NCBI GenBank assembly: GCA_021646465.1
Contig: SOET01000024.1
Coordinates: forward strand, 1 to 64,000
Direction: 5' to 3'
DNA from: Candidatus Kuenenia hertensis
GTDB lineage: Bacteria; Planctomycetota; Brocadiia; Brocadiales; Brocadiaceae
DNA length: 64,000 nt
Shown in pieces: positions 1-64,000 of the stretch; position 1 is the stretch's first letter; every line of letters starts with the position of its first letter. The notes beneath the pieces are model-generated. The model had not been told where the DNA came from. It saw only the letters and a program-made list of their open reading frames with translations, and ran no database searches. The translations under genes were made by a program, and so were the position numbers.

Positions 1-59
1 TTGTATCATTGCTACTTATTATATCTTATTCTTTCCTTAACTTAACACCTATGGGGGGG

Positions 60-76
60 GGAGGCGTTTCGCCTCC
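60..76. terminator. G/C-rich hairpin next to a G9 run
   Basis: Two 7-base arms (GGAGGCG and CGCCTCC) enclose a TTT loop, directly after a run of nine G. It lies just downstream of the small minus-strand membrane-protein gene and could end that transcript. There is no T tract on that strand, so it may equally be one of the many palindromic repeats of this genome. Confidence 0.35.
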
Positions 77-79
77 TTC

Positions 80-274
80 CTACCAGCTATAAAGAGGTAT
101 AAAAAACATATCAGGATAAACCAAGGCATTATACGCTTCTTCCGGAAATGCTTCAGGGCGTTCCCATCTACCAGTAAAAACAGAGAATACAGCGTAAGCC
201 TGAAAAATTCCCCAAAAGGCAAACCAAATTATTGCAATCCAGGGCTTCTTTTGGTGGGTTGAATTTTTTCCCAT
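80..274 (-). CDS. small hypothetical membrane protein
   Basis: This is a 64-residue protein with a lysine-rich N-terminus and one aromatic-rich hydrophobic segment at about residues 12-33 (the WIAIIWFAFWGIF stretch). I recognise no family. Its ATG follows the TAA of hicB with no spacer, so translation may be coupled to hicB. The protein stops shortly after the sequence PDMFFIPLY, which reads like the start of a second membrane segment, so it may be a truncated copy of a longer membrane protein. A hairpin follows immediately. The open frame and its position in the hic transcript argue for a gene; the function is unknown. Confidence 0.45.
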   Translation of the reverse strand: MGKNSTHQKKPWIAIIWFAFWGIFQAYAVFSVFTGRWERPEAFPEEAYNALVYPDMFFIPLYSW

Positions 275-520
275 TTAGGCAACTGCTAATTTATCTTCAT
301 TTTGAATAATTATTTTAGGATTTTCAGTTTTTGGCGGGATGGGCAATCCTTTTTCTTTTAGTAAATTAATATGTTCCTTCATTCCCCATTTTGCTTTATA
401 AATGCAATCCTCTATAGAGTGGCCAATGCCACTAAAACCTTCTAAATCTTCTGAATAAAACCCAAAATAGTCAGGCTCTTCCGTTGCCTCTATAATTAAT
501 GAATATTCTAAATCAATCAT
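275..520 (-). CDS. hicB: HicB-family antitoxin
   Basis: The 81-residue protein has the HicB fold signature: an N-terminal beta strand (YSLIIEATEEPDYFGFYSED), then a Gly-rich turn (GFSGIGHS) and the helix IEDCIYKAKWGMKEHINLL, close to the usual pattern of this family. HicB proteins neutralise the HicA mRNA interferase and often repress their own operon. No separate ribbon-helix-helix or HTH domain is visible, so this is the short form. It lies 14 bp downstream of hicA on the same strand, the normal hicA-hicB order. A GGAGG sits a few bases before the ATG. HicB is intact while the partner toxin carries a stop codon. Confidence 0.8.
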   Translation of the reverse strand: MIDLEYSLIIEATEEPDYFGFYSEDLEGFSGIGHSIEDCIYKAKWGMKEHINLLKEKGLPIPPKTENPKIIIQNEDKLAVA

Positions 521-534
521 TCTTTGCCTCCTTC

Positions 535-726
535 TTATTTCTTTTTTATTCCTGCTGATTTTAGTATAGCATGACAGGTTCCTTTTGGAACTTCTTTTGA
601 GCCATGATAATCGACACGAACTAATTTATCTCATCCAGTTTTTCCATAATATCTTATAGACCCTTTTTCTTTTATAATTTTGAATCCTTCTTTTTCAAGA
701 AGTCTAACAAGTTCGTTAAATTTCAC
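535..726 (-). pseudogene. hicA: HicA-family toxin with internal UGA stop
   Basis: From a GTG at 726, preceded by GGAGA, 64 codons read through to a TAA. The product would begin VKFNELVRLLEKEGFKII and end VPKGTCHAILKSAGIKKK, which is the small double-stranded-RNA-binding-like fold of HicA mRNA interferases, including the motif YHGSKEVPKGT. Codon 32 (631-633) is TGA where related proteins usually have tryptophan (KTG-W-DKL), consistent with a single TGG to TGA change. The His of the common GSH motif is also absent (GSIRYY), although the second His (YHG) is kept. As written only a 31-residue peptide would be made, so the toxin is probably dead. Confidence 0.75.
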
Positions 727-750
727 TGTTTCTCCAGGATATTATTTTCT

Positions 751-875
751 CATAACGTGTCGCAGTTGAGCTGAGGGACGAAGTCCCTTCTGCTCCAACA
801 GCGAGTAACGCCCGCGGCGGGCGTTACTCGCTGTTGGCTCAATTACGCCGTTCGTGCCGCATCAGCGGCACGAAC
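751..875. repeat. nested hairpin array, attC-like architecture
   Basis: Three perfect stems are packed in about 125 bases: a 6-bp hairpin AGGGAC-GAA-GTCCCT at 774-788, a 21-bp stem with arms at 795-815 and 817-837, and an 11-bp stem with arms at 850-860 and 865-875. An outer imperfect pairing joins AGTTGAGC (764-771) with GCTCAATT (837-844), and AACG near 754 with CGTT near 849. Paired ends around a variable palindromic centre, next to a gene-cassette-sized toxin-antitoxin pair, resemble an integron attC site. No integrase is in the window, so this assignment is tentative. Confidence 0.4.
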
Positions 876-1138
876 ATTTATTTTTATCTTTATTTTATAA
901 TCTCCGGCATACTATATCATGCCATATTATTTGACAAACGAAAATCCATAGAATTATATTGAAATATTGAATATTTTTCTATAATACCATGCCAATATTA
1001 TTAATAGACATAAGCTTGATAATTATTTGGAGGAAGCAGAAATTGTAAGTGTTTTATGGGAAAAACAGAAATATCCTTAAATTCTGTCACCAAAGTCTGA
1101 CCTTGTTTTCCTCTCCTGCGATCTCACCTTGCTGGTCC
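876..1138. other. AT-rich spacer, no gene recognised
   Basis: This stretch is strongly AT-rich and has no open frame with recognisable coding character. A plus-strand frame ending near 1080 reads LDNYLEEAEIVSVLWEKQKYP before a stop but has no start codon. It might be the tail of a lost gene, and I do not assign it. Confidence 0.4.
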
Positions 1139-1362
1139 CTAAGCAGCAAATTTGATTACTTCCAATTCGGCTAAACTGTCTACACCCTCTAAAATATCTT
1201 CCACTCGCTTCATAACAGAATCTTCAAGAAGATATTCACTGCAATTCTCGCACTGAAATACAGGAACTCCTTTAAGAATCGCTATAGTTTTGCCTCATTT
1301 ACTTTGAACGGGAGATCAGTAACCATCGATCTCATTTCAGAACCACAAACGTGGCACTTCAT
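1139..1362 (-). pseudogene. YgiT-type zinc-finger (MqsA-like) protein, frameshifted
   Basis: From the ATG at 1362 (AAGGAG nine bases upstream) the frame reads MKCHVCGSEMRSMVTDLPF and hits TAG after 26 codons. Shifting frame near 1293 restores a family-like continuation with VFQCENCSEYLLEDSV and the tail DSLAELEVIKFAA. The two CxxC pairs (CHVC, CENC) are those of YgiT/MqsA-type zinc-finger proteins, which usually partner a DUF4258 or MqsR-like toxin. The span is two bases more than a multiple of three, consistent with a one-base deletion. No partner toxin gene is visible upstream. Confidence 0.7.
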
Positions 1363-1561
1363 CAAATTTTTCTCCTTGAAACCCTATATTTGGGTAAATA
1401 TAAAAGCCATACTTTCCTTTGGCAGTTAAGAGGGGGGTAAGGAGCATGAAACCCGCATATGATAAAATAAAAACAGCAACTATTTTAAAGTATAACTTCA
1501 AGGGATAGAGGAATCCTGCTCCACCCCCTTTGGTTTACATCTTTTTAAAAAATTAACACCA

Positions 1562-2569
1562 TCACAACAACTTTTCCGCAATTTGAATGGCGTTGAGGGC
1601 GGCGCCCTTGCGGATATTATCGCTTACAATCCACATATCGATGCCATTGTCCAGGGAAACGTCTTCACGGATACGCCCCACAAAGACTTCGTCCTTTCCT
1701 GCCGCATCTGTGGCCAACGGGTATAACTGTTTGGCAGGATCGTCGATTATCTGAATCCCCGGTGCAGTTGAAAGAAGTCTTTTCACCTCCGCCGCCGTGA
1801 TTTTTTTCTCTGTTTCTATATTTACCGATTCGCTATGGCTGCGAACAACCGGCACACGTACCGTAGTCGCAGTCACTCTGATCGAGTTGTCTCCCATGAT
1901 CTTTTTGGTCTCATTCACCATCTTCATTTCTTCCGATGTATATCCATTGGGCAAGAACGCATTGCTCTGAGGAATTTGGGGAAGTACGTTAAACGCTATC
2001 TGATGGGGAAATAATTTTCGCTGAAACCCCTCTTTGCCTTCTAAAATACTCTTTGCTTCTTTTTCAAGTTCGTCAATCGCTTTCAAGCCTGCCCCGGATA
2101 CCGCCTGGTATGTCGATACTACCACCCTTTTGATTTTTGCAGCGTCATGAATGGGTTTTAACGCAACCACCAACTGAATTGTTGAACAATTGGGGTTAGC
2201 AATCACACCATGATGCTTCGGGATGTCGTGCGTATTTACTTCCGGCACCACAAGAGGAACATCGTCGTCCATTCTGAACGCACTGGAATTATCCACACAC
2301 ACCGCGCCGCTTTCAATGGCATAGGGTACATACTCCCTGCTGATGCTTGCCCCGGCACTAAAGAGAGCAATTTTAATATCTTTAAATGAATTTTTTGTCA
2401 ATTCCTGCACAATATGTTCTTTTCCGCAAAATTGAATCTTTTTCCCTGCTGACCGCCTTGATGCCAACAATCTCAGTTCATTTATCGGAAATTTCCTGCT
2501 TTCTAAAATCCTTAAAAATTCCTCTCCAACCGCTCCAGTCGCCCCAACTACCGCTATGTTAACAGACAT
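1562..2569 (-). CDS. asd: aspartate-semialdehyde dehydrogenase
   Basis: This enzyme reduces aspartyl phosphate to aspartate semialdehyde with NADPH, the branch point to lysine/diaminopimelate, threonine and methionine. The N-terminal Rossmann motif is VGATGAVG. The catalytic cysteine lies in NPNCSTIQ at about residue 128, and a basic/His site VVRSHSESV lies near residue 243. The length of 335 residues is normal. An in-frame GTG nine bases upstream (2578) sits only three bases after the AAGGAG, so the ATG at 2569 giving MSVNIAVVGATG is preferred. The gene starts about 50 bp after the RNase HII-like gene and probably shares its promoter. Confidence 0.95.
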   Translation of the reverse strand: MSVNIAVVGATGAVGEEFLRILESRKFPINELRLLASRRSAGKKIQFCGKEHIVQELTKNSFKDIKIALFSAGASISREYVPYAIESGAVCVDNSSAFRMDDDVPLVVPEVNTHDIPKHHGVIANPNCSTIQLVVALKPIHDAAKIKRVVVSTYQAVSGAGLKAIDELEKEAKSILEGKEGFQRKLFPHQIAFNVLPQIPQSNAFLPNGYTSEEMKMVNETKKIMGDNSIRVTATTVRVPVVRSHSESVNIETEKKITAAEVKRLLSTAPGIQIIDDPAKQLYPLATDAAGKDEVFVGRIREDVSLDNGIDMWIVSDNIRKGAALNAIQIAEKLL

Positions 2570-2620
2570 TTTTACCACGAACTCCTTCCATTTGTTAAAT
2601 TGTTAAAGCACTTTATTTAT

Positions 2621-3580
2621 TTATTTTTTTCTTATAAGTATATCGTCAACAATACCTTTTTTCTGCCTCATATGTTCTATTTGCGATAAATACCGTTGCG
2701 CGTCCTTATAATATCCTGCCGTTGGTTTCAAACCAGGCAACAATTGCAGCCAATACTGGTTCTCTAAAACCATAAACAATTCCCGGATATATTTGCTGAA
2801 CATCGAAGCAAGAGCCGCCGCAAGACTTACGGTTTCCCCTTTTTCCACAAACGATATTTTTATACTCCGTTTTTTTCCGATTATTACATAGGAAGAAATC
2901 TCACTGCTCTCCTTCAAAATTTTTACCTCTTTTCCGGGAAAATGTTTCTTCAATAAATACGAATACGTATTTCTGCCCCCTTGCTTATCGATAAGCAAGT
3001 CTATGTTGCCGTTACTTTCTCCCAACAGCTTTGCGATATGTTTGATGCTATTGTTGAATAAGACGGTGGATTTATTCCCATGCGTTCGTACCTGTTCATT
3101 AAACTCTCGAACGGTAACAACACAGCTCCCCACATGAGAAAATCTGATGCTGTGTTTCGCCATACTGTGTTGCAGCAAGTCGATATAATTCAGAAAAACA
3201 GCCTCACTTGTGGCAAAAGGCAATGCGTAATCTTTTTGCGCATACCAGGGATAGCCATCTATTACCTCCCTGTTAAAACATGACAAGGCATCCAATAACT
3301 GATAAAATGATGTAACTTTAAGCCCTTTTATCCCTAGAAACGAAAAAATAGCGTCTTCCAGCGGTTTTAACCCATTTCGTGTATTATACAGTTTTTTGCT
3401 GTCACACACCGCCAGACGATGTTTTCTGCCTTGGAGTCCGTTAGAAACAGCGTCCGTTAACAAATCCCACAATGAACAATCGGTTTTATCATCAGGAACG
3501 TCAAAGGCCGCAACACTAATTACCAAAGGACCAAGCACCGGGCCGTATCCCGCCTCATCAATACCGGCAATTATTGTCAT
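2621..3580 (-). CDS. ribonuclease HII-like protein
   Basis: The N-terminus IIAGIDEAGYGPVLGPLVIS carries the DE signature of RNase HII, which cuts the RNA strand of RNA/DNA hybrids at embedded ribonucleotides. Further matches are a middle Asp (LLIDKQGGR), the helix VSLAAALASMFSKYIRE in place of the usual GSIVAAASILAK, and PTAGYYKD near the C-terminus. At 319 residues it is about 100 longer than typical RNase HII, so it is a divergent long form and the substrate is uncertain. A GTG at 3619 gives a longer frame, but it lies upstream of the expected +1. The ATG at 3580, with GAGGG seven bases before it, is the better start. Confidence 0.75.
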   Translation of the reverse strand: MTIIAGIDEAGYGPVLGPLVISVAAFDVPDDKTDCSLWDLLTDAVSNGLQGRKHRLAVCDSKKLYNTRNGLKPLEDAIFSFLGIKGLKVTSFYQLLDALSCFNREVIDGYPWYAQKDYALPFATSEAVFLNYIDLLQHSMAKHSIRFSHVGSCVVTVREFNEQVRTHGNKSTVLFNNSIKHIAKLLGESNGNIDLLIDKQGGRNTYSYLLKKHFPGKEVKILKESSEISSYVIIGKKRSIKISFVEKGETVSLAAALASMFSKYIRELFMVLENQYWLQLLPGLKPTAGYYKDAQRYLSQIEHMRQKKGIVDDILIRKK

Positions 3581-3604
3581 TGAAAAACCCTCGATTTTCG
3601 CAGT

Positions 3605-3632
3605 ATTATATCCTTTCACGAAAGAAAGTCAA
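3605..3632 (-). promoter_or_regulatory. sigma-70-type promoter for the RNase HII-like/asd pair
   Basis: On the minus strand a TTGACT box (3627-3632) and a TATAAT box (3605-3610) are separated by 16 bases. The expected start of transcription lies near 3598, about 18 bases before the chosen ATG. Confidence 0.75.
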
Positions 3633-3719
3633 AAAGGAAACGAATGCTCCTGTTTTCATTCATTGTTGCATGATGATAGTATTTTCATAAACTTCGTTGA
3701 CAGTCTCTTTTCATTTTTC

Positions 3720-3748
3720 TTGACAACACTTACCACAAAAAATATAAT
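3720..3748 (+). promoter_or_regulatory. consensus sigma-70 promoter for hisD
   Basis: TTGACA (3720-3725) and TATAAT (3743-3748) are both perfect consensus and are spaced by exactly 17 bases. The predicted start near 3755 gives a leader of about 68 nt ahead of hisD. It is back to back with the minus-strand promoter at 3605-3632. Confidence 0.85.
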
Positions 3749-3782
3749 TTTTTCAAATAATTTCTTTGTATATCTTTATAAC

Positions 3783-3810
3783 ACGAGGCCTTCGGCCTCG
3801 TTAATTTTTT
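3783..3810 (+). terminator. leader hairpin with U tract before hisD
   Basis: An 8-bp stem (ACGAGGCC pairing with GGCCTCGT, TTC loop) is followed by TAATTTTTT, the form of an intrinsic terminator. It lies between the hisD promoter and the hisD start. No plus-strand gene upstream needs a terminator, so it is best read as a leader attenuator. No histidine-rich leader peptide is visible. Confidence 0.6.
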
Positions 3811-3822
3811 GGATTATTGATA

Positions 3823-5142
3823 ATGAAAATCCTTAAAACATGGGAATGCAACGCAAGCCTGGAAATTGAAAAAATCAAACAGTCGTTAGACCCTCTAAAC
3901 AGTTCCTCAAACATCAGAACAACCGTACTCAAAATCATCCGGGATGTTAAAAAAAATGGCGATAAGGCAATTACAACATATGGCAAACGTTTTGACAAGG
4001 TTCATCTTTCTCCGGAAAATTTTAAGGTAAAAGAAAGAGAAATTGAGGACGCATATAAATATGTATCTGGCAAATTTATCAAATCAATACGCCTCGCAAT
4101 AAAAAATATACAAACGTACCAGAAACATATTCGTGTTCAGAATGTAAAACAACTAAAGTCAAATGGAGTGCTCCTTGACACGCTCTATACGCCAATTGAC
4201 AGCGCAGGAATATACGTTCCGGGCGGAGCAGCTTCATATCCTTCTACCGTATTGATGAATGCCATTCCCGCGCAGGTTGCAGGTGTAGAAAAGATAGTCA
4301 TGGTTTCCCCTCCGAAAGAAGACGGAAATATACCACCCGAAAGGCTGGTGGCAGCAAAAGAGGCGGGTGTCAGTGAAATATACAAGATTGGCGGCGTTCA
4401 GGCAATTGCAGCCCTTGCTTTTGGAACGAAAACCATTCCCAGGGTAGATAAAATTGTAGGCCCGGGTAATGTATTTGTAACACTCGCCAAAAAAGAAATT
4501 TTCGGGTACGCGGGAATAGACATGCTTGCCGGCCCGAGTGAGGTATTAATTATTGCAGATAATCAAGCAAACCCCTCATTTATCGCTTCCGATTTGCTTT
4601 CTCAGGCGGAACATACCCCTGGTATCTCTATTTTAGTTACTTTTTCAAAATCATTGGCAAAGCGGGTAACATCAGAAATAAAAAATCAAATAAAAACACT
4701 CAACCGTTCAGCCGGAACAAGTGAATGTATTAATAAATATGGAGTAATTTTTATCGCAAAAAACATCAACGAGTGTATATCGCTTTCCAATGCCATTGCC
4801 CCCGAACATTTACAAATTATGACGCGCAATCCAAAAGCCGTGTTATCAAAAATCAAACACGCCGGGGCGGTATTTTTAGGCACTTACACCCCTGTAGCTT
4901 TAGGTGATTATATCGCCGGGCCTTCGCACGTGCTCCCCACGGGAGGTACTGCACGTTTTTCATCCGGATTATCGGTAAATGATTTTCTTAAGAGGACAAG
5001 CGTTATCACCTACTCACAATCAGCACTCAAAAGCATACAGCAGGAATTAACTGAAATTTCTGAAGCTGAGGGACTTGACGCACACACAAAATCGGTTAAA
5101 ATCAGATTAAATTCAAATAAAAAAAAGCCGATCAGGCGTTGA
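3823..5142 (+). CDS. hisD: histidinol dehydrogenase
   Basis: HisD carries out the last two oxidations of histidine synthesis, from L-histidinol to L-histidine, using NAD and a bound zinc. Family motifs are [55 protein letters not shown] and the C-terminal [19 protein letters not shown]. The length of 439 residues fits the family. An in-frame TTG lies six bases upstream of the chosen ATG. The gene is first in a his cluster (hisD-hisC-hisB), follows a strong promoter and a leader hairpin, and its stop is about 50 bp before the likely hisC start. Confidence 0.96.
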
Positions 5143-5192
5143 AACAAATACTTTTATTATCATTAACACAGTTCGATCTATCGGAGCATCTA

Positions 5193-6260
5193 TTGAGTTA
5201 TTTTAAAGAACACATTGAAAAAATGACCGGCTATGTACCCGGTGAACAACCTAAAGATGGTATTTACACAAAGCTCAACACAAATGAAAACCCATATCCC
5301 CCATCACAGAAGGTGTTGGATACGATCCGTAATTCCATAAATGAAAACCTCCGTTTGTATCCCGATCCAATTGCAACTACAGCACGAGTAAAAATTGCGG
5401 AGGTACTTGGAACAAAACCGGAATGCGTTATGGCGGGAAACGGTTCAGACGATCTCCTTTCTATAATAGTTCGCAGTTTTGCAGGACCAGGCGATAAAAT
5501 AGTTTTTCCCTATCCTTCTTACATGCTCTATAATACCCTTACTGAATTGCAGAATGGAACCCCATGTATGATTGATTTTACGGAAGATTATACCCTGCCG
5601 GAAGATTTCGTTGTAAAAGGAGCAAAAGTTTCTTTTATCGCAAATCCCAATTCACCTTCGGGAACGATGATTTCTCCCCGGGAAATATCCCGGCTGGCAT
5701 CGAAAATTGACGGAGTGCTTGTTATTGATGAGGCATATGCCGATTTTTCCGATGAAAACTGTTTATCTCTGGTAGAACGTCATGATAACATACTTCTTTT
5801 ACGCACACTTTCAAAGTCGTATTCGCTGGCAGGCATCAGGTTTGGTTTCTGCATAGCCCAGGAATCTCTCATACAAGGGATGATGAAGGTAAAAGATTCA
5901 TACAATGTTGATAGATTAGGCATAGTCGCAGCAGTCGCAGCAATAGAAGACCAAAAGACAATGGCGGAGCATGTTGTTAAAATAAGAAAAACGAGGGAGT
6001 ACCTGACAAAGGCATTGCAGGAAATGGGATTTTTCATATATCCTTCCTATACCAATTTTATTTTAGCCCGATGCATGGAAGGCGTTTCCGCGCAAAGTTT
6101 ATATGAAGAATTAAAAAACCGGAAGATTCTGGTAAGATATTTCAACATAAGACGGCTTGACGATTGCCTGCGTATCACCATAGGAACTCAGGAAGAAATT
6201 GATCTTTTAATAAAAAATTTAAAGGAACTCCTTCTTATCGGCGCAAAAGGAATAAAATAA
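5193..6260 (+). CDS. hisC: histidinol-phosphate aminotransferase
   Basis: This PLP-dependent fold-type I enzyme transfers an amino group from glutamate to imidazole-acetol phosphate. The PLP lysine sits in LRTLSKSYSLAGIRFGF, and FIANPNSPSGTMI and VIDEAYADF are family motifs. The open frame reaches back to a TTG overlapping the hisD stop. The TTG at 5193 is better: GGAG lies six bases before it, and the resulting N-terminus (SYFKEHIEKMTGYVPGEQPK) matches family proteins. That gives 355 residues, a normal length. Confidence 0.93.
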   Translation: MSYFKEHIEKMTGYVPGEQPKDGIYTKLNTNENPYPPSQKVLDTIRNSINENLRLYPDPIATTARVKIAEVLGTKPECVMAGNGSDDLLSIIVRSFAGPGDKIVFPYPSYMLYNTLTELQNGTPCMIDFTEDYTLPEDFVVKGAKVSFIANPNSPSGTMISPREISRLASKIDGVLVIDEAYADFSDENCLSLVERHDNILLLRTLSKSYSLAGIRFGFCIAQESLIQGMMKVKDSYNVDRLGIVAAVAAIEDQKTMAEHVVKIRKTREYLTKALQEMGFFIYPSYTNFILARCMEGVSAQSLYEELKNRKILVRYFNIRRLDDCLRITIGTQEEIDLLIKNLKELLLIGAKGIK

Positions 6261-6316
6261 ATTTACTCAAACACTAAATAACATATTAAAGCTATTTTCA
6301 CTTTGGAATTTCAAAC

Positions 6317-6344
6317 GTAGGGGTTGAAAATCTTCAACCCCTAC
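6317..6344. repeat. perfect palindrome, GTAGGGGTTGAA family
   Basis: Two 12-base arms, GTAGGGGTTGAA and TTCAACCCCTAC, flank an AATC loop in the hisC-hisB gap. A related copy with GTAGGGGCTGAA arms and one bulged C lies at 42932-42960, also preceded by a TTTCAA-like stretch. No T tract follows, so it is a dispersed palindromic repeat more likely than a terminator. Confidence 0.8.
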
Positions 6345-6418
6345 TGACTTATAAAAAGTTGCCGTAGCCTTAACTTAATTATCTTATTCCCCTACCACTT
6401 TAATTAAACAAAACTTCA

Positions 6419-7009
6419 ATGAAAAAAAGAATTGCGAAAATCGACCGAAAGACCAAGGAAACACAAATTGAGCTCGTTTTGAATATTGACGGAGAGGGTG
6501 TCTGCAACATCAAAACCGGCGTCGGTTTCTTAGACCACATGCTCGACTTGCTGGCAAAACATGCCTTATTTAATTTGGATATCACTGCTCATGGCGATAC
6601 CCAGGTTGATGATCACCACACTGTGGAAGACATTGGAATTTGTTTTGGTCTGGGAATTAAGGAGGCATTGGGAAACAAAAAAGGTATTAAACGTTTTTCA
6701 AACGCATGTATTCCAATGCAAGAAACATTGGCAAATGTTGCAATAGACATAAGCGGAAGATCTGCATTAGTGTATAATGCCAATTTTCATAATGAAAAGA
6801 TTGGCAATTTTGACGTGGAACTTATTCAGGAATTCCTCGAATCATTCACCACAAATGCAGGTATTAATTTACACATAAATATACCTTATGGATCAAACTC
6901 ACACCACATGGCCGAAGCAATATTTAAAGGAGTGGCAAAAGTACTTGGAGAAGCTGTCCGTCTTGATGAACGTATAACTGACATACCCTCAACGAAAGGA
7001 ATACTTTAA
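6419..7009 (+). CDS. hisB: imidazoleglycerol-phosphate dehydratase
   Basis: HisB removes water from imidazole-glycerol phosphate at a di-manganese centre. The metal-binding motifs are intact: GFLDHMLDLLAKHA, DDHHTVEDIGI and SNSHHMAEAIFKG. The 196-residue length is that of the monofunctional enzyme, without a histidinol phosphatase domain. It stands about 160 bp after hisC, with a palindromic repeat between. Its TAA overlaps the ATG of the next gene by one base. Confidence 0.95.
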   Translation: MKKRIAKIDRKTKETQIELVLNIDGEGVCNIKTGVGFLDHMLDLLAKHALFNLDITAHGDTQVDDHHTVEDIGICFGLGIKEALGNKKGIKRFSNACIPMQETLANVAIDISGRSALVYNANFHNEKIGNFDVELIQEFLESFTTNAGINLHINIPYGSNSHHMAEAIFKGVAKVLGEAVRLDERITDIPSTKGIL

Positions 7010-8202
7010 TGTTAAATAATCATTTGTTTATTTTTTTTTTGAAACTTAAAATCCACTTACCCAAAAGGGTGTTTTTCTTTGTTTTCAATATAGTATCCTT
7101 CCTTGCCTTAATCGTCTTTTCACATCCGACCGCCTCTATTTGCTCGGAACTTGCAGATACACCATGGCCTATGTTTCGTCATGATTTACAACACACAGGA
7201 CAAAGCCCTTTCAAGAGCATTCAACATCCACATATAAAATGGGCATTTCAAACAGAAGGCGCCGTAACTTCTTCACCTTGTATAGGAAATGACGGTACTA
7301 TTTATTTCGGTTCACAAGACACAAAATTTTACGCAGTTTCCAGGGAAGGCAAACTGAAATGGAACTTTCAAACACAAGGAGAGGTCTAATCTTCTCCCGC
7401 AATAAGAAAAGACGGAACAATTCTGTTTGGATCATGGGACGGCAATCTTTATGCCCTAAATGCAGATGGCAGTTTATTATGGAAATATAAAGCTCCCGGA
7501 GGGATTATCTCATCTCCGGCAATAGCACCGGACGGAACAATTTATTTCGGATGCTGGGATAGAAAATTACATGCAATTACTTCCGAGGGAAAATTAAAGT
7601 GGACGCAACTTACAGCAGACCATATAGTTTCATCACCTGCGATAGCTCAGGATGGCATGGTATACTTCGGCTCTGAAGATTACTACTTATTTGCTATGAA
7701 ACCCGAAGGAAAAGCCGTATGGAGTTTCGGAACACGATATATTATGGATGCATCTCCTTTAATCAGACCAAATGGTGATATCTGCATAGGGTCCGAAGAT
7801 GCGAAGTTTTATGTTTTTCAACCGGATGGCCAGATAAAATGGACATACAATGCTTTGTATGATATTGATTCTTCCGCGGCCATCGACACCGAAGGGAATC
7901 TTTATGTTGGGTCAGGAGACAATAATCTCTACGCATTTTCCTCTGATGGAAAGTTAAAATGGACTTTTACCGCTGGTGGCTCAATACGTTCCTCCCCTGC
8001 GGTTACTTCAGACGGCATTATATATTGCGCATCCGGAGATAAAAAAATTTATGCATTGGACCAAAATGGCATTTTAAAATGGTCTCTTACTACAGGAAAT
8101 TCTGTTGAATCATCGCCCTGCATTGACGAAGATGGAACAATTTATATTGGTTCAAACGATGGGAAGCTTTACGCAATAGGTGAAGAAAAAGCCAGCAATT
8201 AA
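7009..8202 (+). pseudogene. exported PQQ-type beta-propeller protein with internal UAA
   Basis: The frame spans 397 codons plus the final stop. After a hydrophobic N-terminal segment (about residues 20-45, probable signal peptide) come seven to eight repeats of about 40 residues with the pattern SSPAI-x-DGTIYFGS-x-D-x-K-x-YA-x-x-x-DGKLKW, typical of PQQ-like (YncE/BamB-type) beta-propellers. At 7387-7389 a TAA occupies the variable position before SSPAI, where other repeats have T, I, S, E or R. The frame is open on both sides, so one substitution (for example GAA to TAA) explains it. A 126-residue fragment would be made unless the stop is read through. The next ATG in frame is at 7657. The start overlaps the hisB stop. 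Confidence 0.8.
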
Positions 8203-8213
8203 TCATATAAAAA

Positions 8214-8246
8214 AAGGGTCAGCAACCATATTTGTTGCTGACCCTT
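8214..8246. terminator. bidirectional terminator between convergent genes
   Basis: A 13-bp perfect stem (AAGGGTCAGCAAC with its complement) encloses a 7-nt loop. On the minus strand it is followed by a run of T, ideal for ending the transporter transcript. On the plus strand it follows the propeller gene and could end the his transcript, though the T tract there is poor. Confidence 0.85.
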
Positions 8247-8301
8247 ATTCATATCATCTCAACTTTATGTAATAATTAGCAGAAAAATCTTGACGGTCAA
8301 A

Positions 8302-9195
8302 TTAAGCCTTCATTTTAACCTTAACGTCATTTATTTCTTCAAATGACTGACCTGCACCTGGTAATTCATTAGCACCGGATCCTCCAACAGCAGCAACAGT
8401 TTTCTTAGCGCCTAACTCATCCATATAAGTTGCAAACCAATAAAGGAATGTCACAAAGAATCCCCCTCCCACAATATTACCGAGGGTAACCGCAACAAGA
8501 TTCCATCCAAACATCTTGCCAAAGTTAATAACTGCGGGATCATGAGGCAATAAACATGCCAGCGTCATAATAGTCATATTTGCAACACTGTGCTCCATAC
8601 CTGTGGTAATAAAGCAAAACAAACACCACCAAATCATTATAAGTTTACCAGAATCGCTCGTACATCTGAAACTACTCCAGATAGCGAGACACACGAGCCA
8701 ATTACAAAAAATACCTCTGAAAAACAATTCCCACCATGGTGCATTCATTTTATATGTCGCTATTTTTAGCGCAAATGACAACCATGGATCTTTGGCAAAA
8801 ATACCCGTGGGAATAAGCATCAACGCAAACAACATTGAACCAGCTAAATTGCCTACATATGTCCAAAACCACCCTAACATGGTGTCGCCAAATGTTACCG
8901 TACCTCTGAAAGCACCTTTAAATAACAATAAATTATAACCCGTAAATAATTCACAACCAGCCATGATTACGAGTGACAATGCGATACCAAATGTCATTCC
9001 AGCAGCAATCTTGCCAAACCCGGGATTTATTGCTCCGATAGGAGCCGCAACAATAAACGCAAGGATAACACCAAACCCAATATAAAAACCTGCCATTACA
9101 GAAAGAGTAAGAAAGCCTGTAAGGCTATGTTTCATTGCAGTTGCCTTCTTAAGTGAAACTGCCGCAATCGCATCAACAGCACCAGTATATAACAT
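8302..9195 (-). CDS. formate/nitrite transporter (FNT) family channel
   Basis: The 297-residue protein has six hydrophobic segments and the FNT hallmarks. These are GAINPGFGKIAAGMTFG near the first re-entrant loop, AGCELFTGYNLLL, and the conserved histidine region TTGMEHSVANM, whose His gates anion passage in FocA and NirC. FNT proteins move formate, nitrite or hydrosulfide across the inner membrane. Nitrite is the likely substrate if the host is anammox, but sequence alone does not settle this. The C-terminal cytoplasmic tail (about residues 255-297) is longer than usual. AAGGAG lies eight bases before the ATG. A terminator follows, and the HPP protein nearby suggests an anion-transport cluster. 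Confidence 0.9.
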   Translation of the reverse strand: MLYTGAVDAIAAVSLKKATAMKHSLTGFLTLSVMAGFYIGFGVILAFIVAAPIGAINPGFGKIAAGMTFGIALSLVIMAGCELFTGYNLLLFKGAFRGTVTFGDTMLGWFWTYVGNLAGSMLFALMLIPTGIFAKDPWLSFALKIATYKMNAPWWELFFRGIFCNWLVCLAIWSSFRCTSDSGKLIMIWWCLFCFITTGMEHSVANMTIMTLACLLPHDPAVINFGKMFGWNLVAVTLGNIVGGGFFVTFLYWFATYMDELGAKKTVAAVGGSGANELPGAGQSFEEINDVKVKMKA

Positions 9196-9366
9196 TAATT
9201 TATTCTCCTTTAAAATAATGTTGAAAACACTATCTTAAAAACCTCTCCTTAAGCTTTGTAAAACAATCAACAAACTTCATCTTCTAAAACTAATACATGT
9301 ACATCTTACCTCTCTTTTTCACTTAATACTTGACGCACCTCCTTTCTCTTTTCTCTCGCTTTAGAA

Positions 9367-9798
9367 TTATTTATTAGTTTCTTTTCGTAATTCGCTTATC
9401 GTCTCCCTAGCAAGGGACAATTGATCTTCCAATGCCCATATTTCCCCCTGCAATTTTGCCTTTTCCGCCTCCAGAAATGCCACCGCATCTTGCATTTCCT
9501 TGTTTTTACGATTTAACTCTTGCTCCCTCAATGCGAGCATCTTAGCAGCCTTTACCGCTTTGTCTTTTTCATCCTTAATGTCTGCAATAAGCGCGTTCGC
9601 TTCTTCCACCGAGCCAAAAGCTTTCATAATCCTTTTTGTCGTTTGCTCCTTAAACGTTTTCTCCCTGCGGTACCCAACGTCTTTCATCGTATAGTATTTG
9701 TTTATCATTTTCACCGCAAACGCAATATTTATGAATAACAATATCAATATAAAAGTTTTTGCATTTGTCGAGAAACCCTTTACTTGTTCATTTCCCAT
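9367..9798 (-). CDS. hypothetical membrane-anchored coiled-coil protein
   Basis: This 143-residue protein has one membrane segment at about residues 15-33 (FILILLFINIAFAV). A long charged helix follows, rich in E, K, A and L in heptad-like spacing, from about residue 75 to the end (REQELNRKNKEMQDAV), predicting a coiled coil. I recognise no family. It follows the PAS part of the sensor by about 50 bp and precedes the FNT gene by about 170 bp on the same strand. A scaffold or partner role for either is possible but not shown. Confidence 0.65.
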   Translation of the reverse strand: MGNEQVKGFSTNAKTFILILLFINIAFAVKMINKYYTMKDVGYRREKTFKEQTTKRIMKAFGSVEEANALIADIKDEKDKAVKAAKMLALREQELNRKNKEMQDAVAFLEAEKAKLQGEIWALEDQLSLARETISELRKETNK

Positions 9799-9848
9799 AT
9801 TTTACACTCCTCGTTAGTGTATTTAAATTCTCACTATTACATAAACGT

Positions 9849-10594
9849 TTATCTTTCCGTTATGTCCCTAAATACACCCTCAATTCTCAACGGTTTACCA
9901 TTTTCATCACGGACAAGATTACATGTTGTTTCAGAAATAAACCTTTCTCCATTTTTTCTTTTGCAATACGCGGTAAAATCCCTCCACATGCCTTCCCCCT
10001 CCAACTTCTCTATCAATTCTTTCCTGTCATCTGGGTTTACATACATATCTGCCAACCGAGAGCCAATCACTTCCGCGGGAGATTCGTACCCCAGGATATC
10101 TGCTCCCGCCTGATTAATCCAGGTAAATACGCCATCTTTGCCAGGCTCACATTGGAAAATTCCTTCCTTCAAAGAATTGAATAGCAGCCTGTATCTCTTT
10201 TCAGATTCAATAATCTCTAATTCCCACTTTTTGCGGTCAGAGACATCCTTGAATACGCCATGAATGGCCACTGGTTTTCCACTTTCATCTCTTACAAGAC
10301 TGCTTGTTCGCTCCATGTAAAAAGTCTCTCCGTTCTTCCTTTTGCAAAGCGAAACAAAATCGCGCCACACACCCTCTTTTTCAAGTTTCTCACAAAGCAG
10401 CCTTCTATCTTCGGGGTTTACATATATGTCTTTTATCTTCGTACCAATAACATCTTCAGGATTCTCATACCCCAAAATCTCGGCACCAGCCTTATTAACA
10501 AAAGTAAATACGCCTTCTACTTCAGGTTCTGTTTGATAAATGCCTTCTTTCAGAGAATTAAATAATTCTCTGTAACGACGTTCAGACTCAGTCA
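9849..10594 (-). CDS. tandem PAS domains, C-terminal part of a frameshifted sensor
   Basis: The frame is open from the A10 tract at 10596-10605 down to the TAA at 9849; its first ATG is at 10475. It encodes two PAS/PAC units of about 120 residues, each starting ESE(K/R)RYR-LFNSLKEGI and ending GVFxD(V/I)(S/T)(D/E)R, so similar that a recent internal duplication is likely. The linker ERRYRELFNSLKEG aligns directly onto the end of the Cache protein upstream in another frame, so the two pieces were one gene. The protein ends right after the second PAC motif (DITER), with no kinase, GGDEF, EAL or methyl-accepting domain. Confidence 0.7.
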
Positions 10595-11638
10595 GTTTTT
10601 TTTTTCTTTGTCCAGAGCACTAGCCGTAGTTATCTGCCGGGCAATCAGTACCGCCGCTATTATAATAGGAAATGCAAGAAACAATAAAATTGCATTTACA
10701 ATATACTGAAGGTTATATACCACGCCATAGCCCTCATCCCTGTCAATTTCAGTAATAACCCCCCAGTTATACTCAGGCATCCACCTCCAGGCCCCCAATA
10801 CCATTACCCCACTATAATCTTTATATCCCGTAGCGTTATAGCCATCAGCACCCGTAATACACCGTGCTACCCCGTCTGTCAATTCATCTGTGCCTGGAGT
10901 TACCAATCTCAGTTCTAACGAGCATCGTCTTTTCACCACACCCATTTCTTTAAGCGTTTCTGAAAATCTTGACTCGGTAATCATGTACCCCTCGCTGTTC
11001 ACCAGATAAGCCTCTCCCGTCCTTCCCAATTCAACGTTACCGACCAACTCGCTTAAATTCCTGACGTCGATTCGCAAGATCACCACACCACTTATAATAC
11101 CCGAAACACCTTTTACCGGAGCAGAAACAAACATGGTGGGAACGCCTACCTCCTTTTCACCAAATTCATTTATAAGTGGAATTTCTGAAGGAAAAACCTC
11201 AGAAACAAACGTCTTTCCCCTTGTCGCCTCCAAAAAATAACTTTTTTGGGAAATGTCGCTGCCCACTATACTTTCAGCCGTGGAGATTGTCACCAAACCT
11301 CCACTATTGCATACAGATATTTCTTTATAAGCATACTCGGTATTCAACCTATTAAGATACTCAACAATACTTGCATAATCCGCATCATTCCTTGTAATTT
11401 CTACAGACCTGATAATTAACGGATTAGCTCCAATTACACGGGCATCTTTCTGTCTTTCTTTCATCCATGTGCTTAACAAATCTACCTGCTTTTGCTCAAC
11501 CCCCTGCAAGTTTCTTATCAATTCTGTTTCAACATCTGCCTGCATTTTGGGATACGCTACAATCCGCAATATTACTAAGGGCAGCAAGGTAAATGCAATC
11601 AGCAAAAAAATGAGTCGATTCCTGATCGAATTAAACAT
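10592..11638 (-). CDS. Cache-domain membrane sensor, N-terminal part
   Basis: The 348-residue frame has a first membrane helix at about residues 8-25, a periplasmic double-Cache region at about residues 30-305 (EISVCNSGGLVTISTAESIVG, GKTFVSEVF, ISGVVILRIDVRNLSELVG, GRTGEAYLVNSEGYMITESR), and a second helix at about 312-335. Cache domains bind small extracellular ligands and signal through an attached output. The frame ends in KEKKN at an A10 run. One more A would join it to the PAS domains downstream, giving a Cache-TM-PAS-PAS protein. CGGAG precedes the ATG. It stands between the HPP and FNT genes, so a role in sensing a transported anion is possible. Confidence 0.75.
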   Translation of the reverse strand: MFNSIRNRLIFLLIAFTLLPLVILRIVAYPKMQADVETELIRNLQGVEQKQVDLLSTWMKERQKDARVIGANPLIIRSVEITRNDADYASIVEYLNRLNTEYAYKEISVCNSGGLVTISTAESIVGSDISQKSYFLEATRGKTFVSEVFPSEIPLINEFGEKEVGVPTMFVSAPVKGVSGIISGVVILRIDVRNLSELVGNVELGRTGEAYLVNSEGYMITESRFSETLKEMGVVKRRCSLELRLVTPGTDELTDGVARCITGADGYNATGYKDYSGVMVLGAWRWMPEYNWGVITEIDRDEGYGVVYNLQYIVNAILLFLAFPIIIAAVLIARQITTASALDKEKKN

Positions 11639-11722
11639 TTTTTTCTCCGTAATTTAACAAAATTGCACATCCAAAATCACTAATATAACCCTTAACCATT
11701 TTTCCACTTCTTCCTCTTCTTC

Positions 11723-12238
11723 TCACCACCAATGCGAAGGATAATCTCGCTTTCCAAGTTTATTAAAAACAACGGCAACTATCATCAGAGCAAGAACTCC
11801 AACCATAACAGGATTCAAGATGTACATATAACCAGTACCAAGCCCACCGGACTGTATCGCCACGTAAGCCGTAGCACCTGCCGGAGGATGAACGGAATAC
11901 GTCACCATCATAAGCACCAGTGCAAGAGCAACACCAAGCGAAAGGGAATACCATGTAGTACCAAACAAATCATACATCACACATCCTGTACACGCACCAA
12001 CAAAATGCCCTAAAACAACATTTCTCGGCTGCGCGAGAGGAGCTTTATATGCCCCGTAAATCAATACCGCAGACGCACCAAAAGGACCTAAAAGCATAGG
12101 GCATTTTGAAGAAAACGCAAACCAGGCCGTAATCCCTATTCCAATAATCGTACCCCATAAAGCAAGCCACAACTCTCTGGATGGAATTGCGGCTTGCGGC
12201 GCTCTCGGCAACTTCTTTATAGACTCTAAAAGCGACAT
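11723..12238 (-). CDS. HPP-family membrane protein
   Basis: The 171-residue protein has four to five hydrophobic segments and the signature HPPAGATAYVA at about residues 117-127, with QPRNVVLGH and GPFGASAVL upstream. HPP-family proteins in cyanobacteria and chloroplasts have been implicated in nitrite transport, so anion uptake is a reasonable inference given the FNT channel 3 kb downstream. The size is that of stand-alone bacterial HPP proteins. No CBS domain is attached. The gene precedes the Cache sensor on the same strand with about 85 bp between. Confidence 0.8.
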   Translation of the reverse strand: MSLLESIKKLPRAPQAAIPSRELWLALWGTIIGIGITAWFAFSSKCPMLLGPFGASAVLIYGAYKAPLAQPRNVVLGHFVGACTGCVMYDLFGTTWYSLSLGVALALVLMMVTYSVHPPAGATAYVAIQSGGLGTGYMYILNPVMVGVLALMIVAVVFNKLGKRDYPSHWW

Positions 12239-12948
12239 TTTTCCCTCTCCCTAAATATTTGGATACTTAAAAAAATAATTCGCCAAGCTAAACAGACACA
12301 ACAATATAATTCCCTAAACCGCCATCCAACAATTCTAGAAATTTACAGAAAGCTTCTCCACTACATAAACATTACCGCTGTAAATCATTTTGCTTTACCA
12401 CACCTTATGCTAACCATTGCACGAAAAAACAAGGGAAAAGAGGCATGGCCTCACGACAGGAAAATCCTGAAACGCCTCCCCCCAGCCTTATCTTCCCTTA
12501 TTCTCCAAAATATTTTCTCCGCTTAAATACTGCTGTCATCAATAAAAACAAAATAACCACGCACCACTACTGCTTTATTAACGCTTAAAGCCAACTGCAA
12601 GTCTTGCATTTGTACATGACACAACATATACGAAAAATATACCAACACCACCCAAAAAAACAAAAAACCTTTTTCAATTCACGTAACACCTATAATTGCA
12701 AGTAGTTATAAAAAGAATAACGGTATAATTATTAAAATTAATTGTTTAAGGACAAGCATTAAAAACATTCCATAATGCAATAGCAATTTCAGTATGAAAT
12801 AATTCTGGTGTTTTTTGCCTGTTTTGATTATTTCCTTTTTTTTATTATTTTGGCTTGCTTATGTCGACAAATTAAGGGGTTGCGGAACATTTTTCCATAA
12901 TTTTATCCATTACTTACCATGTAGATTACTGTTTAGCCACAAAAAAAA
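12239..12948. other. 710-bp gap, no gene found
   Basis: The stretch is AT-rich with many stops in all frames. It contains two small hairpins at about 12440-12470 (GAGGC-ATG-GCCTC and CAGGA-AAA-TCCTG), in a conserved-looking C-rich patch that matches no RNA class I recognise. It probably holds the HPP promoter and the leaderless 3' side of the surface-protein transcript. Confidence 0.5.
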
Positions 12949-12978
12949 CTCCCATTCCCTCTTTCGAGAGAATGGGAG
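12949..12978 (-). terminator. intrinsic terminator of the surface-protein gene
   Basis: Nine-base arms CTCCCATTC and GAATGGGAG with further pairing inside the loop are followed on the minus strand by eight T. It lies about 50 bp beyond the stop of the PT-rich surface-protein gene. Confidence 0.85.
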
Positions 12979-13028
12979 CAGGTTATCCATTCGATTTTAA
13001 TTACATTTCCATGTCTAATTCTTACCTT

Positions 13029-14201
13029 CTATTTTTTCCCTTTGCCTTTGCCTTTGCCTTTGTCTTTACCCTTATTGTCATCGTCATCATCATAGTCTTC
13101 GTCTTCATCATCGTCGTCGTCGTCACCATCATCGTCTTTTCCTTTTTTACTTCCCTTTATCTTAACGGTATCGCTTCCTTCAAATTTCGTACCGTCTGAC
13201 AGTTCTCCAGTGATAGTAAACTCGACATTTTCCGATTCATTTGTTTTTAAATCTGAATCTACCTCCAAATCTTTGATATTAAATTTGACCTTCAGTTTGT
13301 CCTCTTTTTCATCACATTTCCATGCAACTGCACCTTCGCACACTACCGTTTCACACACTATATCGCCTAAGTCATAAGAAGAGGGAAGTTTTATATAGGC
13401 AATAAATTTCCCGTTGCTATGGAGATTAATCGTCCTCGACTGAAAACTCACATCAGCCTCTATTACCGAAGGCGCTGACGGTGTTGCGGTGGGAGTTGCT
13501 GAAGGTTCTGTTGGTGTTGCCGCAGGTGTTGCAGTAACCGCAGGAGTTGCAGACGGCGTTGGCGTAGGTGATGTTACGACTTCCTCAATCAAACCTCCAG
13601 GAACCAATAATTCAACAGCATCCACAGACAAAGATGCCGAAGCATTTGAAACAGGCGTTGCGCTCGGCGTAACAGTTGCGGTTGGCATTGCAACGGGCGA
13701 AGTTGTTGGAGTTGGAGACACCGTTGCAACAGGGGTTGGAGATGTTGCCGACGAAGGCGAGGCAGTAACCACCGGAGAAGGAGTCGGAGTTCCCGGAGGA
13801 GTAACCTCTTCGGTAATAACAACATTTACAATCTCCAGTTTAACGCCCACTTGAAGTCCCAAATCCTCTTCTACCAATGCCATTCCTTCTTCAATCTCAA
13901 AAGGAAACTCATACGTCTCTACAACATCATTCACTTCAGTTTCAATAACCAAGGTACATGTTTTATTGGTATACAATTGTGAATCCAGATACATTAAATC
14001 AACTATTGATAATTTTACTTTTCCGTTTTTGTCTATTTCAACGCTTGCATCTAATTTGCTTTCATCATACGAGATTGAATCGTTTACGGTCAGGCTGGAT
14101 TCATAAAGGGTATCAGCGCCTTCTCCCTCCGCGGCAAATGCCAAACTAATGCCTGAAAATACCAACGCCCACACAAATAAAACCAATTTACTTTTCATCA
14201 T
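13029..14201 (-). CDS. secreted Pro/Thr-rich surface protein with acidic repeat tail
   Basis: The product (about 390 residues) has a signal peptide (MMKSKLVLFVWALVFSGISLAFAA). Two beta-rich segments are separated by long PTP/ATP-rich linkers, as in many exported planctomycete proteins. A third segment follows at about residues 245-345 (VSFQSRTINLHSNGKFIAYI). The last about 50 residues are a low-complexity Asp/Glu run and then KGKGKG repeats, a strongly acidic-then-basic tail. I recognise no enzyme domain; a cell-surface or matrix structural role is inferred. GGAGG lies four and seven bases before two adjacent ATGs, so the GTG at 14216 is not the start. A c-di-GMP riboswitch and terminator in its leader point to control by c-di-GMP. 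Confidence 0.8.
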   Translation of the reverse strand: MMKSKLVLFVWALVFSGISLAFAAEGEGADTLYESSLTVNDSISYDESKLDASVEIDKNGKVKLSIVDLMYLDSQLYTNKTCTLVIETEVNDVVETYEFPFEIEEGMALVEEDLGLQVGVKLEIVNVVITEEVTPPGTPTPSPVVTASPSSATSPTPVATVSPTPTTSPVAMPTATVTPSATPVSNASASLSVDAVELLVPGGLIEEVVTSPTPTPSATPAVTATPAATPTEPSATPTATPSAPSVIEADVSFQSRTINLHSNGKFIAYIKLPSSYDLGDIVCETVVCEGAVAWKCDEKEDKLKVKFNIKDLEVDSDLKTNESENVEFTITGELSDGTKFEGSDTVKIKGSKKGKDDDGDDDDDDEDEDYDDDDDNKGKDKGKGKGKGKK

Positions 14202-14263
14202 TTTTCCTCCTTTCACAAAATTTTCAGAAAATAAATAACCTATTTTTCACATTTGTAAAATAA

Positions 14264-14302
14264 AAAGACCCAAGACAATGTATCACATCGCCTTGGGTCT
14301 TT
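14264..14302 (-). terminator. leader terminator, likely riboswitch expression platform
   Basis: Eleven-base arms (AAAGACCCAAG with CTTGGGTCTTT) are followed on the minus strand by TTATTTT. The structure lies between the c-di-GMP aptamer and the surface-protein start. Its 5' arm AAGACCC is complementary to GGGTCTT inside the aptamer (14488-14494), so the two could exchange pairing. It could also simply end the sat transcript. Confidence 0.7.
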
Positions 14303-14439
14303 GGTTTTCTTAAAAGCCTGTTAAATTTCACAAAACGCAATCAATAAAATATCAATATTTACAGAAGGAATTTGCTGACCAGCGTAACAAATCCTTTAGA
14401 AATAAAATATCCCATTGATTCTCGCCTTCTCAATGTTAA

Positions 14440-14541
14440 GCTTTTACACCTTTACAGGTGGCAACCTGGCATTCTTCCCCGAAAAAGAAGACCCATGGCT
14501 TTGCGTCCCAACCTCACGATTGGTTTGCCGTTATATATATA
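14440..14541 (-). ncRNA. cyclic-di-GMP-I (GEMM) riboswitch aptamer
   Basis: Read on the minus strand, the segment from 14530 contains GGCAAACC, a short hairpin, then GGGACGCAAAGCC, then a second hairpin closed by TCTTC/GAAGA, then TGCCAGGTTGCC. These are the conserved blocks, in order, of the GEMM-I class (GGGCAAACC, GGGACGCAAAGCC, and the 3' GGTAGC-like block). This class binds c-di-GMP. The only same-strand gene below it is the secreted PT-rich protein starting at 14201. A promoter lies just upstream at 14548-14575. Confidence 0.87.
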
Positions 14542-14547
14542 TATCTA

Positions 14548-14575
14548 TCTATACCAAAATGATTCTGTTAGTCAA
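14548..14575 (-). promoter_or_regulatory. promoter upstream of the c-di-GMP riboswitch
   Basis: On the minus strand TTGACT (14570-14575) and TATAGA (14548-14553) are spaced by 16 bases. Transcription would start near 14541, immediately before the aptamer, giving a leader of about 340 nt. Confidence 0.7.
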
Positions 14576-14604
14576 GAAAATTATCGTCATATTGAAACAT
14601 TAAC

Positions 14605-15774
14605 TTACCGTGTACTCTGATAATATTCACTTAATACCTTTGCAACTTCTGACCTTGTAAAGGTAGGAGGAGGCGCTTCTCCCTCGCTTAACATTCTTCT
14701 CACCTCGGTACCACTTAAGATGACATGGTTTGCCGAATCATGGGGACAAGTCTTATAAGACGCCATACCATTGCACGCTTTACAATAGAAAGTATGGTCA
14801 AAAAAGAGAGGGGTAATTCCTATTTCATGCGCATCAAATTCATCGAATATGTAATGCGCATCAAACGTTCCGTAATAGCTGCCAACTCCCGCATGGTCCC
14901 TTCCTACAATAAAATGCGTGCAACCATAATTTTTTCTTAACAATGCGTGGAAAATTGCTTCACGGGGACCCGCATATCTCATTGCAGCAGGAAAAACCGA
15001 TAACATCGCACGGTCTTTCGGATAATATTTATCCAAAAGAATTTCATAACTTTTGATCCTGACATCCGCAGGGATATCATCGCTTTTTGTCGCTCCAACG
15101 AGTGGGTGCAAAAGGATTGCATCAACAATCTCAAGGGCACATTTTTGAATATATTCATGTGCGCGGTGAACGGGATTACGCGTCTGAAAACCGACAATTC
15201 TCTTCCAGCCTTTTTTTACAAATAACTCCCTCGTTTCAGCAGGGTCTAGTCTGTAAGCAAGAAAATCGTTGGGTTTTGCCCTGTTGACGACGGTTACTTT
15301 GCCGCCAAGAAGATAATCATCCATTTTGCAGACATAATCAACACCGGGGTGTTTTTTGTCGTCCGTTCCATATACCTCCAGCGATTCTTTTGTTTTATCG
15401 TGATGAAATATTTCTTCCAGATGCAATATGGCAATTACTTCATTTGCTTTATCGATAAGGGCAACGTCATTCCCGGGTTTAAGTCCTTCAATTTCCTCCC
15501 TGGCTGCTGATAATGTAATGGGGATGGACCACGGAAGCCCGTTTGCCAGCCTCATGTTATCCACAACGTTATCATAATCTTCTTTGCACATGAACCCCTC
15601 GAGCGGACTCATTGCTCCAACAGCAATCATATCAAGGTCTGTTATTTCGCGGGAATCGAGCTGGATTTTTTTCATATCGTAATTTGTCGCTTTGTCAAAC
15701 AGCACTTCTCTCTCTTCCGCTGAGGCTATCCGATTTATAAGTTTACCACCATGTGGAGGGATATTCTTGACCAT
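14605..15774 (-). CDS. sat: sulfate adenylyltransferase (ATP sulfurylase)
   Basis: Sat interconverts sulfate plus ATP and APS plus pyrophosphate. The active-site motifs are [11 protein letters not shown] (197-207) and GRDHAG (291-296). The cysteines CKAC (331-334) and C343 with a nearby His form the zinc site of prokaryotic dissimilatory-type Sat. At 389 residues it is a normal single-domain homo-oligomeric enzyme with no APS kinase domain. It is last in aprA-aprB-sat on the minus strand, so APS made or used here is handled by the adjacent APS reductase. AAGGAG lies about 12 bases before the ATG. Confidence 0.95.
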
Positions 15775-15891
15775 GGTTCACTCTTTCTCCTTTCAAAACC
15801 TTCTAAATATGTGTGATTTCACCATAAAATTAAAGGGCAATCGAGAAAAGCCCCGTTACCGTTTTTTCATTTTCTGTGAATGCAGATAAAA

Positions 15892-16209
15892 TTAATTCCG
15901 TGCCTTTATAATAAATTCTTCTTTTTCTCCCTGCGAATTCCAAATTGACCAGATTGTTTTATCCTTTGTCAATCGTGCTTTTAACGAGGCGCTGTTACTA
16001 CATATCTGGAACGGCAATCTCAATTCTATTGCCTGAACGGGACATTCTTTCACACAACATGCACACGTCCAGCATGCCGATTGATCACGTATTTCCGCTT
16101 TCATATTTTTATTGCGATAGCACAGATTCCCGGGACATATGCGTTCACAGCGCGCTTCAGGCAATCCTTTGCAGCCATTGCATATTGTTTTATCGATAAA
16201 AATACTCAT
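15892..16209 (-). CDS. aprB: adenylylsulfate reductase beta subunit, short ferredoxin form
   Basis: The 105-residue iron-sulfur protein holds two 4Fe-4S motifs: ICNGCKG with CERICP at the N-terminus, and CWTCACCVKECP at about residues 46-57. It passes electrons to the FAD of AprA. Sulfate-reducer AprB proteins are longer (about 150 residues) with a C-terminal tail wrapping AprA. This one has the short ferredoxin-like form known from assimilatory-type loci such as those of clostridia. Its ATG overlaps the aprA stop by one base. Confidence 0.85.
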   Translation of the reverse strand: MSIFIDKTICNGCKGLPEARCERICPGNLCYRNKNMKAEIRDQSACWTCACCVKECPVQAIELRLPFQICSNSASLKARLTKDKTIWSIWNSQGEKEEFIIKARN

Positions 16210-17882
16210 TATTGTAAGGGCCGTTCTATCATTTTTATTTCATTTGTTTCGATATCATAGACTGAATTAACATACTTCAGCCAGTGTTCATCATCTTTTT
16301 GGGGATAATCCCATCTGGTTTGATAACACGCCCATCGTGTCTCTTTTCGGTACATGAGATGTTCCACCAATGTCCTGGCAACATCAATTCTGTCAATACA
16401 TTCCAACGCTTCCACCAGGTTGTAATTATCTACAGCCATTACTTCATTTGTATGTTTGTGTAAGCATTGCAACAATTGCCGCGCTTCCAATAATCTGTTT
16501 TCATGCAACATATAATTAAAGGAAATCCCGCCGGCATATTCATCCATAATTTTTTGAAGCCGTTCTCTCGCATCCAATGGCGTTATCCCGATAGTCCGGT
16601 TTAATATGCCGGATAACCTGGATTTTTCCTTTTCAATAATAGCTCCATCAATATCGGTTGTCGATGTATCATCAATATCATTCAGCGCCGTTGATGCCGC
16701 AATTGCACCTTCAACCCAACATCCGCTGACATATTTTTTCGGAGCGCCACCCGCAGATTCACCGGCAGCATAAAGTCCTGGAATGGTGGTTCTTCTCTCC
16801 GTATCGACCCAATACCCTGCCTGGCAATGGCCACCCACAACATAAGGTTCCGTACCGCGTATTTCCACTGGTTTCTTACGCGGCCCCATACCGTTGCTTG
16901 CCCAAAGAAGAACTATTTGAGGATTCATATTCAAATAATCTTCTTTTAATTGTTTTTCTTCTTCATCGTTCAGGTTCGTTGTATCAAGGTAACACGGCCC
17001 ACGACACGCCTTCATTTCCTCCAATGTGGCAAAGAGTCTATATTGGGTCAAACATTTTCTTCCACCCAAATGCTGATAGTGACAGCCAAGGTAGTCTTCT
17101 CCGAGGGCATTTACCTGTTTTGAATAGACACCGACAGCAATGGTACCTGTAGGGGCATTGACATCCTTTACGCGCAAAGGGATAAACCTGTTCTCAAAAC
17201 TTGTCATTTCAGCGCCAATACGAATTCCCATGGCATACCCGGTTCCGGCATTCCAAGGACAATACCACATTAAATGCCGAGCCCCCCCGGTATTGATAGG
17301 TTTATATATTCCGGAAGCCCCTCCCGTAGAAACAATAACGGCTTTTGCCCTTATTACGTATAAGCAGTTATCTCTGACACCATAGCCAAAGGCCCCGCAT
17401 ACCTTTTTTCCATCATAAATGAAATTTGTCGCAACAACACGATTCAGCACCTTGGCGGTCGTTTTCATAACCGCTTCCGCAAGAATAGGCTTCAGCCGCT
17501 CGCCAAAAATACGAACACTGCGCGACCCCCTTTTTTTGTATGTACCATCATCATTTTTTTCGATGGGTAATCCTAACGCCTCAACTTCCTTAACCACTTC
17601 ATTTAATCTTTTCGCAATGGTGAGTACTAAATCTTTTCTTATAACTCCTTCAAACTCCCTATCTACAAAATCAACATACGATTCCGGGGTTTGTTCGGGA
17701 TGGATATACGCATTGATAGCATTGAGCCCCATTGCCAAACAACCGCTACGTTCAATATGCGCCTTTTCCATAACAACCACTTTGCAACGGGGTGATTTTT
17801 TATAAACTTGCAGTGCTGCAAAGCAGCCTGCAGCGCCACCTCCAATTATTAATATGTCTGTTTCTATGTACTTAATATCCAT
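16209..17882 (-). CDS. aprA: adenylylsulfate reductase alpha subunit
   Basis: AprA is the FAD subunit that reduces APS to sulfite and AMP, or runs in reverse in sulfide oxidisers. The N-terminal FAD motif is DILIIGGGAAGCFAALQ. GGASGIYKP, YCPWNAGTGYAMGIRIGAEM, GLYAAGESAGGAPKKYVSG and the C-terminal TRWACYQTRWDYP are APS reductase rather than fumarate reductase features. At 557 residues it is about 100 shorter than dissimilatory AprA, again pointing to the short, probably assimilatory, type. It is first in aprA-aprB-sat, with a promoter about 190 bp upstream. Confidence 0.88.
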   Translation of the reverse strand: MDIKYIETDILIIGGGAAGCFAALQVYKKSPRCKVVVMEKAHIERSGCLAMGLNAINAYIHPEQTPESYVDFVDREFEGVIRKDLVLTIAKRLNEVVKEVEALGLPIEKNDDGTYKKRGSRSVRIFGERLKPILAEAVMKTTAKVLNRVVATNFIYDGKKVCGAFGYGVRDNCLYVIRAKAVIVSTGGASGIYKPINTGGARHLMWYCPWNAGTGYAMGIRIGAEMTSFENRFIPLRVKDVNAPTGTIAVGVYSKQVNALGEDYLGCHYQHLGGRKCLTQYRLFATLEEMKACRGPCYLDTTNLNDEEEKQLKEDYLNMNPQIVLLWASNGMGPRKKPVEIRGTEPYVVGGHCQAGYWVDTERRTTIPGLYAAGESAGGAPKKYVSGCWVEGAIAASTALNDIDDTSTTDIDGAIIEKEKSRLSGILNRTIGITPLDARERLQKIMDEYAGGISFNYMLHENRLLEARQLLQCLHKHTNEVMAVDNYNLVEALECIDRIDVARTLVEHLMYRKETRWACYQTRWDYPQKDDEHWLKYVNSVYDIETNEIKMIERPLQ

Positions 17883-18311
17883 TAACGTAATACTTCCGGC
17901 GAAATCATTTTTGAAAACACCAATAACATCAGAATGAACCTGGAAGATTAAACGAGTATGGATATTGTAATCTACCGTTATTACCTGTAATTTCGATTGT
18001 TTTTCTGCAAAACTTTAATGAAATAAAGGTTCCAGAATTCATCTTTTTCTCAAAAAAGAAATTATTATGATACTTGTAATTTGTTAATATGTCAATTTTA
18101 AACGAACTTTCTCTTACTATAAGACCATTCCAAAAAATGAAATAATATTTCATATATTCTTAAGGTAAAGTAGTTAAAGGTATGTGTGTGAAATGTTTTG
18201 CAATTACGTAAACAGTGGGGTTTAATTTCACTAATTCGAGGAGTAGCCAACAATTTCGCTTTTTACTTGTAATCAGGAATTGGTGATAATTGGATTTTAT
18301 ACGTTCCTGAT
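17883..18311. other. 429-bp leader/intergenic region upstream of aprA
   Basis: The region holds a minus-strand promoter at 18067-18095 and a leader of roughly 180 nt. A minus-strand open frame of 74 codons at 17929-18153 has no family likeness and starts within the predicted promoter, so it is not called as a gene. The rest, towards the end of the flavodiiron gene, shows nothing recognisable. Confidence 0.5.
18067..18095 (-). promoter_or_regulatory. sigma-70-type promoter for aprA-aprB-sat
   Basis: TTGACA (18090-18095) and TATCAT (18067-18072) on the minus strand are spaced by 17 bases. Confidence 0.65.
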
Positions 18312-19499
18312 TTAGAAGCTGGTAAGTGATTTGGCAAAATCATATCCGTAGATTGAACATTTTTTCAAAATTTCTTCTGTGGGGCTAAAAATAATTTTCA
18401 GCGGCGGTTGTACTACATTCAACTTAAGACCTCTTAAACGATCTTCCATGAGTTTTGTTGCTTCTCCGCTCCATCCGTAAGTGCCGAATGTCGCGCACTT
18501 CTTGCCTTTAATGTTAAGACTAAATAAAATATTTATCATATCCCAAATAGGTTTTATTGCATCGCCATTCATCGTGGATGAACCAAACAATAACCCATCG
18601 GCTGATTCAATTTCGCACCTCATATATTCCGGACAAGCATTGGCAGCATCCACCAGCTTTGCCTCAGTACTCACTGTAGAAGCACCCTTTGCAATCGCTT
18701 CCGCCATTTTTTTTGTATTTCCATAAATAGATACATAGAAAATTAGTATTAGTTTTTTGCTTTGAGAGGGTTTTGGCGTACTCCAATCTTTATATGCTTT
18801 TATATATTTTTGCGGATTTGTTCTCAAAATAGGGCCATGGCTGGGGGCAATCATTTGTATGTCCAGTTGTTTAATCTTATCTAATGCTTCAAGTATTTTT
18901 TTCCTGAAGGGACCCATTATGTGTTCAAAATAATACCGAAAATCTTCAGAGAAGTCATCCACCCTGTCATCAAAAAGTCTTTCATCACAAAAATGGGTTG
19001 CGAATCCATCACAGGAAAACAGAATCGCATCTTCCTGCAAATAAGTAAACATGGTATCCGGCCAATGCCAAAACGGGGCATGAATAAACTGTAACTGTTT
19101 GTTGCCAAGGGAAACGCATTCTCCATCCTCAACCACTTTTCCGTTAAAACCCGAATGAAGAATATTTTTCAGAAACAAAGCGGCAGTCTTTGTTGATAAA
19201 ACCTGGGCATTTGTGGCTTGTTTTAATAAAAGCGCCAACGAACCGGTATGGTCCATTTCCGTGTGATTTACCACAACATAGCAAATATCTTTAAGATTTA
19301 TTAAGGATTGCAGCTTATCGAGATGTTCCTGTTTAAATTTTGCATGAACACCATCGATGATTGTTGGTTTGTCCGCCTGGATAAGATATGAATTATATGT
19401 GCTACCAAATTTGGTTTGAAAAACAATATCAAATGCTCTGAGCGTAGAGTTCAGGGCTCCCGCCCAATAAACATCATTTGTAAGCTGTAAAGTCTGCAT
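18312..19499 (-). CDS. A-type flavoprotein / flavodiiron protein
   Basis: The 395-residue protein has an N-terminal metallo-beta-lactamase-like domain with the diiron ligands HTEMDH (about residues 79-84), HAPFWHWPDT and SCDGFATH. A C-terminal flavodoxin domain starts at about residue 250 with VSIYGNTKKMAEAIA as the FMN phosphate loop. Flavodiiron proteins reduce O2 to water or NO to N2O in the cytoplasm of anaerobes. Either role would protect oxygen- or NO-sensitive metabolism here. It follows leuD by 42 bp and probably belongs to the htpX-leu operon. Confidence 0.9.
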   Translation of the reverse strand: MQTLQLTNDVYWAGALNSTLRAFDIVFQTKFGSTYNSYLIQADKPTIIDGVHAKFKQEHLDKLQSLINLKDICYVVVNHTEMDHTGSLALLLKQATNAQVLSTKTAALFLKNILHSGFNGKVVEDGECVSLGNKQLQFIHAPFWHWPDTMFTYLQEDAILFSCDGFATHFCDERLFDDRVDDFSEDFRYYFEHIMGPFRKKILEALDKIKQLDIQMIAPSHGPILRTNPQKYIKAYKDWSTPKPSQSKKLILIFYVSIYGNTKKMAEAIAKGASTVSTEAKLVDAANACPEYMRCEIESADGLLFGSSTMNGDAIKPIWDMINILFSLNIKGKKCATFGTYGWSGEATKLMEDRLRGLKLNVVQPPLKIIFSPTEEILKKCSIYGYDFAKSLTSF

Positions 19500-19541
19500 T
19501 TTTTTTTAATAGAAGAATTTTTTGGGAAATCGCTAATCTTA

Positions 19542-20027
19542 TTATTCTATTTTAGTTTTTACAAAATTCATTAACCCTCCGGATTGAATGATTTCCTGCA
19601 TTTCCTGTGGAAATGGTTCAAAGGTAAAACTCTTTTTCGAGGTATGGTTATAGATTTCACTCTTAGCCAAATTTACCTCTATCTCATCACCTTCCCCGAT
19701 TTCCTCTGCTGCTTCGGGACACTCAAAAATAAGCAAGCCAATATTAATGGCATTCCTGAAAAATATTCTGGCAAATGTTTTTGCGATGACGCATGAAATA
19801 CCGGCGGCTTTTATGGCAATCGGGGCATGTTCCCGCGAAGACCCACAACCAAAATTTTCTCCCGCAACAATAGCATCTCCAGCCCTCGCTTTCTTCATAA
19901 AATCAGGGTCAGCATCTTCCATGCAATGCTTTGCCAGTTCACTGGTGTCTGTCGTGTTCAAATACCGCGCCGGGATAATTTCATCGGTGTTAACATTATC
20001 GCCAAATTTCCAACATTTATTTTTCAT
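19542..20027 (-). CDS. leuD: 3-isopropylmalate dehydratase small subunit
   Basis: LeuD supplies the swivelling domain that completes the LeuC active site and isomerises 2- to 3-isopropylmalate in leucine synthesis. Key motifs are FGDNVNTDEIIPARYL and the substrate-binding loop NFGCGSSREHAP, followed by KTFARIFFRNAINIGL. The 161-residue length is that of the archaeal/thermophile-type small subunit. It is separated from leuC by a 4.3 kb activase gene, which is unusual. Confidence 0.92.
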   Translation of the reverse strand: MKNKCWKFGDNVNTDEIIPARYLNTTDTSELAKHCMEDADPDFMKKARAGDAIVAGENFGCGSSREHAPIAIKAAGISCVIAKTFARIFFRNAINIGLLIFECPEAAEEIGEGDEIEVNLAKSEIYNHTSKKSFTFEPFPQEMQEIIQSGGLMNFVKTKIE

Positions 20028-20092
20028 TTATTTTTCATCTCATTTAAATGAATGGTACCTGATTCCATACACTATATTAACTTAAATCTTTC

Positions 20093-23000
20093 TTAACCTG
20101 CTTTTGCATAAGACTTTGAAACTGATTGTGATGAATGCGGGTATTTTTTTACATTTTCTTTTTTACGATTCAACCGGCCTTCCATTCTTTGATATGCCTG
20201 GTGCATAAACGCTTCCAGGCGCGTTTCTTCATTTGTTTGCTCCTGGCCGTCAAAAGATAATTTCAGGCAGGGAATTCCGTTATATTCCTTTTGAAATCGC
20301 TCAAGCACACCATTTACGACAGTTCCCGGCATACAATGAAACGGAAGTACGTTTATAATACCGTCGAACCCTTCTTCTACATATTCAATTGCTTTTCCCA
20401 AACTCAGCACCGGATCTCCTTTATAAGAGGCATCAATGTATTTTTTCCCTCTCTTTATAAGATCCTTAATTGTTGTATCCTTGTAGAAATGGGTTATTCT
20501 GCCTTTAAACACATTTGTAAGTTTATGCGCATCATACCGTTGAACAATATCAGAAATAAATTCGCCAAAATATCCCTTATAATCTTTTTCGTTAAGACAT
20601 GATTCCCTGCGGCAATGTGCAATATAGTTAATCCATTCTCCGAATGGCGGATTATAGACCTCCCCATTGAGCCTTTCCACACTTTTGATGAGGAAATTGT
20701 TTGCAAAATCATTGAGGCGTACATAATTTTCCCCAATAAGACCGATCAATGGCCGCGGTTTACTCCTGTCTACCTTTATATTTGCAAATTCGTTTTTTGC
20801 TTCTTTGGCAATATCAAGCAGACTCATACTTTTTTCAAGAGCAGCTACTGCTTTTCTCAGGCAATTCTCATATATTGCGTCGGTTTCACCCTTATTTACC
20901 TCATACGGCCTTGTTTCCCTTTGCAATTTCTGCATGAGATCAACAAAAACAATACCATTCCACGCAAGTTTTCTGAATCTTGTCCCCAACCCTTTGGTAT
21001 CTTCCTCATAATTTTCTCCCTGGTCCAGGGTATATAAGGGAACATTTGTAAGCCCAAGATCATCCAGCACCATACGTTGAAATTTATTATACTGCCCGAA
21101 CCTGCAAGGACCGGACGCGGTTGCCATCAGGAAGGCGCTTGCTTCAGGATCAAAATCAGGCGCCATTGATTTTTTTATTATGTCGCCCGTTGTAAGTATC
21201 GCGGGATAACATTCTTTGCCTGATGTATACTTTCTTCCGATATCGACTGAATTTCCGTCAGCCATGGGCAACGCTTCGGCCGGCATACCATTAGCTCTCA
21301 TGGCAGCAGCTACCATTCTGCCATGATCACACATATGCGGAATATAAAGGGTTCGCCTTTTTCGCGTGGTAATTTGCCGTGTAGACATCTCTACCTGCTG
21401 CTTCCTGATTTTCGGTACAGGTTTAACGTTTTTAAGACTATCAATAAACGCCTCGCAACGGGTTATAGCGCCTACATCCGCGCTGTGTTCATCTATTTCT
21501 ATTGTTAAACAAGGTTTCCCCGCCAGTTCCTTATAGAAAAATTTGGTAATGAATGAATCAGGTCCGCAGCCGAAGTTTGTTATATATAAAGGATAAAGTC
21601 TCTTATCTTTCGCTATCAATCTTGCAGCAGCAAGAAACCTTTGTCCGGTTTTCCAGTACATATTAGGATAGTCATGCGATACTTCTTCAATGTCCAGCGT
21701 CAGATAGTCAAGCGGTATCACCAACACTCCCAGATCGCGCAATTTTTCAGGAAGCCCCAGATTCATTCCCGTATCACAGCCATTGTATGATCTGCTAATC
21801 AGAATAAACACTTTTTCATCTTCCGCAATGTTATCTAAAATTTCCTTTCCTCGCGTCTCTAAATTCCTGGTAAAAGTGTTTTGAACCTCAAACGCCGCAT
21901 CAATTGCCTTCTCTACAATGCCTCCGGTTACGCCGACATCCTTTGCAATTTTATGGAGTGTTTTCACCAGAAATTCTTTTCCGTATTCAAAATGAATCAC
22001 GGGCGATAGTGTCTTGAATCCGCGTTTATCCAAATCGATACCAGAACGCACAAGATATGGTATACATTGAACATAGGGACATGCATATGAATGGGTAAGT
22101 TTCTTGCTGACGTGCGTTAAATTAATAACACTGGGTAAAAATAAATAATCAATTTCCCTTTCCAGCATATCAATAACGTGTCCATGAGCAACCTTAATAG
22201 GGAAACACGTTTCAGCCGTAATAACCTCAACGCCGTTATAAATGATATCTTTGTTTGTATCACGGGAAGTAATCACCTCGAAACCCATTTCGGTAAAAAA
22301 CGCTTTCCACACTGGAAACAAATCGTAAAAAGTGGAAACCTGAGGTATTCCTATTTTTTTTCCGATTGGTTTGTCAGGTTTATTTTTTGAATAAGTATTA
22401 AAGAGAGCCTGTTTTCTTTCATTGAAAAGCCTTGGCAAGTGCTTTCCTTTTTTCGAGGTCCTTTCGTCATCAAATTTTCCGCACCGGCTTCCATAATGAA
22501 GCGGGTCTTCCCCTTCGATGCTGACCTTTCTTATTTCGCAAATATTTGAGCAATCTTTGCAAACAAAAGAGGAAAGTTCGTATCGTTTATGCCTGAGATC
22601 AAACCCCTTAAACCGTGACTTCTCCCAGGTTTTCTCTTCCATTGCAATAATGGCAGAACCAATTGCCCCCATAATATCATGGTGCGGAGGAACAATTACC
22701 TTCTTCCCCGTTATTTTTTCAAATGCAGACTTTACTCCACGGTTCGCTGCCACCCCTCCCTGAAAGAAAATGGTATCTCCAATAGGACGGTCTTCAACAA
22801 CCCTGTTTATGAAGTTCAACACGACGGAATAACTCAAACCGGCAAGCAGGTCTTCCTTAGAAGTACCTCTTTGCTGATGATGATTTAAATCCGATTCCAT
22901 AAATACAGTACATCTCTCACCGAGGTGGGATGGACAGCATGATGAAAGAGCACGGTCGTTAAATTCCTTTTTTATGTTCACATTAAGTTTCTCTGCCTGT

Positions 23001-24364
23001 TCTTCCAGGAAAGATCCGGTTCCCGCTGCGCACACCTTATTCATGGCAAAATCCACAACTGCGCCATTTTCCAGGCGTACAAATTTTGAATCCTGCCCGC
23101 CGATTTCAAAGATCGTATCAACTCCTTTATTTACAGTTGCCGCTGCGGTAGCATGTGCGGTAATTTCATTTTTCGCGATATCCGCGCCAATGAAATCTCC
23201 CGTTAAATAACGCCCGGAACCTGTTGTACCTGCTCCATGTATAACAACCTTATCCCCCACCTCTTGCCCCACTTCATATAAACCCTGTTTTACCGCCTCA
23301 AGCGGTCTGCCAGCAGTCATAAGATAGCGCCTCGCCAGGACATTTTTATGCTTGTCGATGACGACAACATTCGTACTGATAGAACCCACATCGATTCCAA
23401 CATATGCTTCAACCTTCTCGCCTTCGGCAATATGATGTGTCTGGTTAATAATTTTATAATTATCCGAGCGAAGGGGTTCAAGGTTCGACGCTTTTGAACT
23501 GCGGTTTTTTAAATACTCTTCTATTGCTTTTAAACCGCGGAACGGAGATGGTATCTCCTTATCTATCAGGGTAAATACTGAACCAATCGCACCCATTACC
23601 TTATAGTAATTTGGAATAATCAGTTCGCCAGGCTTTAGCTCTAATATATCTTCAAATGCCTTCACCATACCTGCATTTGCAACAACACCTCCCTGAAAGA
23701 CGATGGGTTTCAGAAATTCCTTTCCCTTGCCAATGTTGCTTTTGAAATTTCTCGCCATTGCGTAACAAAGCCCTGCAACGATATCGTAAACAGGGGTACC
23801 CTCTTGTTGCAAATGTATCATATCTGTTTTGGCAAATACGCTGCAACGTCCGGCAATTCGCGGAGGATTTTTTGATTTTAATGCAAGTTCACCAAATTCC
23901 TGCTCTATGGATATTCCCAATCTTGTTGCCTGCTGGTCTAAAAAGGAACCGGTACCGGCTGCACACATTGTATTCATTGAAAAATCGGATACCTTCGTTT
24001 GCCCGGTCGTCTCGTCGTGCTCAATAAGCATTAACTTTGAATCTTCCCCGCCAATTTCAATAATGGTACGAACTTCAGGATGTAATGTTGTGGCAGCCTT
24101 ACTGTGCGCAACAACTTCATTTACAAAGGCAATGCCCATTAAGTCAGCTATTAATTTCCCGCCCGTTCCGGTAATTGCAATGCCATCAATATCGTCCATA
24201 TGGGTTCTGTTGAGCAAATCTCTTATTACAAGGAGAAATGTTTCAACCGGCTGACCATGAGAACGAATATAATGATTTTCTAAGATTTCCTTTTTATCAT
24301 TAATTAAAACTGCTTTTACACTAACAGAACCAATATCTGCACCTATATACTTTTTTTGGTACAT
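20093..24364 (-). CDS. giant acyl-CoA dehydratase activase (two ASKHA domains plus HgdB-like part)
   Basis: The 1423-residue cytoplasmic protein has four parts. Residues about 1-285 and 315-585 are two BadF/BadG/BcrA/BcrD-type ATPase domains, each with GxDxGS at its start, EIGG(E/Q)DSK, CAAGTGSF (whose Cys ligates the bridging 4Fe-4S cluster) and (G/E)RC(S/T)VF. A DUF2229 domain follows at about 690-920, then an HgdB-like C-terminal half. Such activators use ATP to push one electron into radical 2-hydroxyacyl-CoA dehydratases or benzoyl-CoA-type reductases. No dehydratase subunits are nearby. The gene lies between leuC (19 bp away) and leuD (65 bp), so all three are probably co-transcribed. 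Its true substrate is unknown. Confidence 0.85.
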   Translation of the reverse strand: MYQKKYIGADIGSVSVKAVLINDKKEILENHYIRSHGQPVETFLLVIRDLLNRTHMDDIDGIAITGTGGKLIADLMGIAFVNEVVAHSKAATTLHPEVRTIIEIGGEDSKLMLIEHDETTGQTKVSDFSMNTMCAAGTGSFLDQQATRLGISIEQEFGELALKSKNPPRIAGRCSVFAKTDMIHLQQEGTPVYDIVAGLCYAMARNFKSNIGKGKEFLKPIVFQGGVVANAGMVKAFEDILELKPGELIIPNYYKVMGAIGSVFTLIDKEIPSPFRGLKAIEEYLKNRSSKASNLEPLRSDNYKIINQTHHIAEGEKVEAYVGIDVGSISTNVVVIDKHKNVLARRYLMTAGRPLEAVKQGLYEVGQEVGDKVVIHGAGTTGSGRYLTGDFIGADIAKNEITAHATAAATVNKGVDTIFEIGGQDSKFVRLENGAVVDFAMNKVCAAGTGSFLEEQAEKLNVNIKKEFNDRALSSCCPSHLGERCTVFMESDLNHHQQRGTSKEDLLAGLSYSVVLNFINRVVEDRPIGDTIFFQGGVAANRGVKSAFEKITGKKVIVPPHHDIMGAIGSAIIAMEEKTWEKSRFKGFDLRHKRYELSSFVCKDCSNICEIRKVSIEGEDPLHYGSRCGKFDDERTSKKGKHLPRLFNERKQALFNTYSKNKPDKPIGKKIGIPQVSTFYDLFPVWKAFFTEMGFEVITSRDTNKDIIYNGVEVITAETCFPIKVAHGHVIDMLEREIDYLFLPSVINLTHVSKKLTHSYACPYVQCIPYLVRSGIDLDKRGFKTLSPVIHFEYGKEFLVKTLHKIAKDVGVTGGIVEKAIDAAFEVQNTFTRNLETRGKEILDNIAEDEKVFILISRSYNGCDTGMNLGLPEKLRDLGVLVIPLDYLTLDIEEVSHDYPNMYWKTGQRFLAAARLIAKDKRLYPLYITNFGCGPDSFITKFFYKELAGKPCLTIEIDEHSADVGAITRCEAFIDSLKNVKPVPKIRKQQVEMSTRQITTRKRRTLYIPHMCDHGRMVAAAMRANGMPAEALPMADGNSVDIGRKYTSGKECYPAILTTGDIIKKSMAPDFDPEASAFLMATASGPCRFGQYNKFQRMVLDDLGLTNVPLYTLDQGENYEEDTKGLGTRFRKLAWNGIVFVDLMQKLQRETRPYEVNKGETDAIYENCLRKAVAALEKSMSLLDIAKEAKNEFANIKVDRSKPRPLIGLIGENYVRLNDFANNFLIKSVERLNGEVYNPPFGEWINYIAHCRRESCLNEKDYKGYFGEFISDIVQRYDAHKLTNVFKGRITHFYKDTTIKDLIKRGKKYIDASYKGDPVLSLGKAIEYVEEGFDGIINVLPFHCMPGTVVNGVLERFQKEYNGIPCLKLSFDGQEQTNEETRLEAFMHQAYQRMEGRLNRKKENVKKYPHSSQSVSKSYAKAG

Positions 24365-24383
24365 ACTTTATTTGTTCCCTTCA

Positions 24384-25649
24384 TCAATTTATTATTTCAT
24401 TCGGTGGTGTTATTTTACCTGTAATAGCGGATGCGGCGGCGACCGCAGGACTGCAAAGATATATTTCACTCTTCGGATGCCCCATACGGCCTACGAAATT
24501 ACGGTTTGTCGTAGTGAGAGCCCTTTCACCTTCTGCAAGTATTCCCATGTGTCCGCCAAGGCAGGGGCCGCATGTCGGGGTAGAGACAACCGCTTCTGCA
24601 TCGATAAATATTTCGATAAGCCCTTCTTTCAATGCCTGTTTATATATATCCTGTGTTGCAGGAATAATAATTAACCGGATAGAAGGATGGACCTTTTTCC
24701 CTTTTAATATTTTTGCCGCTATACGCAAATCTGATATTCTACCGTTCGTACACGATCCAATAACTACCTGGTCTATTTTAATCCCGCAAACATCATCAAC
24801 GGGTTTTGTATTTTCGGGTAAACTGGGAAGGGCTACTTGCGGAGAAATTTCCTCGGCGTTGAATTCATATATTTTGGAATAGTTACAGTCAGGGTCGCTG
24901 TGGTATGTCACATATTCTTTTTTTACTCTTCCGTTCACGTAAGCTTCCGTAATTTTATCAGGAGCGATAATTCCGCTTTTCGCTCCGGCTTCAATTGCCA
25001 TATTGCAGATGGCGAAGCGGTCATCCATTGACAAATCTGAAATAGCGCTTCCTGTAAATTCCATTGCTTTATAAAGCGCCCCGTCAACGCCAATTTTCCC
25101 AATGGTATATAATATAAAATCCTTGCCCGACGTCCAGCTTTTTGCTTTACCATGAAAAACAAACTTGACCGATTCAGGTACCTTAAGCCAGACCTTGCCT
25201 GTAGCAAAACATGCAGCCAGGTCTGTACTGCCCACGCCGGTTGAAAATGCTCCGAGGGCTCCATACGTACATGTATGTGAGTCTGCCCCAATTACTACTT
25301 CGCCGGGAGCAACGATTCCCTGTTCCGGGAGCAAAGCATGTTCAATACCCATGCGGCCAATCTCAAAGTAATATTTCAGATGGTGTTTTTCCGCAAACAC
25401 ACGGAGGGATTTTGATTGTTGGGCGGATTTAATGTCCTTATTCGGCGTGAAATGATCGGGAACTAAAACAATTTTTTCAGGATCAAAAACTTTTTTAATT
25501 CCTGCCTTTTCGAACTCTTCAATAGCAATGGGAGCAGTGATATCGTTCCCCAGGCAAATATCCACATTTGCATAAACGAACTGCCCGGGTCGTACATCCC
25601 GGACACCACAGTGTGCTGCGATGATCTTCTCTGTTATTGTCATTCCCAT
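24384..25649 (-). CDS. leuC: 3-isopropylmalate dehydratase large subunit
   Basis: LeuC is the aconitase-family subunit carrying the 4Fe-4S cluster. The cluster cysteines lie in [14 protein letters not shown] and [14 protein letters not shown], and [23 protein letters not shown] is the substrate-side motif. At about 420 residues it is the shorter prokaryotic/archaeal-type large subunit, which can also act on related malates such as homoaconitate. MGMTITEK is the family-like N-terminus, hence the ATG at 25649. A TTG at 25670 with a better upstream GGAAGG is an alternative. The gene precedes the giant activase by 19 bp. Confidence 0.92.
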
Positions 25650-25728
25650 AAATTGTACTCTGCATGGCAATACTTCCTTCCATCTTCTCTTACTAAAGGA
25701 AGTGGTTTTTTATAAGTTATTAAAAAAG

Positions 25729-26043
25729 CTAATTTTCTGAGAAACGCGTTCTATTCCATGATTTTAAAAACAAGGGATCTTGCAGATATTTCTTATGGCA
25801 CTTGTGACATAAATCAAAACGAAACGTTTTATATTCTTCGTCATCTTTATCTTCTTCTGCGTCTTCCCCCTCCGACCGGTCATTTTCTTCGTCATCGTCT
25901 TCCATTTCCCAAAGCTCTTCATCCAAATCATCATCTGTATCTATTGTATCGCAAGTTGAATAAACTTCAATCTTTACGACATAACGTATATCTTCACCCG
26001 CAAGTAAAGGTTTCCCACACATATCACATGTATAGTGCACCAT
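25729..26043 (-). CDS. small zinc-ribbon protein with acidic insert
   Basis: The 104-residue protein starts YTCDMCGKPL and ends with DLCHKCHKKYL, so two CxxC knuckles probably hold one zinc. Between them is a strongly acidic stretch (about residues 35-72, almost all D and E). I do not recognise a named family. Similar small two-knuckle proteins often bind nucleic acids or partner proteins. GGAGGAA lies five bases before the ATG. It lies between htpX and leuC with gaps of about 60 bp, so it is likely part of that transcript. Confidence 0.7.
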   Translation of the reverse strand: MVHYTCDMCGKPLLAGEDIRYVVKIEVYSTCDTIDTDDDLDEELWEMEDDDEENDRSEGEDAEEDKDDEEYKTFRFDLCHKCHKKYLQDPLFLKSWNRTRFSEN

Positions 26044-26102
26044 CTACGTTCCTCCAAAGAAAAAAAATCATTTTACTAAAGTTAAGTTATTTGTAATACA
26101 AT

Positions 26103-26951
26103 TCAGGCCATTGATCTAAGCCTTTTAATTCTCTCCTCAACCGGAGGATGCGTACTAAAGAGCGAAGCAAAAGAACGGCCACTTAATGGGTTTACAATAA
26201 ACAGATGTGCCGACGATGTCCCCGCATCTAACGGCCTGACCCTCGCTGCCTGATGCAATTTTTCGAGAGCACTTGCCAATCCGGAAGGGTTATGCGCCAT
26301 AATCGCCCCCCCTTTATCAGCAGCATATTCTCTTGATCGTGAAATAGCCATTTGTATCAACAAAGCGGCAATAGGAGCTACTATTGCGAGGACCAAAAGT
26401 GCAATCATTCCCCCGCCTCCGCTATCTTCATCATCATGACTTCCAAAACCACCGAACATGGCAGACCATTGGGCCATATTCGCCAGCATGGTAATTGCAC
26501 CGGCTATTGTGGCAACAATAGTCGATATTAATATATCCCTGTTCTTAACATGAGAAAGCTCATGCGCCAGAACGCCCTTTAACTCTTCATGTGTTAAAGA
26601 CTTTAACAGCCCTTCTGTTACCGCTACTGCTGCATGGTTAGGATTTCTGCCTGTAGCAAAGGCATTCATTGCCTGGGTGGGAATAATATATAAATTTGGC
26701 ATAGGCAAATTCGCATTTGCAATGAGTTCTCTGACAAGTGCATAATATTCAGGAGAGTCTTGTTGCGTAATCTGGCGGGCTTTGTATATCCTCAGCACAA
26801 CTTTATCACTATACCAATAACTAAAAAAATTCATCCCCATTGCTATCGCAAAGGCAAAAATTGCCCCTTGCCTTCCCCCAAAAATACTTCCTGCCCAAAC
26901 GAGCAACAGGGTTAATGCTACTAACAGAACACCTGTTTTGAAATAATTCAT
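26103..26951 (-). CDS. htpX: HtpX-type M48 membrane zinc protease
   Basis: HtpX degrades misfolded inner-membrane proteins with its active site in the cytoplasm. The zinc motif HELSH is at 130-134 and the third ligand is the Glu of [10 protein letters not shown] near 207. Membrane segments lie at about 7-22 and 28-45, with two more hydrophobic stretches at about 145-160 and 180-200. The length of 282 residues is typical. It is the first gene after the promoter at 27051-27078 and leads a same-strand run down to the flavodiiron gene. Confidence 0.94.
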
Positions 26952-27032
26952 ATCCTTTATACTCTAAAACAATACACTCAAAAATTACTTTAATCTTCTA
27001 CGGTCTGTACAAAAATTTATTATTTTTAACTC

Positions 27033-27046
27033 TTTGAGACCTCAAA
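27033..27046. promoter_or_regulatory. candidate operator at the htpX transcription start
   Basis: TTTGAG-AC-CTCAAA is a perfect 6+2+6 palindrome covering the predicted +1 of the htpX promoter, where a repressor would act. It does not match the CIRCE element. The assignment is inference from position and symmetry only. Confidence 0.35.
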
Positions 27047-27050
27047 AGTC

Positions 27051-27078
27051 ATTATAAATGCCACCTATTTTTTGTCAA
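27051..27078 (-). promoter_or_regulatory. consensus sigma-70 promoter for the htpX operon
   Basis: TTGACA (27073-27078) and TATAAT (27051-27056) on the minus strand are both perfect and are spaced by 16 bases. Confidence 0.8.
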
Positions 27079-27432
27079 GGAATTAAATAGGCAAAATCAA
27101 TGAGGAAATGGTTATTTGCAAAAGGAAAATACAATATATAGCACCAAACCCTTTCACCTATACATCATATAGCTTATTTCCCCTTCCCCCCTTTATTCTG
27201 TGACATTTTCTCTCTCCGGGTTGTATTTCCCGGGAAAATCAGTAAAAAAAATGTATCTATCTTATTTCAAATACATAGGTTAAGCAAACAATAATATCCA
27301 TGTTACCGTTCTGCATGTTACCACTTGATGAATTATGAGAATCACCACGAGTTTTGAGGGTAATTTTGAATACAAACGGGATGATAGAGTGAACTTGCAA
27401 TGATTCTCTTTTCAACATCAATACATTAATTT

Positions 27433-28416
27433 TTACGTTGGCGGCGCCATGAATTCAGCGCCAATGGGATGTTGGATAGCTGACTCCAGTATTTTATCGA
27501 TTGCTTTGAGAGACTGTTCATCCAATTTCCAGCCCGCCACTTCTTTAACAACATTGAATTGTTCCGGCCTACGTCCTCCCCACAAAGCAACACTCACATA
27601 TGACTGATCGAGCAACCAGCGCACTGCCAACGACAATACATTTTTACCAAAGTGTTCGCGGGCAAAACCGTCGAGTTGCGTAACTGCTTCAAGATATTGA
27701 TCATAAAGCGGCATTTGAAACTTCGGATCTATTTTCCGCAAATCGTCGCCGCTAAATTTCGTGTCGGGTTTCATTCTTCCGCTAAGCAATCCTCTGCATA
27801 AAGCGCCATATGTCAATGTAGCAATACCGTGTTTTTTTGCATAAGGAAGCACTTCTTGCTCTGCTGTACGTTCAAATAAATTATAAGGTGGCTGCACAGT
27901 ATGCAACGGAGCAGTCTGCCGGAAAATTTCCATTTGCTCTTTCGAATAATTACTCACACCGATTGCCCTGATTTTCCCCTCCTTATATAATACATTCATT
28001 GCTTCTGCCGTTTCATCTATCGGAGTGGACACATCAGGCCAATGTACCTGGTAGATGTCTATAACGTCCGTATGCAAACGCCGTAAAGAATCTTCTATTT
28101 CTTTAACGATACGTTCTTTTGTTGAGTTTCGAAAAACCTGATTCTCACTCCATTCCAGTCCAACCTTTGTCGCGAGAACAACCTTGTCACGATTACCGAA
28201 TCGCTCCAGCGCTTTTCCCACGATTTCTTCAGAAAGACCATGACCATAAATTGGCGCGGTATCAATCAAATTAATTCCTTGCTCTAAAGCCGAATGAATA
28301 GTTTGGATTGAAGTCTGCTCGTCCGTGCCGCCCCACATCCAGCCGCCAATAGCCCATGTACCCATACCAATTCTGGAAACTTTCAATTCTGTACCGGCTA
28401 TAGTAATGTATTCCAT
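27433..28416 (-). CDS. aldo/keto reductase
   Basis: The 327-residue protein is an NADPH-dependent TIM-barrel oxidoreductase. It has the active-site Asp and Tyr in NLIDTAPIYGHGLSE, the Lys in VLATKVGLEW, the His in IYQVHWPD, and the cofactor motif SVALWGGRRPEQF near the C-terminus. It resembles the YhdN/general stress protein 69 group; the natural aldehyde or ketone substrate cannot be read from sequence. AAGGAGG lies four bases before the ATG. The radical SAM gene upstream ends only 20 bp away, so the two are co-transcribed. Confidence 0.9.
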   Translation of the reverse strand: MEYITIAGTELKVSRIGMGTWAIGGWMWGGTDEQTSIQTIHSALEQGINLIDTAPIYGHGLSEEIVGKALERFGNRDKVVLATKVGLEWSENQVFRNSTKERIVKEIEDSLRRLHTDVIDIYQVHWPDVSTPIDETAEAMNVLYKEGKIRAIGVSNYSKEQMEIFRQTAPLHTVQPPYNLFERTAEQEVLPYAKKHGIATLTYGALCRGLLSGRMKPDTKFSGDDLRKIDPKFQMPLYDQYLEAVTQLDGFAREHFGKNVLSLAVRWLLDQSYVSVALWGGRRPEQFNVVKEVAGWKLDEQSLKAIDKILESAIQHPIGAEFMAPPT

Positions 28417-28436
28417 AAAACCTCCTTCTGCAAAAA

Positions 28437-29390
28437 TTATAACGCAAACAATTTTCTCTGCTCTGGGGGATTTTTAAAATGTTTTCCCCAATTTATACCG
28501 CATAACGGCTCTTCCGTAATATCAGGATTTTTGCAACCGCAAACATAAGCACTTATCCCATAATCGTTTGCTATATTTACAATAGTATGATAACTATTCT
28601 TTCTATAGCTCACATCAAGTGCATGCACCCGTGATTTTTCCGCCAACAGGTTGACGGGTTTACTTTTTTGGTAATGTACGAGTATTTCTTTCAAAAAAGA
28701 GGTTTGCCGAAGAGATTCAAAGAGGTTCTTTTTAATGTATGGCCTCAAAAAGAGATAGTTTATGCCCATAGCATTTATTCCATATTTTTGTAAAATACTG
28801 AATAACGTATGTAAATTGGTTTTTGTATCGGTTATTCCGGGGATAAGCGGGTCTAACTTTACTTCAGGAATAATCCCAATGGCACATAACCGTTCAATAT
28901 TTCGGAGTCTTTCAGTTGGCGTGGCAGCGTAAGGTTCAATAATTCTTTGTACATTTCGATTTAATGTGGTAATGCCAATCTGAATATGCACTAAATTTTT
29001 AAACTTTCGAAAGAGGTCGAGAAATTTTGCAGGTATCCTTCCTTTCGTAAGGAGATTTATCCCTATATTATATTCTAGCAGGATGTTCATTAATTCATAC
29101 GACAGATTTATTACTTGCGGAATTGGTTGAAGGGCATCGCATGAAGAACTGAAAAAAACATATTTTGGCAGTTTTTTACGCCGGGACAATTCTTTTTTCA
29201 ACTTTTCAGCCATATTCTCATAAACAAGTACTTTTCCATCACCGGGATACATTGAATACCCCCTTGCATAACAATACGCACATTGATGGCTGCACCCTAT
29301 TGTGGGATTTATCGTTGCAACCTCACTCAAACATTTCAGAGTAGTCTTTGCCAGGACAGTTGACTTGCGTTCAATAAATTCTATGTGCAT
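28437..29390 (-). CDS. radical SAM protein (SplB-like/Rv2578c group)
   Basis: The 4Fe-4S binding motif is CSHQCAYC, with TINPTIGC before it and YARGYSMYPGDG after, as in the spore-photoproduct-lyase-like radical SAM group. The barrel continues through FFSSSCDALQP, LLTKGRIP and PEVKLDPLIPGITD. Extra C-terminal cysteines (YVCGCKN and PLCGINW) could hold a second cluster. The reaction is unknown. A TTG at 29462 would lengthen the frame, but that part is made of two palindromic repeats, so the ATG at 29390 (MHIEFIERKS) is preferred, giving 317 residues. Confidence 0.8.
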   Translation of the reverse strand: MHIEFIERKSTVLAKTTLKCLSEVATINPTIGCSHQCAYCYARGYSMYPGDGKVLVYENMAEKLKKELSRRKKLPKYVFFSSSCDALQPIPQVINLSYELMNILLEYNIGINLLTKGRIPAKFLDLFRKFKNLVHIQIGITTLNRNVQRIIEPYAATPTERLRNIERLCAIGIIPEVKLDPLIPGITDTKTNLHTLFSILQKYGINAMGINYLFLRPYIKKNLFESLRQTSFLKEILVHYQKSKPVNLLAEKSRVHALDVSYRKNSYHTIVNIANDYGISAYVCGCKNPDITEEPLCGINWGKHFKNPPEQRKLFAL

Positions 29391-29413
29391 TTTTCGAAAA
29401 TCATAAATGTAGG

Positions 29414-29476
29414 GCGAGGCTTTAGCCTTGCTTATCCCCTGAATGCGTTCACGGGATTGCAACCCTAAAGGGTTGC
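29414..29476. repeat. two adjacent short palindromes
   Basis: GCGAGGC-TTTA-GCCTTGC (about 29414-29431, with one G-T pair) and GCAACCC-TAAA-GGGTTGC (29459-29476) lie in the radical SAM leader. They have the TTTA/TAAA loops typical of dispersed palindromic repeats. No T tracts follow. Confidence 0.7.
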
Positions 29477-29548
29477 CCCTGCATGAACAGTTTTAGATTC
29501 CTTAACATTAAATGTACGATTAACAGGTATTCCCAATTGTCTCTATTT

Positions 29549-32050
29549 TTATTTTTTATTTAATATCAAGCCTCCATTTTCTCGATAAAACAAGGTATCT
29601 TTTTCTATGATATCCCGAAAAACATCACTATCTCCCTGATTGTCAAGCAACATGCCAATGCCAATGATTTCTTCTGTTTTTGAAGGAAAGGAAAATCCCT
29701 GACTGCTGTCCTTTGCATGGTAAATATCATTTCCCTGAAAATCTGCCAAAACACCAAACCCCCTTTCCATACCTGCACCCTGGGAGACAACTCCGGTTGA
29801 ATAGCTATCATTCCCTGAGTTATCGACAAGAAACCCAATACTGGTATCATGTCCACACCCTTGCGAAACTCCGAAAGAGCATTCATATTTATCATCTCCC
29901 TCATTGTCTCTCTGTATTCCAATTGCGGAATGTATACCGGCGCCCTGAGCATAGCGGCCTGCATAGTAGGCATCGCTTCCTTCGGTATCAAACAATAACC
30001 CCATTGAAAAATAATATCCGCTGCCCTGAGAAAAATAGTCGCCATGATACTTGTCCGAACCTTTTTTATCTATTAGTAACCCTATGCCGCCCGATGCCCC
30101 CACTATGGTAGTTTCAGGCCTGATACCCATTCCCATGCCCTGCGACATGGATTGAAAGGATTTTTCCGGGTCCCTGAAATCAGGATATTTTCCGCCTGCA
30201 AAATAAAAATCGCTTCCGTTGTAATCTTCCAATACGCCTATTCCCTTTGTAAACCCGACTCCCTGTGAAAACTGGCGGCTGAAATATGCGTCATTGCCAT
30301 TGGCATCTGCCAAAAGCCCCAACCCAAAAAAACCTACCCCGATATTTAAAGCATTTCCACTGTAAAAATCGTCCCCTTCTTTATCTATTAACATTCCTAT
30401 TCCATACAGGGAGGAACCTTGCGCAAAGTCTTGCCCCGAATATGTATCATCCCCTTCGAAATCCTTCAGAATACCGACTCCGAATCTTCCCGTTCCCTGC
30501 GCAAATGGGTTTTTTGCATCATAGGTGTCATTACCGTAAAAATCAATACAAACAGAAACGGGCATTTCTTTACCCGAAGCCCCTGCGTTATTGAAATAAT
30601 AATCATTCCCGCCGAGATCCACGATAATCGCAGCATCATCATAATAATATGTTGTGCCGGTTCCTCCGATGACAATTTTCCCTACGCTTGTATCCTCTAC
30701 CAGCAAAACATCACCGGAATAACCGGCCCCCTCTCCGGGTTCTTTATCAGAAGAAATTCCTGCGGTGTCTGTGTTTTTAAGGAATGTTGGCAGGGTAAAC
30801 GGCTGCAAGCACATTTCTGATTGGTCATCCCTGTGATTTTTTAGACTTTCGACCCTATTGAGCAACAGCACTACGGCTTTAAATAACTTTGAAAGATCAA
30901 CCTTTCGGGATAATTCCAGCACTTTGGCAACGTCAGATGATTCAATGGTTTCGTTCGGAACCCATATTTTTTGAGCAGACTGATACAAAAAATCGAACTC
31001 TTCCGTTGTTAAGGCACTGAATGCATCTTTAACAAATGAAACACACGGGACAATATCATCTATAAATCCCTGGATATGTGATGGTAAATCACTGTCGGGT
31101 TTTACCTCTTCTTCATTTGCTGAAAATTCAACATCTAATAACTCTGCCGCAGACCGAATTTGGTCGGTAACATTTTCCTGAACAAAAAAACCGTGGATGA
31201 TTTTTCCGGTTTCGTAGGTATCCACCGGATTTTGCAGCAAGTAATCTATTATAGACAAACGAAACGGATTGGATTCTTCATTTGATTGATACCCTTCCCT
31301 GGCATACACTTCCTCCCCCATTCTTTGAATGGTATCGCTGCACATTTTTTTGTATTCTTCGTTTTCCATCGCAAAGTGAACAAACGATTGTCCTGGTTCT
31401 TTTTTAGCACCTTGAGTTATATTTGTCTCTTTGGTTAAATTAAGTCTTTGGCTGTTTTGGTTCCTCGACTCCCTGCCTGTCCGGTAGGCGGGCGCTCGGA
31501 ATGACGTCATGCTGTGCGGAGTTGTGCTGAGCGGAGTCGAAGCATTGAAATTCCTTGTTAAAATAGGAGGTTTTACCGGTGATTTCGCATTTTTTAAAAG
31601 CTTCGCGATAAGCTTTGGTTTGCATTCAATTTCATTATTCTCCCTCACAACCGTAAGCACCGGAACTGCTCCGGCGCCCATAGTTTCGATAATTTTTTTG
31701 AACCTGATTAAATTTTTCCCTTCATTATCTATAAGAGGTTCATCATTAATCTTTGTAATGATATCTCCTGTTTTCAGCCCTGCCTTTTCAGCCGGAGAAC
31801 CTTTCGTTGTCTCAACGACCAAAATACCCTTTTCTTTCTCGTTCTCCATAAAAATTCCAAGCCATCCTTTGTTGAAATTAACCTTTTTCTTATCAAAACG
31901 TATTTTTTCAAGGGTAAAGAAATTTTCTACAGAAAAATCTTTATCCCTGACAGATACAGAGATATCTTCTTTTGCCAGCGCATTGCTATAGAACAAATTT
32001 GCTGTAAGTACACAAAAAAGAATTGCAATGCATAAGTTTTTTATATTCAT
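29549..32050 (-). CDS. exported PDZ protein with twelve Gly-Asp-Tyr repeats
   Basis: The 833-residue protein has a signal peptide (about residues 1-27) and a PDZ domain at about 50-120 (GWLGIFMEN, GSPAEKAGLKTGDIITKIND). A linker at about 135-200 is partly encoded by a repetitive element, and a helical region lies at about 200-420. From about 450 to 820 there are twelve repeats of about 26 residues with the pattern G(I/V)GxLxDxxGxDxYxxxxxxQGxG. The regular Gly-Asp-Tyr spacing predicts a beta-solenoid, perhaps calcium binding. I recognise no named family. A cell-surface, adhesion or periplasmic protein-quality role is possible but not shown. Confidence 0.8.
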   Translation of the reverse strand: MNIKNLCIAILFCVLTANLFYSNALAKEDISVSVRDKDFSVENFFTLEKIRFDKKKVNFNKGWLGIFMENEKEKGILVVETTKGSPAEKAGLKTGDIITKINDEPLIDNEGKNLIRFKKIIETMGAGAVPVLTVVRENNEIECKPKLIAKLLKNAKSPVKPPILTRNFNASTPLSTTPHSMTSFRAPAYRTGRESRNQNSQRLNLTKETNITQGAKKEPGQSFVHFAMENEEYKKMCSDTIQRMGEEVYAREGYQSNEESNPFRLSIIDYLLQNPVDTYETGKIIHGFFVQENVTDQIRSAAELLDVEFSANEEEVKPDSDLPSHIQGFIDDIVPCVSFVKDAFSALTTEEFDFLYQSAQKIWVPNETIESSDVAKVLELSRKVDLSKLFKAVVLLLNRVESLKNHRDDQSEMCLQPFTLPTFLKNTDTAGISSDKEPGEGAGYSGDVLLVEDTSVGKIVIGGTGTTYYYDDAAIIVDLGGNDYYFNNAGASGKEMPVSVCIDFYGNDTYDAKNPFAQGTGRFGVGILKDFEGDDTYSGQDFAQGSSLYGIGMLIDKEGDDFYSGNALNIGVGFFGLGLLADANGNDAYFSRQFSQGVGFTKGIGVLEDYNGSDFYFAGGKYPDFRDPEKSFQSMSQGMGMGIRPETTIVGASGGIGLLIDKKGSDKYHGDYFSQGSGYYFSMGLLFDTEGSDAYYAGRYAQGAGIHSAIGIQRDNEGDDKYECSFGVSQGCGHDTSIGFLVDNSGNDSYSTGVVSQGAGMERGFGVLADFQGNDIYHAKDSSQGFSFPSKTEEIIGIGMLLDNQGDSDVFRDIIEKDTLFYRENGGLILNKK
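31465..31540. repeat. 76-bp repetitive element inside the PDZ-protein gene
   Basis: Terminal 8-base inverted repeats TCGACTCC and GGAGTCGA bound a segment with an internal GCCT/AGGC hairpin and a TGACGTCA palindrome. It stays open in the gene's frame and encodes a Ser/Thr/Pro-rich linker between the PDZ domain and the helical region. The composition differs from the flanking code, indicating insertion. Confidence 0.6.
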
Positions 32051-32354
32051 AATTCAACAGTAATTTAAATTTTGCAGATAATCATTAAACATTTAAAACA
32101 CCTGTAGAGACATAATAAACATTGCATGTTTATACTACCTTTATATTTGCTTGACAAGAGAAAACAAAGTTACTATTATCGCCAGTAAAATTTTGACCAT
32201 AAACCGCATTAGAAGAGGTAAGGTGGATTAAGCGATAGCGAATCCACCGTTCCAATGGTAGCCAGTGGTAACCAGAAGTCAGTCATGCAAAATTGGTGAA
32301 CCATCAACACACCTACAAAAAACAATGTAACTTTTTACAAAATATACCCATGTA

Positions 32355-32501
32355 ATGAAACATTTGTTTGCAGAAAAAGAAAAACTACCATTAATCCCCG
32401 TTGTAAACGATGTTGAAGCACACCTTGAACTCATAAAAGCGGTGTTGACACTGGAGTTTGAAGTGGTGGCAGGAGTTGCCTCCTGCCACCTTCGTGTGTA
32501 A
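32355..32501 (+). pseudogene. response-regulator receiver fragment truncated by a palindrome
   Basis: The 48-codon frame reads LIPVVNDVEAHLELIKAVL, then TLEFEVV, which aligns with the first strand, acidic loop and first helix of receiver domains (ILVVDDVEANLELI-like). The first phospho-site Asp is changed to Asn. The similarity stops exactly where a perfect 11-bp-stem palindrome begins, and the frame ends within 30 bases. It is best read as a remnant cut off by repeat insertion or deletion. Confidence 0.45.
32465..32490. repeat. perfect palindrome, CAGGAG family copy 1
   Basis: Arms GGTGGCAGGAG and CTCCTGCCACC enclose a TTGC loop. Confidence 0.85.
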
Positions 32502-32526
32502 GGTATATTGCGATACATCCCTACGT

Positions 32527-32554
32527 TACCGTCAGGAGGAAACTCCTGACGGTA
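32527..32554. repeat. perfect palindrome, CAGGAG family copy 2
   Basis: Twelve-base arms TACCGTCAGGAG and CTCCTGACGGTA enclose a GAAA loop. The outer bases differ from copies 1 and 3 but covary so that pairing is kept. Confidence 0.85.
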
Positions 32555-32757
32555 CGGAAAATTTTTGGATGACAGAGATAGTCATCTTTGAAAAAGCATG
32601 TCCGCCTGAGCGAAGCCGAAAGATTGTGTTTCTGGAGAAGAAACCTGTTTAATATTTTAAAAACCCGATTTGTTGTTACAATAATTTTTCAAATGGATAT
32701 TGAGTTCTCTTAATAACCATTATTTTTAATATTCTGTTTGTTATCAGGAAATTTGGC

Positions 32758-34404
32758 ATGCATGACTCCGAATCTATTGCACTCATCATAGATATCGTTA
32801 TCATAATATCCGCCTCGTTTTTGTTCGGCATATTTGCACACAAACTGAAGCAATCGGTCATCCTTGCATACATCGGGGTGGGGATCCTTGTTGGGCAGCA
32901 TGGGTTTGGTTTAATAAATAAGGTAGGAGAAGTAAATTCTCTCGCTGAAATCGGTGTTGCCCTGTTGATGTTTGTTATCGGAATAGAATTTAAGTTTTCC
33001 AAGATCGGGAATATATGGAAAGTTATTTTGATAGGGGGCGTCTTTCAGATTACCAGTATGATTGCAGCAGGTTACTTCCTCTCACGTTTGATGGGATATT
33101 CCTTATTCAATTCTCTCCTTCTGGGTATGATTGGTTCCATCAGCAGTACCATGATTATTGTAAAGATCCTCACGGAACGGAGAGAGCTTGAACATTTACA
33201 CAGCAGAATAATGATAGGGTTGCTCATTATCCAGGATTTGGCAGTTGTGATCATGGTATGTTGCATTATAAATTTAAAAGACATTACGAACGGAAATCTT
33301 GTCAATTTAACGAAAGTGCTTGGCATTAGCGCATTGGTAGTCACTGCCATCATAATTATTGGCAGAAAACTTTTGCCAAAGGTCATGTATCTTATCGTGA
33401 AAACCGGCAACAAGGAAATGTTCCTCCTTTCCATTTTTTCATTCGCGATAGGTATTTCTGTTACAACACATTTACTGGGTCTTTCCATCTCCCTTGGCGC
33501 ATTTATAGTGGGGTTTTTACTTTCGGAAGCAGAATACAATCTGGAAATATCCGCACTCATTCGCCCGTTGAAGGATATCTTTATCGTTATCTTCTTCGTT
33601 TCTGTCGGGTTATTTATAAATCCGCAAATTCTTATGGATAATGTATTACTCGTATTCACAATTACCGTGTTGATAATGTTGGGAAAATTTATCTGCTGCG
33701 CCCTTCCCACATGGATTTTCGGATACGACGGCAAAACTTCCCTGAAAGTGGGAATGGGTATGATGCAGATAGGCGAATTTTCTTTTGTCATGCTTACCAT
33801 CGGACAAAAGCACGGGTTCCTTTCTCCTGACATATTCTCTTCTACCATTGCAGCAGCGCTTATTTCCATTATGCTGACGCCGTTAACCATCAGCCAGGCT
33901 GATAGAGTATATACCTTTTTTACAAAAACAGTGCCTTTGGGTAAGTTGCTTGCCCGTATTCCTCATTTTCAGCTCTCAGGAACGAAAGATGATAAAAAAA
34001 CCTTATCTGGCCACGTAATACTTTGTGGTTTTGGAAATGCGGGAAGCAAGGTTGCTGAAGGTTTGGAAAAACAATATGAAATTGTTGTCATAGAAAATGA
34101 CATAAAAAAAATGAATACTTTAAAAAACAAGGGATACCGGTACTTGTTCGGGGATGCCATGAATCACCACCTGTTAATCAAGGCACATCTTTCTACCGCC
34201 AGGTTCCTGGTACTCACAATTCTTGACACACCAACAAAGAAGATTGCCACAAGGTATGCAAAGGTATATAATCCGGAGATCGTTGTTGTCGCAACAGCTA
34301 AAAATGAAAACGAAAGGGATGAATTACAGCAGATCGGGGTTGATTACACAATTCTTCCCAAATCCCTGGAGGCTATAGCAATTATTGGTAAAATTATTGC
34401 GTAA
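32758..34404 (+). CDS. Kef/CPA2-type cation:proton antiporter with TrkA-N domain
   Basis: The 548-residue protein has about twelve hydrophobic segments up to residue 385, with the CPA2 features GVGILVGQHGFGL, EIGVALLMFVIGIEF, QDLAVVIM and MMQIGEFSFVML. A cytoplasmic TrkA-N (RCK) domain from about 415 has the nucleotide motif HVILCGFGNAGSKVAEGL. Such proteins exchange K+ or Na+ for protons and are gated by NAD(H) or glutathione-type signals. It ends at a TAATG and shares a transcript with the DUF362 protein downstream. Confidence 0.9.
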   Translation: MHDSESIALIIDIVIIISASFLFGIFAHKLKQSVILAYIGVGILVGQHGFGLINKVGEVNSLAEIGVALLMFVIGIEFKFSKIGNIWKVILIGGVFQITSMIAAGYFLSRLMGYSLFNSLLLGMIGSISSTMIIVKILTERRELEHLHSRIMIGLLIIQDLAVVIMVCCIINLKDITNGNLVNLTKVLGISALVVTAIIIIGRKLLPKVMYLIVKTGNKEMFLLSIFSFAIGISVTTHLLGLSISLGAFIVGFLLSEAEYNLEISALIRPLKDIFIVIFFVSVGLFINPQILMDNVLLVFTITVLIMLGKFICCALPTWIFGYDGKTSLKVGMGMMQIGEFSFVMLTIGQKHGFLSPDIFSSTIAAALISIMLTPLTISQADRVYTFFTKTVPLGKLLARIPHFQLSGTKDDKKTLSGHVILCGFGNAGSKVAEGLEKQYEIVVIENDIKKMNTLKNKGYRYLFGDAMNHHLLIKAHLSTARFLVLTILDTPTKKIATRYAKVYNPEIVVVATAKNENERDELQQIGVDYTILPKSLEAIAIIGKIIA

Positions 34405-34445
34405 TGCACAAAAATTGCTTATTAATTTTGGATGGAGAGAAAATT

Positions 34446-35519
34446 ATGAAGTCTAAGGTATATTTTATCAAGGTAAAAAACGGAGAAGAGACTCCTTCCT
34501 TGGCTAAAAAAGCAGGAAAATTGTTTGATTATGCCAATTTTAAGGACGCCATTAAAAAAAATGACATGGTGGCGGTAAAAACCAGTTTTGGAGAAAAGGG
34601 GAATATCGGATACCTCAAACCCCCGATTATTAAATCAATAGTCAATAAAATAAAAGAGCATGCCGGAAACCCTTTTTTGATAGAAACAAATACATTGTAC
34701 ATAGGCAGAAGAACCAACGCTGTTGATCATATCGCCCACGCACACGAACATGGGTTCAGTTATGAAAGCGTCGGTGCACCGGTCATTATCGGCGACGGCC
34801 TCTTCGGGGAACATGACGTACAGATAGAAATCAACCAGGAAATCTGCAAATATGCCCATGTTGCGGGAGTGGCCCGGGCATCCAACGCAATCGTTTCTAT
34901 TTCCCATGTAACAGGGCACCTCGCAACCGGCATGGGGGCTACGTTGAAGAACATCGGAATGGGGCTCTCCTCGCGCGGCGGGAAATTATCGCAGCATTCA
35001 GGCGTTATACCTCAGATTCTGAAAAAAAAATGTACTACCTGTGGCGTATGCGGCAAGTGGTGTCCGGTTGGCGCCATTAAAATGGGGGAAGAATATGCAA
35101 TTATTGATCCGCAAATATGCATCGGCTGCGGAGAATGCCTTGCAGTATGCCAGTTTCAGGCGGTAAAGATTGCATGGGACGAAAACGCCGTGAACCTCCA
35201 GAAAAAGGTAGCGGAACACTGCCTTGCCATCTTAAAGGGAAAAGAAGGGAAGGTGGTTTTCTTTAACTTCCTCACCCACATTACCCATCATTGCGATTGT
35301 ATGGACAAACCTTTAGAACCCGATATTGCAGACATCGGCATCATCGCCTCATGGGACCCTGTTGCCATAGAAAAAGCAACAACCGATCTCATTCAGAAAC
35401 ACATCGGCAAAGATTTCTTTAAAGAATCCTGGCCGAAAATTGATTACACCGTTCAAATGTCCTACGCCCAGAAAATAGGCTTGGGAAGCATGGATTATGA
35501 GCTGGTAAATTGTGAATAG
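34446..35519 (+). CDS. DUF362 protein with two 4Fe-4S clusters
   Basis: A DUF362 domain fills most of the 357 residues (VAVKTSFGEKGNIGYLKPP, HVTGHLATGMGATLKNIGMG). A ferredoxin insert has two CxxCxxCxxxCP-type motifs (CTTCGVCGKWCPVGAI and CIGCGECLAVCQFQAV). Proteins of this build are found in many anaerobes and are assumed to be redox proteins; the partner is unknown. The frame opens at 34404, but GGAGAG six bases before the ATG at 34446 marks the real start. It follows the antiporter by about 40 bp. Confidence 0.85.
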   Translation: MKSKVYFIKVKNGEETPSLAKKAGKLFDYANFKDAIKKNDMVAVKTSFGEKGNIGYLKPPIIKSIVNKIKEHAGNPFLIETNTLYIGRRTNAVDHIAHAHEHGFSYESVGAPVIIGDGLFGEHDVQIEINQEICKYAHVAGVARASNAIVSISHVTGHLATGMGATLKNIGMGLSSRGGKLSQHSGVIPQILKKKCTTCGVCGKWCPVGAIKMGEEYAIIDPQICIGCGECLAVCQFQAVKIAWDENAVNLQKKVAEHCLAILKGKEGKVVFFNFLTHITHHCDCMDKPLEPDIADIGIIASWDPVAIEKATTDLIQKHIGKDFFKESWPKIDYTVQMSYAQKIGLGSMDYELVNCE

Positions 35520-35605
35520 AAAATGCTATTTCATATCTAACTTAGAAATATACAGACAAGAGACTTTAAACAATTAATTCTTTGTTAAAATAATACAAAA
35601 CAAAA

Positions 35606-37186
35606 ATGAAAGACCTTTTGACAATTAAAGAAGCCAGTGAATGGGCAACAAATTACTTAAAAAAAAATGTTACGACTTCAAATATTTCTTATTTAATACA
35701 ATACGGAAGGATTAAAAAGATTGGAGACAATGGAACGGTACAGATTTCCAAACAGGACTTAATAGTTTACTACAAATCTTTCAATGGCAAACGAGAAATT
35801 TCTTGGAAAGACCAACTCGGTGACGACTTAAATTGGGCTTTATCATTTGACCAATATAAAGAAGCAGAAACGACCAAACATGTTCACCGACTCCATCCTT
35901 ACAAGGGTAAATTCATACCGCAACTTGTAGAGTATTTTCTTGACGATCACACCGATAATTTCAAAACAGAAATATATTTCAAGAAAGGCGATATTATTCT
36001 AGACCCTTTTTCCGGTAGCGGCACGACATTAGTTCAATGTTGTGAACTTGGAATGCATGCAATCGGCATTGATATTTCAGCTTTTAATGCTCTCATTGGA
36101 AACTGTAAAGTGACCAAATACAACTTGGTTGAAGTCCAAACAGAAATTAACAGAATCACAAAAGCATTAAAAGAATTTCTTTCCCACTCTCACACTTTGG
36201 AGTTTGAAGAAAAACTGTTACAAGCACTTTACGAATTTAACAATAAATACTTTCCTGTTCCCGAATACAAATACCGTTTGCGGCAAGGTAAGATCGACGA
36301 AGTACAATACGGGGCAGAAAAAGAAAAAGAGTTTTTGCCTATCTATAATAAACTTATTAAACAATACAAGGTAAGACTTCGCCAAGAAAAATCAGACACG
36401 TTCCTTGATAAATGGTATTCCCAGCATATCCGAGAAGAAATTGAATTCGTATTCAATGAAATCAAGAAAATCAAAAATATTGACACAAAAAAAATTATCA
36501 GTGTAATTCTAAGCCGAACCATTCGAAGTTGTAGAGCAACTACTCATGCTGACCTTGCAACGCTTATTGAGCCAGTGACAGCAACTTATTATTGTGCAAA
36601 GCATGGCAAAATATGTAAACCACTTTTCTCCATCTTAAAATGGTGGGAAACATATACCAAAGACACTGTTAAACGCATCGCACAGTTTGACAAATTAAGA
36701 ACACAAACTTTTCAAGTTTGCTTGACTGGAGATAGCAGAACCATAAACCTAATTGATGAGTTACAAAAGAAAAACACTGCTTTTGCAGAATTAACCAAGA
36801 AACAAAAAATCAGAGGTATTTTTTCTTCACCTCCTTATGTAGGGCTGATTGATTACCATGAACAACATGCTTATGCTTACGATTTGTTTGGGTTTAAACG
36901 AAAAGACGAATTAGAAATAGGCCCTCTTTTCAAAGGTAAAGGCAAAGAAGCAAGAGAATTTTATGTTAAAGGAATCGTTGATGTGCTAAATAACTGCAAA
37001 AGATTTTTGGTAGAGAATTACGACATTTTCCTTGTCGCAAACGACAGGAGCAACCTTTATCCTGCAATTGCAGAAAAAGCAAGAATGCAAATCGTCAATC
37101 AATATAAAAGACCAGTATTAAACAGAACCGAGAAAGATAAGGGAGCTTACTCAGAGATTATTTTTCATTTTAAATCAAAACAATAA
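35606..37186 (+). CDS. type II DNA methyltransferase (beta-class, SPPY)
   Basis: The 526-residue enzyme begins with an excisionase-like helix-turn-helix (LLTIKEASEWATNYL to KQDLIVYY). Motif I is DPFSGSGTTLVQCCELG at about residue 132, and the catalytic motif IV SSPPYVGLID is near 409. SPPY with motif I first in order suggests an N4-cytosine (or N6-adenine) methyltransferase of the beta class. The stop is directly adjacent to the ATG of the next gene, which looks like its cognate nuclease. The restriction pair is AT-rich relative to its neighbours, in keeping with transfer. Confidence 0.85.
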   Translation: MKDLLTIKEASEWATNYLKKNVTTSNISYLIQYGRIKKIGDNGTVQISKQDLIVYYKSFNGKREISWKDQLGDDLNWALSFDQYKEAETTKHVHRLHPYKGKFIPQLVEYFLDDHTDNFKTEIYFKKGDIILDPFSGSGTTLVQCCELGMHAIGIDISAFNALIGNCKVTKYNLVEVQTEINRITKALKEFLSHSHTLEFEEKLLQALYEFNNKYFPVPEYKYRLRQGKIDEVQYGAEKEKEFLPIYNKLIKQYKVRLRQEKSDTFLDKWYSQHIREEIEFVFNEIKKIKNIDTKKIISVILSRTIRSCRATTHADLATLIEPVTATYYCAKHGKICKPLFSILKWWETYTKDTVKRIAQFDKLRTQTFQVCLTGDSRTINLIDELQKKNTAFAELTKKQKIRGIFSSPPYVGLIDYHEQHAYAYDLFGFKRKDELEIGPLFKGKGKEAREFYVKGIVDVLNNCKRFLVENYDIFLVANDRSNLYPAIAEKARMQIVNQYKRPVLNRTEKDKGAYSEIIFHFKSKQ

Positions 37187-37969
37187 ATGGCATTATCAAA
37201 AAATCAAAAAGATAAAATCAGTGACTTATTGTCCAAAAAAATAGAGGGTAAACTAAAAAAGTATGGCAGAGAAACTACTTCAATGCCATTTCTTGCAAGA
37301 TTAATCCAGGACAATGAAAAGATTGCAGCCTATTCTTTTATCCATTCATTGGCAACAACCCTTGGAATGTCCATCTATGAGGATGTTTCTCTGATTATTG
37401 CCAGTGAAACAAGTGACGAATGTTTTAAAAGTTACGGGGTTGGCGGTGCAATTTCTAGACAACAAAAATCCGTTATCAATAAAATTATTACAGAATTGAG
37501 GAATGGTAATAGATCCGCTAATATTAAAAAGGAAACTTCGGAGATAACTGCCACTCCTTCTTCCGGTGGGCAATTTCAAAAGTCAGGTAACATTGCAGAT
37601 TTCTATATGCGAAGGGGGAGTGATGAATACTTCTTTGAAATAAAAACTGTAAAGCCAAACATCGACGTTTTTGAAAAGAGCAAGGCAAAATTACTCGAAT
37701 GGATCGCAAGAAGAAGAAAAAGTATCAAGGTATTTCTCGCTTTTCCTTACAATCCTTATCACCCGGAACCATATTCAAGATTTACAGAAGTTGGCATGAT
37801 GGATCACCCAAACGACTTTCTTATTGGAGAAGAATACTGGGACTTATTGGGCGGCAAAAACACTTTTCAGGAATTACTTGACGTATTTGATAAAGTGGGT
37901 AAACAATTTAAAACAAAACTTCAAGATAAGTTCAAACAAGTTGCAAAAGACAAATTAGATTCCTATTGA
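37187..37969 (+). CDS. TdeIII-like type II restriction endonuclease
   Basis: The 260-residue protein has a PD-(D/E)xK-like core at about residues 137-158 (ADFYMRRGSDEYFFEIKTVK, with the D, E and K expected at the active site). It starts at the base after the methyltransferase stop codon, the layout of a type II restriction-modification operon. The overall pattern resembles the TdeIII endonuclease family, whose members cut GGNCC. I assign the family from memory of its motifs and cannot confirm the recognition site. Confidence 0.65.
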   Translation: MALSKNQKDKISDLLSKKIEGKLKKYGRETTSMPFLARLIQDNEKIAAYSFIHSLATTLGMSIYEDVSLIIASETSDECFKSYGVGGAISRQQKSVINKIITELRNGNRSANIKKETSEITATPSSGGQFQKSGNIADFYMRRGSDEYFFEIKTVKPNIDVFEKSKAKLLEWIARRRKSIKVFLAFPYNPYHPEPYSRFTEVGMMDHPNDFLIGEEYWDLLGGKNTFQELLDVFDKVGKQFKTKLQDKFKQVAKDKLDSY

Positions 37970-38212
37970 TTTTATCTTCTTATTTTAAAAATTCTTGTTT
38001 AGCAATATGGTTGCACGATTATGGATACAAAGTATTTTACTTTTTTGACAAAAAGAAAAGTATTATGGGATAAATACTCTAAGGAACAAGAGTTGTCAAA
38101 TACATACAGGCTGTCCGAGAATTCAGCTTTTTACAGATTTCTCAACTCGTAAGTACTAATAGCAGTTAAATCGCATAGAGAAAATATTTTTACCATCTGA
38201 TTCTGCAAGAAT

Positions 38213-38371
38213 ATGGTTGATAAAAGTCAAATTGTTTATTCGTTAAATGTAGAAGATATTCAAACAGTAGCTATCCAAGAAATTGGCAGGGAATTAACTG
38301 AAGATGAAATCGAAAAGGTAAAAAACTCGATTATGAAAAAATCAATTGGTATGACGCAATTCTCCCCAGGC
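38213..38371 (+). pseudogene. decayed small conserved protein, frameshifted
   Basis: The frame starts MVDKSQIVYSLNVEDIQTVA and continues EIGRELTEDEIEKVKNSI, a pattern I associate with a family of small uncharacterised bacterial proteins ending in WYDAI. Here the ending NWYDAI is present but in another frame, the shift falling in the A6 run near 38335. The gene then runs into a palindrome. The family memory is approximate. Confidence 0.4.
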
Positions 38372-38396
38372 GGGTTCAGGTCTGTGACCTGAACCC
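38372..38396. repeat. perfect palindrome, GGGTTCAG family copy 1
   Basis: Arms GGGTTCAGGT and ACCTGAACCC enclose CTGTG. Confidence 0.85.
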
Positions 38397-38460
38397 CACG
38401 TTTCATGCGTGGCAATTTAGCCATGAAATGTATATATCGCTATTAATCAAATAAACTATT

Positions 38461-38485
38461 GGGTTCAGATTACAAATCTGAACCC
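38461..38485. repeat. perfect palindrome, GGGTTCAG family copy 2
   Basis: Arms GGGTTCAGATT and AATCTGAACCC enclose ACA. The inner bases differ from copy 1 in a compensated way. Confidence 0.85.
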
Positions 38486-38670
38486 GCAAGGGGCTTGCAG
38501 AAGTTCAATAAATCTGAACCTGAAAAACTTATTTTAGTACGTTAGATAGAATTTGCTAATTTATTTTGTAATGATACCGGTGAAATTGAGTGGGACAAAT
38601 TGGTGCATTTTAACTCGCAGCAGTAGAATCAAAAAAACAAGGTAATCACAAAATATAAATTTTAAAAGAA

Positions 38671-39144
38671 ATGCATAATTTGTTTGAAAAAATTCTTAAG
38701 ATAGTGTATTTATTTGCTGCTTTTCTTCTTATTTTCATTGCGGTGCTAACTATGGGCTGGTCAGCATGGGAAGTAGTCTTACACTTTAATTTTGACGAAC
38801 AGATGACAACGAGTATACTCCAATCAGTGGGGGCAATTGTAATTGCGATAGCTATTCTCGATGTTGCAAAATATATGTATGAGGAGGAGGTTTGCAGAAG
38901 CAAAGAGCTTCGTTCCCCGGAAGAAGCAAGGAAAACGCTCACGAAAATATTTGTTATTATATCAATCGCAGTTAATCTGGAAGGGTTAGTTTATATTTTC
39001 AAGGCAGGCACAAAAGACGTTTCTCTGCTACTATACCCCGCATCCCTTATACTTGTTGCTGTTTTCGCTATGGTTGGCCTCGGTATTTACCAAAAGTTGA
39101 GTGTGAAAACAGAGAAAGAAACTGAAAATAAAAAAACAGATTAA
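38671..39144 (+). CDS. hypothetical four-helix membrane protein
   Basis: The 157-residue protein has hydrophobic segments at about residues 8-30, 45-65, 90-110 and 118-140, and charged stretches between (YEEEVCRSKELRSPEEARKTL) and at the end (KTEKETENKK). The arrangement of four helices with a cytoplasmic charged loop resembles small uncharacterised inner-membrane proteins. I do not assign a function. It stands alone on the plus strand between repeat-rich gaps. Confidence 0.65.
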   Translation: MHNLFEKILKIVYLFAAFLLIFIAVLTMGWSAWEVVLHFNFDEQMTTSILQSVGAIVIAIAILDVAKYMYEEEVCRSKELRSPEEARKTLTKIFVIISIAVNLEGLVYIFKAGTKDVSLLLYPASLILVAVFAMVGLGIYQKLSVKTEKETENKKTD

Positions 39145-39494
39145 TGCCTCCAATGAATACTATACATAAAGTGTTTTTCTAAAGATGCACTGTATGTGAG
39201 GATTGAAAAATAAAATGTGCGCTGCCCTATTACATGGTAAAGAAACCACTTTTTTTCATAGGGGAGATAAAGTGATTTGAGGCAGCGCACGAAATTTGTT
39301 TGACTATATTTATTTCATTAACGGGTAAGAAATCCAACTTGTAATTTATGTGATAACCTTTTAAAACGGGCTTTTTCCCCGCCGCATATCCCCGTGCTGT
39401 CAGGATTTTCCTCATGACAGCAACTCTAACTCCGTATCAGGTGGCAGGAGGAAACTCCTGCCACCACTGCAAATATTAGTTTTCTGCGGAATAA
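39145..39494. other. 350-bp gap with inverted repeats
   Basis: GTGCGCTGCC (39217-39226) and GGCAGCGCAC (39281-39290) form a 10-bp perfect stem around a 54-nt loop, a possible terminator or small RNA element. The CAGGAG-family palindrome copy 3 follows at 39440-39465. No gene is supported; a 61-codon minus frame lies inside the large loop structure. Confidence 0.55.
39440..39465. repeat. perfect palindrome, CAGGAG family copy 3
   Basis: Arms GGTGGCAGGAG and CTCCTGCCACC enclose a GAAA loop. The arms are identical to copy 1 at 32465. Confidence 0.85.
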
Positions 39495-39839
39495 TTAGTT
39501 AGATTCTCCTCCAAGGATATAGCGTTTAATTATATTTTTATCCTGCTCATTCATTAAACCATTAAAATAAATTGCTAAATAGCAAATTCCATCAGAAAAT
39601 GTTTCCCGGACGATTAATCCGTGCGATTTTATTAAGTGGTAATCCTTATTTTTTGGAATAAAAAGGACAAAATTAAGAATTTTGTCAGGCAAATAATTGT
39701 ACCGGGCTACTGCTTTGCAAAATATACCACTAAGACTAAGATTTATCGCATCTGCTTTAAAGAGGGTGTCGTCAAAATACAATTCCAGCCGAATGCCTGT
39801 GTCGATTCTTTTATATTTTCTTTTTTCAAAAGATATCAC
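39495..39839 (-). CDS. PilZ-domain c-di-GMP-binding protein
   Basis: The 114-residue protein is a single PilZ domain. KRKYKRID near the N-terminus supplies the RxxxR arginines, and NLSLSG at about residues 33-38 matches (D/N)xSxxG. These residues wrap c-di-GMP in the family. Stand-alone PilZ proteins act as adaptors for motility or polysaccharide machinery. It is on the same strand as, and downstream of, the cyclase and methyltransferase genes. Confidence 0.85.
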   Translation of the reverse strand: MISFEKRKYKRIDTGIRLELYFDDTLFKADAINLSLSGIFCKAVARYNYLPDKILNFVLFIPKNKDYHLIKSHGLIVRETFSDGICYLAIYFNGLMNEQDKNIIKRYILGGESN

Positions 39840-40020
39840 TTTACTTTATTCCTAGAAAGAATAATGCAATCTATAATTAATTTCAGGAGCAACGACCGAG
39901 ATAAGATATCTTTATTGTTGCACCATACATTATCCACATTTTTACTATTCAATAAATACCCTCTTTTGGGTGTTTCCTTGAATTTTTTTGAAAGCAATGA
40001 TTTTACATTATAAAATACTA

Positions 40021-41202
40021 TTATGCGGTAACGAGTTCGGTAAATAGCCCAAAATGGTGTAATTCGTGCCGTATTTCATCAACACAAGCCGGATTCATCA
40101 CTATGATAGTATCAGGATTGTATTGTTGCAAAAAATCAGGGCTTACTATTTTTTGTCCGGTACTCACCATATACATACCTTGTTTGTAAGGATTTGTATC
40201 CACAACAAATTCAATTTCATCTTCAACCGTAAGTGACGTCAGAAATGCAACACTTTCAGAATTTGCCCCCCAGACGACTGCTCTGCGTTTATTCTTTCTC
40301 AAATGTTGTAATTTATTCTTCCAGTAATTGATTTTCTTTTTATAATTATTGAGAAAATAGAACACAGAGTTTAATGCATCTTCAGGAAATTCCTCAATAT
40401 CCAAAACAGCGGCATTTAAACCATTGCCTGGTTTTGCTTCTATCATCAGGTATTGATTATCATAGTCCTTCCATATATTTAGCACATCAAAACCGCATCT
40501 TCTAAAGAGGCTGGCAAGAGATCCGGAACTGAAGTATGAACAGTGTTTATAATAAATCTTCCAAAATGCCTGTTTGCGTAAAATCCGAATAATATCGTGA
40601 ACCTGAAAAAAAATAATGGTATCTTTTCGTTTACCTATGACTCTCCGGATGGTATGTAAAAATTTGGATGTAAGATGAATATGCTCCAATATCATCCTGC
40701 AGCAAATTAAATCCCCCTCGTAACCGGCATATTTTTCAGAATAGAAATCATTAATAAATGTAATATAATTTTCACCAGGATTGTAACCGTTTACATTTCC
40801 CGGATCAAAACCAATGCCGCAATTCCCGCCTGTTCTGCAGAGAAGAGAAAGAAATTCGCCCTTTCCACAGCCAATTTCGATAATTTTTTTGTTATGCAAA
40901 TCGTATTGTTCAATTAGATAAAGTGCGATGTGTTTCGTGAAAACATTAAATGTGCGGGGAAACTCCTGGTTTTCTTCATATACTATAGGCAGAGACGTTT
41001 GAATATCTGAATCGTAATCAATATTTGAAATAAATCCGCATGACATGCAAAATCCCAAAGTAATGCTACCCTTTAAATCATTCATTGCAATTTCCCGGGT
41101 TGGTGCGAGTGGCAGGCTGTGAATAGGAACTTTTTCACTTTGATAAAAGACCTGCATATCAAATGAATCGCAACCTGGACATTTATAATTATTATTCTTC
41201 AT
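40021..41202 (-). CDS. SAM-dependent methyltransferase with zinc-binding N-terminus
   Basis: The 393-residue protein has three parts: an N-terminal zinc-binding segment (CPGCDSFDM and GFCMSCGFI), a class I methyltransferase domain with motif I KIIEIGCGKGEFLSLL at about residue 106, and a C-terminal Rossmann-like part (RAVVWGANSESVAFL). This is the build of NDP-sugar C-methyltransferases and relatives, so modification of a surface sugar is plausible beside the exopolysaccharide genes. The exact substrate is not known. It follows the cyclase gene by 24 bp. Confidence 0.8.
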   Translation of the reverse strand: MKNNNYKCPGCDSFDMQVFYQSEKVPIHSLPLAPTREIAMNDLKGSITLGFCMSCGFISNIDYDSDIQTSLPIVYEENQEFPRTFNVFTKHIALYLIEQYDLHNKKIIEIGCGKGEFLSLLCRTGGNCGIGFDPGNVNGYNPGENYITFINDFYSEKYAGYEGDLICCRMILEHIHLTSKFLHTIRRVIGKRKDTIIFFQVHDIIRILRKQAFWKIYYKHCSYFSSGSLASLFRRCGFDVLNIWKDYDNQYLMIEAKPGNGLNAAVLDIEEFPEDALNSVFYFLNNYKKKINYWKNKLQHLRKNKRRAVVWGANSESVAFLTSLTVEDEIEFVVDTNPYKQGMYMVSTGQKIVSPDFLQQYNPDTIIVMNPACVDEIRHELHHFGLFTELVTA

Positions 41203-41226
41203 GTTCTGCTATAATTACAGGGAAGA

Positions 41227-42771
41227 TTATTTTGTATTATTCACTAATAAGGAGAAGAGCCGTTTCCAATTATTATGCCCGTCTACAATCTCAGCGCCTA
41301 TTTCGTATCTGTTTTTATGAATTGTTCTGTTATGGGCAATTCTGATTGAAAAAACAGCAGGAATGTGAACTTCAGAATCAACAACGGCTCTGCAGGTATA
41401 TATTTCGTCTAATTTTGGTTTAAAATTGAGTTCCCCTTTGAACCCCCCGTTGCTGATATCTCCTATTGCGCAAATTCTCCAGTCATCTTCCGTTACTTTG
41501 ATTTCAAAAAACTGTATATTATTAATACCTTTATCAACCCTCAACAGTGTCTTGTGTCTGTTAATCTGCCTGTTTACATTTTTGTAAAGAAGCAGATTAA
41601 TTTCTTCCCTGTTTAACAATGCGCTATATTTTGCTTTTTTGTCCTGTTGCAGGGGTTGATTATCCAGTGTAGTATTGACAACCCGGTTACGTCCGCATGA
41701 TTTGCCTATATAAAGATATTTATCAGCGGTGGATAATATCTGTTTCACGGAATCTCCGTCCACAGGATAAGCGGCTACTCCGGCAGTTATTGTTACACAT
41801 TCAATTTTTCCGTTAGCAGTTTCCAGCGACAATATTCTTTTTACCGTTTCCCTGAGTTTGTCAATGACGATGGTAGCGCTGCCCTTGTCCATGTCGGGAA
41901 GGAGTATTGCGAATTCTTCTCCGCCATATCTGCTCACAATATCACTGTATCGAACATTGGATTTCAGGATATAGGCTAATTTTTTTAAAATTTCATCACC
42001 AAACAAATGCCCATAGGTGTCGTTGTAGTATTTAAAATAATCTATATCAATCATAGCGATTGAAAAATTCAGGTTATGACGTATTGCTTTACTAAACTCG
42101 AGCTGACAACTATCAAAAAAATATTTTCTTTGATAAAGCATGGTAAGGTCATCATACATTGCTCCTTTTTCTGCTTTTTCGTAAAGCTCAATCCTTTCAA
42201 TGGTATTTGCAATATTCAACGCTACCGTAGTAAGTAATTCCTTGTCTTCTTCGGTAAATGCATTTATTTCTCTTTTGTGTATATTTAACAATCCCAGTAT
42301 TCTGTTATTTTTTGATTGTAGCGGTAAAGACAGAAATGTTCCGGTATTTTCCAGTTTACCTTTATAAAACAACTGGTTGTTTTTCTTGCTTATGTCGTTT
42401 AATAGGAGAGGGTCCCCTGTCTGGGCAGCAATGCAAGAATATTCTTCGCCTTTTTTAAAGGTTAAATCTTTAGCGGCGTCAAAAACATCACTTCCTGTTT
42501 TGGAGATCGTTAATTCATCATTATCTCCATGATTCAGCATGAAGCAGAAGTCTTTAATATCAAGATTGTTCTTAAAAAAACTTGTCGTGTATTCAAATAG
42601 CTCGTCAAGTTTTGTTGATAAATTCAAGTTTTCGTTTAACAAGTAAAGCAGATAGGCACTTTCACTGGTTTTGTTCGTTGCATTAATATCAGTACTACAT
42701 TTCTTGTAATGGCGATTGTATTTGTTTAATAGCATATTTTTGTTTACCAAAAAATTGTTACTACAGCACAC
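41227..42771 (-). CDS. GAF-GGDEF-PilZ diguanylate cyclase
   Basis: A GAF sensor spans about residues 35-195. The GGDEF domain (about 200-365) has the active signature GGEEF at 283-287 and the inhibitory site RYSD at 274-277, five residues before it. A PilZ-like domain ends the protein, with DISNGGF as its (D/N)xSxxG motif. It should make c-di-GMP from GTP, be inhibited by its product at the I-site, and may bind it again through the C-terminal domain. It is first in a minus-strand run (cyclase, methyltransferase, PilZ) and is divergent from the HD-GYP phosphodiesterase. Confidence 0.88.
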   Translation of the reverse strand: MCCSNNFLVNKNMLLNKYNRHYKKCSTDINATNKTSESAYLLYLLNENLNLSTKLDELFEYTTSFFKNNLDIKDFCFMLNHGDNDELTISKTGSDVFDAAKDLTFKKGEEYSCIAAQTGDPLLLNDISKKNNQLFYKGKLENTGTFLSLPLQSKNNRILGLLNIHKREINAFTEEDKELLTTVALNIANTIERIELYEKAEKGAMYDDLTMLYQRKYFFDSCQLEFSKAIRHNLNFSIAMIDIDYFKYYNDTYGHLFGDEILKKLAYILKSNVRYSDIVSRYGGEEFAILLPDMDKGSATIVIDKLRETVKRILSLETANGKIECVTITAGVAAYPVDGDSVKQILSTADKYLYIGKSCGRNRVVNTTLDNQPLQQDKKAKYSALLNREEINLLLYKNVNRQINRHKTLLRVDKGINNIQFFEIKVTEDDWRICAIGDISNGGFKGELNFKPKLDEIYTCRAVVDSEVHIPAVFSIRIAHNRTIHKNRYEIGAEIVDGHNNWKRLFSLLVNNTK

Positions 42772-42931
42772 ATTTTATAAAAGTAAACAAACCGTTTTTG
42801 CACTTCGTTAAGCAATGTGCAAATGCTGTACCCTGCAAAATATACTTCCGGGAACAGTATCCTGCGAGTGTAAATACAGCTCAGCGTTAAATTAGGCCTT
42901 CGGCGGCTTTATGGGATAAAACATTTTCAAT

Positions 42932-42960
42932 GTAGGGGCTGAAAACCTTCAGCCCCCTAC
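42932..42960. repeat. GTAGGGG-family palindrome, copy 2
   Basis: Arms GTAGGGGCTGAA and TTCAGCCCCCTAC (one bulged C) enclose AACC. It is related to the copy at 6317-6344. Confidence 0.75.
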
Positions 42961-43734
42961 CAAGATTGAAGTTCCTAAATGTAAATTTATAACACATCCC
43001 TAAATCCCCTCTTAATAGAGGGGACTTATACGTTTTTATGAAACGTATATTACGACAATCCCCTCTGAAAAACCTGTCTGCAGACAGTCAGGTATGCTGC
43101 CACCCCTTCCTGCCTGTTGGCAGACAGGGATGACGGGGTGTGTATTACACGCTGAATAGATACCTGTTTCGTGTTTTTGAAAAATCCAAGAGGGCATTTA
43201 AAAACAATGCCACCCGATAGGAGCGGTCTGTTTGTAGTAGTGTCTGCAAATTTTGCGATTAATAAAACTTCTTCTAAAACCCTTGTGAACCCCTAAATTG
43301 CTGGATAAGCTTTAGAAAGGAAAACAATAGCAATTCATAGGGTGAAACACACAACCCTGCACACCAAAACATAAAAGGTACATAACAGTATGTTAGATAC
43401 CGAATTACTGTAACACATCCCCTTGATTGCAAATTTTGCGTTCTCGTATTTCTCTTCACACATCTTTAATCAGGCATAAACGCAGCAGGTAATAATAATT
43501 ATTCTTTTGAATCTTAATACATTCATAGTTATCTCCATACATATTCTATTTCTAGTGCTCCCGAAAACTGCATTTAAGCCCTAACGGAAAGTTATATCAA
43601 ATTTGCTGTAATATTTTAGATTTTTGAAATAGTTTAACCACCCCTCTTTCCCCTCCTTCACAAGGAGGGGAGGAAGGGGAGGTAATTAACGCCCTTTTTG
43701 CCTCTCTCTTCGTAATAAATTAGGCCTTCGGCAA

Positions 43735-43762
43735 GTAGAGACGCATTGCTATGCGTCTCTAC
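43735..43762. repeat. GTAGAGACGCAT palindrome, copy 1
   Basis: Perfect 12-base arms GTAGAGACGCAT and ATGCGTCTCTAC enclose TGCT. Further copies lie at 52321-52340 (partial) and 57287-57314. Confidence 0.85.
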
Positions 43763-43879
43763 CAGTGGGCAATGCCCACCCTACAAAGATTGAAATTCCT
43801 AAACGTGAACATAAAAAGCAGTAAAACAAGAGGTTAAAGCAGGAAATGCTTCATAAAACTAAAATAATACAATTTTCTT

Positions 43880-43894
43880 TGGCACGTTAATTGT
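43880..43894 (+). promoter_or_regulatory. possible sigma-54 promoter for the HD-GYP gene
   Basis: TGGCAC and TTGT are placed so that GG and GT are ten bases apart. The sigma-54 consensus is GG-N10-GC, so the -12 element has T instead of C. The leader to the ATG would be about 130 nt. Support is from the motif only. Confidence 0.3.
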
Positions 43895-44033
43895 TGTAGT
43901 ACTAATCCACTAATACATTAACTGCCAGATGACAGAAAAATTAATGTGTCATAACAAGGACGGGTGGGAGGCATTGTGTTTTGTTTTTCTTAAACAGAGA
44001 TAGTCGTAGTCGCTTGTTTGTTAAAAGTGAGTT

Positions 44034-45044
44034 ATGAGATCAGCAATGTTACAAAAAGAACAAAGTGTAATTCAAAAGGTGAATAAAATTTCAAACGGCT
44101 TCATACCTGTCATGCTGAATTCTATTCAGGAAAATTCATCCCTTGGCTGTAACATGTTTTTAAAAAGAAACATGAAATATGACACCGGTTACGTGTTGTA
44201 TGTTGACAGAAAATCAATTATTAAATCAAGCAATTTGGAACAATTAAAAAAGCGAGGCATAGATACCCTCTTCATACATAAAAACGATCATATAAATTAT
44301 TTAAAACATATAGAATCGAATATGGCGAAATTTATTAATGATGAACGTATAAGTGTGAATGATAAAGTGCATACCATATATAACATTGCAAAGGTTATTG
44401 CGATGGATATGTTTGATAGTCCGTATATTGTCAACGAGGTGAAAAGGTCTAAGAATTGGGTAATAGATACAGTTGAATTTATTTTGAAAAAGCGTGAAGC
44501 CTCCGCCGTAATGTTGAATATGATATCTCATACTTACTGCACTTTTACACACTCCGTGGATGTTGCGGTATTGGGGATGTTATTTTCGAAACATTTAGGA
44601 TTTCGTAAAGAAGAAATAAATGATCTTGTTGTCGGTTTGTTACTCCATGACATCGGGAAAACAAAAATTAACAAAGAAATAATTAATAAAACCGGGATGT
44701 TGACGGATACGGAGTATTTAACGATGAGAGAACATGTAAAAGAAGGAGTTAAAATTCTTGAAGAAGCAGGAGGGCTGACACCGGAATCTTTGTATCCTGT
44801 AGTATTACATCATGAGAGAGAAGATGGTATGGGTTATCCAAAAGGATTAAAGGGGAGTGATATTCATAGGTACGGCAAGATTGCAAGCATTATTGATGTA
44901 TATAATGCGTTAACGACATATCGCCCATATTCTTCCGCAAAAAGTCCTTTTGCCGCATTACAAATTATGAGCAAAAAGATGTTGGAGGGATTTGATAAGA
45001 ACTATTTTAGGCAATACGTCTTGTTTCTGGGGAAAATAAGATAA
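44034..45044 (+). CDS. HD-GYP c-di-GMP phosphodiesterase
   Basis: The 336-residue protein has an N-terminal region of unknown fold (about 1-150) and an HD-GYP domain. HDIGKTKI (205-212) gives the metal ligands, and HHEREDGMGYP (259-269) is the GYP signature. Members hydrolyse c-di-GMP to pGpG or GMP. No receiver, PAS or membrane segment is seen. It leads the plus-strand exopolysaccharide run and faces the cyclase gene, which would let one region set local c-di-GMP. Confidence 0.88.
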   Translation: MRSAMLQKEQSVIQKVNKISNGFIPVMLNSIQENSSLGCNMFLKRNMKYDTGYVLYVDRKSIIKSSNLEQLKKRGIDTLFIHKNDHINYLKHIESNMAKFINDERISVNDKVHTIYNIAKVIAMDMFDSPYIVNEVKRSKNWVIDTVEFILKKREASAVMLNMISHTYCTFTHSVDVAVLGMLFSKHLGFRKEEINDLVVGLLLHDIGKTKINKEIINKTGMLTDTEYLTMREHVKEGVKILEEAGGLTPESLYPVVLHHEREDGMGYPKGLKGSDIHRYGKIASIIDVYNALTTYRPYSSAKSPFAALQIMSKKMLEGFDKNYFRQYVLFLGKIR

Positions 45045-45129
45045 CAGGTAACAATAATTTAAACGAAGGAATTATTTTAACGTGTGTACTATATAAGCAG
45101 TGATATCGATAATTAAAGGAGAAATCATT

Positions 45130-45477
45130 ATGACGGTATCAGACGAATTATTTGACATGATTAAATTATTCAGAAGCAAAAGATATCAGGACTTGGAAAA
45201 AAAAGATTTATATAATCCGGCAAATTTGTGGTGCATGTGGATAAAAAAAGATTCCCAGACATGGAAAAATTTTGTTGTGTGGTATCTCAATGACTCCCTG
45301 GAAACATTAGAGAAAAGTAATGATAACTTTTGGAGCTACTTTACTTCCAATAAAAACAATATAAAAGAATTTGCAAATGAATGGGTGGTAGAAGCTGAAA
45401 GAAATGATTTTTATAAATTTTGCATAAATATGATCAGAAACCAGGAATTACGATCAAATATTCACTGTTATGCATAG
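45130..45477 (+). CDS. small hypothetical protein in the exopolysaccharide cluster
   Basis: The 115-residue soluble protein is rich in aromatic residues (NLWCMWIKKDSQTWKNF, DNFWSYF) and has no membrane segment or recognised domain. AAGGAG nine bases before the ATG at 45130 makes this a better start than the in-frame codon at 45100. It lies between the HD-GYP gene and the glycosylphosphotransferase, 31 bp from the latter, and is probably co-transcribed. No function is assigned. Confidence 0.65.
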   Translation: MTVSDELFDMIKLFRSKRYQDLEKKDLYNPANLWCMWIKKDSQTWKNFVVWYLNDSLETLEKSNDNFWSYFTSNKNNIKEFANEWVVEAERNDFYKFCINMIRNQELRSNIHCYA

Positions 45478-45508
45478 TGATTCTAGTAAAACAACATAGA
45501 GATTTTAT

Positions 45509-46957
45509 ATGCTAAAAGAACATCACGTATTTTTTAGAAGGCTCATGATTTGTTTCGATTTGTTCATCGTTACAATAACCTTTCTACTGTCTCCGTTTTT
45601 CATCAGTAATTACGATGATGTTATCAAACAGTTCGGTGGCTATCTTGTAATATTACCTGCGTTACTTAGTGTATGGGGTATATTTCTGCATAGTTTTGGC
45701 ATGTATGAATCTTTCAGGACGAAGAGTATCACTGAAGTACTATTTCCTGTGATAGAAACGGCTTTAGTTGGAGGAGGGTTACTGGGGAGTTTTGTGTTCA
45801 TTACAAAAACCCAAACAATAACCAGCGGACATCTCTTCTATTCTTTTTTCATGGCATCTGTCTTATTATGCAGCGAAAAAATCCTGCTTTTGCTTTTCCT
45901 GCATTACCAGCGAAAGAAAGGTTTTAATACGAAAAACGTTTTAATCGTCGGAACAGGGAAAAGGGCGCAACATTTTATAAACACAATTAATAAGAACATA
46001 GAATGGGGTATTAAGGTTATAGGCATTGTGGATAACGATGCCGCAAAAATAAATAGTATGGTATGTGGTATAAAAGTAATTGGTGAGGTTAAAGATATTC
46101 CCTCGATAATCCACAATAATGTAGTAGACGAAGTTATGTTCGTTGTTCCCCGGTCATGGTTAAACACGGTGGAAGAAATGATCAGGTATTTATGCGATAT
46201 AGAAGGGCTAAAGGTGAGCGTTGCTGTGGATTTGTTTACACTAAATCTGGCAAGAACGAAATATAGCCATATAACCCCCGATACTATCGGCAAGACGAAT
46301 AGTTATCTCTCGGAATTTCCATTGCTTATTTTTGAAAGCGCTCCGGATAAATTATTACAGCTTTTTGTTAAGCGTCTTTTTGACATAATTTGTTCCGGCA
46401 TAGCTCTTATCATGTTATTTCCGTTGTTTGCCATTGCGGCAATAGCTATTAAAGCAACATCACAAGGCCCTTTGTTTTTTACGCAGCAGAGATGCAGCCT
46501 GAATGGCAGGGTATTTAAATTATACAAATTCAGGACAATGGTAGTTGATGCTGAAAAAAAACTGGATGAGTTGTTAAAAAATAATGAAATGCAGGGACCC
46601 GTCTTTAAGATGGAAAACGACCCACGGGTAACAAAAATCGGGAGAATATTGCGCAAATATAGTATAGACGAATTTCCGCAATTTTGGAATGTGTTTAAAG
46701 GGGATATGAGCCTGGTAGGGCCTCGCCCTCCCATTCCAAAGGAAGTGGAGAAATATGAACCATGGCATAGAAGACGGCTGAGCATGAGACCAGGTTTGAC
46801 ATGTATATGGCAAATGTCAGGAAGAAATAAAATTACTGATTTTGATGAATGGATGCGTCTGGATCTGGAATATATTGATAAATGGTCAATCTGGCTCGAT
46901 TTTAAAATACTGTTCGGAACGGTGCCCGTGGTAATGGCAGGATCAGGGGCGAAATAA
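45509..46957 (+). CDS. polyprenyl glycosylphosphotransferase (exopolysaccharide initiation)
   Basis: The 482-residue membrane protein has four N-terminal helices (about residues 10-130) and a CoA-binding/Rossmann-like middle (NVLIVGTGKRAQHFI). A C-terminal bacterial sugar transferase domain from about 290 has KRLFDIICSG, KLYKFRTM, RKYSIDEFPQFWNVFKGDMSLVGPRPP and the ending MRPGLTCIWQMSGR. These enzymes move a sugar-1-phosphate to undecaprenyl phosphate to start each repeat unit. It is followed by export (SLBB) and chain-length genes, as in Wzx/Wzy-type systems, but no Wzy or further glycosyltransferases are in the window. Confidence 0.93.
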   Translation: MLKEHHVFFRRLMICFDLFIVTITFLLSPFFISNYDDVIKQFGGYLVILPALLSVWGIFLHSFGMYESFRTKSITEVLFPVIETALVGGGLLGSFVFITKTQTITSGHLFYSFFMASVLLCSEKILLLLFLHYQRKKGFNTKNVLIVGTGKRAQHFINTINKNIEWGIKVIGIVDNDAAKINSMVCGIKVIGEVKDIPSIIHNNVVDEVMFVVPRSWLNTVEEMIRYLCDIEGLKVSVAVDLFTLNLARTKYSHITPDTIGKTNSYLSEFPLLIFESAPDKLLQLFVKRLFDIICSGIALIMLFPLFAIAAIAIKATSQGPLFFTQQRCSLNGRVFKLYKFRTMVVDAEKKLDELLKNNEMQGPVFKMENDPRVTKIGRILRKYSIDEFPQFWNVFKGDMSLVGPRPPIPKEVEKYEPWHRRRLSMRPGLTCIWQMSGRNKITDFDEWMRLDLEYIDKWSIWLDFKILFGTVPVVMAGSGAK

Positions 46958-47015
46958 CCGTACATTAGATTTTTGTTTTTAAAAACCCAATCTAATTTAA
47001 CAAAGGGGGGACAAA

Positions 47016-48179
47016 ATGTTACACAAACTATTTTTCGTATTTATGTTGTTTCTGTTTTTTGGAATAGTGCAGGCAAAGGGTTTTGCCAATGAAGGCGAAG
47101 CGCTTCCCATGGCGGAACAGGCGACTGATTTACCCGGAGTGAATGCACCTGAAACAGAGGAGAAGAAGCACTATAAAGTAGGTGCCAATGATTTGCTTAT
47201 AATAAGCGTCCTCGGCCATGATGACCTGAAAACGAATGTGCCTGTAGCAACAGATGGTACGATATCCTTTCCTTACATTGGTAATGTGAATGTGCAGGGG
47301 ATGAGTTTGTCCGAAATAGAACAGGAAATATCAAAGAGACTTGAAGGTTATATAAAATACCCGGCTGTTTCCGTATCTCTGTCAGAATGGAAAGGCAACA
47401 ATTATTTTGTCGCCGGAGAGGTAAAAAATCCCGGAAGATTTCTGCTTGATGAGGACATTACCGTTTTAAAGGCAATCATTGCCGCTGGTGGAATAACACC
47501 CACGGGACTCTATGGCAATGTGAAAGTAAAAAGAAAATCGGAAAGCAGCTTGGGCTATAAAGAAATTTTCATAGACCTGAGAAATAAAAAAGAAGGAGAC
47601 GCTACCGGTGATTTGCCGGTTGAGGCTGATGACATTATCATTGTGGAACAGAACAAAAGTTTTTTTGTATATGGAGAAGTGAAAAATCCCGGTAAATATA
47701 CCCTCGAAGAAAATATAACCGTGCTTAAAGCCATTTCTCTTGCAGGCGGTATTACCCCGGAAGGTTTTTTTGGCAACGTAAAGCTTAAAAGGAAACAGAA
47801 CGTTAGCGAGAATTACAAACAAATCCTCATAGATCTGAGAAATAAAAAAGAAGGAGACTCGACTGGTGATATGCCGGTTGAGGCAGATGACATTATCATT
47901 GTGGAGCGCAACAATGATTTTTTTGTGTATGGGGAAGTGGAAAATCCCGGTAAATTTACTCTTGAAGATAACATGACCGTTCTTCGGGCAATATCCTTTG
48001 CCGGTGGATTTACAAAATATGGTTCGCCCGACAGAGTGAAAATACTTCGGCCATTATCAGATGAAAATGGGTATGAGAGCATTGATGTTAATCTTAAAAG
48101 CACTGTGCGCGGCAAGGTTTATAGTGACGTCAACGTTCTGCCGAATGATATCGTAATCGCTATGGAAGGGATATTTTAA
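47016..48179 (+). CDS. polysaccharide export protein with three SLBB domains
   Basis: After a signal peptide (cleavage probably after VQA, residue 20) comes the poly-export domain (YKVGANDLLIISVLGHDDL at about 50). Three SLBB domains follow, starting about residues 130, 220 and 308 at NYFVAGEVKNPG, FFVYGEVKNPG and FFVYGEVENPG. They form the ring in the Wza family. The second and third units, including the linker DLRNKKEGD(A/S)TGD, are nearly identical in DNA, pointing to recent duplication. There is no lipobox cysteine, unlike Wza. A GGGGGG-type ribosome site precedes the ATG. Confidence 0.9.
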   Translation: MLHKLFFVFMLFLFFGIVQAKGFANEGEALPMAEQATDLPGVNAPETEEKKHYKVGANDLLIISVLGHDDLKTNVPVATDGTISFPYIGNVNVQGMSLSEIEQEISKRLEGYIKYPAVSVSLSEWKGNNYFVAGEVKNPGRFLLDEDITVLKAIIAAGGITPTGLYGNVKVKRKSESSLGYKEIFIDLRNKKEGDATGDLPVEADDIIIVEQNKSFFVYGEVKNPGKYTLEENITVLKAISLAGGITPEGFFGNVKLKRKQNVSENYKQILIDLRNKKEGDSTGDMPVEADDIIIVERNNDFFVYGEVENPGKFTLEDNMTVLRAISFAGGFTKYGSPDRVKILRPLSDENGYESIDVNLKSTVRGKVYSDVNVLPNDIVIAMEGIF

Positions 48180-48336
48180 ATAATTTTCCTACCATAGCTT
48201 TGGTTATGTATGAGCAACCAAACCGGCGGAAATACGATTTACGATAACGGAATGATTGAAACAATAACGGCAGCAAAAATAAGGATTGCGATGGTAACTT
48301 TTATATAAATATTTATTATCTTATCAGGAAAACATT

Positions 48337-49929
48337 ATGAAAATAACCTTTACCGGAAATACGTTACGAGATTATTTAACGCCTATATTCAGATACAAAT
48401 ATATAATTCTAACGACCTTTATTGTTATTATGGTAAGTGTCATAGTCGGATTAGAATTTAAGACGCCAACCTACAATGCATACACCAAAATTCTCATCTC
48501 CGCGCAGAAACAGACCGCTTCTCCTTATTACACCGGGATAAGTTCCTATCATAATGCACAGATAGCTCTTACTCAAAGTGAGATTGTCAATTCTACTCAT
48601 GTATTGGAGCGTGCGGTCAAAGTATTACAACTTGATGAACGCCCTTACGATTACGAAAAAAACTTTTGTTCTCCCCTGAAGGCCTGGTTTATGGAATTAC
48701 GGCATAAAATGTCGCAATCAAATTCAGAGACTGTTTTGCTTGCTCCGGAAGAGGAACAAGCATACCGAATGCGGATGGCGGTGGAAAATTTAAGAGAGAA
48801 TTTAAGTGTGGAACCAATACCGGATACAGATTTATTTACCATTTGTGCAAGTGATTTTGATCCAAACGTTGCAGCGATGATTGCCAATGTGGTAAGCCGC
48901 TCATATATTATTTTTGACCTTGAACAGCAATTGGCGGAAATGCAGATACAATACGGGGAAAAATATCAAACAGTAATACAACTACGGGATAATATCAATA
49001 AAATGATAAATAAATTAACCGCGCAACCAATTTCTTCATTAGAGGCAATTGGTCCCGCAAGCGTTAAAATTGTTGAACAGGCACAAATCCCTCTTACTCC
49101 GGCAGGTGGCAATAAACGTGTTGCCATTGCGGTTGCTTTTGTAATGAGCATTTTCCTGGGAATATTGTTTACCTACGGTTTTGAATATATGGATCAAACT
49201 TTTAAGACGCCAAAAGAAGTTGAAGATTTTTTTGATCTGCCACTCCTGGGCTCCATACCGAAAGGTACAAGTACCAACGGGAATTTAATAAAAGACATTA
49301 AAAACAATAACATCAAAGCCCCTCCGTATCATCGGTTGTCAGAACAGCTTTATCTTTTGATGAATGATAAAAATATGAAGTCTGTTTTAATTACGGCTTC
49401 ATCATATAATGATGGCAGTACCTCCATCGTTGCCAATACGAGTGTTTACCTTGCCAAAAAGGGACATAAGGTGCTTCTTATCGATGCTAATTTAAGGGCG
49501 CCGGCAATTCATGAAAAATTTAAAATTTCCAATAGCCCTGGTCTTGCGGATATCTTTGAAAACAAAATTTCTTTTGGAGAAACCACTCAGGATATTGATC
49601 ATAATTTGACAATCCTGCCGGCAGGAAAAACCACAATGAATCCCATGACAATTTTAGGTTCACACAAATTGCCGGAAATTATCAGTGCAGCAAAAGAAAG
49701 ATATGAAATAATCTTTGTAGATTATCCCAACTTAAAAAATATCAAAGACGTTGCATTGCTTTCATCGTATCTGGATGGCATTGTTTTGGTGGTAAATGAA
49801 GGAAAAACACGCAGACATACGATAAAGGCTTTGATCTCTCCCCTGGAACAAAAAAATTCAAATATAATCGGTGTAATTCTCAACAATCGCAAATATGTAA
49901 TCCCACAGATGATTTACGAAAGAGTATAG
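48337..49929 (+). CDS. Wzz/BY-kinase-like chain-length protein with degenerate P-loop
   Basis: The 530-residue protein has a Wzz domain framed by membrane helices at about 22-38 and 262-282, with a coiled periplasmic part between. A cytoplasmic CapB/Wzc-type ATPase domain starts at about 330. The Walker A position reads TASSYNDGSTS (353-363), where active BY-kinases have a GEGKS/T-type loop, so the ATP-binding lysine is missing. Walker A' (VLLIDANLRAP) is kept. No tyrosine cluster ends the protein. It probably regulates chain length without autokinase activity. Confidence 0.85.
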   Translation: MKITFTGNTLRDYLTPIFRYKYIILTTFIVIMVSVIVGLEFKTPTYNAYTKILISAQKQTASPYYTGISSYHNAQIALTQSEIVNSTHVLERAVKVLQLDERPYDYEKNFCSPLKAWFMELRHKMSQSNSETVLLAPEEEQAYRMRMAVENLRENLSVEPIPDTDLFTICASDFDPNVAAMIANVVSRSYIIFDLEQQLAEMQIQYGEKYQTVIQLRDNINKMINKLTAQPISSLEAIGPASVKIVEQAQIPLTPAGGNKRVAIAVAFVMSIFLGILFTYGFEYMDQTFKTPKEVEDFFDLPLLGSIPKGTSTNGNLIKDIKNNNIKAPPYHRLSEQLYLLMNDKNMKSVLITASSYNDGSTSIVANTSVYLAKKGHKVLLIDANLRAPAIHEKFKISNSPGLADIFENKISFGETTQDIDHNLTILPAGKTTMNPMTILGSHKLPEIISAAKERYEIIFVDYPNLKNIKDVALLSSYLDGIVLVVNEGKTRRHTIKALISPLEQKNSNIIGVILNNRKYVIPQMIYERV

Positions 49930-50010
49930 TTTGCAAATAATAGTCTTCATTGGCAATGAACACGAAAATACCATGAAAAGATAAAATACTAGGCAATATG
50001 AGAAAGGGAT

Positions 50011-50862
50011 ATGTGTGATATGAACTGCGAAAAAACAGGTGCACTACTGGATATGATTAATCTGAAAGAAATAATTAAAATAGCGATAGCCGCTGGTGAT
50101 CAAATTATTGCTATTTATAACAATGATACTGCTGCTGTAGCTTATAAGGAAGACAATTCCCCTCTGACCCTTGCTGATGAAGCATCGAACAAGGTAATAT
50201 TTGAAGCATTGAGCAATTTATATCCTGAAATTCCTGTTTTGAGTGAAGAGGGTAAAGGTATTCCGTTTCACAACAGGAACACATGGGATTATTTCTGGCT
50301 TGTTGATCCGCTGGACGGCACAAAGGAATTTATAAAGAAAAATGGGGAGTTTACGGTAAATATTGCACTGATAAAGAAAAATAAACCTGTGCTGGGAGTT
50401 ATCTATGTACCGGTTAAAAGGGAAATTTATTTTGCTCAGGAAAGAATCGGTGCGTATAAATTTGAAGAAATTGATAGATTTGAGGAATTGGGTAGCGTTG
50501 AAGAATTAATTCTATCCTCACGGAAATTGCCCGAAGACAGCCATACAACAAATGCAAAATACACTGTTGTCGGAAGCCGTTCCCATATGTCAAAAGAAAC
50601 AAAGGAGTACATTGATTCAATAAGACAGATACACGGCGAGGTAGAAACAATATCGGCAGGAAGTTCTCTCAAATTTTGCCTGGTTGCCGAAGCGAAAGCG
50701 GATATTTATCCGCGGTTTGGGCCAACGATGGAATGGGATACGGCAGCAGGCCATATCATTGTGGAAGAAGCCGGTGGTAAGATAATAGCGGCAGAATCAA
50801 AACTTCCGTTAGAATATAATAAAGAAACCCTCTTAAACCCATGGTTTATTGTATCCCGGTAA
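50011..50862 (+). CDS. cysQ: 3'(2'),5'-bisphosphate nucleotidase
   Basis: The enzyme is a magnesium-dependent inositol-monophosphatase-fold phosphatase that converts PAP to AMP (or acts on PAPS). Its motifs are LVDPLDGTKEFIKKNGEFTVNIAL (about residues 96-119) and WDTAAGHIIVEEAGG. Length 283 is slightly above average because of the N-terminal start; an in-frame ATG three codons on is an alternative. Its place right after exopolysaccharide genes suggests sulfated polymer chemistry or simple co-expression. A direct tie to the sat-apr locus 32 kb away is not evident. Confidence 0.9.
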   Translation: MCDMNCEKTGALLDMINLKEIIKIAIAAGDQIIAIYNNDTAAVAYKEDNSPLTLADEASNKVIFEALSNLYPEIPVLSEEGKGIPFHNRNTWDYFWLVDPLDGTKEFIKKNGEFTVNIALIKKNKPVLGVIYVPVKREIYFAQERIGAYKFEEIDRFEELGSVEELILSSRKLPEDSHTTNAKYTVVGSRSHMSKETKEYIDSIRQIHGEVETISAGSSLKFCLVAEAKADIYPRFGPTMEWDTAAGHIIVEEAGGKIIAAESKLPLEYNKETLLNPWFIVSR

Positions 50863-50923
50863 ATTCACACAATTATAAAAAGACTAGTTTTGAGAGCAGA
50901 CTTTTATCATAGGAGAAACAGTT

Positions 50924-51556
50924 ATGAACAGAACAATTCATTACGATGTTCAGGATGCCGTAAATAGTGCGGCGTTTATCTTTTACCGTCCGGAAAATGA
51001 GAAGGTATCCTCAAAAGTATTCTATAGCCCGGCGGCTATGGATATTCTCACACGAGTGGAAGCATCACGGAAGAAGGGAAGAGAAACTTCCCCTGATATC
51101 TCGTTGCTCTGTGATAAATGGAAAAAGCTGATGGATAAAAAATATGAAGAAATCGGGAGGGAATCTGAGGAAAAACCGGAGCAGGCCTGCTTTATCGACG
51201 TAATAAAGAGCCAGAAAAGGTTATATGCTGTGCGGGGAACGGTACTTTCGGATTCATCGCATAATCTGAACCCCGATGAATGGCCGCATTTGTTCATATT
51301 GGACAGGACATATTCTGATCAGGCGAATATAGCCAAAAGCTTTCGCAAATGGCATCTGAACAAGCGAGAGCAGGAAATTGTACAACTGCTCCTTGATGAC
51401 CACAGCAATAAGGAGATCGCTGAAGAGCTTAAGCTGAGCTGCAATACGATTAAAGGATATATGAAACTTCTCATGCGAAAGCTTGATGTAAACAGCCGGG
51501 CCGGCATCATATCAAAGCTCTTCTATTTTAATGATATTAATGTTAATTATTCTTAA
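50924..51556 (+). CDS. LuxR-type HTH regulator, copy 1
   Basis: The 210-residue protein ends with a GerE/LuxR helix-turn-helix (HLNKREQEIVQLLLDDHSNKEIAEEL and TIKGYMKLLMRKLDV) at about residues 142-200. The N-terminal about 135 residues look like a PAS-type sensory fold (SAAFIFYRPEN, VFYSPAAMDIL) of unknown ligand, without a receiver Asp pattern. It sits at the end of the exopolysaccharide run and may control it. A second copy follows two bases after its stop. Confidence 0.88.
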   Translation: MNRTIHYDVQDAVNSAAFIFYRPENEKVSSKVFYSPAAMDILTRVEASRKKGRETSPDISLLCDKWKKLMDKKYEEIGRESEEKPEQACFIDVIKSQKRLYAVRGTVLSDSSHNLNPDEWPHLFILDRTYSDQANIAKSFRKWHLNKREQEIVQLLLDDHSNKEIAEELKLSCNTIKGYMKLLMRKLDVNSRAGIISKLFYFNDINVNYS

Positions 51557-51558
51557 TC

Positions 51559-52167
51559 ATGAATAATACATTTGATTATAGTTCTCAGGGTGTTGTTAAA
51601 AGTGCGGCGTTTATCTTTTATCGCTCCGGAAATGAAAATTTTGATTCAAAGGTATTCTATAGTCCGGCGGCCAGGGATATACTGATGCGATTAGATTCTG
51701 TCAAAAAGAAAGGGAAAGAAACTTCTCCTGATATCTCGTTGCTCTGTGTTAAATGGAAAAAGCTGATGGATAAAAAATATGAAGAAATCGGGAGTGAGTC
51801 TGAAGAAAAGCCGGATCAGGCTTGCCTTATCGACGTAATAAAGAGCCAGAAAAGGTTATATGCTGTGCGGGGGACGGTACTTTCGGATTCATCGCATAAT
51901 CTGAACCCCGATGAATGGCCGCATTTGTTCATATTGGACAGGACATATTCTGATCAGGCGAATATAGCCAAAAGCTTTCGCAAATGGCATCTGAACAAGC
52001 GAGAGCAGGAAATTGTACAACTGCTCCTTGATGACCACAGCAATAAGGAGATCGCTGAAGAGCTTAAGCTGAGCTGCAATACGATTAAAGGATATATGAA
52101 ACTTCTCATGCGAAAGCTTGATGTAAACAGCCGGGCCGGTATCATATCAAAACTCCTCACTGGATAG
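51559..52167 (+). CDS. LuxR-type HTH regulator, copy 2 (tandem duplicate)
   Basis: This 202-residue protein is a paralogue of the preceding gene with the same PAS-like N-terminus and LuxR HTH. The first about 80 codons differ at many sites, while the last about 320 bases differ by only about three substitutions, including synonymous positions. That pattern indicates recent gene conversion of the 3' half. The start lies two bases after the previous stop, so the two genes are translated from one message. Confidence 0.87.
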   Translation: MNNTFDYSSQGVVKSAAFIFYRSGNENFDSKVFYSPAARDILMRLDSVKKKGKETSPDISLLCVKWKKLMDKKYEEIGSESEEKPDQACLIDVIKSQKRLYAVRGTVLSDSSHNLNPDEWPHLFILDRTYSDQANIAKSFRKWHLNKREQEIVQLLLDDHSNKEIAEELKLSCNTIKGYMKLLMRKLDVNSRAGIISKLLTG

Positions 52168-52362
52168 TGGCGTTATGTTAACAAAAACGGAGCACTAATT
52201 ATTCAGCGCATATTTTCATACAGTAAAAAAATCGTAACTCAGCGTAAATGCTACACGGCTCATTCCCAAACCATGTGCTGCACCTGTTGAAGCATCAGTT
52301 TGGGAATGTATTTGTTGTAAAGACGCATAGCAATGCGTCTCTGCAAGTTTTTTCATTTGGCT
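52168..52362. repeat. repeat-bearing gap with partial GTAGAGACGCAT copy
   Basis: CATTCCCAAAC (about 52261) and GTTTGGGAATG (about 52300) form an inverted pair like the TTCCCAAAC element at 57241. AGACGCAT-AGCA-ATGCGTCT at 52321-52340 is a shortened GTAGAGACGCAT palindrome. The gap separates the convergent regulator and DUF4340 genes. Confidence 0.7.
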
Positions 52363-53601
52363 TCAATCGTTAGCTTCTTTTTTATTTAATGTTTCGTACA
52401 GATCTTTTTCAAACAGGAAAACAATACTACCATCATCGAAGCATACATATGTTTTTCCATCCACTAATGCATATGCAGCTTTTATTGTATTCCCGTCTGC
52501 CTTTATCTCTTTAACCAATTCCTGCCTTTGTGCCCATTCTGCATCAACGAAGTAATCAAGCACCTTACGCCGTTCCAGTTCCTTAATTTTCGGCAGTTCG
52601 ATTTCAAGAAATTCTCCTGCATCAGGAGCAATTTTATTCTTCTCGTAAGAAGATATTTTATATACAGCCGGTTCACCTTCCTTTTTCACATATACACTAT
52701 CATTCTTGTAAGCAAAATGGATAGTGTGTATCGTTGTATCGTCCATAGTAATCTGTACGTTAGTATCGGAAGTTTTAAACAAATCGTCACTGTATTCTTT
52801 GGGGTCAACAGCTTTTTCGATGCGTAAAAAAGCCGCTGCTGATACGATATCCTTTACTTTTGAGTCTTTGATAGTAAAAACCTCGTCACCGGATGTAAGC
52901 TTCCATTCATATTCTTTTTTTCCTTCTGTTTCTTTGCTCTCCCCGGTTTTATCGTCTCCCTCAATTTTTTTCTCTTCTTTTACAAACAAGAAATCCTTTC
53001 CGCTGAGACGGTAAACAATTTTTTGTATATGGTCTTTCTCAAGCTGCAAAAATTTGTGTTGTATCCAATCTTCCGTTTTTAGTGATTGATCACCCCATAA
53101 CCCAATTTCATTATGGATGTCTTTATCAATGTACAGGATATCTTCTTTATCTGCTGTCCTTGCAAATGTCCCTTGATAGTCTGCTCCCCTTTTGCCAATC
53201 AATATATGAAGCGGTAAGGTTTCACCCGAAAGGATAATATTCAGGGCTTTCTCTTCGGTAAGTTTGAAATCATCGAAAAAATCTTTTCCCGTAGCCCGTA
53301 TTTTGCCTTCTGCCGATGAAATGGCAGAAAATAATTTTTGTATCTTTTCCGCATCACCGGGTACGTGAAAGCTACTTTCTACTATCCAGTTATCATTGTC
53401 TCTAGAAAGTATTACCCCCTCCTGTTTCTCTGAACCTCTGTACAATTCGATTTTTTTAATATTTACCGAGGAAAAATCTTTACACAAAGGCTGATAGCCC
53501 GCAACAACGGAAGATTTTTCCGGCCTTTTTATCGCAACAAAATAAATAATAAGAAGAACACAAAAGACTGAAAGCGCTATTATTATCTGTTTGTTTTTCA
53601 T
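52363..53601 (-). CDS. DUF4340 membrane-anchored protein
   Basis: The 412-residue protein has one N-terminal membrane helix (residues about 6-23) and a long extracytoplasmic part. It contains repeated beta-rich units typical of DUF4340 (VNIKKIELYRGSEKQEG, NDNWIVESSFHVPGDAEKIQKLF). DUF4340 proteins often follow GldG-like genes in ABC systems of unknown cargo. It begins 15 bp after the permease/GldG gene. A Lys/Glu-rich insert lies at about residues 205-230. Confidence 0.85.
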   Translation of the reverse strand: MKNKQIIIALSVFCVLLIIYFVAIKRPEKSSVVAGYQPLCKDFSSVNIKKIELYRGSEKQEGVILSRDNDNWIVESSFHVPGDAEKIQKLFSAISSAEGKIRATGKDFFDDFKLTEEKALNIILSGETLPLHILIGKRGADYQGTFARTADKEDILYIDKDIHNEIGLWGDQSLKTEDWIQHKFLQLEKDHIQKIVYRLSGKDFLFVKEEKKIEGDDKTGESKETEGKKEYEWKLTSGDEVFTIKDSKVKDIVSAAAFLRIEKAVDPKEYSDDLFKTSDTNVQITMDDTTIHTIHFAYKNDSVYVKKEGEPAVYKISSYEKNKIAPDAGEFLEIELPKIKELERRKVLDYFVDAEWAQRQELVKEIKADGNTIKAAYALVDGKTYVCFDDGSIVFLFEKDLYETLNKKEAND

Positions 53602-53616
53602 ACTTTTCTCCTCTTC

Positions 53617-56166
53617 CTAAGCATTCACAACTGCCAATTGATACATCGCACGCCGCCGCTTTCTCATGTAAACCCTGAAAACACCAAACACAATCCAGAG
53701 TATGGGAATAAAGAAAACTACAAAAAATTTATAAAACAGTTTTGTGCCGGATGATACCTGGCCAATAAACTCCGCGGCCTTTCCCTTTGACCTTATACCA
53801 ATGAGTTCCTCTCCCAGGGTGAGTGAATCGATTGCATTTAAAAAGAACAAGGGGTTCCCTCCGCTGAGAATTAACTGATCTTTGAACATTTCTGCACAAC
53901 CAGAAATAATTGCCTTGGCGGGAATACGTTCAATTTCAGGAGCTATTCCTTCAGGCTCTTCTTCGCCTTCTTCTTGTGCAGGCGGCTGATTTATCATTGG
54001 ATTATGTGAAGATGATTGCCTGGGCCATCCAGGGATATCTTTTCCCTCATAAGAAAAAGGGAATTTACCTTCAACAAGGACTATCAGCGGTTGGTTTGGG
54101 TTTATATCGTGAAGCTTTGCCGTAATATCAGACTTATTAAGGGGTGCTTCCTTAGCGGGGATTGTCCAGCTTGTATCACCCGAAGAGGCAAGAATTCTGC
54201 AATTTAAATTAAGGTTGTTGAGTTTTTCCGTATCTATATTCAATGAAGTTCCCCACAAATAAAAGAGAGAACTCAATTGATCGGTAATAGAGACTTCTTT
54301 ATTCATGTTTTTCTCCAATACCCGTATGTGTATTGGCATTTTCACCGGCTGGTTCTGGATAACGGAAAACATGCCTATCTTCTTTCTGCTCGGTATTGCA
54401 ACAGTTTCGTGATTATTGTCCATGAGGATTTCATCACTCACCGTAATGCCAAAAGATGACATGAAAGGGTTCACACCAGGATCAATTTTATAAGGAACAA
54501 CCTGAACGCCGCCCTTCTCCTCTACAGAATAGTTGTAGTTGTATTTCTGTACTGCCATGAAAAGATTTGTTCCTCTGGCAAGCGCCTTGTTAATTTCATA
54601 ACGTTGCCGTTCATTAAGACTGTCAGGTTTCATAACTATCAATGTTTTCACATCTTCAGGTATCCCGGAGTCTTTTGTTAAATCAATCCTTCTGACGTCG
54701 TACCCCTGATGCTTCAATGTTTCATCTATTACTGAATAATAATCTTCCGGCATCGGAAGTTTTTGTCCCATTTGCATCATTATCTGCCGCATAGCGGGAT
54801 CTTTCATCTGTGGATTGGGATATTCCATTGGAGCAAACAGGGCGATCTTCGGCTTCTTCTCCAGTGTCATACGGTATATCTTTGAAACCAGTTCGTACTC
54901 CAGTGTATTTAAGTTCTGGGGAATTACCTGGGGTATTACTTCTTCTTTTCTATCAAGATAGGAAATACTGATTGCACTGTATATACGTTTCACATTAAAG
55001 GAATCCTGCTCGATACTCTGCGCATTGAACGGAACGATTCCCTTCGACTGCAGTTTTTCTACTTTTTCCTGGATTTTTTTCGCCAATTCATCCGTATCCT
55101 CTGTTTCCGTTCCTATGTCTTCAATTCCTTTTGTAGGATCTACGATAGCTACCCGGATGTTTTTACTGAGTTTCCTGAATTCCGTAAGTTTGTCTACAAC
55201 ATCCTGTTCGAGGGATTTAAAGGCCGTGGGCATCTTTGCCTTAGGGGTGACATAATACGTAATATCGAGAGGGACGTCTTTTAACCGTTCTACCACCTTT
55301 CGCGATGAATCACTTATGGTATAAATATTATTTCTGGTCAGATCAAACCTTCCGAGATTAACGGGCATCACCACCATATTAACAACAATTGCAATACCAA
55401 AGAAAATGGCACAATTTATTGCAAACTTGCGCCTTGAATGAAGTTTTATGCTGCTTTCAAGCGTATAGGTATTGAGAAAAAGAAACGCTACGGTAAATGA
55501 GAGAAAATACAAAATATCCTTACTGTCGATTACACCACGCTCAATTGCTGAAAAATGAGAAGCAAGGCCAATGGTAGAACTCAGGAACGAACCAAATTGC
55601 GGTATCCAGCCGTCAACAAATGTTGCGACAAAATCAGTTCCCAGCATAAAGAAAATAAAGCAGATTACCATGGAAAGGATAAATGATACAATCTGGTCTT
55701 TAAAAAAAGCGCTGATGAAAATACCGATTGCAAGATAAAAGGCGCCCAAAAACACCGAACCGAAATATCCGCCAAGTATCGGTCCATAGTCCGGAGTACC
55801 TATAACAGACAACATGATGGGAATAGGAAATGTACCGGCCAACGCGGTAAGATAAAAAGCAAGACTGGCTAAAAATTTACCTAAAACCAGTTGTACACTC
55901 GACACGGGAAGGCTTTGCAACAGGGCAATAGTTCCTGACTTTCGCTCTTCTGACCACAATCTCATCGTAACTGCAGGTATAAAAACAATTAATACCCACG
56001 GAAGCATATTAAAATATGCCCTCATTTCGGTAAGACCCATCAGGAAAAAATTGGTCATAAAAAGGCCGCAACTTATTACAAGAAAAACAATAATGAAAAT
56101 ATAGGCAATGGGAGATATAAAATAAGCCGCAAACTCTTTACGAAAAATAGTCCATAAACTCTTCAT
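53617..56166 (-). CDS. ABC-2 permease fused to GldG-like domain
   Basis: Residues about 1-240 are an ABC-2 type permease (KSLWTIFRKEFAAYFISPIAYIF, then six helices), the GldF part. From about 250 a helix leads into a large extracytoplasmic GldG/ABC_transp_aux domain (YTISDSSRKVVERLKDVPLDITYYVT, TLEYELVSKIYRMT). A final helix at about 815-835 is followed by a basic tail (YMRKRRRA). In Bacteroidetes separate GldF and GldG partner GldA; here they are one 849-residue chain. It lies between the ATPase (9 bp) and DUF4340 genes. Confidence 0.9.
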   Translation of the reverse strand: MKSLWTIFRKEFAAYFISPIAYIFIIVFLVISCGLFMTNFFLMGLTEMRAYFNMLPWVLIVFIPAVTMRLWSEERKSGTIALLQSLPVSSVQLVLGKFLASLAFYLTALAGTFPIPIMLSVIGTPDYGPILGGYFGSVFLGAFYLAIGIFISAFFKDQIVSFILSMVICFIFFMLGTDFVATFVDGWIPQFGSFLSSTIGLASHFSAIERGVIDSKDILYFLSFTVAFLFLNTYTLESSIKLHSRRKFAINCAIFFGIAIVVNMVVMPVNLGRFDLTRNNIYTISDSSRKVVERLKDVPLDITYYVTPKAKMPTAFKSLEQDVVDKLTEFRKLSKNIRVAIVDPTKGIEDIGTETEDTDELAKKIQEKVEKLQSKGIVPFNAQSIEQDSFNVKRIYSAISISYLDRKEEVIPQVIPQNLNTLEYELVSKIYRMTLEKKPKIALFAPMEYPNPQMKDPAMRQIMMQMGQKLPMPEDYYSVIDETLKHQGYDVRRIDLTKDSGIPEDVKTLIVMKPDSLNERQRYEINKALARGTNLFMAVQKYNYNYSVEEKGGVQVVPYKIDPGVNPFMSSFGITVSDEILMDNNHETVAIPSRKKIGMFSVIQNQPVKMPIHIRVLEKNMNKEVSITDQLSSLFYLWGTSLNIDTEKLNNLNLNCRILASSGDTSWTIPAKEAPLNKSDITAKLHDINPNQPLIVLVEGKFPFSYEGKDIPGWPRQSSSHNPMINQPPAQEEGEEEPEGIAPEIERIPAKAIISGCAEMFKDQLILSGGNPLFFLNAIDSLTLGEELIGIRSKGKAAEFIGQVSSGTKLFYKFFVVFFIPILWIVFGVFRVYMRKRRRAMYQLAVVNA

Positions 56167-56175
56167 ATCAACTCC

Positions 56176-57120
56176 TTATTTTTCTATCCTTTCTTTTCCC
56201 ACCAATGATAAAAATATATCTTCCAGAGAGAGGGCATGTTCACTCATCTCTTTGATATCCCACCCTTTTTGACGTGAAATAGATGAAAGATCCGCCCATA
56301 TATTATCTTTTGTATCACTTTCCACTGACACGTCAGCAATACCATCTTTTTCAGCCATAATATCTATCTTTTTGATCTCTGGTATTTCTGAAAGAGCATT
56401 TTTTACCTCTGAGGCAGACGCCTTGACTGAGAAGCGAACGGAAGAATGCAGCTTCAGGGATTGAGCCATTTCATTTACGGTGCCTTTCCCGACAATACGT
56501 CCACGGTCAATAATAACGAGTCTGTCACTAACCTCCCCTATCTCATGTAATACATGCGTGCTGAGAATAATGGTTTTTTCTTTTGCCAGTTCGCGAATAA
56601 GTTTTCTGATGCCAATAATCTGAACCGGATCAAGACCTGAGGTGGGTTCATCCAATATTAATACCTGAGGATCATGTATAAGCGCCTGAGCCAACCCTAC
56701 TCTTTGCCGGTACCCCTTGGACAATTCTCCTATAGGGCGGTAATAAACATTTTTAAGATCGCAGTGTGTCAGCACCCAATCGATACGTTCTCTTTTCTTA
56801 TTTCCTGTCAGGTTTCTTGCATCGGAAACAAAATTCAGATATTCGGCAACCTCCATTTCCGGGTACAAGGGGGCATTTTCCGGTAAATAGCCCAATATTT
56901 TCCGCACCTCTTTCGGGTTTTCCAATACATCGAAATCACCCACCTTTACCGATCCACTCACCGGCATTATATGCGTTGCGAGAATTCTCATCGCAGTGGT
57001 TTTGCCGGCCCCGTTTGGTCCAAGAAGCCCCACAATTTCTTTTTTTTCAGCAGTAAAGGAGACATTTTCAAGCGCTACTGTCGAGCCATACTGCATACAA
57101 AGCCCTTGCACTTCGATCAT
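56176..57120 (-). CDS. ABC transporter ATP-binding protein, GldA-like
   Basis: The 314-residue ATPase has Walker A GLLGPNGAGKTTAMR (about residues 33-47), signature GELSKGYRQRVGLAQAL, and Walker B QVLILDEPTSGLDP with the switch His in LSTHVLHEIGEV. A C-terminal about 90-residue extension (SSVRFSVKASASEVKNAL) is of the kind found in ABC-2 exporters. It energises the fused permease/GldG protein. It is the first gene of the operon. Confidence 0.93.
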   Translation of the reverse strand: MIEVQGLCMQYGSTVALENVSFTAEKKEIVGLLGPNGAGKTTAMRILATHIMPVSGSVKVGDFDVLENPKEVRKILGYLPENAPLYPEMEVAEYLNFVSDARNLTGNKKRERIDWVLTHCDLKNVYYRPIGELSKGYRQRVGLAQALIHDPQVLILDEPTSGLDPVQIIGIRKLIRELAKEKTIILSTHVLHEIGEVSDRLVIIDRGRIVGKGTVNEMAQSLKLHSSVRFSVKASASEVKNALSEIPEIKKIDIMAEKDGIADVSVESDTKDNIWADLSSISRQKGWDIKEMSEHALSLEDIFLSLVGKERIEK

Positions 57121-57240
57121 TGCTTTCTCCTTAAATTTACACTAAGAAATTATTGATACAAAAATAGATTATTCCCTTAAATCTTTAAGATCAGAAATTT
57201 TGTAATACTTTAGTTTTTTGAAATACCAGCAGTTACTGCT

Positions 57241-57266
57241 TGTTCCCAAACTCCTGTTTGGGAACA
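57241..57266. repeat. perfect palindrome, TTCCCAAAC type
   Basis: Arms TGTTCCCAAAC and GTTTGGGAACA enclose TCCT. Confidence 0.85.
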
Positions 57267-57286
57267 CAATTTTAAAGAGAAACAAT

Positions 57287-57314
57287 GTAGAGACGCATTG
57301 CAATGCGTCTCTAC
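57287..57314. repeat. GTAGAGACGCAT palindrome, copy 3
   Basis: Twelve-base arms and a TGCA centre make 28 bases of perfect dyad symmetry. Confidence 0.87.
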
Positions 57315-57325
57315 TGTTCATTTAC

Positions 57326-57349
57326 GCTTCCAAACAGGAGTTTGGAAGC
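57326..57349. repeat. perfect palindrome, TTCCAAAC type
   Basis: Arms GCTTCCAAAC and GTTTGGAAGC enclose AGGA. It is a near relative of the palindrome at 57241. Confidence 0.85.
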
Positions 57350-57858
57350 GAGCAGATGAAATTTATTTTTCAAAATACTAAACTGTTAAGAAATTTTTTG
57401 CTTATTGGTTTTTTAATTATTTCCATAAAGCTATGGATCATTTTCCCCAATATTTAAATACCCTGAATGAAAAATAAATAACATGTCCTTCTTGTTATTA
57501 ATTCGTTTTTATTTTGTAACCATGAAGAAGCAACAATAAAACAACTTTAATGCTTCATCATAGAAAGAAAGATAGGTCAAGTATCATTTGTATTTCAAAT
57601 ACCTGCCATAGAGAAATGTTCGGTTTACCCGGTTTTAAAACTATATTTACATTGGCCTTACTTTTGTCTGTACAGAAGAATCGGCCTGCAATTTTGACGT
57701 TATAACTGTTTTATCAGCTATCATAATTCCTCTTAAAAAACATATATTTAACCAGTCAATAAACATTAAATGCAGGAAAAATGTTCCAAATGAATAAAAA
57801 ATTTTTATTGAAAGTAATAGTGAAATTATATGATCAAAACATATTTATTACTGCTTTA

Positions 57859-58635
57859 TTACTGCCTGGTAAGGGGAACAAACCTAACCGGAAAGATAGA
57901 TTCTTTTACCACCTTTGATGATGCATCTTTTGTAATCAGTATCAACTCCTGTATCTCAAATACCCCGCCAACCGGAATTATCATACGCCCTGACGGACTC
58001 ATCTGGTCAATAAGCGGCTGTGGTATTTTTTCTGCTGCGGCTGTTACAATTATCGCGTCAAAAGGAGCGTGTTCAGGCCAACCGTTATATCCATCCCCTA
58101 TCTTGACTTCGATATTATCAAACCCCATAGTTTGCAACTGTTTTTTTGCCCGGTTGCCCAATCCTGCCACAATTTCTATTGTGTATACCTGCTTCGCAAG
58201 TTTGGCAAGAACGGCTGCCTGATAGCCGGAACCTGTACCAATCTCTAACACAATATCATCCTTATTCAGTTGCAATATTTCTGTCATAAACGCCACAATG
58301 TAAGGTTGGGAGATTGTCTGGCCATAACCTATCGGCACTGGCTGATCAAAGTAACTGTAACTGCGGAAATCTTCCGGTATAAATAAATGACGGGGAACAG
58401 TTTCCATCGCCTCCAATACCCTTTCATCGGCCACGCCCCTGTTAGCAATCTGCCTCTCTACCATTTGTTTACGTTGTAACGCAAAGGTCTCTTCGTTTAA
58501 CATCGCATTTTTATCACCCATCGCTGATGCCATGCCTCTATTACTAATTATTAAAAGCGCAACTACAGCAACAACTATTATTACAAATGAAGTTATAGAA
58601 GCGAACAGCTTTGGCTCCATACTATTTTTCTTCAT
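57859..58635 (-). CDS. pcm: exported protein-L-isoaspartate O-methyltransferase
   Basis: The enzyme methylates isoaspartyl residues to start repair of aged proteins. The SAM motif is VLEIGTGSGYQAAVLAKL; RHLFIPEDFRSYSYFDQPVPIGYGQTISQPYIVA and NIEVKIGDGYNGWPEHAPFDAI are PCMT blocks. An N-terminal helix (about residues 11-32) makes it membrane-anchored or periplasmic, unlike cytoplasmic Pcm. The ATG at 58635 (MKKNSMEPK) fits a signal sequence better than the TTG/ATG further upstream. The core length is normal. Confidence 0.88.
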   Translation of the reverse strand: MKKNSMEPKLFASITSFVIIVVAVVALLIISNRGMASAMGDKNAMLNEETFALQRKQMVERQIANRGVADERVLEAMETVPRHLFIPEDFRSYSYFDQPVPIGYGQTISQPYIVAFMTEILQLNKDDIVLEIGTGSGYQAAVLAKLAKQVYTIEIVAGLGNRAKKQLQTMGFDNIEVKIGDGYNGWPEHAPFDAIIVTAAAEKIPQPLIDQMSPSGRMIIPVGGVFEIQELILITKDASSKVVKESIFPVRFVPLTRQ

Positions 58636-58656
58636 AATTGAAAAGTGAGAACACAC

Positions 58657-59005
58657 TTCTCCACAAATACCTTAAGGATTTTTAAAATATACCGTATTAC
58701 CTTACCTGAAAATACCTCAAAAACTAATAATTCATTATATATCAAGACGTGCCTTGGTTATCTTAAAGTAGTATTGTTGTATCCCTTCTCAAGTATACAA
58801 AAACTATACAATTTTGATTATAGTTTTTCAAAGAAGAAATAAATTTTGTGGTAGGAAACGACTATATTCCAGCAGCATTTGACACGGCAAGATTTACTGA
58901 AAAAATTTGAGCAAGCGAATATCCTATGAATGTAAATAACTATCTTTAATCATACAATACGCGGATTGTCATAAGATTTTTCTGTAAAAGTAGAGTTCTC
59001 TTCAT
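58657..59005. other. 349-bp gap with one AT-rich inverted repeat
   Basis: AAAAACTATA (58799-58808) and TATAGTTTTT (58819-58828) form a 10-bp perfect stem with a 10-nt loop, bounded by A and T, which could act as a terminator in either direction. Nothing else is recognised. Confidence 0.45.
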
Positions 59006-59302
59006 TTACAATTCTTCCATCGGTACATTTACTTCATTAACAAAATGATTCACGTTCTTTTTTTTGGTAAGAGCATCTGCCGTTAAATATGCCTTTGTTT
59101 TTTCTATATAAGGAAAGCACGCTACTTCTTTGTAATTGGAATCGTAAACCTTCCAAACGATTTTTTGGCGAATTACAGACTCAATAGCCTTTTTACGGGT
59201 AGTTGTTCTCTTCTTTTTCTTTTCTGTTTTCTCCATTTTAGCGGCAGCTGCTTCTGCTGCCTTTCGCAAAATTCTCTCTTTGTTGGAATTTATTCTAACC
59301 AT
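59006..59302 (-). CDS. small basic hypothetical protein
   Basis: The protein (98 residues from the ATG at 59302) has a strongly basic N-terminal half with alanine and lysine repeats (AAEAAAAKMEKTEKKKKRTTTRKK), then a compact C-terminal domain (KIVWKVYDSNYKEVACFPY, EKTKAYLTADALTKKK). AGGAG six bases before 59302 supports this start over the ATG at 59365. The basic stretch suggests nucleic-acid binding; no family is recognised. Confidence 0.65.
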   Translation of the reverse strand: MVRINSNKERILRKAAEAAAAKMEKTEKKKKRTTTRKKAIESVIRQKIVWKVYDSNYKEVACFPYIEKTKAYLTADALTKKKNVNHFVNEVNVPMEEL

Positions 59303-59406
59303 GGAAAGCTCCTGTTCTCTTTCTGTAAAAAGGTATTTTGTATTTATTTTCAAGGCTACTATCACTTTTTCTTCAACTAATTAACGGAAAGAACCAGAAA
59401 ATGTAA

Positions 59407-59760
59407 TCACTCAGGAGTGGTCTTTGTCGGGATATTTTCCGGAACCATCACAACCATTATCACCATCTCTACATATTTCGATTCATCCTTTCTTAATCCT
59501 ATATCGATAATTTGGGTTTGATAACCTTCTTTTTCATATATAATGGAGTGGGTACCGGCCCCTAAAGAAAGAGTGTATTGCCCGTTATCTGCTGTTTTTT
59601 CCGTATACATTTTATCACCGCCTTTAATAGAAATAACAACATTGGACAAACCTTTATTATTAGTATCGTATACATACCCATAAATAGCGCCTGCTATTGT
59701 GATCTTTGTAAAACTCCACACAAATAAACACAAAGCCGCTATTAAAAATATCCTTTTCAT
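59407..59760 (-). CDS. exported carboxypeptidase-regulatory-like (Ig-like) protein
   Basis: A signal peptide (residues about 1-24) precedes a single CarboxypepD_reg-type beta-sandwich: AGAIYGYVYDTNNKGLSNVVISIKG, then YTEKTADNGQYTLSLGAGTHSIIYEKEGYQTQ. Such domains are non-catalytic modules of surface and periplasmic proteins. The 117-residue protein consists of this domain and a short proline/threonine tail. It follows the HTH gene by about 23 bp on the same strand. Confidence 0.8.
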   Translation of the reverse strand: MKRIFLIAALCLFVWSFTKITIAGAIYGYVYDTNNKGLSNVVISIKGGDKMYTEKTADNGQYTLSLGAGTHSIIYEKEGYQTQIIDIGLRKDESKYVEMVIMVVMVPENIPTKTTPE

Positions 59761-59783
59761 ATCGTAAGTGCCTTTCTTTAAGG

Positions 59784-60152
59784 TTATATAACAATTTCTA
59801 AACTTATTTTGTTGTAGTCTACTACCGGCCTGGCTTCTTTGCGTCCTTCTGTCTTTCTTTTCATATCAATTAAGCCCAGTTTCCCTAATAAATGCAGATC
59901 CATTGCAATACTTTTTATATCTCGATTCAAGATCCGTGCAAGTTCCTGCATACTTTTAGGTTTCATTTTTTTTGCGATATGCAACAACTCTATCCTTTTG
60001 GGCGTAATGGCCTTTCTTAACTCTTTTATATTTTCAAAACAAAGCTTCTTATCCTTTTGAGCTTCTTTTTTTTTCAATGTCATTCTCGTTTCAGATCTAT
60101 TGGCAATCTGTTTACCATCTTTCACACCAAGCATAATTTTTTTTACCTTCAC
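59784..60152 (-). CDS. winged-helix/HTH DNA-binding protein
   Basis: The C-terminal about 80 residues form a helix-turn-helix of the MarR/ArsR-like type (ITPKRIELLHIAKKMKPKSMQELARILNRDIKSIAMDLHLLGKLGLIDMKR). This resembles the putative DNA-binding group often paired with small toxins. The N-terminus is short and basic. GAGGGG six bases before the GTG at 60152 favours that start over the ATG at 60170. No toxin partner is clear upstream. It may regulate itself and the downstream exported protein. Confidence 0.7.
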   Translation of the reverse strand: MKVKKIMLGVKDGKQIANRSETRMTLKKKEAQKDKKLCFENIKELRKAITPKRIELLHIAKKMKPKSMQELARILNRDIKSIAMDLHLLGKLGLIDMKRKTEGRKEARPVVDYNKISLEIVI

Positions 60153-60437
60153 TGTAATCCCCTCATACATTTATCCATAGATTTGAAGAAATTCTGCTTT
60201 TATTTCATACAACCACGATACTGGCATATCACATATGCCGTATACATCATATATTAATCTTGTTAATGTACATTGATTCGGGTGTAACCACCTGTATTCC
60301 CTCGTTATTTGTCTTGCCCTCCCACTGATATTAATTGGCATAACAGACCAATATTGGCATAAAATACCAACATATATACAATAGTCCAATATCTACAATT
60401 TGTCAAAACTTAAATAAACTACTCCAGAAGTATTACC

Positions 60438-60578
60438 TTAACGACTTCGTTTTAGAAGATAATATCCCGCCGAAAGGGCAAAAATGATAGAAGCCAGGCC
60501 AAACAAAGAAAAACTCGAAATCTCTTTTACCTCCAGGATGATAATCTTGCGTGCAACCGCGATTAAGGCAACAGAATT
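60438..60578 (-). pseudogene. C-terminal remnant of a PsiE-like membrane protein
   Basis: The 46-codon frame reads SVALIAVARKIIILEVKEIS and ends with IIFALSAGYYLLKRSR before TAA. It resembles the last two helices of phosphate-starvation-inducible PsiE-like proteins. A TAA lies directly upstream in frame and there is no start codon, so it is a remnant. The family assignment is from the general pattern. Confidence 0.45.
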
Positions 60579-60741
60579 TTATTTTCAGATGAGATTAAAA
60601 GATATTAAAAGGAAAAGAGGAGCATAGTATTCCACAACTCATTATCGCGTAAAAATACCATAAACATGATGTGGTTAAAAAATAAATTTTAAATGAGCCT
60701 TTTTGCAGTTTTTTTCTGTTTTACACTTAAGTAACACCAAT

Positions 60742-61587
60742 TTAGGAAACCAATACCCTGAGACATTGCTCAAAATCATGAGGAATGCGCGCTGTGGCAG
60801 AATTCTTTTGGTGCGTATAGGGATGCACAAAGGATATTCGATATGCGTGAAGCATCTGTCTTTTCATTTCTCTGTGTAACGTGTTTTCGATGTGTTTCCT
60901 CGTGTACTCTGTCTCTCCTATAAGAGGATGTCCAATGGATGCAAGGTGAATTCTGATTTGATGCCTTCTTCCCGTTTCTGTGCTTACCTCAAGGTATGAA
61001 GAGTTTTCTCCCTTCTTTAACAATTGGACGTGTGTCACGGCTGGTTGCCCGCCTATGGGGCTGTTAACAGAAAAGGTGGTTTTACCAATCTTCCCCATCA
61101 CCATTACACGGTAAATCTTTTGTATTTCATGCTTTTTAAATAACTTTTTCATTTCTTCAAAAGCGCTTTCATTCTTAGCGAAAATCAACACCCCGGAGGT
61201 ATTTTTGTCCAGCCGGTGAACGGCCCGTATATGCTTGTTATTCAACTGTGCCCTCAAATCATTCTCCAGGCTGTCAGGCCCGTTTGTTACAATATCGGGA
61301 GGTTTTGAAACAATAAGATAGTAATTGTCTTGAAAGAGAATATCGTATGTTCTCTTTTCCGATTGAGTCGTTTTACCGGCCAGGACTTCAACATTATCTC
61401 CTTTTTTTAATTGATAGGAAGCAATCCACACCCTCTTTCTGTTAACAAAAACCAAACGATCATCCAAAAGCTGTTTGGCCTTTTTATTCGATAATGAAAG
61501 TCTATCTGCAATAAAATGAAGCAACGTGAGAACACTATCCTTTTGCGTTACAACAAATTTACGCATGACCACGTTATATTCTCGCAT
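60742..61587 (-). CDS. RluA-family pseudouridine synthase
   Basis: The 281-residue enzyme has an N-terminal S4 RNA-binding domain (about residues 20-70, SLSNKKAKQLLDDRLVFVN) and a RluA-type catalytic domain. The catalytic Asp is D127 in HRLDKNTSGVLIFAK, and GRRHQIRIHLASIGHPLIGE is the second family block. It isomerises uridines in rRNA or tRNA; the precise site (RluC/D/TruC type) cannot be read. An ATG seven codons in (MRKFVV) is an alternative start. Confidence 0.9.
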   Translation of the reverse strand: MREYNVVMRKFVVTQKDSVLTLLHFIADRLSLSNKKAKQLLDDRLVFVNRKRVWIASYQLKKGDNVEVLAGKTTQSEKRTYDILFQDNYYLIVSKPPDIVTNGPDSLENDLRAQLNNKHIRAVHRLDKNTSGVLIFAKNESAFEEMKKLFKKHEIQKIYRVMVMGKIGKTTFSVNSPIGGQPAVTHVQLLKKGENSSYLEVSTETGRRHQIRIHLASIGHPLIGETEYTRKHIENTLHREMKRQMLHAYRISFVHPYTHQKNSATARIPHDFEQCLRVLVS

Positions 61588-61607
61588 GTTATATTTTGTG
61601 ATGGATT

Positions 61608-62036
61608 TTATATTAATATTTTTTCAAGCCGATCTTTTCTCAGTTTCCAATCCGGCATATGTCTTTCAATGAGCTTATAAAATTCGTTATTAATGCATTT
61701 ACCAATAAGCTTAACACTTCTTTCCGTATCCTCCTGAACTTTAAGACGGTATTGTCTGCCAAGATAATAATAGCTTTCTCCGCTAATATACTGTCTTTTC
61801 GTAAGCAAGGGTTAAAAACGTTCAAAGCGATTTCTCTGTTTTATAATCCATGGAACACGTTTTTGTACTCTTGCCAAAATATCATCTGCCTTTTTCCCTT
61901 TTGGCGCATCTACCGTTACCGTTTTATCAGGGTGAACGCTTATCTTCAAGGTTTTGCGTTCTTTAAAAGACAGGAATATTTTTATCCGCTCACTGCCAAA
62001 TGTGATGCTATATTCCCCGCTTCTTTTGGAAATCAC
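61608..62036 (-). pseudogene. YgjP-like metallopeptidase, nonsense codon and deleted active site
   Basis: From the GTG at 62036, overlapping the hsdR stop as GTGA, the frame encodes the YgjP/DUF45 N-terminus (SGEYSITFGSERIKIFLSFKERKTLKISV). TAA at 61812-61814 replaces a codon between ERF and PLLTKRQYISGESYYYLGRQYRLKV. The frame then jumps from VKLIG to EFYKLIERHMPDW. The middle of the family, including the HELCHLxHxxH zinc site, is gone. The gene is dead twice over. It follows hsdR, a common arrangement in type I restriction loci. Confidence 0.8.
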
Positions 62037-64000
62037 GGAATCCTTACCTTTGCAATGTCCAGACATTGTTCCATAATTGAATCCATGTCCTCATACGTGA
62101 GGTCCAGCTGATATTTCCCCTTTATTTCAAAGAGAATATCTTCTATCTTGTTACACATTTGATTTTGAACATCGGTATTAGAAACCCAATTTACAATACG
62201 CAGCCTTCGTATGATTTCATCAATGATTAAAATTGACCTGTTCAGTTATTTGTTCAACTTTTTCTCCCGTTCCAACGTAAGTATCGATCAATTTCTTTAT
62301 CTTTGGTTCGTACTCTGAAAAATCAACTACCTCCGCATAACGTCTGCGAACTGCATGTCGCAAATCACGGAAAAACCGCAGGTCGTTTTTATACTGATCA
62401 ATTTTCTTTTGCGGGGTATGTTCATGATAATCAACTGTCGATAATGCAATGGCAAACGTACGGCTAAACGCGGAAAATCTTTCATAAAATTTTATACGCA
62501 AGGTGTCGTCTGCCAAAAGACGTTCGTATTGCTCTTCATCATACTTGTTCCTAACTTCTCTAAAAATATCCCAAAGGACAGAATATTTCTGCGGAAGGGT
62601 TTGTATTTCCATAGATATATCTGTCAATGTGTCTTTCAAATCTTCTTTGTTAAAATCAGGCAGCGCACTATAGAGGTCTAATGCCTGATCAAGATTCTCC
62701 AGCACCCCCCGGTAATCAATCACATATCAGAATTCTTTTCCCTCATACAACCGATTTACACGGGCAATTGCCTGGAGCAGGGTATGGTCCCTGAGTTTAC
62801 GTGTTAAATAAAGCACGGTATTTCTCGGCGCATCAAAGCCGGTAATAAGTTTGTCAACGACAATAATGATTTCTGGCGTCTCGCCATACTTGAAGGCGTT
62901 GATAATCTGTTTATTGTATTCTTTTTCACTGCCATACTTTGCCATCATTGCCTTCCAGAAACGGACAACATCTTCTCTGTTCTCTTTGTAAATATCATCT
63001 TCGCCTTCTCGTTCATCAGGGCCAGAAATAAGTACCTCAGAAGTGACCATGCGAAACTCATCAAGGTACTTCTTGTAAAGGAGTGCTGTTTCCTTACCTT
63101 GTGTAACTAATTGCCCTTTAAATGGGGTATCCTGCCAGTTATTCTTAAAATGTTCGCTTATGTCCCACGCAATACGCATGACCTTCTGTTCTGCCTTGTT
63201 CAACTGGTCAGTAGTTGCAAATTTTTTCTTGAGATCAGTAGCCTGTTCTTTTGTAAGTTTCTCGGTAATCTTATTAAACCAACTGTCAATAGATTCGTCA
63301 TCCACTTTCTGTTCCATATGACGTCCTTCATAGAGCAAAGACACAACTGCCTTATCTTTCACCGCCTGAGATATGGTATATGTTGGCTGGATCAATCCGC
63401 CAAATTTTGCTACCGTATTTTTGTCTTTTTTCATGATAGGAGTACCGGTAAAGGCTATGTAACAGGCCTTGGGCAAAGTCTTTCTCATTCGGGCATGACG
63501 AGGGCCATACTGCCTCCTGTGTCCCTCGTCAACGAGTACAAAAATATTGGGGTCTAAATTACAGAAATTTTTGGAACTGATAGCGGCGTCAAATTTGTCG
63601 ATAACCGTGGTAATGATGCGCTCCTTATGCCCTTCAATCATCTCCATTAGTTGTTTGCCTGTCTTCGCCTGTTCCGGCTCTTTGCCGCAGTGGTGAAAAG
63701 TCTTATAAATCTGGTCGTCAAGGTCAATGCGGTCGGTAACAAGAATAATTTTGTGGTTTTCTATAGTTGGCTCAAGGGCGATTGATTTCGCAAGCATCAC
63801 CATCGTAAGCGATTTACCGCTTCCCTGAGTATGCCACACCACACCACCAATACGTCTGCCTTCACCATCAAATGTCGTAATTCTTTCCATAGTATTCTTC
63901 ACGCAAAAATACTGTTGATATCGCGCTATCTTCTTTTCCCCTGCATCATAGATAATGTATCGGTATGCCAGTTCCAGAAGCCTTTTGGGTCGACACAGAG
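62033..64000 (-). pseudogene. hsdR: type I restriction enzyme R subunit, interrupted (runs off window)
   Basis: The gene enters at the right edge (RPKRLLELAYRYIIYDAGEKK) and covers the helicase motor: GGVVWHTQGSGKSLTMVMLAK (Walker A), VLVDEGHRRQYG (DEAH-type), YIAFTGTP and LLQAIARVNRL. TGA at 62727-62729 interrupts GKEF-[stop]-YVIDYRGVLENL, probably GGA to TGA. After VEQITEQVN (about 62230) roughly 130 residues of the family are missing and the frame shifts to IDEIIRRLRIVNWVSNTDVQN, ending AKVRIP. HsdR normally translocates DNA and cuts; this one cannot be full length. The N-terminal nuclease lies outside the window. Confidence 0.85.

Follow-up and report, generated by a model that had tools for sequence, protein, structure and literature searches.

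What controls the gene for a 390-residue secreted protein at 13029..14201 (minus strand, ATG at 14201) in the 64,000-nucleotide window that we analysed, and does the controlling signal turn it on or off? Reading the minus strand from 14575 to 14199, we found promoter-like hexamers, an aptamer, an intrinsic terminator and a ribosome site in that order, the in-line anatomy described by the original prediction, and these elements are kept in this genome (G000) and in the two others of its genus (G019 and G020). We consider it probable that this Kuenenia-like anammox bacterium uses a transcriptional c-di-GMP-I OFF riboswitch to govern a secreted surface protein with two domains. The original prediction was supported in part; it did not give the polarity, the missing 5’ P1 strand and associated hairpin, the long spacer fold or the set of such switches across the family.

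The promoter, TTGACT-16-TATAGA (14548..14575, minus strand), ends its -10 box 18 nt before aptamer base G20 and is conserved in the three orthologous leaders, as are TTCTTGACTAA and the -10 region. It was missed by a consensus scanner that demands T at position 6 of the -10 box. We predict a transcript start near 14541, either within J1/2 of the aptamer or immediately before it. At the other end of the leader, a Shine-Dalgarno sequence, GGAGG (14206..14210, minus strand), was read directly from the DNA.

We identified the c-di-GMP-I aptamer at 14538-14456 (minus strand), the single Rfam family match within the window, with a score of 64.1 bits for RF01051 (E 4.9e-12 with the whole genome searched; gathering cut-off 35 bits), in agreement with the class first proposed. 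The limits given earlier, 14440-14541, do contain the aptamer; they also include a hairpin at 14460-14447, which proved important. Helix P2 occupies 14528-14503 and P3 about 14500-14462 (both minus strand). Numbered as for Vc2 in PMC3764141 and PMC11218506, the ligand-contact positions read from the alignment, G20 (14529), A47 (14502) and C92 (14461), are all canonical, so that the expected ligand is c-di-GMP, which the RNA probably binds. All other core bases are retained in three species. RF01051 aptamers form P1 from their 5’ and 3’ ends, with G14-C93 at its apex; here C93 has no 5’ partner. With P2, P3 and the contact bases intact and P1 atypical, we class the aptamer as a variant of RF01051, not a typical member.

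The terminator (14264..14302, minus strand) pairs over 18 bp and is followed by TTATTTT, with some 55 nt separating it from the ribosome site. Two terminator-like sites were found in 12900-14700, compared with 1.2 +/- 1.1 in shuffled sequences, this one having 18 pairs. Its 5’ arm carries AAGACCCA (14301-14294), an 8-bp complement of UGGGUCUU (14495-14488, minus strand) in the 5’ strand of P3; the 7 bp of antiterminator claimed originally fall inside this match. Between aptamer and terminator lies a spacer of about 136 nt (14311..14446, minus strand), bracketed by UAAAAGC (14446-14440) and GCUUUUA (14317-14311), which folds as one long hairpin with folding z-scores of -5.0, -4.8 and -2.8 in three orthologues and a consensus fold holding four pairs with two-sided changes. 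We think that this arm shortens the distance from one half of the antiterminator to the other. The genome contains this spacer only once, ruling out a mobile or repeated element.

The pairing of P3 with the terminator recurs across the family. The CC-type aptamers carry (C)AUGGGUCUU or a near match as the 5’ strand of P3, and the terminator 5’ arm contains AAGACCC or a close equivalent. All 24 CC-type aptamers tabulated, each with a terminator containing CCC, can pair UGGGU... of P3 with the 5’ arm of that terminator in a single register, the same as here, over 5-10 bp (mean 8.5), although the orthologue in G020 has only 5 contiguous bp. This one-register recurrence rules out chance complementarity. 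Shuffling the terminators among paralogues gave a nearly equal mean (8.33 +/- 0.11, p 0.16), indicating that the pairing is conserved rather than covarying, and that its recurrence could partly reflect shared descent. In a further genus (G024), the orthologue is preceded by a tandem riboswitch whose first copy has an 11-bp match of P3 to the terminator. We additionally identified a second platform type, with AAAGGGUCUU in P3, in which the aptamer 3’ strand GCCUUACUGC enters the terminator, implying the opposite polarity. Three GAAA-loop aptamers (L021, L022 and L023, genus g6) are followed by CAGCACUUC, whose possible pairing with GGAGGUGCUG at the ribosome site would apparently give translational control.

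What takes the place of the missing P1 strand? Most aptamers of the family form the C93-G14 pair over a J1/2 of 5 nt, following Vc2, and their P1 is often short or interrupted. We found eight aptamers without a usable 5’ P1 strand, all in the genus of this genome (g1): the present aptamer and its orthologues (L050, L051 and L052), L102, L119, L120 and the orthologous pair L010/L097. In all eight, which are promoter-proximal and span five gene contexts, C93 instead forms a hairpin with downstream sequence, six of them with short loops, at stacking energies of -6.5 to -12.3 kcal/mol. At this locus the hairpin is CACCU-GUAA-AGGUG (14447..14460, minus strand), starting exactly at C93 (14460), and the stems differ between loci (CACCU/AGGUG, CACC/GGUG, CGCCUU/AAGGUG, CGCCAUA/UAUGGUG and CAGUAAUAAG/UUUAUUGCUG). 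A promoter scan placed the end of the -10 box 9-18 nt before G20 in seven of the eight; at L120 the scan picked another site, and alignment places the -10 about 13 nt before G20. Where a first aptamer has a canonical P1 and its promoter is clear, that promoter mostly lies 28-47 nt upstream, L001 being an exception with a weak call at 8 nt. With the -10 box so close to G20, the first transcribed base probably falls within J1/2 or immediately before it, at the point where a circular permutant would be cut open, and in all eight P1-less aptamers transcription should start within J1/2.

We therefore propose, at about an even chance, a natural circularly permuted riboswitch aptamer, in which a P1 strand is supplied from the 3’ side, the old ends are looped together and the RNA starts inside J1/2. 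A circular permutant keeps all core strands in rotated order, with its old ends joined by a loop and its new ends inside the fold; the strand order and the predicted start at this locus agree with such an arrangement. The permutation would have arisen in the Kuenenia-like genus as promoters shifted up against the aptamer, and would have been tolerated because these OFF switches are read out through P3, not P1. Each of the eight couples its OFF switching to P3, leaving P1 outside the readout, which is consistent with permutation without proving it.

Slightly short of an even chance, in our estimate, is a competing explanation that bears on the P1 stand-in alone: the hairpin at 14460-14447 may be fortuitous or merely structural, in an RNA that needs no P1 or is a decayed, non-binding aptamer. 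Hairpins anchored at C93 of -6 kcal/mol or better, with loops of at most 35 nt, also occur in 5 of 36 other CC-type aptamers, covariation is slight (one two-sided change over six sequences), and shuffling gives p values per locus of only 0.004-0.13 at the short-loop loci. The eight loci may be paralogues of one ancestor. Set against this are the presence of the hairpin in every P1-less aptamer, in several gene contexts, and the retention of the other core bases, which argues against decay. Outside the genus, the pattern GGTTGCCRN{4,26}GGTGTAA gave scattered matches comparable to a reversed control, and among the best matches located in other planctomycetes, 20 of 22 start with a canonical P1.

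For polarity, the recurrence of the same kind of P3/terminator pairing at 24 loci makes an OFF switch most likely. RNA polymerase would start about 10 nt before G20; P2 and P3 would fold, and C93 would close the local hairpin standing in for P1. With c-di-GMP bound, P3 would retain UGGGUCUU, the terminator would form and the gene would be off. With no ligand, the self-folded spacer arm would bring UGGGUCUU beside AAGACCCA as the arm emerges, and the antiterminator would pair before the terminator 3’ arm is made, leaving the gene on. ViennaRNA folding of this locus, modelled without ligand, gave the antiterminator a probability of 0.95 in transcripts ending before the terminator 3’ arm and 0.00 once that arm was present, which supports a kinetic OFF switch. 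Two counterpoints should be weighed. The spacer is long for a kinetic antiterminator, and within the flanks examined we found no riboswitch upstream of homologues from Brocadia and from other genera, nor upstream of the additional copy that this genome carries, suggesting that the control is lineage-specific.

It is unlikely that c-di-GMP activates the surface protein instead, the ligand aiding read-through or the platform acting on the ribosome site. ON-type and apparently translational platforms do exist among riboswitches of the same family, and mixed transcription-translation control is known in Bc1 (PMC11218506), but the alternative pairing here is held by P3, not by P1 or the 3’ strand, and a strong terminator precedes the ribosome site. 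A change of ligand, at which the best cmscan name for the aptamer, c-di-GMP-I-GGC (RF03167, 59.8 bits, E 1.3e-11 over 64 kb, 0.8 bit above its cut-off of 59), might hint after winning the clan competition, is very improbable and was rejected, since RF01051 gives more bits and the aptamer reads GGGACGCAAAG where the model reads GGGACGCGAAG (GCAAA against GCGAA), leaving A47 as canonical as G20 and C92 in place of the G of a variant whose name we read as G20/G47/C92. The preferred reading is accordingly the c-di-GMP OFF switch. The predicted repression at high c-di-GMP argues against a simple ‘matrix on’ logic, and is the opposite of the factor switched on for granule growth that had been envisaged.

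The target protein, from an alignment of 18 sequences and AlphaFold2, comprises a signal peptide, a predicted beta-sandwich domain (31-131), a Pro/Thr linker, a second predicted beta-sandwich domain (246-349) and an Asp-rich tail with a basic end. Its gene is followed by a terminator (12948..12979, minus strand) and looks monocistronic. As anticipated for a secreted, unclassified protein, it has no Pfam match. The 18 homologues, among them L052 as entered with a truncation of about 30 residues, can be aligned along most of their sequence, sharing both domains and the linker, and in most cases the tail. Within the variable linker, the motif LVPGG (residues about 199-203) is strongly conserved, possibly as a processing or binding site. 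The AlphaFold2 model has a mean pLDDT of 62 and finds generic Ig-like matches only, with none in PDB or among viral folds at E below 0.001; nucleoplasmin sequence matches at E 0.005 covered only the first domain and were not trusted. The C-terminal domain also occurs at the end of larger secreted repeat proteins, and is present in archaea. A crude rule for signal peptides marked 25 of 31 CC-type targets and 13 of 25 other targets as apparently exported, compared with 7 of 28 genes in the window. A surface role is likely for the protein, and a matrix role is a guess. It is a new kind of target for a known riboswitch class, with the riboswitch upstream in 3/3 genomes of the genus and in the tandem arrangement of the further genus.

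The host is an anammox bacterium, as had been supposed: we identified hydrazine synthase alpha (PF18582, E 1.7e-25) in its genome, whose relatives in the family include Candidatus Brocadia. The genome has 25 GGDEF matches, indicating that the host can make c-di-GMP. RF01051 matches were found in 33/33 genomes of the family, with 18 in this genome and 56 in a Brocadia-group genome (G006), and planctomycetes outside the family have 0-5 per genome among the genomes listed, in a phylum sample under stricter filters. We thus observe an expansion of c-di-GMP-I riboswitches in the anammox family, reaching 56 per genome, with both predicted polarities. We found no published description of c-di-GMP riboswitches in anammox bacteria in a search that covered few subscription journals.

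Several further arrangements were observed. Triple tandem c-di-GMP-I aptamers, the third degenerate (40 bits), precede the gene of a secreted beta-helix protein that contains a chondroitinase-B domain (L173, 1-7619, in G000:C5), and aptamers of both platform types stand ahead of ten prepilin-like (GFTLIE) genes (L002, L025, L029, L043, L044, L046, L049, L096, L098 and L103). In G020, a GGDEF gene on the same strand sits some 0.8 kb upstream of the riboswitch-controlled surface gene (L169, 804-1676). Some riboswitches also precede GGDEF domains encoded on the same strand (L089 with G020:C1:1230016, and L014 with G000:C24:13364), which suggests feedback on c-di-GMP synthesis. The window itself encodes a GGDEF domain within a 515-residue open frame (41683-42162, minus strand), and ATP sulfurylase, a 4Fe-4S protein and an FAD/fumarate-reductase-like protein in a row (14605-17882, minus strand), resembling a sat-aprBA block.

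Work cited in PMC8851195 (Guo et al. 2017) has already linked c-di-GMP to anammox aggregation. RNA switches, 18 here and 56 in one Brocadia-group relative, would now tie the signal to concrete anammox surface genes, and which surface genes are off and which on at high c-di-GMP becomes testable. Among anammox surface and matrix proteins, the target is likened by description only to BROSI_A1236, an abundant protein with predicted Ig-like beta-sandwich folds; at 390 residues it differs from that S-layer protein of 170-200 kDa (PMC7482068, PMC10202920).

The riboswitch shares with RF01051 the P2/P3 core, the GNRA loop, the three contact bases and a transcription terminator platform, and differs in lacking the 5’ P1 strand, in pairing C93 downstream and in a predicted transcript start in or next to J1/2. 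With RF03167 it has in common the overall fold and the G before C92. Bc1 of Bacillus thuringiensis (PMC11218506) likewise combines a c-di-GMP-I aptamer with a long expression platform (about 220 nt) and termination, although it uses dual terminators where one terminator and a folded spacer arm are found here. Engineered biosensors with permuted riboswitch aptamers (Truong et al. 2018, as cited in PMC10085705) offer a designed counterpart to the candidate natural case. The natural circularly permuted RNAs listed in 2023, namely hammerhead and twister ribozymes, 5S rRNA and group II introns (PMC10085705), similarly keep the same core in rotated strand order; that list includes no riboswitch, and by it the present layout is so far unreported for a natural one. 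If the permutation is true, it would show that a ligand-binding pocket, too, survives strand rotation in nature.
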